A stretch of 64,000 nt of DNA, from NCBI RefSeq assembly GCF_002005165.1, contig NZ_CP019699.1:310001-374000 (forward strand), in the 5' to 3' direction. The stretch comes from Novibacillus thermophilus (GTDB lineage Bacteria; Bacillota; Bacilli; Thermoactinomycetales; Novibacillaceae). Every line of letters starts with the position of its first letter. Position 1 is the stretch's first letter. The notes beneath the pieces were generated by a model, which was given only the letters and a program-made list of their open reading frames with translations, had not been told where the DNA came from and did not search any database. A program made the position numbers and the translations under genes. This document shows positions 1 to 64,000 of this stretch, piece after piece.

Positions 1-755
1 AAAAGAGATTGAGTGAAAGCTTGAAAGGAGTCGTCGAGTCGGCTGTCAACCACGTCGGTGTCGATGTGAATACAGCCTCTCCTGCGCTTTTGCAGTACGT
101 TTCAGGCATATCGCCTTCCGTTGCCCAAAATATCGTCAAATATCGAGAGACGGACGGAAAATTTAAGAGCCGTCACGAGTTAAAAGCCGTCCCGCGCCTC
201 GGTGAAAAGACGTACGAACAGTGTGTCGGGTTTTTGCGCATCTACGGTGGCGACCATCCGTTGGACAAGACGCCCATTCACCCGGAATCGTACGATCTCG
301 TTGAATCTTTACTGGAATACCTCGGGGCTGACTATGAACTCATCGGCTCGGAACTGCTGAATGAACAACTGCGGCAGTTGGACTACTCGAAGGTAGCCGA
401 GGTGTTGCAATGCGGGGTTCCGACGCTCAAAGACATTGTAGAGGCGCTGGAGCGCCCTGGCCGCGACCCGCGGGAGGATTTGCCTAAACCGATTTTGCAA
501 TCAGATGTGCTGAAGTTGGAAGATCTGCAAGAAGGGATGAAACTCAAGGGAACTGTGCGAAACGTCGTCGACTTTGGCGCTTTTGTCGATATCGGGTTGA
601 AAAACGACGCCTTGGTGCACATCTCCAAAATGCGGGAGTACTTTGTCCGCCATCCGCTGGATGTGGTATCAGTGGGTGATGTTGTGGACGTGTGGGTGCT
701 CGATGTGGACACCCGCAGAGAGCGAGTCTCCTTGAGCATGATTCCGTTGTCTTAG
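1..755 (+). CDS. tex: Tex-family transcription accessory / S1 RNA-binding protein, C-terminal part (5' end cut by window)
   Basis: The reading frame is open from the window edge, so the N-terminal two thirds are missing. What remains is the usual C-terminal half of Tex (B. subtilis YdcI): a helix-hairpin-helix stretch beginning with the family signature VVESAVNHVGVDVNTAS, the GISPSVAQNIVKYR and LGEKTYEQCVGFLRI segments, and a final S1 domain (LQEGMKLKGTVRNVVDFGAF, then VHISKM and VSLSM). Tex proteins bind nucleic acid and associate with RNA polymerase; the exact role is still debated. The SprT-like gene follows at once, as ydcK follows ydcI in B. subtilis. Identification is secure. Confidence 0.95.
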   Translation, partial: KRLSESLKGVVESAVNHVGVDVNTASPALLQYVSGISPSVAQNIVKYRETDGKFKSRHELKAVPRLGEKTYEQCVGFLRIYGGDHPLDKTPIHPESYDLVESLLEYLGADYELIGSELLNEQLRQLDYSKVAEVLQCGVPTLKDIVEALERPGRDPREDLPKPILQSDVLKLEDLQEGMKLKGTVRNVVDFGAFVDIGLKNDALVHISKMREYFVRHPLDVVSVGDVVDVWVLDVDTRRERVSLSMIPLS

Positions 756-816
756 AAAAAAACGTCCAGTTTGGTTTGTGTTGTGGACGTTTCAGACGGT
801 GTCGGAGGTTTTGACT

Positions 817-1290
817 GTGGACCAAGAGAGTTTGCAAAAGTGGGTCGAACGAATTTCCGAAGAAGATTTCGGCCTTCCGTTTCGCCATGAGGTGCGTTAC
901 AACCATCGCTTGCGGACGACGGGCGGCCGTTACTTTCCCCACGACCACTCCATTGAGTTAAACCCGAAGTACTGGGAGCACGGAAAAGAGGAAATGTTGG
1001 GCATTGTGCGGCATGAGCTGTGCCATTACCACTTGCATTTAGCTGGAAGAGGTTACCGGCACCGGGACAAAGATTTTCAAGCCTTGCTAACAAAAGTAGG
1101 GGGATCGCGTTACTGCCGCCCATTGCCGGGAACCCAAAAGCAGAGGGCGGCCAAATACGTCCTCGTTTGCCGTTCTTGTCAAACGAAGTACTTTCGCAAG
1201 AAAAAGATGAATCCCGACCGGTACCGATGTGGCAAGTGTCATGGCAAATTGCGTCTACACGTCTTGACCAACTGTGAGGGAATGTGGTAA
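817..1290 (+). CDS. SprT-like zinc metalloprotease-family protein (YdcK type)
   Basis: About 157 residues. It carries the SprT zinc motif HELCH (in VRHELCHYHLH) followed by a C-terminal zinc ribbon of two cysteine pairs (CRSC and CGKC). SprT proteins resemble the protease core of Spartan; the role of the bacterial members is poorly known. The frame is open further upstream, but GGAGG at 804-808 lies 8 bases before GTG 817, which I take as the start; TTG 811 is only 2 bases from that site. It sits immediately downstream of tex, the arrangement seen in B. subtilis (ydcI-ydcK). Family assignment is firm, cellular role unknown. Confidence 0.88.
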   Translation: MDQESLQKWVERISEEDFGLPFRHEVRYNHRLRTTGGRYFPHDHSIELNPKYWEHGKEEMLGIVRHELCHYHLHLAGRGYRHRDKDFQALLTKVGGSRYCRPLPGTQKQRAAKYVLVCRSCQTKYFRKKKMNPDRYRCGKCHGKLRLHVLTNCEGMW

Positions 1291-1344
1291 ATTAACATCA
1301 CCCGTCTCAATAGATGGGAGCACACGTTTCCCAGTCATTTACTC

Positions 1345-1373
1345 TTGCACGTATCCCATTAAAGCTGTATACT
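1345..1373 (+). promoter_or_regulatory. Sigma-A-type promoter of the tRNA cluster
   Basis: TTGCAC (1345-1350) and TATACT (1368-1373) are separated by 17 bases, and the -10 ends 21 bases before the first tRNA. There is no open reading frame between the SprT-like gene and this site. Confidence 0.75.
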
Positions 1374-1394
1374 AAAAGATGTGTCTCATTTCGT

Positions 1395-1469
1395 TCCTCC
1401 GTAGCTCAATGGTAGAGCGGTCGGCTGTTAACCGATAGGTTGTAGGTTCGAGTCCTACCGGAGGAGCCA
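1395..1469 (+). tRNA. tRNA-Asn (GTT)
   Basis: A full cloverleaf with acceptor TCCTCCG/CGGAGGA, anticodon GTT in CTGTTAA, the T-loop GGTTCGAGTCC and an encoded CCA. First of six tRNAs transcribed together. Confidence 0.97.
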
Positions 1470-1477
1470 TCTTATGC

Positions 1478-1570
1478 GGAGAGATACCCAAGAGGCCGAA
1501 GGGGACGGTTTGCTAAACCGTTAGGGGGCCCTATGGCCCCGCGAGGGTTCGAATCCCTCTCTCTCCGCCA
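1478..1570 (+). tRNA. tRNA-Ser (GCT)
   Basis: A 93-base class II tRNA with a long variable arm (GGGGGCC..GGCCCC), acceptor GGAGAGA/TCTCTCC, anticodon GCT in TTGCTAA, and an encoded CCA. It follows tRNA-Asn by 8 bases. Confidence 0.97.
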
Positions 1571-1588
1571 CGAAGCTGGAAATTTTTT

Positions 1589-1664
1589 GAGCCATTAGCT
1601 CAGTCGGTAGAGCACCTGACTTTTAATCAGGGTGTCGCAGGTTCGATTCCTGCATGGCTCACCA
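1589..1664 (+). tRNA. tRNA-Lys (TTT)
   Basis: A 76-base cloverleaf with acceptor GAGCCAT/ATGGCTC, anticodon TTT in CTTTTAA, T-loop GGTTCGATTCC and an encoded CCA. Confidence 0.97.
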
Positions 1665-1669
1665 TTTTT

Positions 1670-1756
1670 GCGGTCGTGGTGGAATAGGCAGACACGCTAT
1701 CTTGAGGGGGTAGTGGCCGAGAGGCCGTGCGAGTTCGAGTCTCGCCGACCGCACCA
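1670..1756 (+). tRNA. tRNA-Leu (GAG)
   Basis: A class II tRNA of 87 bases with acceptor GCGGTCG/CGACCGC. The anticodon stem CTATC/GGTAG closes the loop TTGAGGG, giving anticodon GAG. It has a variable arm TGGCCGAGAGGCCG and an encoded CCA. Confidence 0.95.
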
Positions 1757-1772
1757 TCACACTTGCTACTCT

Positions 1773-1849
1773 CGGGATGTGGCTCAGCTTGGCAGAGCGC
1801 CTCGTTCGGGACGAGGAGGTCGCAGGTTCAAATCCTGTCATCCCGACCA
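1773..1849 (+). tRNA. tRNA-Pro (CGG)
   Basis: A 77-base cloverleaf with acceptor CGGGATG/CATCCCG. Stem CCTCG/CGAGG closes loop TTCGGGA, giving anticodon CGG. CCA is encoded. It is followed by an unusually long structured spacer before the next tRNA. Confidence 0.95.
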
Positions 1850-1854
1850 GACCG

Positions 1855-1927
1855 GTGTGGGGACCGTACCAGTGTTTGGGGTGATTGAGACATCTCTCGT
1901 CACTCCCTGGGCGTACGTCCTCCACAC
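1855..1927 (+). other. Long imperfect hairpin in the tRNA-Pro/tRNA-Gly spacer
   Basis: The 122-base gap between tRNA-Pro and tRNA-Gly is far longer than the other gaps in this cluster (5 to 18 bases). Its ends pair: GTGTGG (1855-1860) with CCACAC (1922-1927), GGAC (1861-1864) with GTCC (1917-1920), then GTAC with GTAC and CAG with CTG after small bulges. It could be a processing element or an old insertion; no function is known to me. Confidence 0.5.
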
Positions 1928-1971
1928 AACCATCACGAGGGCGAGGCACGGTAATGGCCCGCCTGTACCAT

Positions 1972-2045
1972 GCGGGTGTAGTTCAATGGTAGAACACCAG
2001 CCTTCCAAGCTGGATACGTGGGTTCGATTCCCATCACCCGCTCCA
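1972..2045 (+). tRNA. tRNA-Gly (TCC)
   Basis: A 74-base cloverleaf with acceptor GCGGGTG/CACCCGC, anticodon TCC in CTTCCAA, T-loop GGTTCGATTCC and an encoded CCA. It is the last of the cluster, 6 bases before the terminator. Confidence 0.97.
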
Positions 2046-2051
2046 TAAACC

Positions 2052-2085
2052 AACGCGCGGATGTTGTATTCCGCGCGTTTGTTTT
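2052..2085 (+). terminator. Intrinsic terminator of the tRNA cluster
   Basis: A perfect 10-bp stem AACGCGCGGA (2052-2061) / TCCGCGCGTT (2070-2079), with an 8-base loop, is followed by TGTTTT. Confidence 0.85.
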
Positions 2086-2089
2086 ATGT

Positions 2090-2119
2090 TTGCCACGCCT
2101 TTGGCATGATGGATATAAT
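2090..2119 (+). promoter_or_regulatory. Sigma-A-type promoter of the tsaE operon
   Basis: TTGCCA (2090-2095), an 18-base spacer, and TATAAT (2114-2119), which ends 22 bases before the tsaE start. It lies directly after the tRNA terminator, so the t6A genes have their own promoter. Confidence 0.75.
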
Positions 2120-2141
2120 AAGACGAACGGGTGGGAAACAC

Positions 2142-2606
2142 ATGGTGGAACTGACGTTTGACAGCAAGTCTGTAGAGGATACTAACCGGTTGGCCGAACA
2201 GGTGGCGCGTATCGTTCAACCGGGTGACGTCTTGGCGTTGAAAGGGGATCTCGGTGCAGGGAAAACGACGTTTACGCAAGCTTTTGCCCGGGCACTGGGT
2301 GTTCAAGAGCGTGTCAACAGTCCGACCTTTACACTCATCAAAGAGTACCGCGGGCGGATCCCCCTTTACCACATGGATTTGTACCGTTTGAACGGTGAGG
2401 AGGAAGCAGCAGCCCTCGGGCTGGAAGAGTATTTTGACGGCGAGGGCGTCTGCATCGTTGAGTGGGCCGATCGCCTCGGAGAGGCGTTGCCGAAAGATGT
2501 GGTTCACATTACGATGGAGGAGACATCCCCGCACACAAGGCGCATCCGGGTATGGGGGACAGACGGGCCAGGATGTGACCGGGTGAAGGAGTTGTTGGAG
2601 GCTTGA
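2142..2606 (+). CDS. tsaE: tRNA t6A37 threonylcarbamoyltransferase complex ATPase TsaE
   Basis: 154 residues, the normal size for the YjeE/YdiB family. The P-loop is GDLGAGKTTF, followed by the family segment SPTFTLIKEY and YHMDLYRL; the conserved C-terminal VEWADRL is present. TsaE is the ATPase that resets the TsaB-TsaD pair during formation of threonylcarbamoyl-adenosine at position 37 of ANN-decoding tRNAs. ATG 2142 is chosen because GGTGGG precedes it and because the promoter -10 lies inside the longer open frame. It overlaps tsaB and starts the operon tsaE-tsaB-rimI-tsaD. Confidence 0.95.
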   Translation: MVELTFDSKSVEDTNRLAEQVARIVQPGDVLALKGDLGAGKTTFTQAFARALGVQERVNSPTFTLIKEYRGRIPLYHMDLYRLNGEEEAAALGLEEYFDGEGVCIVEWADRLGEALPKDVVHITMEETSPHTRRIRVWGTDGPGCDRVKELLEA

Positions 2607-3304
2607 AATGGTTAGCAATGGATACGAGTACGTCGGTCCTCGCCGTGGCCGTCACGGACGAAGAGACCGTGTTGGGCGATACAGTGCTCCATTTAAAGCG
2701 CCATCACGCCGAGCGTCTGTTGCCTACGATTGACCGCATGCTTTCGGACACGAACGTTTCCTTGCGGGATATTGGGGGAATTGCGGTCACTCGGGGACCG
2801 GGCTCCTATACCGGCGTGCGCATCGGCGTAACGACGGCGAAAATGTTGGCGTGGTCGTTAAAACTGCCCCTTGTCGGCATCTCCAGCCTCGCGGCTCTGG
2901 CGGTCAACGGCCGTCGCTTTTCTGGCAGTCTCATTCCGATGTGGGATGCACGGCGCGAACGGGTGTACACGGGCCATTATCGCTTCGACAAGAATGAAAA
3001 CATAACTGCCGTGCATCAAGACCGAGTGGTTCCTGTGAAGGACTGGGTCAAGCGTTTGACGGAGACAGAAGGGCCGTTTCTCTTTTTAGGAGACGGAGCC
3101 GTCCAGTACCGCGACATCATAGTCAACGTGTTAAAAGAACGGGCGTTTTTTGCCACACTGGAAGAAAATGTCGTTCGCCCGTCGTCTGTCGGTCGTTTAG
3201 CGATGGAACAGTGGAGCCGCGGGGGAAGTGACGACGTTGCTCGCTTTGTCCCTGAGTATTTACAAGTAACGGAGGCAGAGGCCAAGTGGGAGATTCAAAA
3301 ATAG
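2603..3304 (+). CDS. tsaB: tRNA t6A37 threonylcarbamoyltransferase complex subunit TsaB
   Basis: 233 residues with the ASKHA-fold N-terminus WLAMDTST and the TsaB segments VTRGPGSYTGVRIG and TAKMLAW. TsaB is the inactive paralogue that dimerises with TsaD. The TTG start at 2603 overlaps the tsaE stop (TTGA) and gives the expected N-terminus; the next in-frame ATG would cut into the first strand. An upstream AAGGAG lies inside the end of tsaE. The gene overlaps the next one by 19 bases, so translation is probably coupled. Confidence 0.93.
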   Translation: MKWLAMDTSTSVLAVAVTDEETVLGDTVLHLKRHHAERLLPTIDRMLSDTNVSLRDIGGIAVTRGPGSYTGVRIGVTTAKMLAWSLKLPLVGISSLAALAVNGRRFSGSLIPMWDARRERVYTGHYRFDKNENITAVHQDRVVPVKDWVKRLTETEGPFLFLGDGAVQYRDIIVNVLKERAFFATLEENVVRPSSVGRLAMEQWSRGGSDDVARFVPEYLQVTEAEAKWEIQK

Positions 3305-3777
3305 GTGGTCAGAACCTGCTGCTGGAAGGAAAATCCGTCGAGTTCCGCCCCATGGCGGAAGGGGACATTCCGGCCATCTCCGAAATAGAAACGCTGTCCT
3401 TCACAACGCCGTGGACGGAGGAGGCGTTTCGCCGGGAATTGAAACACAATCCGTTTGCCTACTACACCGTTGCTACACACAGGGAGCGCGTCATGGCTTA
3501 TTGCGGTGTGTGGCTGGTTGTCGACGAGGCGCACGTGACAAACGTCGCTGTGCATCCAAAGTTCCGGGGAAAAGGGATCGGGAAACAGCTGTTGACGTAC
3601 GTCATGGCCTTTGTAAAGGGAAACGGGGCGGACAGAATGACCCTGGAAGTGCGCCCGTCAAACAGAGTCGCCCGCCGTTTGTACGAGAGCCTCGGTTTTG
3701 TTCACGAAGGCACCCGGCCCAACTACTATCCGGACAATGACGAAGATGCGTGGATCATGTGGGTGAATTTAAAATGA
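3286..3777 (+). CDS. rimI: Ribosomal protein S18-alanine N-acetyltransferase RimI
   Basis: 163 residues of the GNAT fold. The acetyl-CoA loop is seen in [15 protein letters not shown], followed by [19 protein letters not shown], the usual RimI pattern. RimI acetylates the N-terminus of ribosomal protein S18. It lies between tsaB and tsaD as in B. subtilis (ydiC-ydiD-gcp). GTG 3286 starts the longest frame; the first 20 residues are not conserved in the family as I know it, so the real start could be somewhat downstream. Confidence 0.9.
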
Positions 3778-4763
3778 AGACCATATTGGCCATTGAAACG
3801 AGTTGTGATGAGACGGCTGTCGCTCTAGTTCGCGACGGGAAGGAATTGCTCTCCAATGTCGTGTCCTCCCAAGTAGAGATTCACCGCCGGTTCGGTGGGG
3901 TCGTGCCCGAAGTCGCTTCAAGGCGTCACGTCGAACAAATGACGTTCTTGCTGGAAGAAGCTTTGCAGCAGGCTCAAATTAAAGCGGAAGAAGTGGATGC
4001 GGTCGCAGTGACGCAGGGACCGGGATTGGTTGGCGCATTGCTCATCGGCGTCACGGCAGCCAAAACGCTAGCCTACTCTCTCGGTGTACCCGTCATTCCC
4101 GTCCACCATGTAGCCGGGCACATTTACGCCAATCAACTCGTGGGAGAGATGCAGTTTCCCCTTGTCTCCCTCGTCGTTTCGGGTGGACACACTGAACTCA
4201 TTTTGATGGAGGATCATTACGATTTCGAAAGGTTGGGACAAACACGGGACGACGCGGCCGGAGAAGCGTACGACAAAGTTGCGCGGCTGCTTGAACTGTC
4301 GTATCCCGGAGGGCCGGTCATCGATCAGCTGGCTCAAAAAGGGAAGGTCACTTACAACTTCCCTAGGGCGTGGTTAGAGCCGGGGTCCCTCGACTTCAGT
4401 TTCAGCGGCTTGAAGACAGCGGTCAAGAACGCCATCCAATCAGAACAAGAGGTCGTCGTTGAAGATGTGGCTGCCAGTTTCCAAACGGCGGTTCTTGACG
4501 TGCTGGTGGAAAAAACGCGCCGAGCGGTGGAACAGACCGGTGTCCGGCAGCTGATCGTCGCCGGTGGCGTATCGGCGAACACGGAGCTGCGCCGGCGGTT
4601 GCAGTCGTACGCCCGAGAGACGGGTGTCACATTGTCCCTTCCCCCCCTTGAATTGTGCACAGACAACGCGGCGATGATCGCAGCTGCCGCCTATTATGCA
4701 GAACAAAAAGGCATAAAGGCCGGCCTGGATTTAAACGCAGATCCGAGTCTGCCCCTTGAATGA
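3774..4763 (+). CDS. tsaD: tRNA t6A37 threonylcarbamoyltransferase TsaD
   Basis: 329 residues. The N-terminal motif is [10 protein letters not shown], and the metal-binding pair sits in [10 protein letters not shown], with [15 protein letters not shown] before it and [14 protein letters not shown] plus CTDNAAMIA near the end. TsaD is the catalytic subunit that transfers the threonylcarbamoyl group to A37. ATG 3774 overlaps the rimI stop as ATGA, the tightest coupling possible, and gives the standard N-terminus. A terminator follows at 4826, then the DnaA-box cluster. Confidence 0.97.
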
Positions 4764-4825
4764 ATGCTCTGTAAAAAGTGGATGGTCTCCCTTTCCATCC
4801 CGACACCGTTGTTCAAAAACAGGTT

Positions 4826-4850
4826 ACGGCTTAGTTTAAGCCGTTTTTTT
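4826..4850 (+). terminator. Intrinsic terminator of the tsaE-tsaB-rimI-tsaD operon
   Basis: Stem ACGGCTT (4826-4832) / AAGCCGT (4838-4844) with a 5-base loop, running into seven T residues. Confidence 0.88.
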
Positions 4851-4861
4851 GTGGGTAATTG

Positions 4862-5042
4862 TGATCCACAGCCTCCCTAAAGCTGTGGATCATGTGGAAA
4901 GTAGCGATGGAATCAGTCGGGAAAAGGATTAATTTTTCCACAAAAACAGACACGGTGATCCCCTTCTGGCTGTGGATAATGTGGATAAAACGGTGGATAA
5001 CTGAAAAAACACGATTATTTTTGTGGATAAGGTTGTGGATGA
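4862..5042 (+). promoter_or_regulatory. DnaA-box cluster between tsaD and the ydiF homologue
   Basis: Eight 9-mers match the DnaA box TGTGGATAA (reverse TTATCCACA). Perfect copies lie at 4971-4979, 4980-4988 (directly abutting) and 5022-5030. One-mismatch copies lie at 4884-4892, 4992-5000 and 5034-5042 on the plus strand and at 4862-4870 and 4934-4942 in reverse. The 4862 and 4884 boxes form an inverted pair. A reading frame is open through the cluster but gives a Trp-rich artefact made of translated GTGGAT repeats. Such clusters away from oriC titrate DnaA or control genes; there is no dnaA or dnaN nearby. Confidence 0.88.
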
Positions 5043-5068
5043 CGAGATTGGGATATAAAGGGGTGAAA

Positions 5069-7291
5069 ATGGGGATTGTAAATAACGCAGAACGAGATGA
5101 GAGAGGCGGGAACCTGGTGCGTCGCATCGTGCTGTTATTCAGTGTCTTTTTGGCTATATCCTCCTTTTTTCCAACCGCATACGCGCAACATCATTCCCGC
5201 CCACAATCCGTGACCGTGATCTCGATTCCCGGTCTTTCTTTTGCTCATTTGGAACATGCAGACCTCATCCCCCATTTTAAACGTTTGGTGGATGAGGGGA
5301 GCATTGGGGCAATGAATTTACGCACAGCTGGTTCTGATACACTGGCGAACAGCTACGCCACGTTAGCGGCCGGCCGGCGCGTGACGGTTCCACAGCCGGA
5401 ACCTTTTTACCAACTGAACGAAACGTTTCAGGGGCGTCCAGTGTCAGCGTGGATAAGTGAACGCATCGGAATCACCCCGCGTTCAGGGACGGTCTTTCCG
5501 AACCTCGTTCCGTTTGCCGAGAAAAATCAAGTAGGCGCCATGCACGTTCAACAGATCGTGCTCGGCGAGGTGTTGAGACAGGCAGGCCTTGGCACTGCCG
5601 TTTGGGGAAACGCCGATTGGGGTGAAGAACAGGTACGGTTTGCTCCGTTTTTGTCCATGAACCGTGATGGGCACACCGTGGAAGCTGCAGTCGACGACCG
5701 AGTGCTCGTCACGGCGAAAGGTTTTCCTTTCGGGGTGAAGACGAATTACGCTTACGTACTGGATGAGGTGAGGCATTCTGCCGCAGAGCTTCGCGTTGTG
5801 GAGTTAGGGGATTTGTACCGCTTGCAGCGAGAAGCTGCAAAGATGACGGAACAACGCGCGAAGGCCGTGGAGCAGGAGATCCTCCACGAGGTTGACCGAT
5901 TTCTGCAACAATTTTTGGCGACGTTGTCGCCGGGGGACGTCGTCTGGATTATCTCCCCTTACACCCAACAGTCTCACCCCAAGTACAAGTCCCAGCTGGC
6001 CCCGGCGATCTGCTATCGGGAGGGCCAGGATGGAGGGATCCTGTATTCCCCTACGACACGCCGCGTCGGGATTATCGCCAATATCGATTTTGCTCCGACG
6101 GTGCTCGAAACGTTCCAGATTCCAAAACCTGCTTGGATGGACGGTCGGCCAATCACTGTGACAGACGGGGAGGAGAAGGACGCATTCTGGGAGACGCTGG
6201 AACAAGTGGAGACCGTGTTTCATCTCCGGCCTTACGTCATATACGCTTATGCCCTGTACCAGGTCGTGGCGTTCATCATAGCTCTCGGACTGCTCCTGGG
6301 CAAAAAGACCAGGGGGACAGGATTAGTGCAAATTGCGCTGTTGGCCAGCATTGTGACTCCTTTTTTGTTTTTAGTTCTGGCTGCCGTGTCGCCGTTCTCG
6401 TACCGGCTGTTTCTAGTTCTCTGGGTCTTTACAGCTTTGCTGATGGCACTCTCGTTAAAAAGGCTTCCGACGGTTCCCCTTTTTTTTATGCTCGGATTGG
6501 TCGGGTTTGCCCCGGTCATCGTGGACGGTCTTCTTGGCGGTCACTTGATTCGCCAGTCCTTTCTCGGCTACGACCCGATTATCGGGGCCCGTTATTACGG
6601 CATCGGAAATGAGTACATGGGCGTTGTCATCGGTGCTGTCTTATTAATGGTTGCAGCTTGGCTAGAGTGGAAACGTCCGACGGGGCGCTGGGTGAAGATC
6701 GGGACGGCTTTTTTGTTCGTTTTTTTGGTCCTTTACTTTGCTGCCCCCTTTTGGGGGACGAACGCAGGAGGGGCTTTGGCGGCTTCCGCCGGGTTCGGGG
6801 TAGCGTATGCCCGCTTTTTTCACTCGCGGATGGATTGGCGTTTTTGGCTCGCTTTTGCCGCGTTGGGCGTAGCGGGTGTCAGTCTGTTGTTCATCATGAA
6901 TGTGGTGTTAGACGTATCGGCCCCGTCTCACATCGGACAGGCGTTCGGACACTTGCTGAAAGGAGATATCGCACAAATCGTCGACATCGCTTCCCGCAAA
7001 TTGGCGACGAACGTTCGGTTGATCAAAGGTTCGCTGTGGGGGCGGGTGTTTTTTGTTTCCCTTTTGGCCATGGCCGTGCTCATTATTCAACCCCTTCGCG
7101 GGATACGTTGGCTGAAGACGCGTTATCCTTACATGTTCCACGGTTTTACCGCTATTCTCGTCTCGGCCCTCAGCGCGCTCGTCTTCAACGATTCAGGCAT
7201 TGTCTCCGCAGCGACGGCTATCGCCTACGTCGTCATCCCGCTGTTGTTGATTGTTTGCCGGGAGTGGATGCCCCCCTACGAAAGGTCCTGA
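5069..7291 (+). CDS. Polytopic membrane protein with an N-terminal alkaline-phosphatase-like ectodomain
   Basis: About 740 residues. After a charged n-region comes a signal segment (IVLLFSVFLAISSFF ending TAYAQ), then about 400 exported residues that resemble the alkaline-phosphatase/phosphodiesterase fold (NSYATLAAGRR, and RVGIIANIDFAPTVLETF), then nine or ten membrane segments containing the motifs GARYYGIGNEYMG, GTNAGGALAASAG and FNDSGIVSAATA. I recognise the family only as alkaline-phosphatase-like membrane proteins of unknown function. The usual metal ligands are not evident. ATG 5069 has AAAGGGG five bases upstream; GTG 5117 is an alternative. The 3' end overlaps the convergent ABC-F gene by 16 bases. 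Confidence 0.75.
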   Translation: MGIVNNAERDERGGNLVRRIVLLFSVFLAISSFFPTAYAQHHSRPQSVTVISIPGLSFAHLEHADLIPHFKRLVDEGSIGAMNLRTAGSDTLANSYATLAAGRRVTVPQPEPFYQLNETFQGRPVSAWISERIGITPRSGTVFPNLVPFAEKNQVGAMHVQQIVLGEVLRQAGLGTAVWGNADWGEEQVRFAPFLSMNRDGHTVEAAVDDRVLVTAKGFPFGVKTNYAYVLDEVRHSAAELRVVELGDLYRLQREAAKMTEQRAKAVEQEILHEVDRFLQQFLATLSPGDVVWIISPYTQQSHPKYKSQLAPAICYREGQDGGILYSPTTRRVGIIANIDFAPTVLETFQIPKPAWMDGRPITVTDGEEKDAFWETLEQVETVFHLRPYVIYAYALYQVVAFIIALGLLLGKKTRGTGLVQIALLASIVTPFLFLVLAAVSPFSYRLFLVLWVFTALLMALSLKRLPTVPLFFMLGLVGFAPVIVDGLLGGHLIRQSFLGYDPIIGARYYGIGNEYMGVVIGAVLLMVAAWLEWKRPTGRWVKIGTAFLFVFLVLYFAAPFWGTNAGGALAASAGFGVAYARFFHSRMDWRFWLAFAALGVAGVSLLFIMNVVLDVSAPSHIGQAFGHLLKGDIAQIVDIASRKLATNVRLIKGSLWGRVFFVSLLAMAVLIIQPLRGIRWLKTRYPYMFHGFTAILVSALSALVFNDSGIVSAATAIAYVVIPLLLIVCREWMPPYERS

Positions 7292-9195
7292 TCCTCAGCC
7301 AGTTCGCTCCAGCGGTTCAGTTCCTCGTCCAACTGCCGCCTCAGCTCTTCCAACTCCCGCTGCAGGCGGGACGATTTTCGGTAATCCATGTAAACGTCGG
7401 GTTGAGCGAGGCGTTGTTCTCTTTCGGCCACATCGTTTTCTAGCTGCTCGATAAGCTGTTCGCTTTCAGCCAGCAGCTGTTCTCGCTGGCGATTTTTGTG
7501 ACGTTGACGCACTACCTCGCTGTGTGAGCGTTTTGGGGTTTGGGTTTTCGTATCGGGTTTTGCTTGGGCGGTCAGCGCCGCTTTTTTGGCAGCGTAGTCG
7601 TTGTAGTTTCCGATGTAGGTGGAAAAGCCGTCGGTTGACAGTTCGAAGACGCGCGTTGCCACCTTGTTGATAAAGTAGCGGTCGTGGGAAATGAAGAGGA
7701 GTGTGCCCTCGAACTGAAGCAACGCCTTTTCCAGCTGCTCTTTGTGGTATATATCCAAGTGGTTGGTCGGTTCGTCTAAGAGGAGCAAGTTGCTTTTGCG
7801 CAACGCTAATTCCGCGAGGCAAAGGCGCGCTCTTTCTCCTCCCGACAGTTGTTCGACGCGTTTAAAGACGTCGTCGCCCGTAAACAGATACTGTCCGAGC
7901 ACGGATCGGATCGTGTGTTCCGTTTCTCGCGGGTAGCGGTCCCACAGTTCGTCCAGCACTGTTTTGTGCGGGTGAAGGTGCCTCTGCTCTTGATCGTAGT
8001 ACCCGATGGACACGTTGGTTCCAAGCTGGACGGTTCCGGAAAGGGGAGGCAACAGCCCGGCCACAGTCTTTAACAGCGTCGTCTTCCCGATGCCGTTCGG
8101 TCCGACGAGTGCCACGCGGTCCTTTCGTTTCAACCGGGCTTGCAGTTTGCGGCATAACGGCTTTTCACGCGTGTACCCGATGGTCACATTCTCTAGGGTC
8201 AACACGTCTTGCCCGCTCACCGAGCGAACGTCGAAGTGAATCGCCGCACACTTGCGTCCGGTTTGCGGGGGCTTAATCCGCTCCATTTTATCCAGCATTT
8301 TTTGCCGGGCCTGGGCCCGTTTTGACGTAGAGGCCCGGGCGATGTTTTTTTGAATGAAAGATTCCATCCTTTGTATTTCTTCCTGTTGGGCGGCGTACGC
8401 CTTTTCCAGGCGAGCCTGCTCGGCGTCTCTCTGTCGGACGAAGCGGGTGTAGTTCCCGCTGTAGACAGTCAGCGATTCGCGGTCGAGTTCCCAAATGGTG
8501 TTCACGAGGGCGTCTAAGAAAGAACGGTCGTGGGAGACGATGAGCAGGGCGCCCGGATACGTTTGCAAGAAGTTTTCCAACCATTCTAGTGTGGCGATGT
8601 CCAGGTAGTTCGTCGGCTCGTCGAGCATGAGTAGGTCAGGTTGCTTGAGGAGCAGTTTCGCCAGGGAGAGTCGCGTTTTTTGACCGCCGCTGAGTTGTGA
8701 CACATACGTCTTGTGCGGCGGGTACTCTTTCAGCCCAAGGCCGCTTAACACGCTGCGGATACGGGCTTCATAACTGTATCCTCCGGCTTTTTCAAACGTT
8801 TCCTGTCTTTCGGCGTACCGTTCCATCACGCGGGCATAAAGCTTTTCATTGGCGAGAACACTTGTATCGCTCAACTGTCGTTCCAGTTCGCGCAGCTCGC
8901 GCTGCATCTTTTGGATGTGGGAAAATACGGTCAAACACTCGTCCCACAGTGTGCGATCGCTGGACAGGTCGGTCTCTTGGGAGAGATAACCGAAGCTCGC
9001 TCCTTTTGTCCAGTGGACGGTGCCGCCGTCCTGTTCCCGTTCACCTGCCAGCAATTGAAGCAAGGTCGACTTGCCGGCGCCGTTCACACCGACGAGGCCG
9101 ATGCGTTCACCTCTCTGTATGCGAAAGTCGATGTCGTCGAAAACGGTCTCCGCTCCGTACGATTTCGTCAATCCTTTGCCTTGCAGTAACAGCAT
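7276..9195 (-). CDS. ydiF: ABC-F family ATPase (YdiF type)
   Basis: 639 residues with two nucleotide-binding domains and no membrane segment. Domain 1 has GVNGAGKSTL, QLSGGQKTRL and LLMLDEPTNYLD; domain 2 has GPNGIGKTTL, QLSGGERARL and LLLLDEPTNHLD. A charged linker separates them and the last 100 residues look like coiled coil (REQLLAESEQLIEQLENDV). ABC-F proteins act on the ribosome, in translation regulation or antibiotic protection; which applies here cannot be told from sequence. ATG at 9195 has AGGAG upstream and starts exactly at the family N-terminus; the frame extends upstream without support. It sits next to the tsaD region as ydiF does in B. subtilis, but inverted. Confidence 0.93.
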   Translation of the reverse strand: MLLLQGKGLTKSYGAETVFDDIDFRIQRGERIGLVGVNGAGKSTLLQLLAGEREQDGGTVHWTKGASFGYLSQETDLSSDRTLWDECLTVFSHIQKMQRELRELERQLSDTSVLANEKLYARVMERYAERQETFEKAGGYSYEARIRSVLSGLGLKEYPPHKTYVSQLSGGQKTRLSLAKLLLKQPDLLMLDEPTNYLDIATLEWLENFLQTYPGALLIVSHDRSFLDALVNTIWELDRESLTVYSGNYTRFVRQRDAEQARLEKAYAAQQEEIQRMESFIQKNIARASTSKRAQARQKMLDKMERIKPPQTGRKCAAIHFDVRSVSGQDVLTLENVTIGYTREKPLCRKLQARLKRKDRVALVGPNGIGKTTLLKTVAGLLPPLSGTVQLGTNVSIGYYDQEQRHLHPHKTVLDELWDRYPRETEHTIRSVLGQYLFTGDDVFKRVEQLSGGERARLCLAELALRKSNLLLLDEPTNHLDIYHKEQLEKALLQFEGTLLFISHDRYFINKVATRVFELSTDGFSTYIGNYNDYAAKKAALTAQAKPDTKTQTPKRSHSEVVRQRHKNRQREQLLAESEQLIEQLENDVAEREQRLAQPDVYMDYRKSSRLQRELEELRRQLDEELNRWSELAEDQDLS

Positions 9196-9354
9196 CGTGA
9201 TTCGCTCCTCTGTTTCTTTCGTATAGTCTACAGGATCGTCAAAGCGGGAACAACCGGAGTTCGCAAAAGGGCATCCACTTTGGCACGCGGTAGCAGTAGA
9301 CAGGGAATCGAGGTACAATCGAATTAAATGGCAGGTTAAGAGGGTGAATGTGAC

Positions 9355-9966
9355 GTGGATAAGCGGGAATTGCGCCAGGCGTATCTGTCCAGACGCCGCG
9401 AGATGTCGCTCGATGCGGTAAAGCGTTCGTCGCTGGCCATCTGCAAGGACATCTCGTCGACAGCGTGGTTTCAACGGTCTAAACGGTTGCTCATGTACAT
9501 GCCCATTCGCCGGGAGGTCGACTTACGTCCTTTAATGGACGTAGCGTGGAGAAAGGGGAAGACCGTGTATTTGCCGAAAGCTGACCCAGTCACGCATGCG
9601 ATGGACGCGTACGCTGTCCACAGTCTGGACGAACTGAAGGCAGGGGCGTACGGGATTTTGGAACCGCCGGCAGATGCAACGAAAGAAGCCGACCTTGAAA
9701 AACTGGATTGCGTGTTCATCCCGGGAGTCGTCTTCGACCGGCAAGGCTATCGCATCGGCTACGGCGGCGGATATTACGACCGGTTTTTGCCGAGATTGAC
9801 GTCATCGACACTGCTGATCGGAGTGGCGTACGCTTGGCAAGTGGTCGAACGCATTCCGCGCGATGCGTACGACGAGCCCCTCCACGTACTGGTGACGGAA
9901 AAGGAAGTCCTGACGTTCTCACTCCCAACGTTCACGAAACATTCACGCCGCACACGTCCTGAATAG
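9355..9966 (+). CDS. 5-formyltetrahydrofolate cyclo-ligase
   Basis: 203 residues. The family pattern is clear: [10 protein letters not shown] at the N-terminus, [40 protein letters not shown] with the glycine-rich nucleotide loop, and a final [11 protein letters not shown]. The enzyme uses ATP to convert 5-formyl-THF to 5,10-methenyl-THF, feeding the one-carbon pool that purine synthesis draws on. Start is GTG 9355. It lies between the ABC-F gene (divergent) and rex. In B. subtilis the homologue (yqgN) is elsewhere, so this position is a local difference. Confidence 0.93.
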
Positions 9967-9993
9967 GGTACAATGTAGACAGGGCACGCTTAC

Positions 9994-10022
9994 TTGCGAC
10001 GAACTAGGCTCAAGTGTATCAT
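9994..10022 (+). promoter_or_regulatory. Sigma-A-type promoter of rex-tatA-tatC
   Basis: TTGCGA (9994-9999), 17 bases, TATCAT (10017-10022); the rex start follows 48 bases later. I saw no clear Rex operator here. Confidence 0.65.
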
Positions 10023-10069
10023 TAACTAGCAGAGAGGTTTTATATAGAGATTGTGTTTGGAGGGACCTC

Positions 10070-10753
10070 ATGGCAGAGCAAAAATTGCCCCCGGTCACGG
10101 CTAAGCGACTTCCCCTGTACTACCGTTACTTGGAGAAACTGCACGCCGTCGGGAAAGGTCGAGTGTCGTCTGCCGAGTTGAGTGAAGCGTTGCAAATAGA
10201 TTCTGCTACAATTCGCCGAGACTTCTCCTATCTCGGAGAACTGGGCAAAAAAGGCTACGGCTACAATGTCCAGTACTTGTTACAGTTTTTACGTGAGTTT
10301 CTCAAGCAAGACGAAGTGGCTAATGTCGTGTTGATCGGGGTCGGCAATTTGGGGACCGCCCTTTTGCGCTACAATTTTTACCGTAGTCACAACACGAAGA
10401 TCGTGGCCGGTTTCGACATTGACCCGAATAAAATAGGAACGTACGTCGACGGAATTCCCATCTATCCGCTAAACCGGCTAAAAGAAGTGGCACTGTTGCA
10501 CGACGTAGACGTCGCGATTTTAACCGTTCCGGTGAACGCCGCCAAGACAGTGTTCGACGAAGTCGTCAGTGCAGGTATTCACGGCATTCTCAACTTCACA
10601 CCCGTCCGCCTGACGGTGCCGCCGCACGTGCGTGTCCATCATATCGATCTGACGACAGAACTGCAAACGCTGATTTACTTTTTAAAGAACTTTCCTCCCG
10701 AAGATGAAAGTTCGGAGCAAGAGCCGTTAGAAAACGACGCAAACAGGAGGTGA
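10070..10753 (+). CDS. rex: Redox-sensing transcriptional repressor Rex
   Basis: 227 residues. The N-terminal winged helix contains [35 protein letters not shown], shortened here to its key parts [15 protein letters not shown] and GKKGYGYNV; the Rossmann domain follows with [12 protein letters not shown] and [11 protein letters not shown], and TVPVNAAK further on. Rex senses the NADH/NAD ratio and represses fermentation and respiration genes when NADH is low. RBS GGAGG lies 8 bases before ATG 10070. The tatA start follows 7 bases after the stop, so rex and tatAC are probably one transcript, as rex and tatAy-tatCy are adjacent in B. subtilis. Confidence 0.96.
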
Positions 10754-10759
10754 GGCGGG

Positions 10760-10939
10760 ATGGGGATTACATCAATTGGTTTGCCCGGATTGATCTTAAT
10801 CCTTGTCGTCCTGCTGTTACTGTTCGGGCCGAATAAATTGCCGGAATTGGGCCGGGCCATCGGGAATACACTGAAAGAGTTTAAAAAAGCGACAAAAGAC
10901 TTGACGTCAGACGATGGGGATACCAAAAAAAACCGGTAG
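10760..10939 (+). CDS. tatA: Twin-arginine translocase subunit TatA/E
   Basis: 59 residues, translated by eye. One N-terminal membrane helix ([17 protein letters not shown]), the hallmark [14 protein letters not shown] hinge, an amphipathic helix ([11 protein letters not shown]) and a short charged tail. TatA forms the oligomeric pore of the Tat export pathway for folded proteins. RBS GGAGG lies at the end of rex; tatC follows 26 bases later, so this is a minimal TatA-TatC system of the Gram-positive kind. Confidence 0.95.
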
Positions 10940-10965
10940 AAGATGTGAAGTGAGGGTAACCGCAT

Positions 10966-11709
10966 ATGACAGAGCAATCGTCTGAGCAACATATCCTTCA
11001 ACACCTGGAAGAACTGCGCCGGCGTCTCATCTGGGTGTTGCTCTTTTTTGTGGTCGCCATCATTGTCGGCTTTATTTTTGCCGAACCGATTGTCCAACAT
11101 TTAAAAAACGACCCAGCTGCCCGGGACATTCCGTGGAACGTCTTTGCATTAGGGGATGCGCTCCGCGTCTACTTGCAATTTGCTTTTGTCATCGCCCTCG
11201 TGATGACGACCCCGTTTTTTATGTTTCAATTTTGGAAATTCGTCAAACCGGGTTTAAAACCGCATGAACAAAGGGCAACCTTAGTGTATATCCCGTTTGC
11301 CTGTATGCTTTTTGTCGTGGGAATCCTGTTTGCATATTACGTCATCTTCCCGTTCGTCGTTCAGTTTATTTCGTCCTTCTCTGAACGATTGGGAGCACAG
11401 GAAATGTACGGCATCAGCCAGTATTTTGGGTTTATGTTCCGCCTGGTTCTCCCGACTGGCATCGTCTTTGAACTGCCGGTCATCGTCATGTTTTTGACCC
11501 GTATTCGCATCTTGACCCCCGGTCTGTTGCGGAAGTTTCGCCGTTACGCTTACGTCCTGCTCGTCGTCGTCGCGGCGATGATCACACCGCCGGACTTCGT
11601 GTCCAACATTCTCGTTGCCATCCCGCTCATCTTGCTGTACGAAGCGAGCATTTGGTTGTCGAACAGGGTGTACCGCAAAGTAGCGGCGGAAGATGCTTCA
11701 TTCCGTTAG
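10966..11709 (+). CDS. tatC: Sec-independent protein translocase TatC
   Basis: 247 residues with six membrane segments. The N-terminal cytoplasmic motif HLEELRRRLIW and the second-loop motif FQFWKFVKPGLKPHEQR are the conserved TatC features that bind twin-arginine signal peptides. It is the last gene of rex-tatA-tatC. GGGTAACC precedes ATG 10966 with only a modest ribosome site. Confidence 0.96.
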   Translation: MTEQSSEQHILQHLEELRRRLIWVLLFFVVAIIVGFIFAEPIVQHLKNDPAARDIPWNVFALGDALRVYLQFAFVIALVMTTPFFMFQFWKFVKPGLKPHEQRATLVYIPFACMLFVVGILFAYYVIFPFVVQFISSFSERLGAQEMYGISQYFGFMFRLVLPTGIVFELPVIVMFLTRIRILTPGLLRKFRRYAYVLLVVVAAMITPPDFVSNILVAIPLILLYEASIWLSNRVYRKVAAEDASFR

Positions 11710-11748
11710 AGCACAACAAGAAAATTAAAAAAAAAGTAGGCAAACGAC

Positions 11749-11777
11749 TTGCATTAGGATCACAAAATGAATATTAT
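11749..11777 (+). promoter_or_regulatory. Sigma-A-type promoter of groES-groEL
   Basis: TTGCAT (11749-11754), 17 bases, TATTAT (11772-11777). The CIRCE element begins 12 bases downstream, so it covers the start of the transcript. Confidence 0.8.
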
Positions 11778-11788
11778 AAAAAGTGATG

Positions 11789-11815
11789 TTAGCACTCGAC
11801 TTAAGAGAGTGCTAA
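11789..11815 (+). promoter_or_regulatory. CIRCE operator (HrcA-binding site)
   Basis: A perfect inverted repeat TTAGCACTC (11789-11797), 9-base spacer, GAGTGCTAA (11807-11815), matching the CIRCE consensus. HrcA binds it to repress heat-shock chaperonin genes. Confidence 0.97.
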
Positions 11816-11852
11816 CAAACTTGACGACTCGACGAAAGAGGAGGGTTTTACC

Positions 11853-12134
11853 GTGATCAAACCATTGGGTGACCGTGTGGTTTTGGAGGCCATCGAGAAG
11901 GAGGAAACGACCGCTAGCGGTATCGTTCTTCCCGACACTGCCAAAGAGAAACCACAGGAAGGAAAAGTTGTCGCCGTCGGCTCCGGCCGTTACGAAAACG
12001 GGGAAAAAGTCGCACTGGAAGTAAAAGAAGGCGACCGCGTCATTTTCTCCAAGTACGCCGGTACCGAAGTGAAGGTCGGAGACAAGGAGTACCTGATTTT
12101 GCGGGAAAGCGATATTTTGGCTATCGTGGACTAA
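11853..12134 (+). CDS. groES: Co-chaperonin GroES
   Basis: 93 residues, normal length. It begins [12 protein letters not shown] and carries the mobile loop region ([17 protein letters not shown]), then [12 protein letters not shown]. GroES caps the GroEL chamber. AAGAGGAGGG precedes the GTG start at 11853. Regulated by HrcA through the CIRCE element upstream; groEL follows after 43 bases with its own strong ribosome site. Confidence 0.98.
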
Positions 12135-12138
12135 ATGA

Positions 12139-13809
<1,671 letters not shown>

Positions 13810-13829
13810 GCTAACACGGCGTCATTATA

Positions 13830-13872
13830 GAGGTCCTCCATTCATTGAATGGAGGACCTCTTCTTTTCATTT
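13830..13872 (+). terminator. Intrinsic terminator of groES-groEL
   Basis: A perfect 15-bp stem (13830-13844 with 13846-13860) starting GAGGTCCTCC and ending GGAGGACCTC, followed by TTCTTTTCATTTT. It also marks the left edge of the lower-GC block. Confidence 0.92.
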
Positions 13873-13880
13873 TATCCTTT

Positions 13881-15818
13881 TTAATTTCCACTTACAATTC
13901 GATGATACGTGTTCACAGTCAATGCGTAATAAATTGTGTAGATGATAATAAAAACAGAAATTGCAGTCAGAATGGGAACCGTGAGGTTGACTCCAATGAG
14001 ATCCGAAATAAAATTGCTCGTAAAGTACAGTATTACAGAACTGTGCATTACGCCTACGGTTAGTGGCAATCCGAACACGAATAATGACTGCTTTTTCACT
14101 GATCTGCGTATGTCCTTTTTACTGACACCGATTTTTCGGAGGATTTCATAGTGTCCTGTCGCTTCATTCGCTTCGGTCAACTGTTTGAAGTAAATGATAC
14201 TTCCGGTCGCCGCTAAAAACACAAGCCCCAAAAATCCGTAAATAAAGAGAGTCAGGGCGTTTCCTTCTTTTCCTTTCTTGTACTCCGTATAAAACGATGA
14301 AGAAACCTGAAAATCGTTGCCAACCAGTTTATTCACTTTTTCCGACGTGGCTTGTGCCGTCGTTTCATTTTCCACTTCGTAAACGTTATAAGTGAGTGGT
14401 GCCTCTTGTCTTTCTATCTCAGCAAACACGTCATGGCTGACCACGACATAGAAATCGGGATAATCGAAGGGGAGCACGTTTCCTTCAACCATATGGTCAA
14501 GTTGTAGTTGACGGCTTCCTCGATCCAATAGCAGCGTCACGCTTTCCCCTTGAAACGTCGCCTCCGTGTATTCCGTAAACCTTGGTTGGATCACGGCTGC
14601 TTCATCCCCGGTAAGTGAGACCGTTTCATCCCGGTTTAAAGCCTTCGCTGCTTGATTAAAAGTACTTTCTGAGATTAATTTTACAGGATTTATGTCGTAA
14701 TCCAGTGGAAATGAGAGTGTTCCTTCTACTTGAAGAACGGGTATCTCCAGTTGGGCTTTGATCGGATGTTCATCGTCTGCTTCGATTACATTTTTCACCT
14801 GCGAATCAAATTCTGGGCCTCTTGACAAAAACGAATAGCTGAACGGGACAGCTTCCTTAGCGCTCTTTTCATTGCTGTAGTATCCACCGTAAGTTGCACC
14901 GAAAAAACTGATCGTTGCAGCACTCAACAATGCTATAACTGTAAAGGTACGGGCATTTCCTCTAATGCGATACAGTAACTGGGATGTTTCAATTAATTTT
15001 GTTCCTCTGTAATAGCGTGACTTGTTTCTTTGCGATAACTTCAGTAAATAGACCGTGACGGATCGGAAAAACAAATGGGTTCCGATAACGAGAGCCAAAA
15101 AGGCAACACCGTCATTTCTCAATAAATATTCCGTCGTCCAGTCGTCAGGAAGTGGCCGCAATATGAGCCAGTAACTCCCGACAAGCAATACAACGCCGAT
15201 GACAGCGGAAATAGGTGAAACCTTTGGAATGGGCTCTCCTTTTTTCTCAGCGTGGAATAGTTCGATTAGTTTAAAACGATAAATCAAGCGATAACCTTGA
15301 ACGGAAGTAAACAAAATAATGACCATAAAGACAATGACTGTCTGAATAATCGCCATAGCCGATATTCCGAAATCCACCTCAGTAGTGGAACCCATGAGTT
15401 TGACCAAAATCATTGCAAACAATTTGGACAGCAAGGTGCCCAGAATAATCCCAATGACTAATGCGATGATGCCCATCATCAAGTTTTCGTAAAACAACAT
15501 TTTTGCAATCGTTTTCTTGCGTAAACCTAGTATGGCGTACAATCCGACTTCTTTCTTCCTTTTCCTTGTGAAGAATGAGTTGGAGTACAAAACAAAGACC
15601 GCTACGAATAAAATGAGGATAACCGATGATACCCCAAACATGAACCGCATCGTATCCGACAATTCAATGCTTTCCTGAATGTTTTCACTGTGTTGTAGGG
15701 CAGCAAACGTGTAATAAATCACCATGCTGAAGACGAGCGTCACAAAGTAGACGAAATAATGGTTGAAGTTACCCTTTATATTTTTCTTTGCTAAACTAAA
15801 TAACGTCATGTGCACCAC
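13881..15818 (-). CDS. FtsX-like ABC transporter permease, BceB type
   Basis: 645 residues. The layout is that of BceB-type permeases: an N-terminal membrane helix (VYFVTLVFSMVIYY), further helices, a large extracellular domain of roughly 200 residues (from about residue 310 to 520), then three C-terminal helices ending in AISVFIIIYTIYYALTV. FtsX-type motifs such as FFTRKRKKEVGLYAILG and EILRKIGVSKKDIRRSVK are present. With the ATPase it should recognise or remove cell-wall-targeting antimicrobial peptides and signal to the sensor kinase encoded divergently. The start overlaps the ATPase gene by 23 bases. GC content is clearly lower than in the flanks. Confidence 0.88.
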   Translation of the reverse strand: MVHMTLFSLAKKNIKGNFNHYFVYFVTLVFSMVIYYTFAALQHSENIQESIELSDTMRFMFGVSSVILILFVAVFVLYSNSFFTRKRKKEVGLYAILGLRKKTIAKMLFYENLMMGIIALVIGIILGTLLSKLFAMILVKLMGSTTEVDFGISAMAIIQTVIVFMVIILFTSVQGYRLIYRFKLIELFHAEKKGEPIPKVSPISAVIGVVLLVGSYWLILRPLPDDWTTEYLLRNDGVAFLALVIGTHLFFRSVTVYLLKLSQRNKSRYYRGTKLIETSQLLYRIRGNARTFTVIALLSAATISFFGATYGGYYSNEKSAKEAVPFSYSFLSRGPEFDSQVKNVIEADDEHPIKAQLEIPVLQVEGTLSFPLDYDINPVKLISESTFNQAAKALNRDETVSLTGDEAAVIQPRFTEYTEATFQGESVTLLLDRGSRQLQLDHMVEGNVLPFDYPDFYVVVSHDVFAEIERQEAPLTYNVYEVENETTAQATSEKVNKLVGNDFQVSSSFYTEYKKGKEGNALTLFIYGFLGLVFLAATGSIIYFKQLTEANEATGHYEILRKIGVSKKDIRRSVKKQSLFVFGLPLTVGVMHSSVILYFTSNFISDLIGVNLTVPILTAISVFIIIYTIYYALTVNTYHRIVSGN

Positions 15819-16563
15819 CCCCTAGCGCGGATAACACATCCAACACCTTGTTGAAAAAGGCTTTGCGGGATCTTTCCCCTTTCACAAGTTCTGTGAAGAT
15901 GTTGCCGTCTTTAATAAAAAGGACGCGATTACAGTAACTGGCCGCATAAGCATCGTGGGTGACCATTAAAATGGTCGCCTTGTCATGTTCATTCAGATCC
16001 TTTAAACATTCTAACAAGTCTGTTGCGGACTTTGAGTCCAATGCACCTGTCGGTTCGTCTGCCAATATTAAGCTTGGGTTTGAGATAATCGCGCGCGATG
16101 CTGCCGTACGTTGCTTTTGTCCCCCGGAAATTTGATACGGATACTTTTTTAAAATGTCGCGAATCCCAAACGTATCTGCCACTTCATCGACCCTTCGTTC
16201 CAATTCTTTGACGTTCATCTTGGCCAGTGCTAACGGCAAGATCACATTTTCTTCCACAGTTAAGGTGTCTAATAAATGATAGTCTTGGAACAAGAAACCC
16301 AGTTTGTCACGGCGAAAGGCAGACAGTTGTTCCTCCGTCATCTTGGTCACATTGATTCCGTCAATGACGATGTCACCCGAAGTTGGCTCGTCAATCGTTG
16401 CCAAAATATTTAGTAACGTTGTTTTACCGGCACCTGAGGGGCCCATAATGCCGACGAATTCACCTTCCATGACAGTTAAGTCGATATCCTCCAAGGCTGA
16501 AAAGACATTCCCCTTTGAACCGTAGACTTTTTTTATTTGTTTTGCTTCGACGACCGTTTTCAT
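15796..16563 (-). CDS. ABC transporter ATP-binding protein, BceA type
   Basis: 255 residues with a complete nucleotide-binding domain: Walker A GPSGAGKTTL, Q-loop LFQDYHLL, signature ISGGQKQRTAASRA, Walker B LILADEPTGALD and the switch histidine in MVTHDAY. It is the ATPase for the overlapping permease gene. RBS GGAGG lies before ATG 16563 (reading leftward). Transcription probably starts near 16600 and depends on the divergently encoded response regulator. The exact drug specificity cannot be predicted. Confidence 0.92.
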   Translation of the reverse strand: MKTVVEAKQIKKVYGSKGNVFSALEDIDLTVMEGEFVGIMGPSGAGKTTLLNILATIDEPTSGDIVIDGINVTKMTEEQLSAFRRDKLGFLFQDYHLLDTLTVEENVILPLALAKMNVKELERRVDEVADTFGIRDILKKYPYQISGGQKQRTAASRAIISNPSLILADEPTGALDSKSATDLLECLKDLNEHDKATILMVTHDAYAASYCNRVLFIKDGNIFTELVKGERSRKAFFNKVLDVLSALGGGAHDVI

Positions 16564-16604
16564 GTATAAATCCTCCGTTTCGTGCTGATTTGTTTTACGG
16601 CTTT

Positions 16605-16659
16605 ATTGTACAATAGGGACCCTTAATATAAACTTACAGCTTGATCGTACAACCTTACA
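16605..16659 (-). promoter_or_regulatory. Candidate response-regulator-dependent promoter of the ABC transporter genes
   Basis: On the minus strand a -10 TACAAT (16610-16605) lacks a good -35. Upstream of it are two direct repeats TGTAAG (16638-16633 and 16659-16654) spaced 21 bases, two helical turns. That is the usual layout for OmpR-type activators such as BceR. The motif is read by eye and the link to the regulator is an inference. Confidence 0.5.
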
Positions 16660-16770
16660 TTTTTGTCACATGGACAAAAAGAGACCTGTAAACGTGCTGT
16701 CGTTTTGTTTGTTAAGTCGGGATTCAATTAAAATAATGATGAAGCACGATGAATGTCTGGAGGGAAGAGG

Positions 16771-17442
16771 ATGAAAGTGATGATTGTGGAAGATGATGTG
16801 ACCATTCGCAATATGGTAGGGGAAGCATTAGAAAAATGGGGATTTGAAACCGTTAAGGTCGAAGACTTTGACCAAATCATGCAGGTATTTCTTCACCATG
16901 AACCGCACCTTGTCATCATGGATATCAATCTGCCATCGTTTGACGGATTTTACTGGTGTCACAAAATTAGAGAAGTGTCCAAGGTCCCCATGATCTTTCT
17001 CTCTTCCCGTGATACACCGATGGACATCGTCATGTCGATGAACATGGGGGGAGATGATTATATACAAAAACCTTTTCACACAGATGTGTTGATCGCGAAA
17101 ATAAAGGCGCTCCTTCGCAGAACGTATTCTTACATGGAAACACAGTTTAAGACGATCGAACACGATGGGATTGTGTTAAACCTTGAGGACGGAGTGGCCT
17201 TACATGGAGATCGAAAATCGGAACTCACGAAAACAGAATTTCTGATTTTGAAAATTCTCATGCAAAACAAAGGGACGATCGTCAGCCGAAAGAAAATGAT
17301 GCGCACCCTTTGGAAGGACGAAAATTTCGTGGACGAAAATACACTGACGGTAAATATTGCTCGCCTGCGTAAAAAGCTTGCCGAACTCGGAAAGGAACAC
17401 TTTATAACGACTAAGAAAGGACAGGGTTACATTATCCAATGA
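16771..17442 (+). CDS. OmpR-family response regulator, BceR-like
   Basis: 223 residues. The receiver domain has the acidic pair EDD, phospho-acceptor Asp in VIMDINLP, Thr/Ser switch FLSSRDT and Lys in YIQKPF; the C-terminal winged helix contains LTKTEFLILKIL and DENTLTVNIARLRKKL. It most likely activates the divergent bceAB-type genes. ATG 16771 is chosen because GGAGGGAAGAGG precedes it; the longer frame begins before that site. It overlaps the kinase gene by ATGA. Confidence 0.92.
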   Translation: MKVMIVEDDVTIRNMVGEALEKWGFETVKVEDFDQIMQVFLHHEPHLVIMDINLPSFDGFYWCHKIREVSKVPMIFLSSRDTPMDIVMSMNMGGDDYIQKPFHTDVLIAKIKALLRRTYSYMETQFKTIEHDGIVLNLEDGVALHGDRKSELTKTEFLILKILMQNKGTIVSRKKMMRTLWKDENFVDENTLTVNIARLRKKLAELGKEHFITTKKGQGYIIQ

Positions 17443-18464
17443 GTTTCTTACAGTATCTGAAAGATCAACGTTCCTTTTTCTTGTTATACGTGATAGTGAT
17501 GTGCTTCGTTTCTTTGATGATGATGGTGAGTGCAGATTCCAGATACGCTGTCAACGATATCGTATATGTCAATGTCGTGATCTTTATGATTGTAGCACTT
17601 TACGTCATCGTCCAATACTATTTCAACAAGGATTTTTATCGCGCACTTCATGAGTTGGTTGAAAGTCGCCATGAAGAATTTCTCGCAACGCTACCTAAAC
17701 CGCGAAACAACGAACAGCAGATATATCTTGACTTATTAAAGAAAGTAAATGGCGTGTACGGCGATCAACTACAAAAGTTGTATAACGAAAAACGGGACCA
17801 TCAAGATTTTATTACCTCTTGGATTCATGAAGTCAAGGTTCCGATTGCGGCTGCCCGCCTGCTTATGGAAAACAGTCGTGGTAGAACGGTTGAATCCCTT
17901 GTGGACAAGTTTGAAGATGAGTTGGATAAAATCGAACATTACGTGGAACAGGCCCTTTACTATTCTCGCATTGATTCGTTTTCCAAAGATTACTTTATTA
18001 CCGAAGTCGCGTTGGATCAAATCGTTAAGAACAGTGTCAAGAAACACGCCAAATCCTTTATTAACAAACAAATTCGCTTTCATATGGACGATGGAAAGCA
18101 GGTTGTCCACACCGACAGTAAATGGCTTGGTTTTATCATAGACCAAATTTTTTCGAATTCCTTAAAATATACAGATGAAGGCGGGGAAATCTCCGTACAA
18201 TTTGAGGCCGATCGAAAAGAAAAGAGGCTTTTGATTGAAGATACAGGCATTGGAATTAAGCCGGAAGATATCAGCCGCGTATTTGAAAAAGGATTTACAG
18301 GGTCTATTGGAAGAAGTCATGCCAAATCTACTGGGATCGGCCTCTACCTTGCAAAACAGTTGGCCCTAAAACTAGGACACGATCTTTCCATTCAATCGGA
18401 AGAAGGCAAATATACGAGGGTCATTATCCACTTTCCGAAAATCAGGAATTATTATCATCTATAA
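17439..18464 (+). CDS. Intramembrane-sensing histidine kinase, BceS-like
   Basis: 341 residues. Two N-terminal membrane helices with only a short outer loop (VSADSRYAVNDIVYV), typical of kinases that sense through a partner transporter rather than directly. The H-box is SWIHEVKVPIA, the N-box IFSNSLKYT, G1 DTGIGI, F-box FEKGFTG and G2 GIGLYLAKQLA. It is translationally coupled to the response regulator. Together with the divergent transporter it forms a complete detoxification module. No terminator is obvious after the stop. Confidence 0.92.
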   Translation: MSFLQYLKDQRSFFLLYVIVMCFVSLMMMVSADSRYAVNDIVYVNVVIFMIVALYVIVQYYFNKDFYRALHELVESRHEEFLATLPKPRNNEQQIYLDLLKKVNGVYGDQLQKLYNEKRDHQDFITSWIHEVKVPIAAARLLMENSRGRTVESLVDKFEDELDKIEHYVEQALYYSRIDSFSKDYFITEVALDQIVKNSVKKHAKSFINKQIRFHMDDGKQVVHTDSKWLGFIIDQIFSNSLKYTDEGGEISVQFEADRKEKRLLIEDTGIGIKPEDISRVFEKGFTGSIGRSHAKSTGIGLYLAKQLALKLGHDLSIQSEEGKYTRVIIHFPKIRNYYHL

Positions 18465-18742
18465 GTGTCTTTTTCTATATGGAAAAAGTTATGACGAGAA
18501 CAGGCTTTGAGCAGTTGAAGGAGAGAATGCAACTAGATTTGAAGGAGTGTTCCCTTATTCAGAAATATAGGTGTTGTCGTACATTTCAGATGGTATAATA
18601 GGAAAAAAGATTGGCATGTATACTTCCAAGGCTATCCCAGCCAGAGGAGAGTCGCCTTGTCTTTCGTTCAAGCGGGTGTGAGGGTCTATCCGTTGCGTTA
18701 TATATTGAGGCAGAGTGCTATTAGGGAGGAATAAATCTACAC
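18465..18742 (+). other. Intergenic gap between the kinase gene and the MoxR gene
   Basis: 278 bases with no convincing gene. A 39-codon frame from ATG 18479 has no ribosome site. A candidate promoter lies at 18591-18599. GC content rises back to the genome level across this gap. Confidence 0.6.
18591..18599 (+). promoter_or_regulatory. Extended -10 promoter upstream of the MoxR-DUF58-transglutaminase genes
   Basis: TGGTATAAT is a perfect extended -10 (TGnTATAAT); no good -35 lies at the normal distance. It leaves a leader of about 135 bases before the MoxR start. Confidence 0.55.
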
Positions 18743-19720
18743 ATGCCCAAAGCTGAGATGTCATCCGGTCGGTTTGACGAGTACAATGGAAAAATCGCTA
18801 AAGTTATAGACAATGTGGAAAAAGTGATGATCGGCAAGTCTGAGATCATCCAATTGAGCATCGTGTCCATTCTTTGCGGAGGACATACCTTGCTAGAGGA
18901 CGTTCCAGGGGTGGGCAAGACGATGTTAGTGAAAGCGTTAGCTAAGTCGTTAGGCTGCTCGTTTAAACGAATTCAATTCACTCCCGATTTGTTGCCGTCC
19001 GATGTGACGGGAATGTCTGTCTATAACCAGAAAACGATGCAATTCGAATACAGGCCGGGTCCGATTATGGGCAATGTCGTACTCGCCGATGAAATCAACC
19101 GTACCTCTCCTAAGACGCAAGCAGCTTTGTTAGAGGCCATGGAAGAAGGAAATGTCACGATTGACGGCGAGACACACTCTTTACCGACCCCCTTTTTTGT
19201 CATGGCGACGCAAAACCCGATTGAGTACGAAGGGACCTTCCCTCTGCCAGAAGCCCAACTGGACCGTTTTCTCATAAAATTGCGCCTTGGTTACCCGCAG
19301 CTAGAGGAAGAAGTTGAAATGCTGTCGCGGCTGCAAGTTCATCACCCGATTGAAAGTGTCAAAGCTGTGATCAGCTCCGAAGAGCTCAAAGATTTACAGC
19401 AAAGCGTTCGGAACATTTATGTGGAAGATTCGATCCGCCGTTACATCGTGCGCCTGACGGAGGCGACGCGTACGCACCCCAAGGTTTACCTCGGGGCGAG
19501 CCCCCGCGGGTCTATCGCTTTGTTTCGCGCGGCGCAGGCTTTGGCACTCGTGCGCGGCCGTCAGTTTGTCGTTCCAGACGATGTAAAAGATTTAGCGGCA
19601 GCAACACTGGGACACCGCGTCATTCTCAAATCGGATGCCCGACTCGGCGGATTGACAGTGGAAGAGGTCTTGCAAGATGTGTTGAATCAAACGCCCGTCC
19701 CCGTTTTTCGGAGGTCGTGA
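18743..19720 (+). CDS. yeaC: MoxR-family AAA+ ATPase (YeaC type)
   Basis: 325 residues. Walker A is DVPGVGKTMLVKA, Walker B VLADEINRTSPKTQAALLEAM, sensor 1 FVMATQNP, and the MoxR-type lid with GASPRGSIALFRAAQA. MoxR ATPases are thought to act as chaperones that mature partner proteins, usually those with the DUF58 domain encoded next door. AGGGAGGAA precedes ATG 18743. It is first in a three-gene operon with DUF58 and transglutaminase genes, the same set as B. subtilis yeaC-yeaD-yebA. Confidence 0.92.
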   Translation: MPKAEMSSGRFDEYNGKIAKVIDNVEKVMIGKSEIIQLSIVSILCGGHTLLEDVPGVGKTMLVKALAKSLGCSFKRIQFTPDLLPSDVTGMSVYNQKTMQFEYRPGPIMGNVVLADEINRTSPKTQAALLEAMEEGNVTIDGETHSLPTPFFVMATQNPIEYEGTFPLPEAQLDRFLIKLRLGYPQLEEEVEMLSRLQVHHPIESVKAVISSEELKDLQQSVRNIYVEDSIRRYIVRLTEATRTHPKVYLGASPRGSIALFRAAQALALVRGRQFVVPDDVKDLAAATLGHRVILKSDARLGGLTVEEVLQDVLNQTPVPVFRRS

Positions 19721-19721
19721 C

Positions 19722-20954
19722 ATGAAACGAGTGTGGTCACATCCTCGTCCGTTTGGCTTGCCCGGAGTCTTGTTGTTGCTCGGGGCAGCTTTTATCTTTG
19801 GTAAAGTACAGGGAGGATTCGTCTCCTGGTTTCTCTTCTACGCCTTTTTGACCGTCGTTCTCTATGAAATCGCCGTCTTTTTGTTTGGACTGTACCGGGT
19901 GAACGTGACGCGGGAATTCTCTCGAACGCGTTTGAACGCCGGCGAAGAACTGGAGGTGCGCATTCGCGTTCGGCGCCCTGGCAGGTTTCCCTTCGCTTGG
20001 CTGTGGGTGGATGATCACGTGCCGGAAACGGTAAAGGCGCTTCCCCGAGCGGGGGGAAAGTTGTTGGTTTCGTGGTTTAATAGCGAGATCGTCTACACGT
20101 ACACGTGTGGCCCCTTGCCGCGGGGACGGCACCGGTGGCAACGCGTCACGGCACAGGCCGGAGACGTGTATGGATTGGTGCGCCGTGAAAAAAAGTTGGA
20201 CGTGACGGGTGACGTCCTCGTATACCCGACAGTGCGGGACATCACGGCTTGGCACACGTTGAACGAACAACACACGGGAACAGATTTCTCACAAAACCGC
20301 ATCACTGAAGAGGCCACGTCTGTCATCGGAGTGCGGGACTACGTCCACGGCGACCGTTTGAGTCGCATCCACTGGAAGGCCTCAGCTAAGGGAAACGGCT
20401 TGAAAACGAAAGAATTTGAGTTTGAAACATCACATCACCTGATGTTTTTTTTGGACAGGTGTACGGCGCATTACGGAGCTGAACAGCACCCGCAGTTTGA
20501 GCGGGCGGTCAGTTTAGTCGCGTCATTGAGCCGGTATGCCCTGAATCGCACGTATGCTACAGGTCTCGTCTCGTATGGAAAAGAAAAATTTGTAATGCCG
20601 CCTGCACGGTATCCCCACACATTGCCGAAGATCTACGAACACCTGGCAGAAGTGAGAGCGGACGGCCGATTTCCATTTGACAAGGTGCTGTTGTGGGAAA
20701 CGGTCGACTTGCCTTACGGAACGACGGTTGTCGGTGTCACACCTTTGCTGCACCGCCCTTTAGTCGAAGCGGTCTATCACCTTCGCGAACGGCGGGTAAA
20801 AGTAGAGCTGTTCTGGGTCTTTTCACCGTCACAACTGTCGGGAAGTGAGCAGTCTTACGTGCGTTCTCTCGGACTGCTCGGAGTTTCCGTTTATCGGATT
20901 GACCGGGAACGGTTTGAAGACATTTTGCGGGAGGGGGGTGCCACCGGTGCGTAA
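19722..20954 (+). CDS. yeaD: DUF58-domain membrane-anchored protein (YeaD type)
   Basis: 410 residues with two N-terminal membrane helices (GVLLLLGAAFIFG and LFYAFLTVVLYEIAVFLFGL), an extracellular-like beta region, then DUF58 with its hallmark GVRDYVHGDRLSRIHWKASAK, and a von Willebrand-A-like end. The function is unknown, but it is the standard partner of MoxR ATPases. Only one base separates it from the MoxR gene, and it overlaps the transglutaminase gene, so all three should be translated together. Confidence 0.88.
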   Translation: MKRVWSHPRPFGLPGVLLLLGAAFIFGKVQGGFVSWFLFYAFLTVVLYEIAVFLFGLYRVNVTREFSRTRLNAGEELEVRIRVRRPGRFPFAWLWVDDHVPETVKALPRAGGKLLVSWFNSEIVYTYTCGPLPRGRHRWQRVTAQAGDVYGLVRREKKLDVTGDVLVYPTVRDITAWHTLNEQHTGTDFSQNRITEEATSVIGVRDYVHGDRLSRIHWKASAKGNGLKTKEFEFETSHHLMFFLDRCTAHYGAEQHPQFERAVSLVASLSRYALNRTYATGLVSYGKEKFVMPPARYPHTLPKIYEHLAEVRADGRFPFDKVLLWETVDLPYGTTVVGVTPLLHRPLVEAVYHLRERRVKVELFWVFSPSQLSGSEQSYVRSLGLLGVSVYRIDRERFEDILREGGATGA

Positions 20955-23127
20955 ATCGATCCGCACGCTGCTGTACAGTGCGTTCGTTTTCGCCCTGTTT
21001 TTTGAATGGATGGCTCCCTTACTGACGACGACAGATACGGGGCGGATCGACATTTTTTTGACGGGGTTTGCGATTTTACTCGTGATGGATATTCTGCGTT
21101 TGCCCCTTTGGGCAAAAGTCGTCGTCACACCGCTAATTCTTGTATATATCGTTCACCACACCTTCTTTTCTCCCCACGGGGTATCCCTCGTCAGTCCTGA
21201 CTGGTGGCTCATCGTCTGGCGAGAGTTGAAGGAAGATGCCCACCTCTTGTTTTCCGGCGAGTGGATGAACATGACTCCTCCGGTCCGAACGGCATGTTTT
21301 CTTCTTTTCATTTGGCTCATGGAAACGGTCATGTTCCAATACGTCGTGGCAAAGGGGCGTCTGTTGTGGATTTTACTGCTCACTGTATTCTACATCGCCG
21401 CAGTGGACAGTTTGACGCCGTACGACGGGAGAGCTGCCATCGTGCGCGTGTTTTGCTACGGGTTGATCGTGTTAGGTATCAGCCACCTGGATCATCTGGT
21501 CAGCCGTGTGCGCATCCCGGAGCGACCCCTCTACTGTTGGCGATGGTTGAGCGTTGTGTTAATCTTTGTTCTGATTGCTGCGAGTGTCGGCATTGTAGCG
21601 CCGAAGACGGAAGCGAGCTGGCCGGATCCCGTTTCATTTATCATCCGTCACAGTGATCAGGCCGACGATACTACCGGCGGTGTTCGCAAGGTCGGGTACG
21701 GCGAGGACGATTCGCGGTTGGGGGGACCGTTCGAAGAAGACAACACAATCGTCTTTCGTTCGTTGGTCGACGAGCCATACTACTGGCGCGGTGAAGCGAA
21801 AGATGTCTACGACGGACAGGGGTGGCACCGGAGAGAAATTGGGGAGCAGGTCATAGCAGTAGCTCGAGCAGGGTCGGACAGCGTCGGGCAGTTGTTTCAC
21901 GATTTAGAGACGAAACAGATTGAACAGCTAACGACATTTGACCGTGGTGCCCATCATGTTCTGTTCACTGCAGGTGAGCTGGATCGCGTGGTGTCCGTTG
22001 ACGGGATAGAAGAGCTCAAAGCGATTGAAGGTGCGGCCGGTTACCGTACCGTCGGGCATACCGCGCTTGAACGGTACCACATTGAAGTTCAGCAGCCGAT
22101 TGTAAGTGAACAGCGCTTGCGGGAGACGTCAAACGAGTACCCTGACGAGGTGAAAGAAACGTATTTGCAACTGCCACCTTCTCTACCCGATCGGGTGAAA
22201 ACACTGGCTCAAGAAATTGTAAAGGGCGAAGACCGTGTGTATGACCAGGTGAAAGCAGTAGAGAGTTTTTTGAAATTCGGCTGGGATTTTGCGTACGAAA
22301 CAGAGGACGTGCCAGTACCCTCGCCAAGAGATGATTTCGTCGACCACTTCCTGTTTGAATCGCGGCGCGGTTACTGCGATCACTTCTCTACGTCCATGGT
22401 CATCATGTTGCGGGTGAACGGCATTCCGGCCCGCTGGGTGAAAGGCTTTGCTCCAGGTGATCAGCGTTTTGACGCTGAAGCGGGACAATACGACGTGACC
22501 GTTCGGAACAGTGACGCCCATTCGTGGGTGGAGGTGTACTTTTCAGGGGTGGGATGGCTGCCGTTTGAACCGACTCCTGGGTTCAGCAACCCGACGGAAG
22601 TGGCTGTGGAAGCAGGAGAGGCCGACGTCCCTGAGAGGGAGGTGACAGAGCCGACGATCCCCCAGGTTGACAACCTCGATCTCGGCGTAGAAGTAGAAGG
22701 GGACGCGGGCGCAGAGAGAGTGAATGAACGAGAGTGGACCATTGATTGGGCCTGGGTGGCAGGAGGTGTTGTCACAGTCCTTGTGGTGTTCCTCGCTGCG
22801 TTGTGGCTCGTCGTTCCCCGGTTGTGGGAATGGCAGTTCAACCGGCTGCAGCGTGTCGCCGAACGGGAGCGGGAAGGCAGCATGCTGACTTTTTACGAAA
22901 ACCTTTTGAGTCTGTTAGAGAAGCGGTACGGTCGGCGTCAACCGCATCAGACCGTGCGGGAATACGTTCAACGGTTTCCGTACATGGGTGGGTCGAGTGA
23001 GGCGCTGGTGGAGTTAACGAAATATTATGAACGCATGCGCTACGGTATCCGGCCATTTAGTCATGACACGTGGCGCGCTGTTCGCAAGCAGTTAAAGCGG
23101 CTGAAGAAAGACATGCGGCTTCGTTAG
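20947..23127 (+). CDS. yebA: TgpA-like transmembrane transglutaminase-domain protein (YebA type)
   Basis: 726 residues: five or six N-terminal membrane helices, a large exported region with a transglutaminase core, one more helix near residue 610 ([21 protein letters not shown]) and a cytoplasmic DUF4129-like tail. The catalytic triad is present: Cys in [12 protein letters not shown], His in [12 protein letters not shown], and the Asp/Glu region [11 protein letters not shown]. Likely role is peptide-bond or cross-link chemistry at the cell surface; substrates unknown. GTG 20947 follows a GGGAGGGGGG site and overlaps the DUF58 stop; the frame extends upstream into the DUF58 gene without support. 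Confidence 0.88.
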
Positions 23128-23154
23128 TGAAACAGAAATGGATGGAGGGTGCTA

Positions 23155-23191
23155 ACTACCCAAGAATCCGAGCGTCTTCAGTCGTGGGAGT
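23155..23191 (+). repeat. Possible solo IS200/IS605-type end (relic hairpin)
   Basis: ACTACCCA (23155-23162) and CGA pair with TCG and TGGGAGT (23185-23191) around GCGTCTTCAG. The string CTTCAGTCGTGGGAGTCTCAA resembles, from memory, the right ends of IS200/IS605 elements, where transposase and TnpB guide RNA scaffolds end. There is no transposase or tnpB here, so at most it is a remnant. It sits just upstream of the guaA promoter. Confidence 0.35.
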
Positions 23192-23202
23192 CTCAACTTG
23201 TA

Positions 23203-23231
23203 TTGGCACTCGGTTTTCGCGCTGGTATAAT
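23203..23231 (+). promoter_or_regulatory. Strong sigma-A-type promoter of guaA
   Basis: TTGGCA (23203-23208), 17 bases, TATAAT (23226-23231) preceded by TGG, an extended -10. The guaA start is 51 bases downstream with no riboswitch between. Confidence 0.85.
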
Positions 23232-23282
23232 AGTTGCATTAATGACTTTGAGTATCTTGTACAAAAATCGGAAGGAGACACT

Positions 23283-24821
23283 ATGCAGCAGCCGAACGAA
23301 CGCATTGTCGTCCTCGACTTCGGGGGACAGTACAACCAGTTGATCGCCCGGCGCATACGGGACTTGGGCGTCTACAGTGAACTGTTGTCCTATCGAACGA
23401 CGGCAGAGCAGTTGAAGGAGCATTTGCCGAAAGGGATTATATTTTCCGGCGGGCCGGCCAGTGTCTTTCGCGAAGACGCGCCCCAATGTGACCCGGCCAT
23501 TTTTGAATTGGGCGTCCCGGTGCTGGGGATATGCTACGGTATGCAACTCATGGCGCAGCACTACAAAGCTAAAGTCGACAGGGCGCCAAAGCGGGAATAC
23601 GGAAAAGCTGAGATCGAACGGACGTCCGACTGTACGCTGTTTCGCAGTTTACAGCGAAGGCAGACCGTGTGGATGAGCCACCGCGACGTCGTGATAGAGC
23701 CACCGGAAGGCTTTCAAGTGGACGCTCGGACAGAGTCGGCCCCTGTGGCGGCAATGAGTGATGAAAAGAGAAAACTGTACGCTGTACAGTTTCATCCGGA
23801 AGTGCGCCACACCGTTTACGGAAATGAGATGTTGCACAAATTCGTGTACGACATTTGCGGCTGCAGCGGCAACTGGAATATGAAGACGTTTGTTGACGAT
23901 ACCGTAGCCGAACTGAGACGACACGTCGGTGATCGCAAAGTGTTGTGCGCGCTGAGCGGGGGAGTCGATTCATCCGTCGTCGCCGCTCTCGTGCACAGAG
24001 CGATTGGAGACCAGTTGACGTGCATGTTTGTCGATCACGGCCTGTTGAGAAAAGGGGAAGCAGACAGTGTCATGGACACGTTCGCCGACCAATTTGACAT
24101 GAACGTGGTGAAAGTAGATGCTCGGGCCCGGTTTATGAACAAGCTGAAAGGTGTTACAGACCCGGAAGAGAAACGGAAAGTCATCGGAAGCGAATTTATT
24201 CGCGTCTTTGAAGAAGAGGTCGCTCGATTTGGAGACCATGACTTTTTAGCGCAAGGAACGCTGTACACGGACGTGATCGAAAGCGGCACGGACACGGCGG
24301 AGACGATTAAATCGCACCACAACGTGGGCGGTTTGCCGGAAGATATGCAGTTTCAACTCATTGAGCCCTTGAACTCACTGTTTAAGGACGAAGTGCGCCG
24401 AGTTGGGGAAGAACTCGGTCTTCCAGAGACGATCGTGTGGCGTCAACCGTTTCCCGGCCCTGGACTTGGCATTCGCGTCCTCGGCGAAGTGACAGAGGAG
24501 AAATTGGCCATTGTGCGTGAATCGGATGCCATCTTGCGCGAGGAGGTCAAAAGGGCAGGGCTGGATCGCGATATTTGGCAGTATTTCACTGTGCTGCCCG
24601 ATTTTCGAAGTGTCGGCGTCATGGGCGATTCGCGAACGTACGACTACACGGTCGGAATCCGGGCGGTGCATTCCGTCGACGGGATGACCGCAGATTGGGC
24701 CCGTATTCCGTTTGATGTGTTGGAACGCATCTCTAACCGGATTGTCAATGAAGTCGACGGTGTGAACCGGGTGGTGTACGACATTACGTCCAAACCGCCT
24801 GCGACCATTGAGTGGGAGTGA
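23283..24821 (+). CDS. guaA: GMP synthase (glutamine-hydrolysing)
   Basis: 512 residues. The N-terminal class I glutamine amidotransferase has the catalytic Cys in [10 protein letters not shown] and the His/Glu pair in VQFHPEV. The synthetase domain has the PP-loop [12 protein letters not shown] and the C-terminal dimerisation segment ending PATIEWE, the canonical terminus. It converts XMP to GMP. GGAAGGAG precedes ATG 23283; the longer open frame starts upstream of the promoter and is not real. It precedes the purine permease gene, as guaA-pbuG in B. subtilis. Confidence 0.98.
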
Positions 24822-24822
24822 T

Positions 24823-24866
24823 ATTTACGAACGTTATATTTAATTTCTTAAAAAACGTTCGGATAT
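24823..24866 (+). promoter_or_regulatory. Inverted PurR boxes upstream of the purine permease gene
   Basis: ATTTACGAACGTT (24823-24835) on the plus strand and ATATCCGAACGTT on the minus strand (24866-24854) both fit the PurBox AWWWCCGAACWWT closely, with an 18-base gap. The right box ends four bases before the TTGACA element. The same arrangement precedes purE. No purR gene is in the window. Confidence 0.75.
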
Positions 24867-24870
24867 TGTA

Positions 24871-24900
24871 TTGACAATATGGGAGGAATGACGTTAAACT
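24871..24900 (+). promoter_or_regulatory. Promoter of the riboswitch-purine permease transcript
   Basis: TTGACA (24871-24876), 18 bases, TAAACT (24895-24900). It lies between the PurR boxes and the aptamer and closely matches the purE promoter. Confidence 0.72.
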
Positions 24901-24929
24901 AAGGCTGTCATCATAAAACTTAATTTGTC

Positions 24930-25000
24930 GTTTCGTATAGTGCCGGTAATAGGGACCGGCAGTTTCTACCAGGCAACCGTAAATTGCTTGACTACGAAAC
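24930..25000 (+). promoter_or_regulatory. Guanine-class purine riboswitch aptamer (permease gene)
   Basis: P1 is GTTTCGTA/TACGAAAC. Core bases match the purine aptamer: TATAGTGCCGGTAATAGG, CAGTTTCTACC, and CCGTAAATTGC. The specificity base in GACTAC is C, which pairs with guanine; adenine aptamers have T there. The expression platform includes the terminator at 25055. High guanine should switch the permease gene off. Confidence 0.93.
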
Positions 25001-25054
25001 ACGTACCACCCCGTAGCTGGGCGGGGTGTAAGCCGTGATTTTTATGGTCGTAGT

Positions 25055-25089
25055 AAAGCCTGGAGGGAGTCCAGGCTTTTGTCATTTTT
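25055..25089 (+). terminator. Riboswitch-controlled terminator before the permease gene
   Basis: Stem AAAGCCTGGA (25055-25064) / TCCAGGCTTT (25070-25079), 5-base loop, then TGTCATTTTT. A second hairpin CACCCCG..CGGGGTG (about 25007-25028) lies between aptamer and terminator and may be part of the switch. Confidence 0.82.
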
Positions 25090-25101
25090 AGGGGAGGGAT
25101 C

Positions 25102-26430
25102 GTGGTGTCCACAAATTCAAAAGTCGCGCGTTTTTTCCGTTTTCAGGAACACAACACGAAGATGCGCACGGAAGTTGTCGCAGGTGTGACGACATTTTTG
25201 ACGATGGCGTATATTTTAATTGTCAATCCGGCTATTTTAGGGTATGACGGCGGGATGGATTTCGGCGCCGTCTTTGTCGCGACAGCCGTAGCGGCAGCCA
25301 TCGGCACATTGCTGATGGGACTCTTTGCCAATTATCCCATTGCCCTCGCACCGGGGATGGGATTGAACGCTTACTTCACGTATACTGTCGTGTTGGGAAT
25401 GGGAGTTCCGTGGCAGACCGCCCTCGGCGCTGTCTTTATTTCCGGTGTCGCATTTTTGATTTTGACGATGACCAAAATTAGGGAAACGATTATTAATGCC
25501 ATTCCTTCAGGAATGAAGCACGCGGTATCAGCGGGGATCGGTCTGTTTATCGCCTTTGTGGGTTTGAAAAATGTCGGGATTATCGTCTCCAACGAATCAA
25601 CGTATGTCGCCATTGCACCGGACTTGACAGACCCCAATATTTTGCTCACCGTGTTCGGACTGCTCGTGACCGTGTTGCTCATGGTGCGCAACGTAAAGGG
25701 TGCCATCTTTTACGGAATGATTTTGACGGCAGTTGTCGGAATGATTTTCGGAGTCGTCGATGTTCCGAAAGGGGTTGTTCAAACACCGCCGAGTCTCGCG
25801 CCGACGTTTATGCAGTTGGACGTGTGGGCGGCGTTGGAGATGGGGGTTTTCTCGATCATTTTTGCCTTTTTCTTTGTCGATTTGTTTGATACCGCCGGCA
25901 CTCTCGTCGGGGTAGCCAATCAAGCCAAGCTACTTAAAAACAACAAACTGCCGCGGGCCGGTCGTGCCCTCATGGCCGACTCCATTGCCACCGTATCCGG
26001 TGCCGGTCTAGGGACGTCGACAGTGACGTCGTACGTCGAGTCGGCAGCAGGTGTCGCCGCTGGGGGGCGCACGGGAATGACGGCGGTTGTGACGGCTGGC
26101 TTGTTCGCCCTCTCGGTCTTTTTCTTTCCTATTGTCGAAACGTTTGCTGCCGTATCGGCGATCACGTCACCGGCCCTTATCATCGTGGGGGTTCTCATGG
26201 CGAAGAGCTTGCGGCAAATTGAGTGGGATGCGTTGGATGAAGCTGTTCCGGCATTCCTCACCATTGCGTTTATGCCGTTCGCGTTTAGCATTGCCACAGG
26301 CATCGCCATCGGGTTTATCGTCTATCCCCTCGCTAAAATGTTCAAAGGAAAGTGGCGGCACGTGCATCCGATCGTGTACGTGTTGGGGATCATTTTTATC
26401 TTGCGGTTTATATTTTTGGGAAGTATTTAA
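25102..26430 (+). CDS. pbuG: NCS2-family guanine/hypoxanthine permease (PbuG/AzgA type)
   Basis: 442 residues with about 12 membrane segments. The AzgA-type N-terminus VAGVTTFLTMAYILIVNP is followed by APGMGLNAYFTYTV and the substrate region FVDLFDTAGTLVGVANQ, and TSTVTSYVESAAGVAAGGRTG. This family imports hypoxanthine and guanine by proton symport. The guanine riboswitch and PurR boxes upstream agree with that. GAGGGATC precedes GTG 25102 or 25105. A terminator hairpin follows at 26481. Confidence 0.93.
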   Translation: MVSTNSKVARFFRFQEHNTKMRTEVVAGVTTFLTMAYILIVNPAILGYDGGMDFGAVFVATAVAAAIGTLLMGLFANYPIALAPGMGLNAYFTYTVVLGMGVPWQTALGAVFISGVAFLILTMTKIRETIINAIPSGMKHAVSAGIGLFIAFVGLKNVGIIVSNESTYVAIAPDLTDPNILLTVFGLLVTVLLMVRNVKGAIFYGMILTAVVGMIFGVVDVPKGVVQTPPSLAPTFMQLDVWAALEMGVFSIIFAFFFVDLFDTAGTLVGVANQAKLLKNNKLPRAGRALMADSIATVSGAGLGTSTVTSYVESAAGVAAGGRTGMTAVVTAGLFALSVFFFPIVETFAAVSAITSPALIIVGVLMAKSLRQIEWDALDEAVPAFLTIAFMPFAFSIATGIAIGFIVYPLAKMFKGKWRHVHPIVYVLGIIFILRFIFLGSI

Positions 26431-26480
26431 AAAAAGATGGTCCGTACAGGCCTTCGTTGACGATAGTATCTTTTTTTCAG

Positions 26481-26505
26481 CCCTCCTCTGTCAGGAGGGT
26501 TGTTT
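26481..26505 (+). terminator. Intrinsic terminator after the purine permease gene
   Basis: CCCTCCT (26481-26487) / AGGAGGG (26493-26499) followed by TTGTTT. A weaker A-tract/T-tract pair (AAAAAAAGAT..ATCTTTTTTT) lies just upstream. Confidence 0.7.
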
Positions 26506-26562
26506 GCATGTTTTAGTCCGTTAGGTTCACACTATGGGATGTGAACCGAGGAGGAATCGACT

Positions 26563-27753
26563 TTGGAGAAGAAGGCTGCCAATGGAGTCAAAACAATGGG
26601 TGTTGTCCTTTGCGCTGTCGTATGGTGGTCAGTCATCGCGATGGGCACGGCAGCGGCACAACCGGACACTGCGCGTAGCGGTAGCGGACCAGAAATTGAA
26701 CAGGAGATTCGACAGACCATCCGGATGCAAGCAGGGGCCGTTAACGCTGGAGACTGGGAACGGTTTAAGGAGTTGCTGTGGGAAAACGACCGTACTTACA
26801 TTCAAGAGCGAAAACGGTGGTTTGAAGATGCTGTTTCCCACATTGACCGCGGAACGTTCCAGATGGAGGTAGAGTCTGTCGCTCCGTACAAGCCGGGGCT
26901 TCTGCTCGTCAACGTTCGCCAACATTACAAATTAGACGGTGTGCGCCATTCTGTGCGCCTTCCGTTGATTTATCAGCAAACCGCGAGGGGCTGGAAAGAC
27001 GCGGATCTCTTATTTGATACGATGACGCGGAAGAACGTCACCGTGAAATTTTCTGATCGACTTCTGTCGGAGAAGGCCAAGGTGGCTTTAAATGTTGGGG
27101 AGAAAGCGTTAGAAGCGTTTAACGAACGGTTGCAGTGGGAGCCGGACGCACCGATTCAGATTAAGCTTTACCACGATATAGAAGTGTTTCGCCAATCGGT
27201 CAAACCGTCTCTACCGAAATGGGTAGTCGGATGGAATGAACGGGGACAAGCCATCAAATTCGTCGGTTCGCTGACAGCAGACAGTAATGACGAAACGTTC
27301 GCTTCCGGCATTGTGCACGAAATATCGCACCGAGTCATAAGTGACATGTCGCACGATAACGCTGCTTACTGGCTACAGGAAGGCTTGGCTGAGTACTACC
27401 AAAGACATTTGTTACCAGGATTGCACCTGGAAGGAGATGCTCAGCTAAAAAAACCGCGCTGGACCCTTCAGCAGTTGGAGGAGTTAAACTTGGAATCATT
27501 GTCGGCTCGGGAAGCAAGCCTGTACTATGCCCACAGCTATGACGTGGTGCGTTTTTTTATGAGAGAGTACGGGGAAAAGGACTTAGTTGAGTGGTGTGCA
27601 GCCTTAAAAATGTACCCAGACATTGATCAAGAGAGTGCGATCAAAAGGAGAGAACTTAACTTGCGTACGCGTGAAGCTTTTGAAAAAGCGACTAATCAGC
27701 CGTTTCGCGAATTTGCCAGAGCATGGATCAACCAGTACGAAAACTTGAAGTAA
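26563..27753 (+). CDS. Secreted gluzincin-type metallopeptidase (peptidase MA-like)
   Basis: 396 residues. Signal peptide: KKAANGVK, then TMGVVLCAVVWWSVIAMGTAAAQ with a likely AQ cleavage region. The first half is a ketosteroid-isomerase/NTF2-like fold by appearance; the second half has the zinc site VHEISHRVI and, 20 residues on, the third ligand region WLQEGLAEYYQ, the HExxH...E layout of peptidase MA. It is probably an exported protein acting at the cell surface; substrate unknown. GGAGGAATC precedes TTG 26563. It stands alone between the permease and the rRNA operon. Confidence 0.8.
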   Translation: MEKKAANGVKTMGVVLCAVVWWSVIAMGTAAAQPDTARSGSGPEIEQEIRQTIRMQAGAVNAGDWERFKELLWENDRTYIQERKRWFEDAVSHIDRGTFQMEVESVAPYKPGLLLVNVRQHYKLDGVRHSVRLPLIYQQTARGWKDADLLFDTMTRKNVTVKFSDRLLSEKAKVALNVGEKALEAFNERLQWEPDAPIQIKLYHDIEVFRQSVKPSLPKWVVGWNERGQAIKFVGSLTADSNDETFASGIVHEISHRVISDMSHDNAAYWLQEGLAEYYQRHLLPGLHLEGDAQLKKPRWTLQQLEELNLESLSAREASLYYAHSYDVVRFFMREYGEKDLVEWCAALKMYPDIDQESAIKRRELNLRTREAFEKATNQPFREFARAWINQYENLK

Positions 27754-27770
27754 TTGTTATAAACTTCCTC

Positions 27771-27799
27771 TTGCGATTAAGATAACCGCATGTTATATT
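27771..27799 (+). promoter_or_regulatory. rRNA operon promoter P1 (upstream)
   Basis: TTGCGA (27771-27776), 17 bases, TATATT (27794-27799), about 250 bases before 16S. Confidence 0.6.
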
Positions 27800-27867
27800 A
27801 TGTCTCGCCGTGAAAAAACGGCATTGCTTTTTGAACCGCGCAGGTGCGAATGGAAAGAAATAGCGTA

Positions 27868-27896
27868 TTGACAGCAAACGCCCTGCGTGATAAGAT
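27868..27896 (+). promoter_or_regulatory. rRNA operon promoter P2 (downstream)
   Basis: TTGACA (27868-27873), 17 bases, TAAGAT (27891-27896). Tandem promoters are normal for Bacillus rrn operons. The leader after it carries TGTTCCTTGAAAACT, repeated in the 16S-23S spacer at about 29709, and a hairpin CGCAGC/GCTGCG. Confidence 0.78.
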
Positions 27897-28050
27897 GTAG
27901 GATGTCGCCTTTCAGGCGAGAGCGCGAATGTTCCTTGAAAACTGAACGAACAAGCCAACGTCCAAGAGCTTGGAACAGCTTGTTTCGTACAAGGAGCCTG
28001 TTTGGCTTCTGAAGGAAAGTGTTACGCAGCTGAGCTGCGGACAGACCATT

Positions 28051-29613
<1,563 letters not shown>

Positions 29614-29767
29614 CGGAGTAAAAAAAAGGCGTTCGGCTTGTTCGTTTAGTTTTGAGGGAGACATTCTCAGAAGAGAATGGTCTCTGCCGTCCCGTGGAGG
29701 GGCGGATGTGTTCCTTGAAAACTGGATCGGAAGCATTCACCGGGATGACGAGAGTCATGTCGAGAAC

Positions 29768-32798
<3,031 letters not shown>

Positions 32799-32832
32799 AG
32801 AGAATGCTTCCGACCAGTTTTGAGGGAATGCT

Positions 32833-32950
32833 GTCTGGTGGCCATAGCGGAGGGGACACACGCGTACCCATGCCGAACACGACCGTTAAGCCCTCCAGCG
32901 CCGATGGTACTCGGGGCGAGAGCCCCTGGGAGAGTAGGTCGCTGCCAGGC
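32833..32950 (+). rRNA. rrf: 5S ribosomal RNA
   Basis: About 118 bases from GTCTGGTGGCCATAGCGG to CGCTGCCAGGC, with the closing helix TCTGGTGG/CTGCCAGG and the conserved CCCATGCCGAAC. Confidence 0.96.
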
Positions 32951-32956
32951 GAAACG

Positions 32957-32994
32957 AATGGCGGGAGCCGTAAGGCCCCGCCATTTAGTTTTGT
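32957..32994 (+). terminator. Intrinsic terminator of the rRNA operon
   Basis: AATGGCGGG-a-GCC / GGC-c-CCGCCATT around a GTAA loop, then TAGTTTT. It overlaps the last codons of the convergent tenA gene. Confidence 0.85.
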
Positions 32995-33686
32995 TGAACG
33001 CCTTCTACTTTATCTGTCGGCCACATTGTGATGTTTTCCGCCATGTCCCAAAACATGTACTCAAATCGGCTTGTGTTCACGACGATGTCTTCTAATGTCG
33101 CTAATTCGTGTTCAGGTTTCCCGTCGGCCACTTCATTCATTAAGTCCTTGCAGTCATTTGCCAGTTGTGTGAACGCTTCGGAGGAATACGTCTGCACCCA
33201 GTTTCCGTAAAATTCGTGCTCTAAAGCACCGCGCCATTGCGCTAACGCTTGACCGACATAATTGTAACTCCAAGCACAGGTGAGAACGGCGGCAATGACG
33301 TTCTCAATTCCCCCCTTTTGCGACACATTCAGCATATAACTCGTATAGGCTATCGTCGTGGCCGATGGTTCGGTTGCTTCTAATTCTTCAGGGGAAATAT
33401 TAAATTTCTTGGCGTATTGGCGGTGAAGCTCCATTTCAAAATTTAACGTCTCGTGCAACAAGTTGGCAAAGGTCGTCATCGTTTGCAAATCGTGGGCTTT
33501 TGCACTTCCCAGGGCAAAGACGCGGGAGTATTCAATCAAATAAACGTAATCTTGTTTCATAAAGTGTTTGAACTTTTCCCGTTCCAGCCAACCTTCCCCG
33601 ATTCCTCTGACAAACGGGTGTTCTACATATGCCTTCCAGATCGGCCGCACTTTTTTCCACAGGCGGTCTGTAAATAAAACGGTCAT
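32985..33686 (-). CDS. tenA: Thiaminase II / aminopyrimidine aminohydrolase TenA
   Basis: 233 residues, all alpha. TenA hallmarks are present: YVEHPFVRGIGEGWLEREKFKHFMKQDYVYL region (key pieces HPFV, FKHFMKQDYVYL), the catalytic Cys in LTCAWSYNYVG, and WVQTYSSEAF near the C-terminus. TenA salvages the pyrimidine half of degraded thiamine. A TPP riboswitch lies upstream on the same strand, so the gene is turned down when thiamine pyrophosphate is plentiful. The 3' end runs into the rRNA terminator from the other side. It has no thiamine-operon partners on the same strand. Confidence 0.95.
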   Translation of the reverse strand: MTVLFTDRLWKKVRPIWKAYVEHPFVRGIGEGWLEREKFKHFMKQDYVYLIEYSRVFALGSAKAHDLQTMTTFANLLHETLNFEMELHRQYAKKFNISPEELEATEPSATTIAYTSYMLNVSQKGGIENVIAAVLTCAWSYNYVGQALAQWRGALEHEFYGNWVQTYSSEAFTQLANDCKDLMNEVADGKPEHELATLEDIVVNTSRFEYMFWDMAENITMWPTDKVEGVQQN

Positions 33687-33740
33687 GCTTCATTCACCTC
33701 TAGCTCAATTTTGATCGCAAACTGAAACTGTACACGAAAG

Positions 33741-33767
33741 ACCCCACCCGCAGGAAAGGATGGGGTA
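33741..33767 (-). terminator. Candidate expression-platform hairpin of the TPP riboswitch
   Basis: On the minus strand ACCCCATCC (33767-33759) pairs with GGGTGGGGT (33749-33741), followed by CTTTCG. The T-tract is poor, so it may stop transcription weakly or act by another route. Confidence 0.5.
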
Positions 33768-33795
33768 TAGGCTTACACATCAATAAGTGCATATA

Positions 33796-33884
33796 CCACT
33801 TCCCTCCGCTAGTACGAACTAGATCAGGTTCTAAGGGTCAAGAGTGCGCTCTTTCTCAGCATCGAATCGATGCACCCCTAGTGG
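33796..33884 (-). promoter_or_regulatory. TPP (thi-box) riboswitch upstream of tenA
   Basis: The minus strand reads CCACTAGGGGTGC, then GCTGAGA, CCCTTAGAACCTGATCTAG, and TAGCGGAGGGAAGTGG, the conserved thi-box elements in order. P1 is CCACT/AGTGG. It responds to thiamine pyrophosphate and sits about 110 bases before the tenA start. Confidence 0.95.
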
Positions 33885-34034
33885 CTAAAATTATCAATTT
33901 TTTGTATCCTATTAGAACATATTATTTAAAGAAAGGCAAATGTTCTTAATTATTTACCGGCAAGAAATGTTTCGTTGTGTTAGTATTTAAAATGGAACAA
34001 AATGCCGTCAACAGTGGCTAGAGGGTGTTTTAAA

Positions 34035-35060
34035 ATGCATGAACGATATTCAAGGCTTGCCCTTTTCACCCCGATTGGCAAGAAAGGGGTCGAGCACTTG
34101 CGCCGCTCTTCGGTGCTCGTCGTCGGTGCTGGCGCCTTAGGGGGACCGGTGTTGGAAATTCTTGTACGGGCAGGAGTCGGAAACATCCGTCTCGTCGACC
34201 GCGATTACGTCGACTGGTCCAATTTACAGCGACAAACGCTATTTAACGAACAAGATGCGCGCCGTATGCAACCAAAAGCGATTGCGGCTTACCACTACCT
34301 TTCTGCCGTCAACCGCGACGTCCATATCGAACCACTCGTCTCTGACGTGACGAAGGATAACGTGCGCGACTTCATTCAAGGCATGGATGTCATCATTGAC
34401 GCAACAGACAACTTTGAAACGCGTTTTTTACTCAATGATGCGGCGTGCGAGGCGGGGATCCCTTGGATTTACGGCGCGGTAATCGGCGCTTACGGCGCTT
34501 CGTTAACAGTGATGCCCGGACAAACTCCGTGCCTTGTCTGTTTGTTCGGTGAAGAGACTCCACAGCAAAGGGAGACGTGCGATACGACGGGGGTCATCGC
34601 CCCCGCATCCCAAATGGTCGCATCCCATCAAGCGGCGGAAGCACTTAAACTGTTGACACACAACGAAGCCTCTGTCCGCGATACGTTTGTTGCGTTTGAT
34701 CTGTGGAAAAACGAGCATGTGGAAATGAAAGTGTCACACAAGCGGAAGCCCTCATGCCCCGCGTGTGGGGATCATCCTTCATACCCTTACCTGTCGGGGC
34801 AAAAAGGAGCGAGCACCTCCGTCCTGTGTGGCCGCGACACCGTCCAGATCCGGTTGCGCAATGTGCGGGAATGGGATTTAGTGTCCATGGCTGCACGTGT
34901 TCGTTCGCTGGACAACGAGACGGTGTACAATACCCATCTCCTTTCTTTTCAAGTCGAAGGCCACAGAATTGTGGCGTTTAAAGACGGACGAGTCCTCGTA
35001 CATCATACGAAAGACACGGCGACGGCACGCCGTTTGTGCGCGAAATACTTAGGGATGTAA
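34035..35060 (+). CDS. thiF: ThiF/MoeB-family adenylyltransferase
   Basis: 341 residues. An E1-like Rossmann fold with the nucleotide motif VVGAGALGGPVLEILVRAG, then LVDRDYVDWSNLQRQTLF, IDATDNFETRFLLNDA and the catalytic Cys region ETCDTTGVIAPA; zinc Cys pairs are CLVC and CPAC. The C-terminal extension (LCGRDTVQIR..) is usual for Bacillus ThiF. These enzymes adenylate a sulfur-carrier protein such as ThiS or MoaD. Next to tenA, a thiamine role is likeliest, but MoeB function is not excluded because no thiS or moaD is in the window. ATG 34035 follows GAGGGTG; an upstream ATG is less well supported. Confidence 0.85.
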   Translation: MHERYSRLALFTPIGKKGVEHLRRSSVLVVGAGALGGPVLEILVRAGVGNIRLVDRDYVDWSNLQRQTLFNEQDARRMQPKAIAAYHYLSAVNRDVHIEPLVSDVTKDNVRDFIQGMDVIIDATDNFETRFLLNDAACEAGIPWIYGAVIGAYGASLTVMPGQTPCLVCLFGEETPQQRETCDTTGVIAPASQMVASHQAAEALKLLTHNEASVRDTFVAFDLWKNEHVEMKVSHKRKPSCPACGDHPSYPYLSGQKGASTSVLCGRDTVQIRLRNVREWDLVSMAARVRSLDNETVYNTHLLSFQVEGHRIVAFKDGRVLVHHTKDTATARRLCAKYLGM

Positions 35061-35130
35061 ATCGACGTGATTAAATGGTACGGCGTATTGAACGACGCTA
35101 GGGAAAGGGCAAGGGGTTCTTCCTTGGGAA

Positions 35131-36762
35131 CTACTGAACGGCCTGTTTAAAATAGGTGAACGGTGGCATCGCGTCCGATGTGTGGACGTCCACTACGGCC
35201 GGTTCGCCGCATGTAAACGCCGTTTCCAACGCAGGTGAGAGCTCGTCTGCAGTCTCAACGTGAATGCCTTTGGCGCCGAACGCTTGAGCGAGATCGGCGA
35301 AATTCGGGTTGATGAGCTCGGTGCCGAAAGGTTGCATGCCTTGCGCATTCATGCTGTTTTTCTCCATGGAGAGGGAACGGTTGTTCATGACAATGACGGA
35401 GACAGGAGTGCGGTAGGTGACAGCAGTAGCCAATTCCATCATCGTCATGGCAAAACTGCCGTCACCGACGCATGCGACGACCTGGCGCTCTGGAAAGGTG
35501 AGTTTCGCCGCAATGGCGGCAGGGAGGGCAAACCCCATCGTTCGCCATTTTCCAGAGAAGAGAATGTCTTGCTGTGTGGCCCGGAAAACGCGGTTAAACC
35601 AAACCGTGTGGTCACCAGTGTCGACTGCGACGATGGCGCGATCGTCCACTGTTTCATCGAGGGCGGCTATGACGCGCTGTGGTGCAACGGGGTGGGCGTC
35701 GTTCTGGCGCTCCCTGTCCAGGAACGCGTCGAAGTGTGCTCTCGCTTCGTGAATGTGTCCTTGCCAAGAGGACTTCGGTCCTTGCGGCAGTTGCTGTTGG
35801 ATGAGGGGGAGAATCTCGGCGGCATCGCCGACAAGGCCGCAGACCACTTCCGGATGGGCCTCAATACTGGCAGGCGCAGTGTCAATGTGAATCACTTGGG
35901 TGTCTTTTGGGACGAACCCCTCCGGCCACCAGTTGGCACCGACGGCGAGCACGCAGTCCGACTGCTGCAACAGATTTCGGCTCGCTTCACTTCCACCTTC
36001 TCCAATGCCGCCTACATTTAGAGGGTGTGAGTGCGGGACGGTGCCTTTCGCCCCCAACGTTTCGACGATGCCAGCCCCCATCGCCTCCGCCAATTCGGCG
36101 ATCGCTCTGGATGCGCCCCTTGCGCCGGTGCCGATGAGTATCATCGGGGCTTCCGCAGCGGACAAAAGGTTGACAGCTTGCTCCAGTTGTTCGAGATTTT
36201 GGTATCGACTCGTTTTTAACACACCCGTCGGCTGGTGCGGTTCCCGTGAACAGGGGACATTCCACACATCCACCGGTACGGATATGTGGGCGACCCCTCG
36301 CTTGGAGTGAGCTTCGATGACCGCCTTTTGCAACACCTCCACAGTGGCATCGGGATGCAGGAGCTGGGCCGAGTAAACGGCGAGGGGGGCGATCATTTGC
36401 TGCTGTTCAATGTACTGTTTCGCCTCAGTCCCGACTTTTTTCAAAGCGATTTGTCCCGTCAGGACGAGCAAAGGGACGCGGTCGGCTGTTGCGTCGACTA
36501 TGCCGTTTAGCATGTTCACGAGGCCAGGTCCGCTCGTGCCGAGGCATACGGCCATTTCTCGGGAGCACTTTCCTTCCGCAGACGCCATGAAGGCGGCCCC
36601 TGATTCGTGGCGGGCGGCGATGTACTGGACGGCCGTTTGCTGTCCGACAGCGTGTAGAAACGGCAAAACCGCATCCCCCGCAACACCGTAAATTCGACGA
36701 ATCCCCCATAAGGACAACTGCCTTAAGATAATGTCAGAAACAGTTGGACTCGCACTCTGCAT
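35131..36762 (-). CDS. Thiamine-pyrophosphate-dependent enzyme (pyruvate oxidase / acetolactate synthase family)
   Basis: 543 residues with the three-domain layout of this superfamily: an N-terminal PYR domain with the activating Glu in ARHESGAAFMA, a central domain (MILIGTGARGASRAI), and a C-terminal PP domain with the TPP motif GDGSFAMTMMELATA...VIVMNN. It looks closest to the YdaP/PoxB type rather than a true biosynthetic acetolactate synthase, since no small subunit is adjacent. The reaction cannot be fixed from sequence. AGGAGG precedes ATG 36762. Its start is only 17 bases from the left PurR box of the pur operon. Confidence 0.82.
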   Translation of the reverse strand: MQSASPTVSDIILRQLSLWGIRRIYGVAGDAVLPFLHAVGQQTAVQYIAARHESGAAFMASAEGKCSREMAVCLGTSGPGLVNMLNGIVDATADRVPLLVLTGQIALKKVGTEAKQYIEQQQMIAPLAVYSAQLLHPDATVEVLQKAVIEAHSKRGVAHISVPVDVWNVPCSREPHQPTGVLKTSRYQNLEQLEQAVNLLSAAEAPMILIGTGARGASRAIAELAEAMGAGIVETLGAKGTVPHSHPLNVGGIGEGGSEASRNLLQQSDCVLAVGANWWPEGFVPKDTQVIHIDTAPASIEAHPEVVCGLVGDAAEILPLIQQQLPQGPKSSWQGHIHEARAHFDAFLDRERQNDAHPVAPQRVIAALDETVDDRAIVAVDTGDHTVWFNRVFRATQQDILFSGKWRTMGFALPAAIAAKLTFPERQVVACVGDGSFAMTMMELATAVTYRTPVSVIVMNNRSLSMEKNSMNAQGMQPFGTELINPNFADLAQAFGAKGIHVETADELSPALETAFTCGEPAVVDVHTSDAMPPFTYFKQAVQ

Positions 36763-36778
36763 GATGTATAGACCTCCT

Positions 36779-36822
36779 AAAAGCGAACTTTTATATAAAA
36801 TAATATAAAAATGTTCGTATTT
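36779..36822 (+). promoter_or_regulatory. Inverted PurR boxes upstream of the pur operon
   Basis: AAAAGCGAACTTT (36779-36791) and, on the minus strand, AAATACGAACATT (36822-36810), each one mismatch from AWWWCCGAACWWT, separated by 18 bases. The right box ends four bases before TTGACA, the same geometry as at the permease gene. The left box lies close to the divergent TPP-enzyme start. Confidence 0.8.
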
Positions 36823-36826
36823 AGCG

Positions 36827-36856
36827 TTGACAATAGGCTAGCTGTCTTGTTAGACT
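36827..36856 (+). promoter_or_regulatory. Promoter of the pur operon
   Basis: TTGACA (36827-36832), 18 bases, TAGACT (36851-36856). Confidence 0.75.
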
Positions 36857-36882
36857 TAATGTGCACAGTGGAAAATCGAATA

Positions 36883-36956
36883 TTTCTCGTATATCTTTGG
36901 GAATATGGCCCAAAAGTCTCTACCCGGGAACCGTACAATTTCCGGACTACGAGAAA
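36883..36956 (+). promoter_or_regulatory. Guanine-class purine riboswitch aptamer (pur operon)
   Basis: P1 is TTTCTCGTA/TACGAGAAA. Core pieces are TATCTTTGGGAATATGGCCC, AAGTCTCTACC and ACCGTACAATT. The specificity base in GGACTAC is C, so it should bind guanine or hypoxanthine. Excess purine should stop transcription into purE. Confidence 0.94.
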
Positions 36957-36993
36957 AATCGTTTTTTCTGCCTAAACCTTTTGCGTGAAGGGT

Positions 36994-37043
36994 AACCCCA
37001 GGCGGCTGATTTTTCCGTGGTCATTCAATCGTCTGGGTTTTTT
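36994..37043 (+). terminator. Riboswitch-controlled terminator before purE
   Basis: AACCC..AG..GATT pairs with AATC..CT..GGGTT around a long loop and runs into TTTTTTC at 37037-37043. The stem is imperfect, but its place after the aptamer supports the role. Confidence 0.7.
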
Positions 37044-37105
37044 CATGTCTTATTGTGTTCGGAAACGTATGTCTTAACCATTCATAAAAGAAGGGAGCTG
37101 ATGTT

Positions 37106-37618
37106 GTGGCCAAAGTGCTGATTGTCATGGGAAGCGATTCAGACCTTCCGGTGATGAAGAAAGCAGTCGACGCCCTCAAAGTGTGCGGCGTCGAAGCAGA
37201 AGTGCGCATATCTTCTGCCCATCGAACGCCGGACAAAACGGCAAAACTGGCTCGCGAGGCGGAACAGAAGGGGTTTCAAGTCATAATCGCCGGAGCGGGT
37301 ATGGCGGCCCACTTGCCCGGAGTCGTGGCGGCTTACACGTCCCTTCCGGTTATCGGCGTACCGCTAGAGGGCGGAGCGTTGAAGGGCATTGACGCGCTGT
37401 ACGCCGTGGTGCAAATGCCGAAGGGCGTACCGGTGGCGACTGTTGCGGTCAATGGCGCGTACAACGCCGGACTGCTGGCGGCGCAAATGTTGGCTGTTCA
37501 CGACGAAGGTGTGCGGGAAAGAATGAAAAAAGTGCGCATGGACATGGCACAACAAGGGGAAGCAAAAGATGAAAAGCTACAGCAAGTGGGAGTGGAAGCG
37601 TATTTAAACAGCCGGTAG
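37106..37618 (+). CDS. purE: N5-carboxyaminoimidazole ribonucleotide mutase PurE
   Basis: 170 residues. The motifs are [12 protein letters not shown], the catalytic-loop SSAHRTPDK, and [14 protein letters not shown] with the conserved HLPG, then [13 protein letters not shown]. The HLPG motif is of the class I kind, which uses N5-CAIR made by PurK, but no purK lies between purE and purB, where B. subtilis has it. PurK may be encoded elsewhere, or this enzyme may work without it. AAGGGAG precedes GTG 37106. First gene of the operon. Confidence 0.94.
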
Positions 37619-37802
37619 ACGTCGCCTGTATCGAAAACTGTCTGCGGGGTTTAGACAGGTGCAATTGGTGTCATTCCGGCGTGCTGCTTATCATTGTGAC
37701 GCGATGTCGGCAGTTTCCCTCTGCAAGTTGCAAACGTTGTGGGCGGCAGCAAAAGCCGCATCATTTAGGATAAACATTTGGTTCAGTAAAGGAGTTTCAC
37801 CG

Positions 37803-39101
37803 ATGATTGAACGTTACACCCGCCCGGAAATGGGGGCGATTTGGACAGAGGAAAACCGCTACCGCGCCTGGCTGGAGGTGGAAATTCTCGCCTGTGAGGC
37901 GTGGTCCAAACTAGGTGTCATCCCTGCAGAAGACGTAAAAGCTATCCGCCACAATGCTAAAATCAACGTCGGGCGCATTCACGAAATCGAGCAGGAGACG
38001 CGCCACGACGTCGTCGCCTTTACCCGGGCCGTCGCAGAAACGCTCGGACCGGAATCGAAATGGGTGCATTACGGTCTCACATCGACAGACGTCGTCGACA
38101 CGGCGTTGTCGTATTTGCTTAAACAGGCCAACGCCATTCTGCTCAACGACTTAGACCACTTGATACACGTGTTAAAACAGAAAGCGCTGGAACATAAAGA
38201 GACGATTATGATGGGACGCACTCACGGCGTCCACGCCGAACCGACGACGTTCGGTTTGAAAATGGCGCTGTGGTACGCCGAAATGCAGCGGAACCGGGAG
38301 CGGTTCGTCCGGGCGGCGGAAACTGTGCGCTACGGGAAAATTTCTGGTGCCGTCGGGACGTACGCTAACATCGACCCATACGTGGAACAGTACGTCTGCG
38401 AAAGGCTGGGGCTCGAGCCATCTCCTATCTCCACCCAGACGCTGCAGCGGGACCGTCACGCCGAGTATGTGGCGACCCTTGCCTTGATTGCCACATCACT
38501 GGAGAAGTTCGCCGTCGAAATACGCGGGCTGCAAAAAACAGAACTGCGCGAAGTAGAAGAAGCGTTCGGCAAGGGGCAAAAAGGCTCTTCGGCGATGCCG
38601 CACAAGCGCAACCCGGTCGGGTCGGAAAACATCACCGGACTGTCCCGCGTCATCCGGGGCCACATGATGTCGGCTTACGAGAACGTGCCTCTGTGGCACG
38701 AGCGGGACATTTCCCATTCGTCCGTGGAGCGCGTCATCTTGCCCGACGCGACCATCTTGCTCAACTACATGCTGCGGCGCTTCGCCGGCATCGTGGAGCA
38801 TCTGCGCGTCCTCCCGGACAATATGCAGCGCAACATGGAGCGGACGTACGGGTTGATTTTTTCGCAGCGCGTGTTGTTGACCCTGATCGATAAAGGGATG
38901 AAACGGGAGGCAGCTTACGACCTGGTGCAAAAGCGAGCGATGCAAGCGTGGGAAGAAGCGACCCCGTTTCGCGAGCTGATTGAAAGCGACGAACAGATTC
39001 GGAGTGTTCTCAGTCCTGATGACATTGAGGATTGCTTTGATGTCCGGTACCATTTGAAACACGTCGATACGATATTTAAACGGCTGGGCTTGACAGACTG
39101 A
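37803..39101 (+). CDS. purB: Adenylosuccinate lyase PurB
   Basis: 432 residues of the fumarase/aspartase superfamily. The signature loop [16 protein letters not shown] is complete, the catalytic His is in [15 protein letters not shown], and [13 protein letters not shown] is present. It acts twice in purine synthesis: SAICAR to AICAR, and adenylosuccinate to AMP. AAGGAG lies before ATG 37803. The 184-base gap from purE (37619-37802) holds no gene; a small hairpin CTGTCT/AGACAG lies near its start. Confidence 0.97.
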
Positions 39102-39119
39102 CGAACGGAGGGAGAACCA

Positions 39120-39839
39120 ATGGAGAAAGGTCAGTTGTTGTACGAAGGAAAGGCCAAAAAAATTTACGCCACTGATGATGAGCACGTCGTCTGGGTGGAG
39201 TACAAAGACGACGCCACGGCCTTTGACGGGAAGAAGAAAGGGCGGATCGGCGGGAAAGGCGAGTTGAACAACCGCATTAGCGGCATTTTCTTCAACTATT
39301 TAGCGGAAAAGGGTATTTCGACTCACTATGTGAAGGAGATCTCGCCTACCGAACAGTTGGTCCATCGCGTCACTATTCTCCCTATCGAGGTCGTCGTGCG
39401 CAATATCGCGGCCGGTTCCCTCGCCAAGCGGCTGGGGATGGAGGAAGGGACAGCGTTAAGCCACGCCGTCGTGGAGACGTATTACAAAGACGACGCTCTT
39501 GGCGATCCCCTCATCAACGATTCACACATTTCCGTGCTGGAGTTGGCGACGCCGGAACAAGTCCGCCAAATGAAAGAGATGGCTTTAGACGTGAACGAAC
39601 ACCTGAAGCAGTATTTACGAGCGCGGAACGTCCTCCTCGTCGACTTTAAACTGGAGTTCGGTGTCACGTCATCCGGTGAACTCCTCCTTGCCGATGAGAT
39701 TTCTCCCGACACGTGCCGCTTTTGGGATGCGGACACGAAAGAAAAACTGGACAAAGACCGTTTCCGCCGGGACATGGGCAATGTGAGGGAAGCGTACGAG
39801 GAGATGTTGAGGCGGTTAGGAGGGCCAGCCCGTGTTTAA
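39120..39839 (+). CDS. purC: Phosphoribosylaminoimidazole-succinocarboxamide synthase PurC
   Basis: 239 residues, single-domain bacterial type. N-terminus [16 protein letters not shown], then [33 protein letters not shown] and [12 protein letters not shown], all standard SAICAR synthetase motifs. GGAGGGAG precedes ATG 39120, 18 bases after purB. The stop overlaps the purS start by eight bases. Confidence 0.97.
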
Positions 39840-40086
39840 GGCTTCTGTTCGTGTCACGTTGAGGCAAAGCGTCCACGACCCCCAGGGAAACGCTGTCAAG
39901 CGTTCTTTGCACGCCTTGGGGTTTGACGGAGTAAAGGATGTCCGCGTCGGCAAACTGTTGGAACTAGAAGTGGATGTCCCCAACCGCGCGCAAGCGGAGG
40001 AACAGGTGGTCGCCATGTGTGAAAGGCTGCTGGCCAACCCGGTCATTGAAACGTACACCGTTTCGGTAGAGGAGGCGGACGCATGA
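39832..40086 (+). CDS. purS: Phosphoribosylformylglycinamidine synthase subunit PurS
   Basis: 84 residues, the expected length. [21 protein letters not shown] and the final VIETYTV are typical. PurS bridges PurQ and the small type of PurL. GTG start at 39832 inside the end of purC; it overlaps purQ by ATGA. Confidence 0.96.
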
Positions 40087-40763
40087 AATTGGCGGTTCCG
40101 GTTTTTCCCGGTTCAAACTGTGACATCGACTGTGTCCGCGCGGTAGAAGACAGTTTCCCGGCAGACGTGACACACGTTTGGCACACCGAAACGAATTTAG
40201 ACGCTTACGACGCCATCATTATCCCAGGGGGATTTTCTTACGGCGATTACTTGCGGCCGGGTGCGATGGCCCGCTTTTCTCCCATTTCGCCGTCCATTTA
40301 CAAGGCAGCCGAAAGCGGTAAGCTCGTCATCGGCATTTGCAACGGATTTCAAGTGTTGTTAGAGATGGGACTGCTCCCGGGAGCGATGCGCCGCAACGAC
40401 CATCTTCAATTCCGTTGCGAAACAGTGCCATTGAAAGTGGAGAACGGGAAGACACCGTTTACGCTGGATTACGAGCCGGGAGAAATCATCCGCCTCCCGA
40501 TCGCCCACGGTGAAGGTAACTACTACTGCGATGAGGCCACGTATGCCCGGTTGAAAGAGGAAAGCCGCATCGTCTTCACGTATGTCGGGAGCAATCCGAA
40601 CGGCTCAGTGGGAAACATTGCCGGCATCGTCAACGAAGGGTGGAATGTGTTTGGATTGATGCCTCACCCGGAGCGGGCTGTCCACGTGTGGATGGGATCA
40701 GAAGACGGACGGAGAGTGTGGACGTCGATGTACCGGTATTGGAGGGAGAAAATCTGTGCCTAA
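40083..40763 (+). CDS. purQ: Phosphoribosylformylglycinamidine synthase subunit PurQ (glutaminase)
   Basis: 226 residues of class I glutamine amidotransferase fold. The catalytic Cys sits in [18 protein letters not shown], and the His/Glu pair in [10 protein letters not shown]. PurQ supplies ammonia to PurL. Overlaps purS (ATGA) and purL (8 bases). Confidence 0.97.
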
Positions 40764-43008
40764 GCGCGAACCGTCTGCAGCAGAGATCGCCGACCAAAAA
40801 CTGTATCGGGAGATGGGGTTGTCAGATGAGGAGTACGCACGCATTTGTGAAGATTTAGGGCGCAGGCCCAATTACGTGGAAACCGGGATTTACAGTGTAA
40901 TGTGGTCGGAACACTGCAGTTACAAAAATTCAAAGCCGCTGTTGCGCCTTTTGCCGACGGAAGGTCCACGGGTGATACAAGGTCCGGGCGAAGGAGCCGG
41001 TGTTGTGGACATTGGTGATGGGCAAGCGGTTGTGTTCAAAATCGAAAGTCACAATCACCCGTCAGCTATTGAACCTTACCAGGGGGCGGCCACTGGTGTA
41101 GGCGGCATTATCCGCGATGTCTTCTCCATGGGGGCAAGACCGGCCGCCTTGCTCAATTCGCTCCGCTTTGGCTCTCTCAGCGACCGCCGCGTCCGCTACT
41201 TATTTGAGCAGGTCGTTAAGGGAATTGCCGGTTACGGAAACTGCATCGGCATTCCAACCGTCGGCGGTGAAGTTGTGTTCGACGATGCTTATCGCGGAAA
41301 TCCCCTCGTCAACGCCATGTGTGTGGGCGTGACGGAGCACGAGCACATTCAAAAGGGAGTGGCGGAAGGGATCGGTAACGCCGTCATTTACGTCGGGGCG
41401 AGCACAGGCCGCGACGGCATTCACGGGGCGACCTTCGCCTCTGAAGCGTTGGACGAGGATGCGGAAGGGAGACGCCCTGCCGTACAAGTCGGGGACCCGT
41501 TTACAGAAAAATTACTCCTCGAAGGCTGTCTTGAACTGATTGAGAAGGGATTGATCGTCGGCATTCAAGATATGGGTGCGGCAGGCCTTACAAGTTCCAG
41601 TGTGGAGATGGCCTGTAAAGCGGGAAACGGGGTGGAGCTTAACTTAGACCTTGTGCCACAGCGTGAGACAGGCATGACCCCCTATGAAATGATGCTGTCT
41701 GAATCGCAGGAACGGATGCTCCTCGTCGTGGAGAAAGGGCGAGAAGACGAAGTGCGTGCCGTGTTGGACAAATGGGAGCTCAACATGGCGGTCATTGGCC
41801 GCGTGACGGGTAACGGGCGGTTGCGCTTGTACCACAAAGGAAAAGAAGTGTGTGATGTCCCCGTGCATACGCTGGTGGACGGGGCACCGGTTTACGTCCG
41901 TCAAGGTTCAGTTCCTGCGTATTACAAGGAAAACAGAGACGTCAACGTTAACCGAACGCTGGAAACGGACAACTGGGAAATGGCTCTGAAACAGCTGTTG
42001 CAGTCGCCGACCATTGCCAGTAAGCGCTGGGTGTACCGGCAGTACGATTACATGGTGCAGGCGAATACGGCAGTGCAGCCGGGTTCGGATGCAGCGGTCA
42101 TCCGCCTGCGAGGCACGGGCAAGGCGCTGGCGATGACGACGGACGGTAACGGGCGGTATGTCTACCTCGACCCCCGGGTTGGCGGAGCCATCGCTGTCGC
42201 GGAAGCGGCGCGCAATGTCGTGTGCGCTGGCGCCGAACCTTTGGCACTCACAAACTGCCTGAATTTCGGCAGTCCGGAACATCCGGAAATATACTGGCAG
42301 CTGGAAGAAAGTATCAACGGGATGCGGGACGCGTGCCTAGCACTGCAGACACCGGTTATTGGCGGCAATGTGAGTCTGTACAATGAAACGGAAGGAAAGG
42401 CTATTTTCCCGACCCCTATTGTCGGTATGGTCGGTTTGGTTCACGATGTGTCACACACGACACAACAGGCTTTCCGCCGTCCCGGGGACGCGGTATTGCT
42501 TCTCGGGGAGACGTTTGCCGAACTAGGCGGCAGCGAATGGCAGCACATTCGGGAAGGGAAACCTTCCGGGCGCCCGCCGCAGATCGACTTGGAGAAAGAG
42601 AGGCGTGTTCAACAAGTGACGTTGCGCGCCATTCAGCGCCATCTCGTCCGTTCGGCTCACGATTTGGCAGAAGGCGGATTAGCCGTGGCTCTCAGTGAAG
42701 CGTGTATCGGAAACGGTTTGGGTGCCGACATCTCTCTCGAATCGTCGCTGTCAGTTACGGAGTGTCTCTTTAGTGAAAGCCAGTCCCGCATCTTGTTGAG
42801 TGTCGATGGCCACAAAGTGGATGAGGTGATCGCCTTGTGTGCAGAATGGGACGTACCCGTCGCGCGTATCGGAACAGTAACGGAACGCGGCAAGCCGCTC
42901 ACGATAACAGTGAACGGTCAGACGGCAGTGACGGAAGATGTGCGTACTCTCACCGATGTGTGGGAAGGAGCGATCCCGTGTCAGATGAATCGGTCTTTGA
43001 CGAGTTAA
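40756..43008 (+). CDS. purL: Phosphoribosylformylglycinamidine synthase subunit PurL
   Basis: 750 residues, the small form used with PurS and PurQ. It has the N-terminal [54 protein letters not shown] and, in the second half, [13 protein letters not shown] and GNVSLYNET. It makes FGAM from FGAR. GTG 40756 overlaps purQ. The last 31 bases overlap the start of purF. Confidence 0.97.
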
Positions 43009-44390
43009 ACGAAGAGTGCGGCGTTTTCGGGGTGTTTGGTCATCCGGACGCCGTCAATTTGACGTATTACGGACTGCATGCCCTGCAGCACCGTGGCCAG
43101 GAAAGTGCCGGTATTGTCAGTTCCGAGGGCGGGACGTTTACGTCGCACCGCGGTATGGGCTTGGTGACAGAAGTGTTTAACAGAGCAACATTGGAAAAGC
43201 TGTCCGGCGACACTGCCATTGGCCACGTGCGTTATTCGACGACGGGTGAGAGTTTGCTGTCGAACGCCCAACCGCTGGTGTTCAAATACCGGGAAGGCGA
43301 TATCGCCCTGGCCACGAACGGGAATTTAGTCAACGCCATGCCGATCAAACACCAACTGGAACGAATGGGCTCCATTTTTCAAACGACGAGTGACACGGAA
43401 GTGATCGCCCACTTAATCGCCCGTTCCGGTTACAGCGACTTGCGTGAAGCGGTGAAAGAAGCGTTGCGCATGGTGAAAGGCGCGTACGCTTTCCTCATCA
43501 TGACGAACGACCAATTGATCGCGGCCCTCGATCCCCACGGCATTCGCCCCCTTGTCATGGGCAGGTTAGGTGACAGTTACGTATTCGCTTCCGAGTCGTG
43601 TGCCTTTGACGCCATTGGAGCCGAGTACGAACGGGAAGTGGAACCGGGGGAAATGATTGTCATCGATCGAGATGGAATTCAGACGGACAGCATAACGGGT
43701 CAGACTCGGCGGGCTGTCTGCTCGTTCGAGTACATTTACTTTGCCCGTCCGGACAGTGACGTTGGCGGACTGAATGTGCACGCCGTCCGCAAGCGCCTCG
43801 GCAAGCAACTGTTCGAAGAAGCGCCAGCGGATGCCGATGTGGTGACTGGTGTCCCGGACTCGAGCATTTCCGCTGCCATCGGTTATGCAGAGGCGGCCGG
43901 GTTTCCGTACGAGCTCGGCTTGATAAAGAACCGCTACATCGGAAGGACGTTTATCCAGCCGAACCAGCAGCTGCGGGAACAAGGGGTGAAGATGAAACTG
44001 AGTGCCGTTAGACGAGTGGTGGAAGGAAAACGGGTGGTGATGATTGACGACTCGATCGTCCGGGGCACGACGAGCCGACGCATAGTACGCTTGCTGCGGG
44101 AGGCGGGAGCGGCGGAAGTTCACGTGCGCATCAGTTCCCCGCCTGTCAAAAACCCTTGTTTTTACGGCATCGACACGGCCGATCGCAATGGACTCATTGC
44201 CGCGAGCCACTCGGTGGAGGAGATTCGTGAAGCGATTCAAGCGGACAGTCTCGCCTTTTTGTCCATCTCCGGTTTACTGAAAGCCATCGGGCAAGGGGGA
44301 GGCGGGCCACATCACGGCATGTGCCTGGCCTGTTTCGACGGCGTCTACCCGACAGAGATTTACGAAGATGCGCTTGTGAAACAGGGGTAA
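42978..44390 (+). CDS. purF: Amidophosphoribosyltransferase PurF
   Basis: 470 residues. A short propeptide precedes the catalytic Cys of [10 protein letters not shown], as in the B. subtilis enzyme, which cleaves it to expose Cys1. The PRPP loop is [15 protein letters not shown], and the cysteines for a 4Fe-4S cluster lie in [16 protein letters not shown] and [11 protein letters not shown]. It is the first committed step of purine synthesis and is normally feedback-inhibited by nucleotides. GGAAGGAG precedes GTG 42978 inside purL; the open frame reaches further up but without support. Confidence 0.96.
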
Positions 44391-44471
44391 ATACCGCAAT
44401 TATTTCAGGTGAAGTCGTTTATGCCACTAAAAGGGCATCAGAAAAAGTGATGAACACTGTGTGACGCCCTG

Positions 44472-44501
44472 CGGGAGGAGCACCCTCCCGGCACCCTTTT
44501 T
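44472..44501 (+). terminator. Candidate internal terminator or attenuator between purF and purM
   Basis: CGGGAGG (44472-44478) / CCTCCCG (44484-44490) with loop AGCAC, then GCACCCTTTTT. The 158-base purF-purM gap has no gene. The T-tract is separated from the stem, so it may be leaky or a processing site. Confidence 0.45.
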
Positions 44502-44548
44502 CCCCACATGAACTTACGACAACTACCGCCGGAAAAGGAGCGAGGACG

Positions 44549-45591
44549 ATGAGTGAAGCTTACCGGGAAGCCGGGGTGAACCTCGGGGCCGGGTATGAAA
44601 CGGTTGAACGCATTAAAAGCCATGTAGCGAGCACGAAACGTCCCGAAGTGCTGAACGGTCTCGGCGCCTTCGGGGGCGTGATCGCTCTTCCATCGGGGTA
44701 CCGTGAACCTGTACTCGTTGCCAGCACGGACGGGGTCGGGACGAAGTTGAAACTGGCCTTCGCTTTAGACCGGCACGACACGATCGGGATCGACTGTGTG
44801 GCGATGTGTGTGAACGACGTCGTCGTCCAAGGGGCGGAACCGTTGTTTTTTCTGGACTATTTGGCGACAGGGAAATTGGACCCCGACCAGGCGGAGTCCG
44901 TCGTGAAAGGGGTAGCCCACGGCTGTCGTCTTGCAGGATGCGCCCTCATCGGAGGGGAAACGGCTGAAATGCCCGGCATGTACGCGGATGGCGAATACGA
45001 CGTCGCAGGTTTTTGTGTCGGTGTTGTGGAGCAGAGTAAGATTGTCACCGGCGAAAAGGTGCGAGCAGGGGATGTGTTGATCGGACTCGCTTCGTCTGGT
45101 TTACACAGTAACGGATTTTCCCTCGTCCGCCAACTGCTCGTTGACCCACACCCTGAACGGCTGGAACAGCCGGTTCCGTGGGAGGATCGAACGTGGGGAG
45201 ATGTTTTACTGACTCCTACCCGCATTTACGTTCCGACCGTGCTCTCTCTCATCCAACAGTTTACGATCCACGGCATGGCGCACATTACCGGGGGTGGCTT
45301 ATACGAAAATGTGCCGCGCATGCTGCCTGCAGGGACAGGGGCGCACATCCATTGGGGAGCTGGCCGATACCGGAGGTTTTCACGGCGATTCGGCGGGAAG
45401 GGAACCTGTCGGCGGAAGAAATGGCCTCAACGTTCAACGTGGGCATCGGGTTTGTGTTGGCCGTACCGGAGGAAGACGCCGACGCTGTGATACAAAGCGC
45501 CAACGCACTCGGTGAACGGGCCTACCGCATTGGAACCGTCGTGGCTTGTAACGGCGCCCCTCGAGTCGAAATAAAGGGGGAGTGGGTGTGA
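44549..45591 (+). pseudogene. purM: Phosphoribosylformylglycinamidine cyclo-ligase PurM, frameshifted (probably a sequencing artefact)
   Basis: The first part (from ATG 44549) is normal: [25 protein letters not shown] shortened as [26 protein letters not shown], and [16 protein letters not shown]. Near 45352-45357 (ATTGGGGA) the frame breaks. The -1 frame then continues with the expected [30 protein letters not shown] and ends at 45591. Adding one G (or T) at this site restores a PurM of about 347 residues. PurM closes the imidazole ring to give AIR. Everything after the break is conserved, which argues against real decay. AAAGGAG precedes the start. Confidence 0.9.
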
Positions 45592-46190
45592 CGATTGCCG
45601 TATTTGCTTCCGGGAGCGGGACGAACTTTGAACGTCTCGTACAAGTCAGCCGGGAGGAACGGTGGCTCGTTCCGATTGTCGTACTCATATGCGACCAACC
45701 CGGTGCACACGTACTAAAACGAGCCGACCGTCTCGGTGTCCCGTCTTATGTCTTTTCACCTAAGGCGTTTGAAACAAAAGCCGCTTACGAACAGGCTGTC
45801 TACGATGTGTTGCGCCGACACGACGTGACGTGGATCGTCTTAGCCGGCTACATGCGCCTCGTCGGTCCGACGTTGTTGGACGCTTATCCAAATCGTATCG
45901 TCAACATACACCCCTCCCTTTTACCTGCGTTTCCGGGCAAAAATGCCGTTGGACAGGCACTGGCCCACGGCGTAAAAGTGACCGGTGTGACGGTGCACTT
46001 TGTCGATGAAGGGATGGACACCGGGTCGATTATTGCTCAGCGGGCAGTGGACGTGAGCGAGACAGAAGATGAACACTCTTTGACAGCGAAAATACAGGCA
46101 GTCGAGCACGAGCTCTACCCGCATATCGTGCGTCAATTGACGGAAGAAGAGACAACGAAGTCGGATATAGTAGAAAGGGCGGTAACATGA
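45588..46190 (+). CDS. purN: Phosphoribosylglycinamide formyltransferase PurN
   Basis: 200 residues. N-terminus IAVFASGSGTNFE, then VLAGYMRLVGPTLLDAYPNRIVNIHPSLLPAFPG with the catalytic Asn-His-Asp set (NIHPS and later VHFVDEGMDTG). It transfers the formyl group of 10-formyl-THF to GAR. GTG 45588 has GGGGG seven bases upstream; GTG 45582 is an alternative. It overlaps the purM stop and the purH start (ATGA). Confidence 0.95.
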   Translation: MTIAVFASGSGTNFERLVQVSREERWLVPIVVLICDQPGAHVLKRADRLGVPSYVFSPKAFETKAAYEQAVYDVLRRHDVTWIVLAGYMRLVGPTLLDAYPNRIVNIHPSLLPAFPGKNAVGQALAHGVKVTGVTVHFVDEGMDTGSIIAQRAVDVSETEDEHSLTAKIQAVEHELYPHIVRQLTEEETTKSDIVERAVT

Positions 46191-47721
46191 GAAAGAGAGC
46201 GATCGTCAGCGTATCAGATAAAACGGGTTTGACTGATCTCGTACGGGAACTGGTGGCGATGGAATGGGAGATCGTCTCCACTGGCGGGACGCGCCGCACG
46301 CTTCGGCAAGCAGGGCTGCCGGTCACCACCATTTCCGATGTGACCGGTTTCCCAGAAATTTTGGACGGCCGCGTTAAAACGTTGCACCCGAACATCCACA
46401 GCGGTATTTTGGCCCGCCGCGACAACAGCGAGCACGTAAAACAGCTGGAGGAACTCAGGATCGATCCGTTCGACTTAGTCATCGTCAATTTGTACCCGTT
46501 TCAGGAGACAGTGGCGAGACCTGACGTCACGTGGGACGAGGCCGTCGAACAGATCGATATCGGGGGTCCGAGCATGCTGCGGGCGGCAGCCAAAAACCAC
46601 CATGATGTGACGGTCATTGTCGATCCTCACGATTACCGAAAGCTCTTAGAGCAGTTGCGGGAACGGGGAGAGACGACGCATGAATGGAGGAGAGAACTGG
46701 CGGCCAAAGCGTTTCGCCATACCGCTGCGTACGACAGCCTCATCGCCGACTACTTGACGAAGGCAACCTCGTCGGACGATTATCCCGAGCGTTTAACCGT
46801 CACGTACGAGCGGGTACAAACGCTCCGTTACGGCGAAAATCCGCACCAGCGGGCAGCGTTTTACCGTCTGCCCAACACGCAGACCGGGTTGCCGGCCGCT
46901 GAACAGCTAAACGGCAAAGCGTTGTCATACAACAACATTAACGACGCCAATGCGGCATGGGAACTGGTGAGCGAGTTTTCTGTGCCGGCAGTCGTCGCCG
47001 TTAAGCATATGAATCCGTGCGGTGTCGGATTGGGGAACGATGTGTTGGAGGCCTTTGAAAAGGCGTATGCTGCCGATCCCGTCTCCATCTTCGGCGGGAT
47101 CGTAGCCGCGAACCGGGTCGTGGACGAAGCGACCGCTGAGAAGATGCACGGGATCTTTCTGGAAATCGTCCTGGCCCCTGATTTTACGCCTGGGGCTCTC
47201 CGCATTCTCAAACAAAAGAAAAATGTGCGGTTACTGCGCATGCACGGGGAGTGTGAACGGGTCCCATACGGCAAGTTGCAATCGGTACAAGGCGGCTTGC
47301 TCGTGCAGGAAGCGGATGTCCACGACCTGACGAAGGAACAGTGCCGGGTGGCAACGAAAAAATCCCCGAGTGACAGCGAGTGGGAACAGTTGCTGTTCGC
47401 CTGGAAAGTGGTCAAACACGTCAAGTCCAACGCCATCGCCGTCGTGAAAGACAACCAGACAGTCGGCATCGGTGCCGGGCAAATGAACCGGGTCGGCGCT
47501 GCTAAAATCGCCCTCGAACAGGCGGGAGACAGAGCGCGGGGAGCCGTGTTGGCGTCCGACGCTTTCTTCCCGATGCCGGATACGATGGAAACAGCGGCGG
47601 CGGCTGGGATAGCAGCTGTCATTCAGCCGGGGGGTCAAAGCGCGATCAGGATTCCATCGAGGTGTGTGACTCGAGCGGTATGAGTATGGTGATGACGGGC
47701 GTGCGCCATTTCAAACATTAA
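46187..47721 (+). pseudogene. purH: Bifunctional AICAR formyltransferase / IMP cyclohydrolase PurH, frameshifted near the 3' end (probably a sequencing artefact)
   Basis: The IMP cyclohydrolase domain (AIVSVSDKTGL, STGGTRRTLR, GFPEILDGRVKTLHP) and the transformylase domain (RYGENPHQRAAFY, VKHMNPCGVGLG, KSNAIAVVKD) are normal. At the six-G run 47629-47634 the frame shifts and would stop at 47683. In the neighbouring frame the expected end is intact: [18 protein letters not shown] and [10 protein letters not shown] with the stop at 47719-47721. One added G gives a normal PurH of about 511 residues. It makes IMP, the last steps of the pathway. Confidence 0.93.
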
Positions 47722-47735
47722 GGGGGAGCAGGTTC

Positions 47736-49013
47736 ATGCGTGTGTTAGTTGTAGGAGGAGGCGGGCGAGAACACGCCCTCTGCTGGAAATTGAAGCAAAG
47801 CCCGCGAGTGGAGGAGATTTTTTGTGCACCTGGTAACGGGGGCATTGCAGACATCGCCACTTGCGTCGACATCGACGCGGACGACTTTGCCGCCTTGGCC
47901 CAACTTGTGGAAAAAGAAGGCATCGGCTACACGGTCGTCGGTCCGGAACAGCCCCTCATCGACGGCATCGTGGACGACTTTCGCGACCGGGGACTGGCGA
48001 TATTCGGACCAAACCGAAAAGCGGCACAAGTGGAGGGCAGCAAATCGTTTGCGAAAGATTTAATGGCTAAGTACGACATCCCGACTGCCGCTTACCGCAC
48101 CTTTTCCGACTTTACGTCGGCACGCAAATACGTGCACGAAGTCGGTGCCCCCATCGTCATAAAAGCGGACGGACTGGCAGCGGGAAAAGGCGTGACCGTT
48201 GCCAAGACGTTAGAGGAGGCGGAAGCGGCACTCGAACGCGTCATGAAAAACCGGGTGTTCGGGGGAGCGGGAGGTGAGGTCGTCATTGAGGAGTGCTTGA
48301 GCGGTGAAGAACTGTCGCTGATGGCGTTTGTCTCCGGTCGCACCGTACTGCCTATGGTCGTGGCACAAGACCACAAGCCCGCGTACGACGGAGACAACGG
48401 GCCGAACACCGGCGGAATGGGAGCGTATTCCCCGGTGCCGCAGATCGGTTCTGACGTCGTGCAACAGGCGGTACGGGACATTTTGCAGCCGATGGCGGAC
48501 GCCATGGCAGCGGAAGGTCTCGACTACCGCGGCGTGTTGTACGCCGGATTAATGGTGACGGCGGAAGGACCGAAAGTGATTGAGTTTAACGCCCGGTTCG
48601 GCGATCCGGAGACGCAAGTCGTACTGCCGCGTTTGAGGAGCGACTTGCTGGAAGTTTTGAGCGCGACGAGCGAAGGGAGACTGGACCGAGTCGAATTGGA
48701 ATGGGAGGAACAGTCCGCCTTGTGTGTCGTTCTGGCTTCGGGGGGGTATCCCGGTTCGTACGAGAAAGGTTTTCCGATCAGCGGGCTTTCACCAGACATT
48801 GAAGCGGACGTCAAGGTGTTTCACGCCGGCACGCGGACGAGGAGAGGACAATTTGTCACGGATGGCGGGCGGGTGCTAGGCGTCACAGCTCTCGGCACCG
48901 ATCTGGTGGAAGCCCGCGAAAAAGCTTACGCCGCCGTCGATGGCATCCACTTTTCCGGACGGCATTACCGCCGCGATATTGGTCACAAGGCAATCGTAAT
49001 GCAGCATCTATAA
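47736..49013 (+). CDS. purD: Phosphoribosylamine-glycine ligase PurD
   Basis: 425 residues of the ATP-grasp superfamily. N-terminus VLVVGGGGREHALCWKL, then GPEQPLIDGIVD, KADGLAAGKGVTVA, GPNTGGMGAYSPVP and FNARFGDPETQVVLPR. It makes GAR from phosphoribosylamine and glycine. GGGGGAG precedes ATG 47736, 14 bases after the true purH stop. Last gene of the operon, followed by a long hairpin. Confidence 0.97.
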   Translation: MRVLVVGGGGREHALCWKLKQSPRVEEIFCAPGNGGIADIATCVDIDADDFAALAQLVEKEGIGYTVVGPEQPLIDGIVDDFRDRGLAIFGPNRKAAQVEGSKSFAKDLMAKYDIPTAAYRTFSDFTSARKYVHEVGAPIVIKADGLAAGKGVTVAKTLEEAEAALERVMKNRVFGGAGGEVVIEECLSGEELSLMAFVSGRTVLPMVVAQDHKPAYDGDNGPNTGGMGAYSPVPQIGSDVVQQAVRDILQPMADAMAAEGLDYRGVLYAGLMVTAEGPKVIEFNARFGDPETQVVLPRLRSDLLEVLSATSEGRLDRVELEWEEQSALCVVLASGGYPGSYEKGFPISGLSPDIEADVKVFHAGTRTRRGQFVTDGGRVLGVTALGTDLVEAREKAYAAVDGIHFSGRHYRRDIGHKAIVMQHL

Positions 49014-49022
49014 CGACTCAAA

Positions 49023-49066
49023 AAGGACATTTCCGGTTTTCTTGGCCTTGCGTCGGAAATGTCCTT
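49023..49066 (+). terminator. Hairpin terminator of the pur operon
   Basis: A 13-bp perfect stem AAGGACATTTCCG (49023-49035) / CGGAAATGTCCTT (49054-49066) with an 18-base loop. It lacks a clean T-run, so it may also stabilise the 3' end. Confidence 0.65.
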
Positions 49067-49097
49067 AACCTTTACCCTCCTTGCGATCCTCGTCCAC

Positions 49098-49232
49098 TCA
49101 CTTTGGCTCTCCCGGTTCTTTTTTCCTTGTCTTGGTCACGACGATCAAACTCACGACGATGATGCCGACGGCAAGGGCGATGACGTAGCCGTAGTCGATG
49201 AGAAATTCGCCGATGATGGAGTTAACCCCCAT
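49098..49232 (-). CDS. Small single-pass membrane protein, unknown
   Basis: 44 residues, translated by eye. A hydrophobic helix (YVIALAVGIIVVSLIVV) is followed by a basic tail (TKTRKKEPGEPK). AAAGGA lies upstream of ATG 49232, and the start is 6 bases after the stop of the DUF2892 gene, so the two form a short operon. I do not recognise the family. It could be a small membrane-protein partner. The reading is supported by the ribosome site and composition only. Confidence 0.55.
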   Translation of the reverse strand: MGVNSIIGEFLIDYGYVIALAVGIIVVSLIVVTKTRKKEPGEPK

Positions 49233-49238
49233 GTGGCA

Positions 49239-49508
49239 TCATGTCCTTTCCGGACTTGTGTCCACGGGTCGAAGTTTCGTTCCAACGTCGTTTCCTGTCC
49301 CCTTATCCAAAGTGTTTTTCCCCCTTAAGTGGAGAATCGGACAGAAACGAGTCACGCCTTCCGCTACACGCAAGGCGCACAACATCGCCATGCCCACGGG
49401 GAGTCCCCTTCTCGGATACTTGACCATACGGGACGTGGCCCAGGCTAATCCAGCGAGTCCGCACGTGATTCGCATGATGGCATCCATCGTTCCAACGTTT
49501 TTCTGCAA
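49239..49508 (-). CDS. DUF2892-family small membrane protein
   Basis: 89 residues. The start of the DUF2892 pattern is clear: KNVGTMDAIMRITCGLAGLAWA, then a second hydrophobic stretch with GMAMLCALRVAEGVTRFCP. Two membrane segments. The function is unknown. TTG 49508 is chosen because AAGGAGG lies 8 bases upstream; the longer frame begins before that site. It is transcribed opposite to purD and yerB and is followed by the 44-residue gene. Confidence 0.75.
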   Translation of the reverse strand: MQKNVGTMDAIMRITCGLAGLAWATSRMVKYPRRGLPVGMAMLCALRVAEGVTRFCPILHLRGKNTLDKGTGNDVGTKLRPVDTSPERT

Positions 49509-49570
49509 CGTGTGCACCTCCTTCTGCAATAGCGTGCCTCAAAACGGTGCTTCTATTCGCGCGCCTGAAC

Positions 49571-49605
49571 GGCACACGCCTCTGGCGCGTGTCCCAATTT
49601 TTTTT
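49571..49605 (+). terminator. Orphan intrinsic terminator upstream of yerB (plus strand)
   Basis: ACACGC/GCGTGT stem inside GG..CC (49571-49593), then CAATTTTTTTT. There is no plus-strand gene between the pur operon and this site, so what it ends is unclear; it may insulate yerB or end an unseen small RNA. Confidence 0.5.
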
Positions 49606-49727
49606 CGTTTGCCTCTGCTATCTATTTGCTAAAATAGATAAAAGACAGCCAGGACGGCAGGAAAATGAATTACTGAACGCGAAGTGGTTCAGACACAATC
49701 CATTTATGAGAAGAAGGTTAGATATTA

Positions 49728-50741
49728 ATGAAGCGATTTGTCGTATTGTGGGTCACGATCGGCTTGCTAGCTTCCGGATGCAATTCCGATGAGCAGCCAA
49801 CGAAAAACGTAAGCGACCCCCAAGCTGTGGAAGATGGGGCGGACAGCGAGGGGCGTACCATGCCGTTGACTGGTTTGACGGCAGATGGGGACATTTCCCA
49901 TCCAGTTGTGATGGTGATGGTCAACAACCACCCGAAGGCTCGCCCCCAAACGGGCTTAGACCGGGCCGACATCGTGTTTGAAGTGCTGGCGGAAGGGGAA
50001 ATTACCCGCTTTGCCGCCTTTTACCACTCCGAGACTGAAGGAACCGTCGGCCCGGTGCGCAGCGTGCGGCCGTATTACTTAGATTTGGCGGAGGGGTTGA
50101 ACGCCGTCGTCGCCCATGCCGGCGGGAGTCCGGCGGCAAAGGAACGCTACAGCCAGTCCGGGTTTCCGAGTTTGGACGGCATAGCGGAAGACGGCAAGTA
50201 CTTTACGCGGGAAGATTTTCGCCAAGCGCCGCACAACCTGTACACGAGTGTGGAACAGCTGTTACAAGGTGCATCTGAACAGGGGTTTGCGGACAGGGGT
50301 CCGCTCCCACAACTGACGTTTTCAGCAGCGGAAGACGTGGGCGGGGGTGCGACGGCAAATGACATTGACATCGTGTACGGTCCCCTTTACGCAGTTCGCT
50401 ATACGTACGATACGGCTGCAGGTCATTACACCCGGTGGACGCAAGGGGAAATGCACGTCGACTTGGAAACGGAACAACCGCTAACGATGCACAACGTCCT
50501 CGCCATTAAAGCGTCCCACCGCGTATTGGACGAGCAGGGACGGCGTGAAGTCGGTTTGACTGGGAGCGGCGAGGGTTGGTTGTTTCAAAAGGGGACCGTC
50601 CGGGAAATACAGTGGAAGTACGTGGACGGATTTCCCCGTCCGTATGCAGATGGACAGGAACTGCCACTCGTCCCCGGCAAGACGTGGGTCAACGTCGTCC
50701 CCGAAGACGCTGATGTTCGCTATGGAGACGAGGAGGAATAA
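49728..50741 (+). CDS. yerB: DUF3048-domain lipoprotein (YerB type)
   Basis: 337 residues. The N-terminus is a lipoprotein signal: KRFVVLWVTIGLLASGC with the lipobox LASGC and acylation at Cys18. DUF3048 follows, with PVMVMVNNHPKARPQTGLDRADIVFE shortened to NNHPKARPQTGL, GTVGPVRSVRPYYLDLA, and the C-terminal part ends with LVPGKTWVNVVP. Function unknown, membrane-anchored at the outer face. It sits with yerC as in B. subtilis, where these genes lie between purD and pcrB. Confidence 0.9.
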   Translation: MKRFVVLWVTIGLLASGCNSDEQPTKNVSDPQAVEDGADSEGRTMPLTGLTADGDISHPVVMVMVNNHPKARPQTGLDRADIVFEVLAEGEITRFAAFYHSETEGTVGPVRSVRPYYLDLAEGLNAVVAHAGGSPAAKERYSQSGFPSLDGIAEDGKYFTREDFRQAPHNLYTSVEQLLQGASEQGFADRGPLPQLTFSAAEDVGGGATANDIDIVYGPLYAVRYTYDTAAGHYTRWTQGEMHVDLETEQPLTMHNVLAIKASHRVLDEQGRREVGLTGSGEGWLFQKGTVREIQWKYVDGFPRPYADGQELPLVPGKTWVNVVPEDADVRYGDEEE

Positions 50742-50791
50742 TCTTTTACCGTGTCGAAGTAAAGGAGTAAAGTGAACAGGAGGAACTCATC

Positions 50792-51133
50792 ATGCCATTG
50801 GAAAAATGGAAAGACCGCGAGATTGACCAACTGTTTGCTGCCGTTTTGGAACTGAAGACCATGGACGACTGCTATAAATTTTTTGACGATTTGTGCACGG
50901 TCAACGAAATCAAATCAATGGCACAAAGGCTAGAAGTGGCCCGGTTGTTGAGGTTAGGGTACACGTACAGCAAAATTGAAGCAGAAACAGGAGCGAGTAC
51001 GGCTACGATTTCCCGCGTGAAGCGCTGTTTGAAATACGGCACGGACGGATACGTCTTGGCTCTCGACCGGCTGAAGCAAAAGGGGACAGTAGAGGGCAAC
51101 GAGGCGAAACAGAGGGACGAGTCAGCGCCTTGA
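50792..51133 (+). CDS. yerC: TrpR/YerC-YecD family DNA-binding protein
   Basis: 113 residues. The TrpR-like fold is recognisable: FFDDLCTVNEIKSMAQRLEVARLL and the helix-turn-helix TYSKIEAETGASTATISRVKRCL. YerC proteins are small predicted repressors of unknown target. AGGAGG precedes ATG 50792. It lies 51 bases after yerB, in the same order as in B. subtilis. Confidence 0.92.
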   Translation: MPLEKWKDREIDQLFAAVLELKTMDDCYKFFDDLCTVNEIKSMAQRLEVARLLRLGYTYSKIEAETGASTATISRVKRCLKYGTDGYVLALDRLKQKGTVEGNEAKQRDESAP

Positions 51134-51234
51134 TGAATTTGGGCCGCTGTTTCGTTATAATGGGGAGGCGTAAACCGATTACGGTGTAACGTCACGTGAT
51201 TCAGAACAAATGAACGCAAGTTGGAGGCTGGGTT

Positions 51235-52686
51235 ATGGCGAAGGGAAACGACCAATACGTGCAAAACATTACACCGCAAAGTGAGGACTTTTCCCGGTGG
51301 TATATCGACGTCATCCAAAAAGCGGATCTGATGGACTACGCTCCGGTGCGCGGCTGTATCGTGTTTAAGCCGGACGGGTATGAGCTGTGGGAAGCGTGCC
51401 AAAGGGAGCTTGATCGGAGGTTTAAAGAAACGGGTCACCGCAATGCGTATTTCCCTCTATTCATCCCGGAAAGTTTTTTTGAGAAAGAAAAGGAACACGT
51501 CGAGGGGTTTAATCCCGAGTTGCCGTGGGTGACGGAAGCCGGCGGCGAGAAGTTGGAAGAGCGGCTAGCCGTCCGTCCTACATCTGAGACGGTCATCGGG
51601 CACATGTACGCGCGCTGGATTCAATCGTACCGGGACTTGCCCGTGAAAATCAACCAGTGGGCGAACGTCGTGCGCTGGGAAAAGCGAACGTTGCCGTTTT
51701 TAAGGACGAGTGAATTTCTGTGGCAGGAAGGACATACGGCCCATGCCACGGCCGAGGAAGCAGAGAGCGAGACGCGCATGATCCTCGATTTGTATACGGA
51801 CTTTGTGGAAGGCGTGCTCGCCATTCCGGTGTACCGAGGACAGAAGACACCTTCAGAAAAATTTGCAGGAGCCGTACATACGTACTCCATCGAAGCGATG
51901 ATGAAAGACGGGAAGGCGCTGCAAGCCGGCACGTCCCACTACATGGGACAGAACTTTGCCAAAGGCTTTGACATCCAGTATTTGGATAGAGACAACACCT
52001 TGAAACACGTCTTCACCACGTCGTGGGGCGTGAGTACGCGCATTCTCGGTGCGATCATTATGGTGCACGGCGATGACAGAGGACTGGCTCTCCCGCCGTT
52101 GATCGCACCGAAGCAAGTGGTGATCATACCCATCGGCCCGAAAAAAGAGCGGGACCGTGTCGTGGCACACGCAGCTGCACTACATCAGCAGCTGGCAGAT
52201 CGCAACATACGCGTCACGATGGATGACCGGGAAGATTTGAGTCCGGGTTGGAAGTTTAACGAGTATGAAATGCGCGGCATCCCAGTCCGCCTGGAAATCG
52301 GCCCCCGGGATATGGAAAAGGGACAGGTCGTGCTCGTGCGCCGCGATACCGGGGAAAAACTGTTCGTCCCAGAGGGAGAATTGACTGAAAGGCTTCCCCG
52401 TCTGTTGGAGGAGATACAGCACAACATGTTTGACAAAGCGAAAAAATTTCGGGACGACCATTCCCACGTCGCACACAGCATGGAGGAGCTGACACACATC
52501 GTCCGCGACCAGAAAGGGTTTGCCCTTGCAGGATGGTGTGGCGACGAGGTGTGTGAAAAAGCGGTCAAAGAACAGGCCGGGGCCACGAGCCGCAACATTC
52601 CGTTCGATCCGCCGGAGACGCTGTCGACTTGTGTTTCTTGCGGGAAATCAGCTGCACACTCCGTATGGTTTGCCAAAGCGTACTGA
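51235..52686 (+). CDS. proS: Prolyl-tRNA synthetase (short, archaeal/eukaryal-like type)
   Basis: 483 residues. Class II catalytic motifs: VRPTSETVIGHMYARWI, INQWANVVRWEKR and FLRTSEFLWQEGHTAHAT; the anticodon-binding domain follows, and a C-terminal zinc-type end with CGDEVCEK and CVSCGKSAAHSVWFAKAY. There is no editing insertion, unlike the longer bacterial type. TTGGAGG precedes ATG 51235. There is no T-box leader: only about 100 bases separate it from yerC. In B. subtilis this position has no proS, so it is a local insertion. Confidence 0.95.
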   Translation: MAKGNDQYVQNITPQSEDFSRWYIDVIQKADLMDYAPVRGCIVFKPDGYELWEACQRELDRRFKETGHRNAYFPLFIPESFFEKEKEHVEGFNPELPWVTEAGGEKLEERLAVRPTSETVIGHMYARWIQSYRDLPVKINQWANVVRWEKRTLPFLRTSEFLWQEGHTAHATAEEAESETRMILDLYTDFVEGVLAIPVYRGQKTPSEKFAGAVHTYSIEAMMKDGKALQAGTSHYMGQNFAKGFDIQYLDRDNTLKHVFTTSWGVSTRILGAIIMVHGDDRGLALPPLIAPKQVVIIPIGPKKERDRVVAHAAALHQQLADRNIRVTMDDREDLSPGWKFNEYEMRGIPVRLEIGPRDMEKGQVVLVRRDTGEKLFVPEGELTERLPRLLEEIQHNMFDKAKKFRDDHSHVAHSMEELTHIVRDQKGFALAGWCGDEVCEKAVKEQAGATSRNIPFDPPETLSTCVSCGKSAAHSVWFAKAY

Positions 52687-52697
52687 CTGACAATATG

Positions 52698-52725
52698 AAA
52701 GGGTGAGCGTGCTCATCCTTTTTTT
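52698..52725 (+). terminator. Intrinsic terminator of proS
   Basis: AAAGG-GTGAGC / GCTCAT-CCTTT hairpin with a 2-base loop, followed by TTTTTTTG. Confidence 0.85.
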
Positions 52726-52831
52726 GTGCGATTTTATCGATAAGGCTTTTTATGGCACAGTGTCGAACTACAGGTAAAGCATTGCTCGTACAGGTAACCT
52801 TGCCCGCACGAAATTCTAGCTGATTCTATCG

Positions 52832-52904
52832 GTGTCTTGGGAGGGAAAGACACTTTCTACGAACCGGGATCACGACGCCGTGCCACTCGGCAGTTTGTGT
52901 CGTG
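52832..52904 (+). other. Two adjacent hairpins in the proS-pcrB gap, unidentified
   Basis: GTGTCTT (52832-52838) / AAGACAC (52847-52853), then CACGAC-GCCG (52871-52880) / CGGC (52888-52891) and GTCGTG (52899-52904). The 282-base gap has no gene that I can support. A -10-like TATAAT at 52959-52964 lies downstream, before pcrB. I could not match it to a known riboswitch. Confidence 0.4.
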
Positions 52905-53007
52905 CACTGTGGCCCTACCCAACTGAAAGGGAGGCATGAAATTGGGGAGCTGTTCCGCTATAATTGGGAAAGGAGACGAAAGGCTAGTAGAAAAGGGCGA
53001 AACGAAG

Positions 53008-53699
53008 ATGTTGATCGACATGCTGCCCACGTGGCGTCACGTTTTTAAACTGGATCCGCAAAAGGAACTGTCCGATGAAGACTTGCACGAACTCTGTCAG
53101 TCTGGGACAGATGCGGTGATGGTGGGGGGGACGGACGGCGTCACTTTTGACAACACGGTCGAGCTGTTGGGGCGCATTCGGCGTTACGAGCTTCCGTGTG
53201 TACAGGAGGTATCGAGTCGGGAAGCCGTTGTGCCCGGGTTTGACGGGTATTTGGTTCCCGTCGTTTTGAACGCGTCTGACACCCAGTGGGTCGTCGGTGC
53301 CCAACACGAAGCGGTCAAGGCGTTCGGGGGATGATCCCTTGGACGGACGTCGTCGCCGAAGGGTATGTGGTCCTCAATCCCCACGCGAAGGTTGCCAAGT
53401 TGACCGGAAGCCGCACAGATTTGACTGGGGAAGACATCACGGCGTTTGCGGAGATGGCGGAACATCTGCTCCGCTTGCCGATCTTATATGTGGAATACAG
53501 CGGAATGTACGGAGATACCAAAATGGTGCAGGCTGCTCGTAAAGGGATAAGCAACACACAGCTCATTTACGGAGGGGGCATTCGCCACCCGGAGCAAGCG
53601 CGGGAAATGGCGGCAATCGCCGATACGGTTGTCGTCGGCAACATTTTGTACGAGAACTTAGGTCAAGCCCTTCGAACAGTGACAGCTGTTAAAAACTAG
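53008..53699 (+). pseudogene. pcrB: Heptaprenylglyceryl phosphate synthase PcrB, frameshifted (probably a sequencing artefact)
   Basis: The first frame gives WRHVFKLDPQKELSDEDL, GTDAVMVGGTDGVT and VPGFDGYLVPVVLN, then stops at 53334 just after GFG. At the five-G run 53326-53330 the frame slips; the next frame continues MIPWTDVVAEGYVVLNP, LEYSGMYGDTK-like YVEYSGMYGD, YGGGIRHPEQA and ends at 53699. Adding one G restores a normal protein of about 230 residues. PcrB makes an ether-linked heptaprenylglyceryl phosphate lipid. ATG 53008 is preferred over 52936, which lies upstream of the -10-like site. Syntenic with B. subtilis pcrB-pcrA-ligA. Confidence 0.93.
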
Positions 53700-53706
53700 T
53701 CATTCC

Positions 53707-53734
53707 TTGTGCGTACGTCTCATTTTGTTACAAT
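53707..53734 (+). promoter_or_regulatory. Candidate promoter of pcrA-ligA
   Basis: TTGTGC (53707-53712), 16 bases, TACAAT (53729-53734), 31 bases before the pcrA start. Partial match, so moderate support. Confidence 0.45.
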
Positions 53735-53764
53735 AGAACTAACGTTCGGTTAGGAGTGACGGCG

Positions 53765-55960
53765 ATGGACCTCAAACAGCAGGCAGATCAATTGCTTGAC
53801 AGTTTAAACGAAGCACAGCGGGAAGCCGTGGAGACGACGGACGGACCGCTGCTTATCGTCGCCGGAGCGGGAAGTGGGAAGACGCGAGTCTTGACACACC
53901 GAGTGGCGTATTTGCTTCAGCGCAAAAACGTGACGCCTTGGAACATTTTGGCGATTACGTTTACGAACAAAGCGGCACGGGAGATGAAAGAGCGCATCAC
54001 CCAGATGGTCGGACCGGAAGCGGAGGATATATGGATTTTCACCTTTCACTCGATGTGTGTGCGTATCCTGCGCCGGGATCTCGACCAAATCGGCTACTCG
54101 CGCAATTTTACGATTTTGGACGGCGCCGATCAGTTGACGGTCGTGAAACAAATTTTGAACGAACAAAACCTCGACTCGAAAAAATTTGATCCCCGCGCCA
54201 TTGCGGCGCACATTAGCCAGGCGAAAAACCGCCTTGTGAAAGCAGATGAGTACGGGAGAAAAGCGGGGGACGTCTTTCAACAAGTCGTATCCGAAGTGTA
54301 CGCGGCATACGAAGAGAAACTGCGTGCCAACCAATCCCTCGATTTTGACGACTTGATCGTGAAAACGATCGATTTGTTTCAACAAGTGCCAGACGTTCTC
54401 CATTTCTACCAGAGAAAATTTCAATACATTCACGTCGATGAGTACCAGGACACGAACAACGCCCAGTACCGCCTCGTTAAACTGTTGGCTGATCATCATC
54501 ACAACATTTGTGTCGTCGGGGACAGCGATCAGTCCATCTACGGGTGGCGCGGTGCGGACATTTCAAATATCCTCGACTTTGAACGAGATTATCCTGAGGC
54601 GAAAGTAGTCAAACTAGAACAGAACTACCGCTCCACGGAGACGATTTTGGAAGCGGCCAACCACGTGATCGCGTACAACAAACAACGGAAGGCGAAGCGC
54701 CTGTGGACGAACCTCGGCAAAGGGGAGCCGATTGAACGTTTTGCCGGCAGCAGTGAACACGACGAAGCGTACTATGTGGTGGACAGGATAGTCGAAGGGC
54801 ACAAACAGGGAAGGCCGTACCGCGACTTTGCCATTTTGTACCGCACGAATGCCCAGTCGCGGGTGATGGAAGAAGTACTCGTCAAGGCGAACATCCCGTA
54901 CCAAATAGTAGGCGGCATCCGATTTTACGAACGCAAGGAGATTAAAGACTTGCTCGCCTACTTGCGCCTGGTGGCCAACCCCCACGACGACTTGAGTTTG
55001 ACCCGCATCATTAACGTCCCAAAACGCGGGCTGGGAAAGACAACTGTGGACAGACTGTCTCGGTACGCGGCACAGAACGGGATGTCCCTCTATCAAGCGA
55101 TGGGGGAAGGAGAGCACATCGGGTTGCAGAAGCGCTTTGTCCAGACGTTGGAATCGTTTCGGTGCATGATCGGGGAACTGGCGGCGAAGGTTGATGAGTT
55201 GACAGTGACAGAGCTCACTGAAGAAGTGTTGGAACGGACGGGATACCGCTTGGAACTTGTGCGGGAAGGGACCATCGAATCGGCTACTCGACTGGAAAAC
55301 GTGGACGAGTTCATTTCCGTCACGCAAAACTTTGAACAGCGCAGTGACGACAAGTCGCTCGTTGCGTTCCTCACGGAGTTGGCCCTCATTGCCGACATTG
55401 ACACACTGGATGTAGACCATCCAGAAAAGAAAGGGGAAGACACCGTCACGCTGATGACACTCCACAGTGCGAAAGGGCTGGAATTCCCGCACGTTTTTCT
55501 CATCGGCATGGAAGAAGGCATCTTTCCCCACTCTCGCGCCTTGACAGAGGAAGCAGAGATGGAAGAGGAAAGGCGACTCGCTTACGTCGGCATCACCCGT
55601 GCCAAAGAACGCCTCTCCCTCACCCGCGCCCATTCGCGGACACTGTACGGAAGAACGATGATGAATCCTCCCTCCCGGTTTCTAAAAGAAATTCCGGAAG
55701 ACTACATTCGCGACGTGGACAAAACTTCAGCTCAGACGAACAGGTCAAAACCGCTGTTGAAACCGCGGAGGCTGCATCAGCCGACGGCTTCTCCCGGGGA
55801 CTGGCAGGTGGGGGACAGAGTGAGACACCGCACATTTGGGCAAGGGACGGTTGTCAAAGTGTCGGGAGACGGTGACGATGTCGAGTTGGATATCGCCTTT
55901 TCGGCACCGAAGGGCGTCAAGCGATTCCTCGCTCGCTTCGCCCCGATTGAAAAAGTGTGA
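53765..55960 (+). CDS. pcrA: ATP-dependent DNA helicase PcrA (UvrD/Rep family)
   Basis: 731 residues. SF1 helicase motifs: Q-motif [10 protein letters not shown], Walker [16 protein letters not shown], Walker B VDEYQDTN, motif [18 protein letters not shown], motif [10 protein letters not shown], motif [22 protein letters not shown], and motif [14 protein letters not shown] Tudor-like end follows ([18 protein letters not shown]). It displaces RecA and removes roadblocks in repair and replication. ATG 53765 is 8 bases after AGGAG; the GTG at 53756 is too near that site. ligA follows after 41 bases. Confidence 0.97.
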
Positions 55961-55983
55961 CGACGCGATACGACTTACAGTGA

Positions 55984-58020
<2,037 letters not shown>

Positions 58021-58122
58021 ATAAACTGAACGGACGTGCGGCGAGCAGGCGGAATGGTTTTAATCCATCCGCGGTTGTAATAAAATAATGACAGTGCGAG
58101 TGGCGAGGGGGGAAAAAGGGGA

Positions 58123-58497
58123 TTGGGAATTATCATTGTGTCACTGCTCATCGCCGTCATCAGCTCTGTTTTGCTGTTTGTGGGGACTTTTGCCGTCCTG
58201 GCTGTTTCGCCGGCCGAATTGTGGGCGCATCCCGTGAGAACGTTACACGCTGTCGGTGAAATGGACCTTGGCACAGCCCAACTGCACGTTACACTTTTGT
58301 GCACGACGTTTGTCGTGCTTTTCCTTCTGGCAGCCGCCGTCCTCGTCGTCCACGTCGTAAAAAAAGGTGATCAAGACCGTAAAGAATGGTTAGAAAACGT
58401 GTTAAACGTATCATTTTATGTGACATTTCTCGTGTTTTTAGGGAACGGCATCTGGTACGTGTACCACTTGTTTACCAACTTTAATACGTTGTTTTAG
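58123..58497 (+). CDS. Small membrane protein, unknown
   Basis: 124 residues with three hydrophobic segments (IIIVSLLIAVISSVLLFVG, TLLCTTFVVLFLLAAAVLVVHVV and VLNVSFYVTFLVFLGNGIWYV). It starts at TTG 58123 after a GGGGA-rich stretch; no other start is better. I do not recognise the family. It lies 102 bases after ligA and may be the last gene of that transcript; a short AGGGCT/AGCCCT hairpin follows at about 58501. Confidence 0.6.
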   Translation: MGIIIVSLLIAVISSVLLFVGTFAVLAVSPAELWAHPVRTLHAVGEMDLGTAQLHVTLLCTTFVVLFLLAAAVLVVHVVKKGDQDRKEWLENVLNVSFYVTFLVFLGNGIWYVYHLFTNFNTLF

Positions 58498-58700
58498 TTT
58501 AGGGCTAAGCCCTGCTGTAGCACGTCACGGCCGTTGTACTCCCGTGCCGGTAAATACTCGTTGCCACTTGTAGAAGTTAAAAGGGATGTTGTCCCGAGAT
58601 CATCGTTCCACGGCTTTTGCTGGCGCTGTGATGTCACATGACGGTCAGTGTTGGGCAAGTCGTTTTGAAAAGCCGTGCCGACCGGCCGTTATCGGGACGG

Positions 58701-59570
58701 CTATTTGTCTTTCCGCTCCGACTCCGGTTCAATGTGGATGAGCACTTGAGCTTTTGGAAAGACACGTCGAATGTCCGCTTCAATCCGGTCACACAGGTTG
58801 TGGGCTTCATCGACGCTTTTGTCTGAAGGGACGACGAGGTGAAGGTCGACGTGTTCTTCAGCGCCTGAACGGCGGGTACGCAAATTGTGATATTCAATGT
58901 ACTCATCGGCGTAATGTTGGATAATCCGGTTGATTTGTTCCCGCTCTTTCCCTGTCAAGCTGGCATCCAAAAGGGGCATAAACGACTCTTTTCCCAGTTG
59001 AACTGCTTCTTTCATAATAAACAGGGCGATCCCGATGGCGATGAGTGGATCGAGAAAGTAGAATCCAGTAAAACTGACGAGAGTTAAACTGGCCGCGACA
59101 CCGAGCGAGGTGTAAACGTCCGTCATTAAATGCAAGGCGTTGGATTTCATCGCGACAGATTTCGTCTCTTCCCCGACACGCCGGATTTTGCGCCCCACGA
59201 GCCAATTGACCAAGGCGCCGATCAGCATGACAGAAATTCCGAGGAACGGCATGCGGATGGGCTCCGGATGGAGAATTTTTTCTGCCGACTCTACGATAAT
59301 CCAGATCCCGGCTACAAAGATGAGCAACGTTTCAATCGTTCCAGAGACGTTTTCGATTTTGCCGTGTCCGTAGGGGTGTGTCCGGTCCGGGGGCTGGTGG
59401 GATGTTCGCACAGAAACGTAGGCGATGACGGACGCCATGAGGTCGAGTCCGGAATGAATCGCCTCGGACAGAATGGCGACAGAGCCCGTTAACAGACCGA
59501 CGACGATTTTTAACAGCACCACAAAGGTGTTACTGATAATGGACAGCGAGGCCACACGGGCTGGCCGCAT
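58701..59570 (-). CDS. Cation diffusion facilitator family transporter
   Basis: 289 residues. The membrane domain carries the CDF metal sites: GSVAILSEAIHSGLDLM in helix 2 (Asp of the site) and HLMTDVYTSLGVAA in helix 5, with HPYGHGKIENVSGT between. The cytoplasmic domain ends with metal-binding HVDLHLVVP. CDF proteins export zinc, iron, manganese or similar ions; which one cannot be told. GAGGTGAG precedes ATG 59570. The leader is long and holds a strong hairpin and a possible overlapping short frame. Convergent to the upstream small gene. Confidence 0.92.
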   Translation of the reverse strand: MRPARVASLSIISNTFVVLLKIVVGLLTGSVAILSEAIHSGLDLMASVIAYVSVRTSHQPPDRTHPYGHGKIENVSGTIETLLIFVAGIWIIVESAEKILHPEPIRMPFLGISVMLIGALVNWLVGRKIRRVGEETKSVAMKSNALHLMTDVYTSLGVAASLTLVSFTGFYFLDPLIAIGIALFIMKEAVQLGKESFMPLLDASLTGKEREQINRIIQHYADEYIEYHNLRTRRSGAEEHVDLHLVVPSDKSVDEAHNLCDRIEADIRRVFPKAQVLIHIEPESERKDK

Positions 59571-59655
59571 CCCACTCACCTCGGACGGACAGTTGTTGAG
59601 AAAGGAAAAAATGATGCCGTGACCACATAATGTTGCACAGGCGAAACAAATCGGA

Positions 59656-59683
59656 AGAACCGCCCCGTACATCGGGCGGTTCT
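59656..59683 (-). other. Perfect hairpin in the leader of the cation transporter gene
   Basis: A 10-bp perfect stem AGAACCGCCC / GGGCGGTTCT with an 8-base loop, 86 bases before the transporter start. There is no T-run after it on the minus strand, so it is not a classic terminator. Confidence 0.55.
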
Positions 59684-59746
59684 ATTATGTCACATTTGGC
59701 CATCCATTTCATATGCATAAGCGACCCCTCGTTTCACAGCATTCCC

Positions 59747-59775
59747 ATTATACTTCTTTCAAACGGAATTGCAAA
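59747..59775 (-). promoter_or_regulatory. Candidate promoter of the cation transporter gene
   Basis: On the minus strand TTTGCA (59775-59770), 17 bases, TATAAT (59752-59747). It gives a leader of about 170 bases. Confidence 0.55.
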
Positions 59776-59855
59776 GTGCTGATACGGGGGTTTTTTGGAG
59801 AAAGTTCGGTTTTTGGCTAAGTCAGCTTCGGTGATGGAAAGGTGTGAAGGGTCGC

Positions 59856-60658
59856 CTACCGCCCGCCAAGTTTATCAAACACAGTGCCTAACACGCTGCC
59901 TTCCCCTTTGTCACTTCCTCCGGGCACTTCCGGCATCGCGCTGAAGACGCGGCTGGCCAGTCGGCTGAAGGGGAGGACTGTACCCACACGCTGCCAGGGC
60001 CTCTTAATGTGGCAAAAAACAGACCTTCTCCGCCGAACAAGGCCGTCTTGATCCCAGATACCATCTCGATGCCGTAGTCAACCTCGCGGGTCAGCGCGAC
60101 CAGACATCCCGTATCCACTCGGATCATCTCACCAGGGCCTAAATCCAATCGTTTCGTCGTTCCACCGACATGTATGAACGCCAGGCCATCCTCTTCTAAT
60201 TTTTGCATAATAAACCCTTCGCCGCCGAAAAACCCTGTTCCCAGTTTGCGTTGAAAATCGATGCCGATGGACACGCCCTTGGCTGCACACAAAAAGGCAT
60301 CTTTCTGACAGATCACTTTGCCTCCCAACTCAGACAAATCCATCGGAATAATTTTTCCCGGATACGGTGCGGCGAATGACACATGCTTTTTTCCCGTTCC
60401 GCGGTTGGTGAACGTCGTCATAAATAAGCTTTCACCAGTTAACAACCGTTTGCCCGAACTGAGAAGTTTACCCATAAAGCCCTTTTCTTTAGAGGATCCG
60501 TCGCCGAAGATCGTTTCCATCTCGATCCCGTCTTCCATCATCATGAGTGATCCGGCTTCAGCGACAGTCGTCTCTCCGGGGTCCAGTTCGATTTCAACGA
60601 ACTGCATGTCATCGCCCACGATGCTGTAGTCAATGTCGTGGGTATTCAATTGTACCAA
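59856..60658 (-). pseudogene. AIM24/TIGR00266-family protein, frameshifted (probably a sequencing artefact)
   Basis: The first 220 residues are the family's beta-rich fold: [21 protein letters not shown] (partly quoted), [25 protein letters not shown] and [17 protein letters not shown]. After VWVQS the reading frame becomes non-conserved. Restoring one base at the G run 59970-59973 gives the usual end [19 protein letters not shown] and a stop at 59856. Family function is poorly known. RBS GAGTTGG is weak before ATG 60658. Next to the araR promoter region, transcribed away from it. Confidence 0.85.
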
Positions 60659-60789
60659 CTCCTGTCTTCGCTAATCTTTTTATTTAGATATTAACATAGA
60701 AACGAGGCAGACGAGTTCTACGGTAGGTGTAATCTTTTACTTGAAGGCGCCGAGCGGCATTTTTTAGAGAAGCGCTCAAAGAGGTTAAC

Positions 60790-60818
60790 ATGACAAGTGA
60801 ATTTTAATCATTTATAAT
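60790..60818 (+). promoter_or_regulatory. Promoter of araR
   Basis: ATGACA (60790-60795), 17 bases, TATAAT (60813-60818). The AraR operator starts 8 bases later, over the likely transcription start. Confidence 0.75.
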
Positions 60819-60825
60819 AAGGATA

Positions 60826-60841
60826 ATTATACGTACAAGTT
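60826..60841 (+). promoter_or_regulatory. AraR operator (autoregulatory)
   Basis: ATTATACGTACAAGTT is close to the B. subtilis AraR box ATTTGTACGTACAAAT, with the central TACGTACAA kept. Its position just after the -10 fits steric repression of araR by its own product. Confidence 0.75.
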
Positions 60842-60873
60842 AATGTAACCTTAATGTGTGAAGGATGGATGGC

Positions 60874-61986
60874 ATGCGGGCAGACGCCAAGTACAAAGTC
60901 GTTAAAAACACGATCAAAACGTGGATTTTACAAGGGAAAGTAAAGCCAGGAGAGAAAATTTATTCGGAAAATGAATTAATGAAAATATTTGAAGTGAGCC
61001 GTCATACGGTGCGGAGGGCCGTCGGGGATTTAGTCCACGAAGGCTGGCTGTACCGGGAACAAGGATCTGGAACGTATTGTACTCACCGCTTTAAAAAAAT
61101 AAAACACGGCGGCTCCGAGAAAAATATCGGTGTCATTACGACGTATATTTCGGAGTACATTTTCCCGTCCATTATTCGTGGAATCGAATCGCACTTGTCC
61201 GAGGAAGGGTACTCCCTCATCGTCGCCAGTACGGACAATGACATCGAAAAGGAAAAACAGTGCCTGGAGAACATGTTGAGCCGAAATATCGACGGCCTCA
61301 TTGTCGAACCGACAAAGAGTGCCAGTGACAACCCGAATCTCAATTACTACTTAAACTTGGAGCAAAACGAAATTCCGTACTTAATGATTAACCAGTTTTA
61401 TCAGAGCATCAGTCCGCCGCACATCATATTGGACGATGAGCACGGGGGATATATCGCGACAGAACATTTAATCAAGCTGGGGCACAAACGGTTACTCGGT
61501 TTGTTTAAAAACGATGACTTGCAAGGCGTGAACAGAATGAAAGGTTTCTTTCGCGCCATCCGGGAGCATCACCTGCCCTTTTTTTCTGACATGGTCATTA
61601 CGTATACGACGGAAAACCGGGACGAAAAAACGGTCGATGAAGTGCGGGCGTTGCTCCGGTCGCCGAACAGGCCGACGGGCATTGTCTGTTACAATGACGA
61701 AATTGCTCTCAACGTGTTGCATGTGACGCGGGAGCTTGGATTGAAAGTTCCGGAAGATCTGTCCATTGTGGGGTACGATGATTCCCATTTGACCGAAGCG
61801 ACGGAAGTGAAATTGACTTCCGTCACCCATCCCAAAATGGACATGGGGATTCAAGCGGCCAAATGGATCGTGTCCCAAATAGAAGACGGAGGCGACGAGA
61901 CGTTCAGCCACTCAAAGGTGTACACGCCGGAACTCGTCATCCGGCACTCGACGCGAGAGATGGGTGAAGTGGTTCATACGAAATAG
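60874..61986 (+). CDS. araR: Arabinose-responsive repressor AraR (GntR N-terminus, LacI-type C-terminus)
   Basis: 370 residues. GntR-type winged helix: GEKIYSENELMKIFEVSRHTVRRAV (pieces SENELMKIF and SRHTVRRA), followed by GSGTYC. The C-terminal two thirds are a LacI/periplasmic-binding fold: NIGVITTYISEYIFPSIIRGIE (partly quoted), HIILDDEHGGYIATEHLI, and PTGIVCYNDEIAL, VPEDLSIVGYDDSH. L-arabinose releases it from DNA. The start ATG 60874 is 8 bases after AAGGA, better than 60865. It opens the arabinose region that continues past the window. Confidence 0.93.
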   Translation: MRADAKYKVVKNTIKTWILQGKVKPGEKIYSENELMKIFEVSRHTVRRAVGDLVHEGWLYREQGSGTYCTHRFKKIKHGGSEKNIGVITTYISEYIFPSIIRGIESHLSEEGYSLIVASTDNDIEKEKQCLENMLSRNIDGLIVEPTKSASDNPNLNYYLNLEQNEIPYLMINQFYQSISPPHIILDDEHGGYIATEHLIKLGHKRLLGLFKNDDLQGVNRMKGFFRAIREHHLPFFSDMVITYTTENRDEKTVDEVRALLRSPNRPTGIVCYNDEIALNVLHVTRELGLKVPEDLSIVGYDDSHLTEATEVKLTSVTHPKMDMGIQAAKWIVSQIEDGGDETFSHSKVYTPELVIRHSTREMGEVVHTK

Positions 61987-62035
61987 AAGGAGCACGTGGA
62001 GGCACTTCTTTCGCTGCTTCGAAGGAAGTGCCGTT

Positions 62036-62947
62036 TCAGTTCCGTTTCGTATAATACAGGCGGAAGCGCAAATCTTGGTCGTAGTTTCCGAAATTCGAAC
62101 CGAACAGCGTGAGCCCTCCGATGTGTTCGGCGTCTTCCAAAACGGCGATGCGGAATGTCCACTGTTGTTTTTCCACGTCTACTTGATCCAACGTAACATC
62201 CGAAATTTTTTCCCCGTCTAGAAAACATCCGTCTTTCTTCACTCTTAATATTTTCATTAACCCGTATTGGTTGATGTTGATATCCCACCAATCCGGCGTG
62301 TAGCGACCCCGGTAACCTCCGAAATCCCCGGGGCTCGTCCACTTCCCTAAGTACACGCCGTTGAAAAAAAACGAGATGTCTGACGGCCAGTTGCTGTTGG
62401 AAAAGGGAGCTTCCGAAGATAATTCCATCGAAATTTCCAACTCTTCAGCAATCTCTGATCGCAACAAGTAATTAGGAACTTTGTATTCGAGAAACCCCTG
62501 TCCAAGCCACAAAATTTTCGCATCCACTCTTTCAGGCAACATAAAGCAGCGGGGGTCGTCAAACGTGCCGATGACTTTATCAGCTGTGGCCAAACCGCAG
62601 GTCGGCTTTACGTCAAAATCCGAATAGTGGCCGACAGGAACATCGGTTTGATGGTATTTTCGCGTGTCGCGGGTCAGGTCTGGAAACAAGATTTCAATCT
62701 TGTGCGCGTTTAAAAAACACATTTTCTGCCTGCCGCCTTTTCCAGGTCTCAACTCAGTCCGAATGATGTTAGCTCCCTCTAGCTTTCTGATGTGCATCGT
62801 CATAATCGCGCTGCTCAGTCCGAGTGTTTGGGCCAGCTCTTTGACATTCATGGGCCGTCTGGCGAGTAAATGGATGACGTCAAGCCGGACTTTGCTGGCC
62901 AACGCTTCAAAGACAGGCAGGCTGCGCTCGGATATGTCGATTTCCAA
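62036..62947 (-). CDS. ArsR-type HTH regulator with a large unassigned C-terminal domain
   Basis: About 303 residues. The first 80 form an ArsR-like winged helix (LASKVRLDVIHLLARRPMNVKELAQTL in part, and AIMTMHIRKLEGANII). The remaining 220 residues, rich in aromatic and beta-forming stretches (ISFFFNGVYLGKWTSPGDFGG, RYTPDWWDININQYG), look like a beta-sandwich that could bind a sugar; that is an inference. No metal-binding Cys pattern of classical ArsR. GGAGG lies 8 bases before TTG 62947; ATG 62962 is an alternative. It is divergent from the arabinofuranosidase gene, so it probably regulates it. Confidence 0.72.
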   Translation of the reverse strand: MEIDISERSLPVFEALASKVRLDVIHLLARRPMNVKELAQTLGLSSAIMTMHIRKLEGANIIRTELRPGKGGRQKMCFLNAHKIEILFPDLTRDTRKYHQTDVPVGHYSDFDVKPTCGLATADKVIGTFDDPRCFMLPERVDAKILWLGQGFLEYKVPNYLLRSEIAEELEISMELSSEAPFSNSNWPSDISFFFNGVYLGKWTSPGDFGGYRGRYTPDWWDININQYGLMKILRVKKDGCFLDGEKISDVTLDQVDVEKQQWTFRIAVLEDAEHIGGLTLFGSNFGNYDQDLRFRLYYTKRN

Positions 62948-63028
62948 CGACCATTCCTCCATTATCAATAATTAACATAAATATTAACATAGTGCTTCTT
63001 GAATAAACAATATTTAAGTGGGAGACGA

Positions 63029-63057
63029 TTGACAACATTGCATAAAAAAACTAAAAT
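63029..63057 (+). promoter_or_regulatory. Promoter of the arabinofuranosidase gene
   Basis: TTGACA (63029-63034), 17 bases, TAAAAT (63052-63057). Confidence 0.78.
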
Positions 63058-63082
63058 GACTATGTAAATAAAATAATTAATA

Positions 63083-63100
63083 ATTAATATATATATTAAT
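63083..63100 (+). promoter_or_regulatory. AT-rich palindrome before abfA, candidate operator
   Basis: ATTAATATATATATTAAT is a perfect 18-bp palindrome between the promoter and the start. Two ATTAACATA repeats (62971-62979, 62983-62991) lie on the other side, next to the ArsR-type gene. Either could be its operator; not proven. Confidence 0.45.
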
Positions 63101-63152
63101 GTTAGGAGGTGAAAGACGCGCAAGAGACGCTTTAAGCCGTTAAAAACGATAG

Positions 63153-64000
<848 letters not shown>

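Follow-up and report, generated by a model that had tools for sequence, protein, structure and literature searches.

Among the DnaA-box clusters that lie outside oriC, the closest described relative of the locus considered here is the gcp/ydiF region of Bacillus subtilis, DnaA binding region 4, which contains 10 sites (PMC4447404). Its Kd for DnaA is 0.15 uM with ATP and 0.33 uM with ADP, next to 0.16 and 0.30 for the dnaA-dnaN region of oriC, and 16-fold more of its DNA was recovered with ATP-DnaA at 55 nM; of the high-affinity B. subtilis regions, gcp-ydiF and one other show the strongest preference for ATP over ADP (PMC4447404). In the passages of PMC5295017 and PMC13220808 that deal with these clusters, citing Okumura 2012, deletion of all six extra clusters is described as leading to early initiation, the single clusters as mattering little, with a strong effect only upon six-fold deletion, and one re-inserted cluster, at various locations, as partly relieving that deletion.

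Here we describe a dense array of DnaA boxes downstream of tsaD (gcp) in a window of 64,000 nucleotides, the whole stretch of Novibacillus thermophilus DNA that was analysed. The locus itself is a further case of the known cluster type; what is new is the layout. Our main reading, to which we assign a probability of about 0.7, is that the array is the orthologue of the gcp-ydiF cluster and acts as a decoy mimicking oriC.

The array and its gene neighbourhood

The array follows tsaD, its conserved upstream neighbour (3774-4763, plus strand; TIGR03723 match of 443 bits, above the cut-off), and a hairpin resembling an intrinsic terminator in the gap between the two (4826-4844, plus strand; an 8-bp stem, then TTTTTT). 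Beyond it lie a membrane/alkaline-phosphatase-like gene (5117-7291, plus strand; a weak Pfam SGSH_C match below the cut-off) and, on the opposite strand, a ydiF homologue coding for an ABC-F ATPase (7276-9474, minus strand; mechanical limits of the reading frame, the true start being probably near 9200). The membrane/phosphatase-like gene likely starts with GTG at 5117, 75 bp past the last box, behind a ribosome-binding site at 5100-5109, and has no homologue among the 23 relatives checked. For comparison we used a genome of 4,215,606 bp (G346), which we take to be B. subtilis 168 and refer to as B. subtilis below; its ydiF is 46% identical to the homologue in the window. The preliminary description had rightly placed a membrane protein gene between tsaD and ydiF, the sole extra gene relative to B. 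subtilis, and had wrongly regarded the ydiF homologue as inverted: tsaD and ydiF converge in both genomes (L233).

Boxes were scanned with the 9-mer TTATCCACA; a box on the minus strand reads TGTGGATAA on the plus strand. Nine boxes with at most one mismatch each occupy 193 bp (4850-5042). Five of them form a core on the minus strand, placed by the box scan and the layout in relatives, with offsets counted from the first: 4971-4979 (offset 0, perfect), 4980-4988 (offset 9, perfect, abutting the former in the manner of boxes 7/6 beside the oriC trios), 4992-5000 (offset 21, one mismatch), 5022-5030 (offset 51, perfect) and 5034-5042 (offset 63, one mismatch). The other four, from the box scan, carry one mismatch each and lie upstream: 4850-4858 (minus strand, TTACCCACA), 4862-4870 (plus strand, opposite in orientation to the core boxes), 4884-4892 (minus strand) and 4934-4942 (plus strand, TTTTCCACA). 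The boxes at 4862 and 4884 are the left and right arms of an inverted pair, which is part of a perfect inverted repeat with 11-bp arms (TGATCCACAGC/GCTGTGGATCA) around a 9-bp centre (4862-4892). Eight of the nine boxes had been noted before within 4862-5042, with three perfect ones, two of them abutting, and one inverted pair, and all are present at those positions; the box at 4850-4858 is the addition. The entire 64 kb has 25 boxes with at most one mismatch, where 10.3 would be expected; these 193 bp account for 9 of them.

Clustering of this kind is rare in the 3.63-Mb genome, where density was ranked by perfect boxes and by a profile model. It contains 64 perfect boxes in all, and groups of at least three within 200 bp are confined to four places: oriC (3627671-3627723), the tsaD locus, 3352156-3352216 and 3269450-3269601. 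The genome-wide comparison of local density that had been suggested for the cluster, run on perfect boxes, thus leaves few equally dense places, four in total with oriC included.

Some further groups were set aside as candidates for additional clusters. Those at 3269450, 2228627 and 178737 adjoin transposase genes and are without the box grid described below. At 3269450-3269601, beside a gene for an IS256-type transposase and with the grid absent, and at 2228627-2228738, two to three perfect DnaA boxes each lie next to transposase genes. A pair of TTATCCACA and TTACCCACA, 27 bp apart and in opposite orientations, occurs in three copies (227084-227119, 601509-601544 and 3268240-3268275) and resembles a portion of some dispersed repeat or insertion element rather than an array.

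Conservation of position and spacing

Loci of relatives were collected through TsaD protein homology alone and counted if at least 400 bp were available downstream (n = 123). At least four boxes within 200 bp were found downstream of tsaD in 54 of these 123 loci, as against none of 2460 shuffled copies. The clustered loci include those of Kroppenstedtia, Bacillus, Halobacillus, Planococcus, Lysinibacillus, Brevibacillus and Saccharibacillus, and reach into the Clostridia with Alkaliphilus and a Clostridiaceae MAG (loci L049, L054, L059 and L074). The Clostridiaceae locus (L074) fits tsaD, the boxes and then a convergent ydiF within about 220 bp. The gap retains its array even where genes have been inserted between tsaD and ydiF (Paenibacillus, Jeotgalicoccus), at a distance of roughly 200-350 bp from the ydiF 3' end. 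The suggestion that the position is conserved therefore holds across the Bacilli, and the comparison of tsaD-downstream regions, which could have spoken against it, speaks in its favour. Many genera, including much of one family of the same order (f6), are without the tsaD array, so it is either dispensable or replaceable.

These comparisons bear on a possible repression or tuning of the downstream membrane/phosphatase-like gene by DnaA. In other settings DnaA acts as a transcription factor, and the array sits between the tsaD terminator and the start of that gene; however, the array is conserved where the gene is absent and between convergent 3' ends alone, and no sigma-70-like promoter was found in 4700-5200. 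Repression, raised in the preliminary description for the reverse-strand boxes, is therefore quite improbable as the main function, and is retained as a possible local side effect.

Conservation extends to the distances between boxes. Anchored on the abutting pair, in which TGTGGATAA starts at 0 and 9, the tsaD arrays follow a grid of -22, 0, 9, 21, 51/52 and 63/64 that is co-oriented with tsaD and recurs across the Bacilli as well as in one or more genomes of Clostridia. The window array matches it with its core at 0, 9, 21, 51 and 63, and the B. subtilis gcp-ydiF gap, where the cluster lies between convergent tsaD and ydiF, has boxes at -22, 0, 9 and 52. The array in N. thermophilus thus shows dense boxes in the gap between tsaD and a convergent ydiF together with the same box layout, and the counterpart in B. 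subtilis that had been named for it turns out to be an orthologous cluster with the same neighbours, place and grid. That DnaA would bind the N. thermophilus array is well supported by this orthology.

Among 43 distinct box patterns, a pair offset of 9 was seen in 33, 12 in 24, 22 in 18, and 42 and 43 in 15 each. The offsets 9, 12, 22, 42/43, 51/52 and 63 all exceed a jittered null (mean about 4; maximum 14 over any offset). In an alignment of relatives the invariant columns all fall inside the two abutting boxes, which means that the spacers have diverged while the inter-box distances were held within 1 bp across families. Since offsets -22, 0, 21, 31, 52 and 63 deviate from full helical turns of 10.5 bp by about 1 bp at most, most boxes of the array should lie on one face of the helix. 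In a genome of the same family (G001, L253:3611-3683), another intergenic stretch between tsaD and rex has four same-strand boxes spaced 21-22 bp apart, a two-turn period.

From 29 tsaD loci we built a profile, R1, that uses sequence only and includes no origin sequence. It matches the window array at E = 3.4e-17, a score partly owed to the presence of 4850-5042 in the training set. In 28 Bacilli genomes for which both coordinates are listed, the R1 matches near tsaD are co-oriented with it in 28 of 28 cases, and 27 lie 60-372 bp downstream. Chance clustering, for which the AT-rich composition of the box is the one argument, is refuted by the rarity in the genome, by these tsaD-linked, co-oriented matches and by the shuffle test, in which none of 2460 copies reached four boxes within 200 bp vs 54 of 123 related loci; its probability is practically nil.

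An origin layout without DnaA-trios

The same grid is found at the origin. In the gap between dnaA and dnaN, boxes at 0, 8/9, 51-53 and 62-64 were present in 12 of 12 cases (11 gaps and that of N. thermophilus itself), and R1 matches this gap at E of about 1e-12 in one family (G226, G298). The origin pair directly follows DnaA-trios, for example as tagtagtagtagGGGC-box-box, and its placement corresponds to that of DnaA-boxes 6/7, by which the basal unwinding system is defined (PMC6669920, PMC8287927, PMC10201434). In two genomes a grid of 0, 9, 21 and 52 also precedes dnaA, so that the gene lies between this copy and the dnaA-dnaN copy, which face each other (L208 in G033 and L209 in G032).

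What distinguishes the tsaD arrays from a functional oriC with its basal unwinding system is the trio track. Trio triplets in a single frame were counted over the 40 nt that precede the pair: there are 3-6 at oriC loci and 0-3 at 41 tsaD arrays. The count is crude, as AT-rich flanks reach values of up to 3. No DnaA-trio run was found beside the abutting pair of the window locus (L091), with a count of 0 in those 40 nt; the box layout is that of the origin and the run of trios is missing. As far as sequence can tell, the tsaD array is the box scaffold of the origin minus its unwinding track, given a grid equal to that of oriC and the absence of trios. A cryptic or secondary replication origin would agree with the shared grid; the lack of a trio run by the abutting pair, and of dnaA or dnaN nearby, makes it very improbable, and we reject it on account of the missing trios. 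The interpretation given in the preliminary description was sound on the orthology of the cluster, its conserved place and its rarity; it erred on the inversion of ydiF and missed the identity of the grid with that of oriC.

A second array between fliS and secA

The grid also occurs elsewhere in the N. thermophilus chromosome. At 3352154-3352221 (L004:4155-4222), between a fliT-like gene and csp-hpf-secA, a second array has its core at 0, 9, 21 and 52; R1 finds it independently of training, at E = 1.6e-8. It is 277 kb from oriC, on the other arm from the tsaD array. Within the same order, 15 of the loci that were read (L004, L193-L197, L199-L201, L203-L205 and L210-L212) have a csp-linked array with a core of 0, 9 and 21. 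In other genomes R1 matches between fliS and csp (G267, of Paenibacillus type), near csp (G219) or near fliS (G087). The B. subtilis counterpart of this region (L263) has scattered boxes only. This place is absent from the B. subtilis clusters named in PMC4447404. As one genome (G009) carries both the tsaD and the csp array on one arm, we do not claim that the two are placed as strict left-right mirror images. In the literature searched, to which Okumura 2012 and Ishikawa 2007 did not belong, we found no description of the grid shared with oriC or of the fliS-csp array, and we assert no priority.

The recurrence of the grid is relevant to plain titration, according to which any dense set of boxes suffices and the spacing merely reflects shared ancestry. 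The partial relief of the six-fold deletion by one re-inserted cluster at various locations, as related in the passages cited at the outset, would fit such a role. Against it, the distances are kept within 1 bp across families although the spacers have diverged, and the grid recurs at oriC and at the fliS-csp place, which is not homologous to the tsaD locus. Plain titration is thus unlikely to be the whole account: a passive sink should not require fixed spacing, and the grid may therefore do more than titrate.

Proposed function

We return to the reading of the array as an oriC-mimicking decoy. Its core copies the dnaA-dnaN grid of oriC (abutting pair, +21, +51/52 and +63/64, head to tail and nearly all at whole turns), for which reason DnaA, preferably in its ATP form, should assemble on it much as at the origin. 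Because the DnaA-trio strand is absent beside the abutting pair, no unwinding would follow. Lying 315 kb from oriC, the array would be duplicated soon after initiation, which would double the DnaA bound and lower the free ATP-DnaA available for re-initiation. The array is thus probably a decoy of great age, which sequesters DnaA and in this way contributes to preventing a premature start of replication. Given the identity of the grids and the missing trios, we infer that competition with oriC for DnaA is the most economical mechanism; DnaA binding and restraint of initiation in N. thermophilus, and a grid that serves origin-like assembly, are likewise inferred.

A different possibility is an element similar to datA or DARS, in which the grid would assemble DnaA into a particular oligomer and thereby alter the nucleotide state of the protein, by ATP hydrolysis or ADP release, instead of merely binding it. 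The conserved grid, which a passive sink does not need, is consistent with this, as are the dependence of datA and DARS on box orientation and spacing and the ATP-over-ADP preference of gcp-ydiF (16-fold at 55 nM; PMC4447404). On the other side, no equivalent is known in B. subtilis, where IHF, Hda and DiaA are absent, and the layout fits oriC, not the DARS double boxes with their gaps of 2-3 bp. We consider this alternative rather doubtful.

A broader proposal, which we make tentatively and rate somewhat short of even odds, is that the extra-oriC clusters of Bacillota might not be random sinks. They could be copies of one nucleoprotein blueprint, the dnaA-dnaN grid of oriC minus the trios, which has persisted at a minimum of two syntenic places, tsaD-ydiF and fliS-csp-hpf-secA, from a time before Bacilli and Clostridia separated. 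ATP-DnaA would then form a defined oligomer on them, in competition with oriC or with an effect on the state of DnaA itself. The question bears on how Gram-positive bacteria limit re-initiation without Hda, datA and DARS. The B. subtilis clusters have so far been treated as modest sinks, and the shared grid leads to the hypothesis of an unwinding-dead mimic of the origin. It also bears on which box features cause the preference for ATP-DnaA, left open in PMC4447404 for lack of regions, and for which comparative genomics now gives dozens of natural arrays. In addition, a simple layout model allows the annotation of such elements across Bacillota.

Comparison with known systems

The E. coli elements datA, DARS1 and DARS2 resemble the array as non-coding box clusters outside oriC, at conserved positions, in which orientation and spacing are important. 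However, they are enterobacterial and use IHF or Fis, and the DARS double boxes are separated by 2-3 bp whereas the central pair of the tsaD array has no gap. With the dnaA-dnaN half of oriC (incC, with the basal unwinding system) the array shares an abutting or 1-bp-overlapping pair, followed by equally oriented boxes at +52 and +63/64; it differs in having no DnaA-trios, a frequent box at -22 and no dnaA or dnaN context. The closest is the B. subtilis gcp-ydiF cluster, alike in gene neighbours, convergent order, box grid and an upstream box facing the opposite way. In comparison with it, N. thermophilus has a membrane-protein gene between the array and ydiF, a larger number of perfect boxes and, with no more than one mismatch each, additional boxes at +21 and +63.
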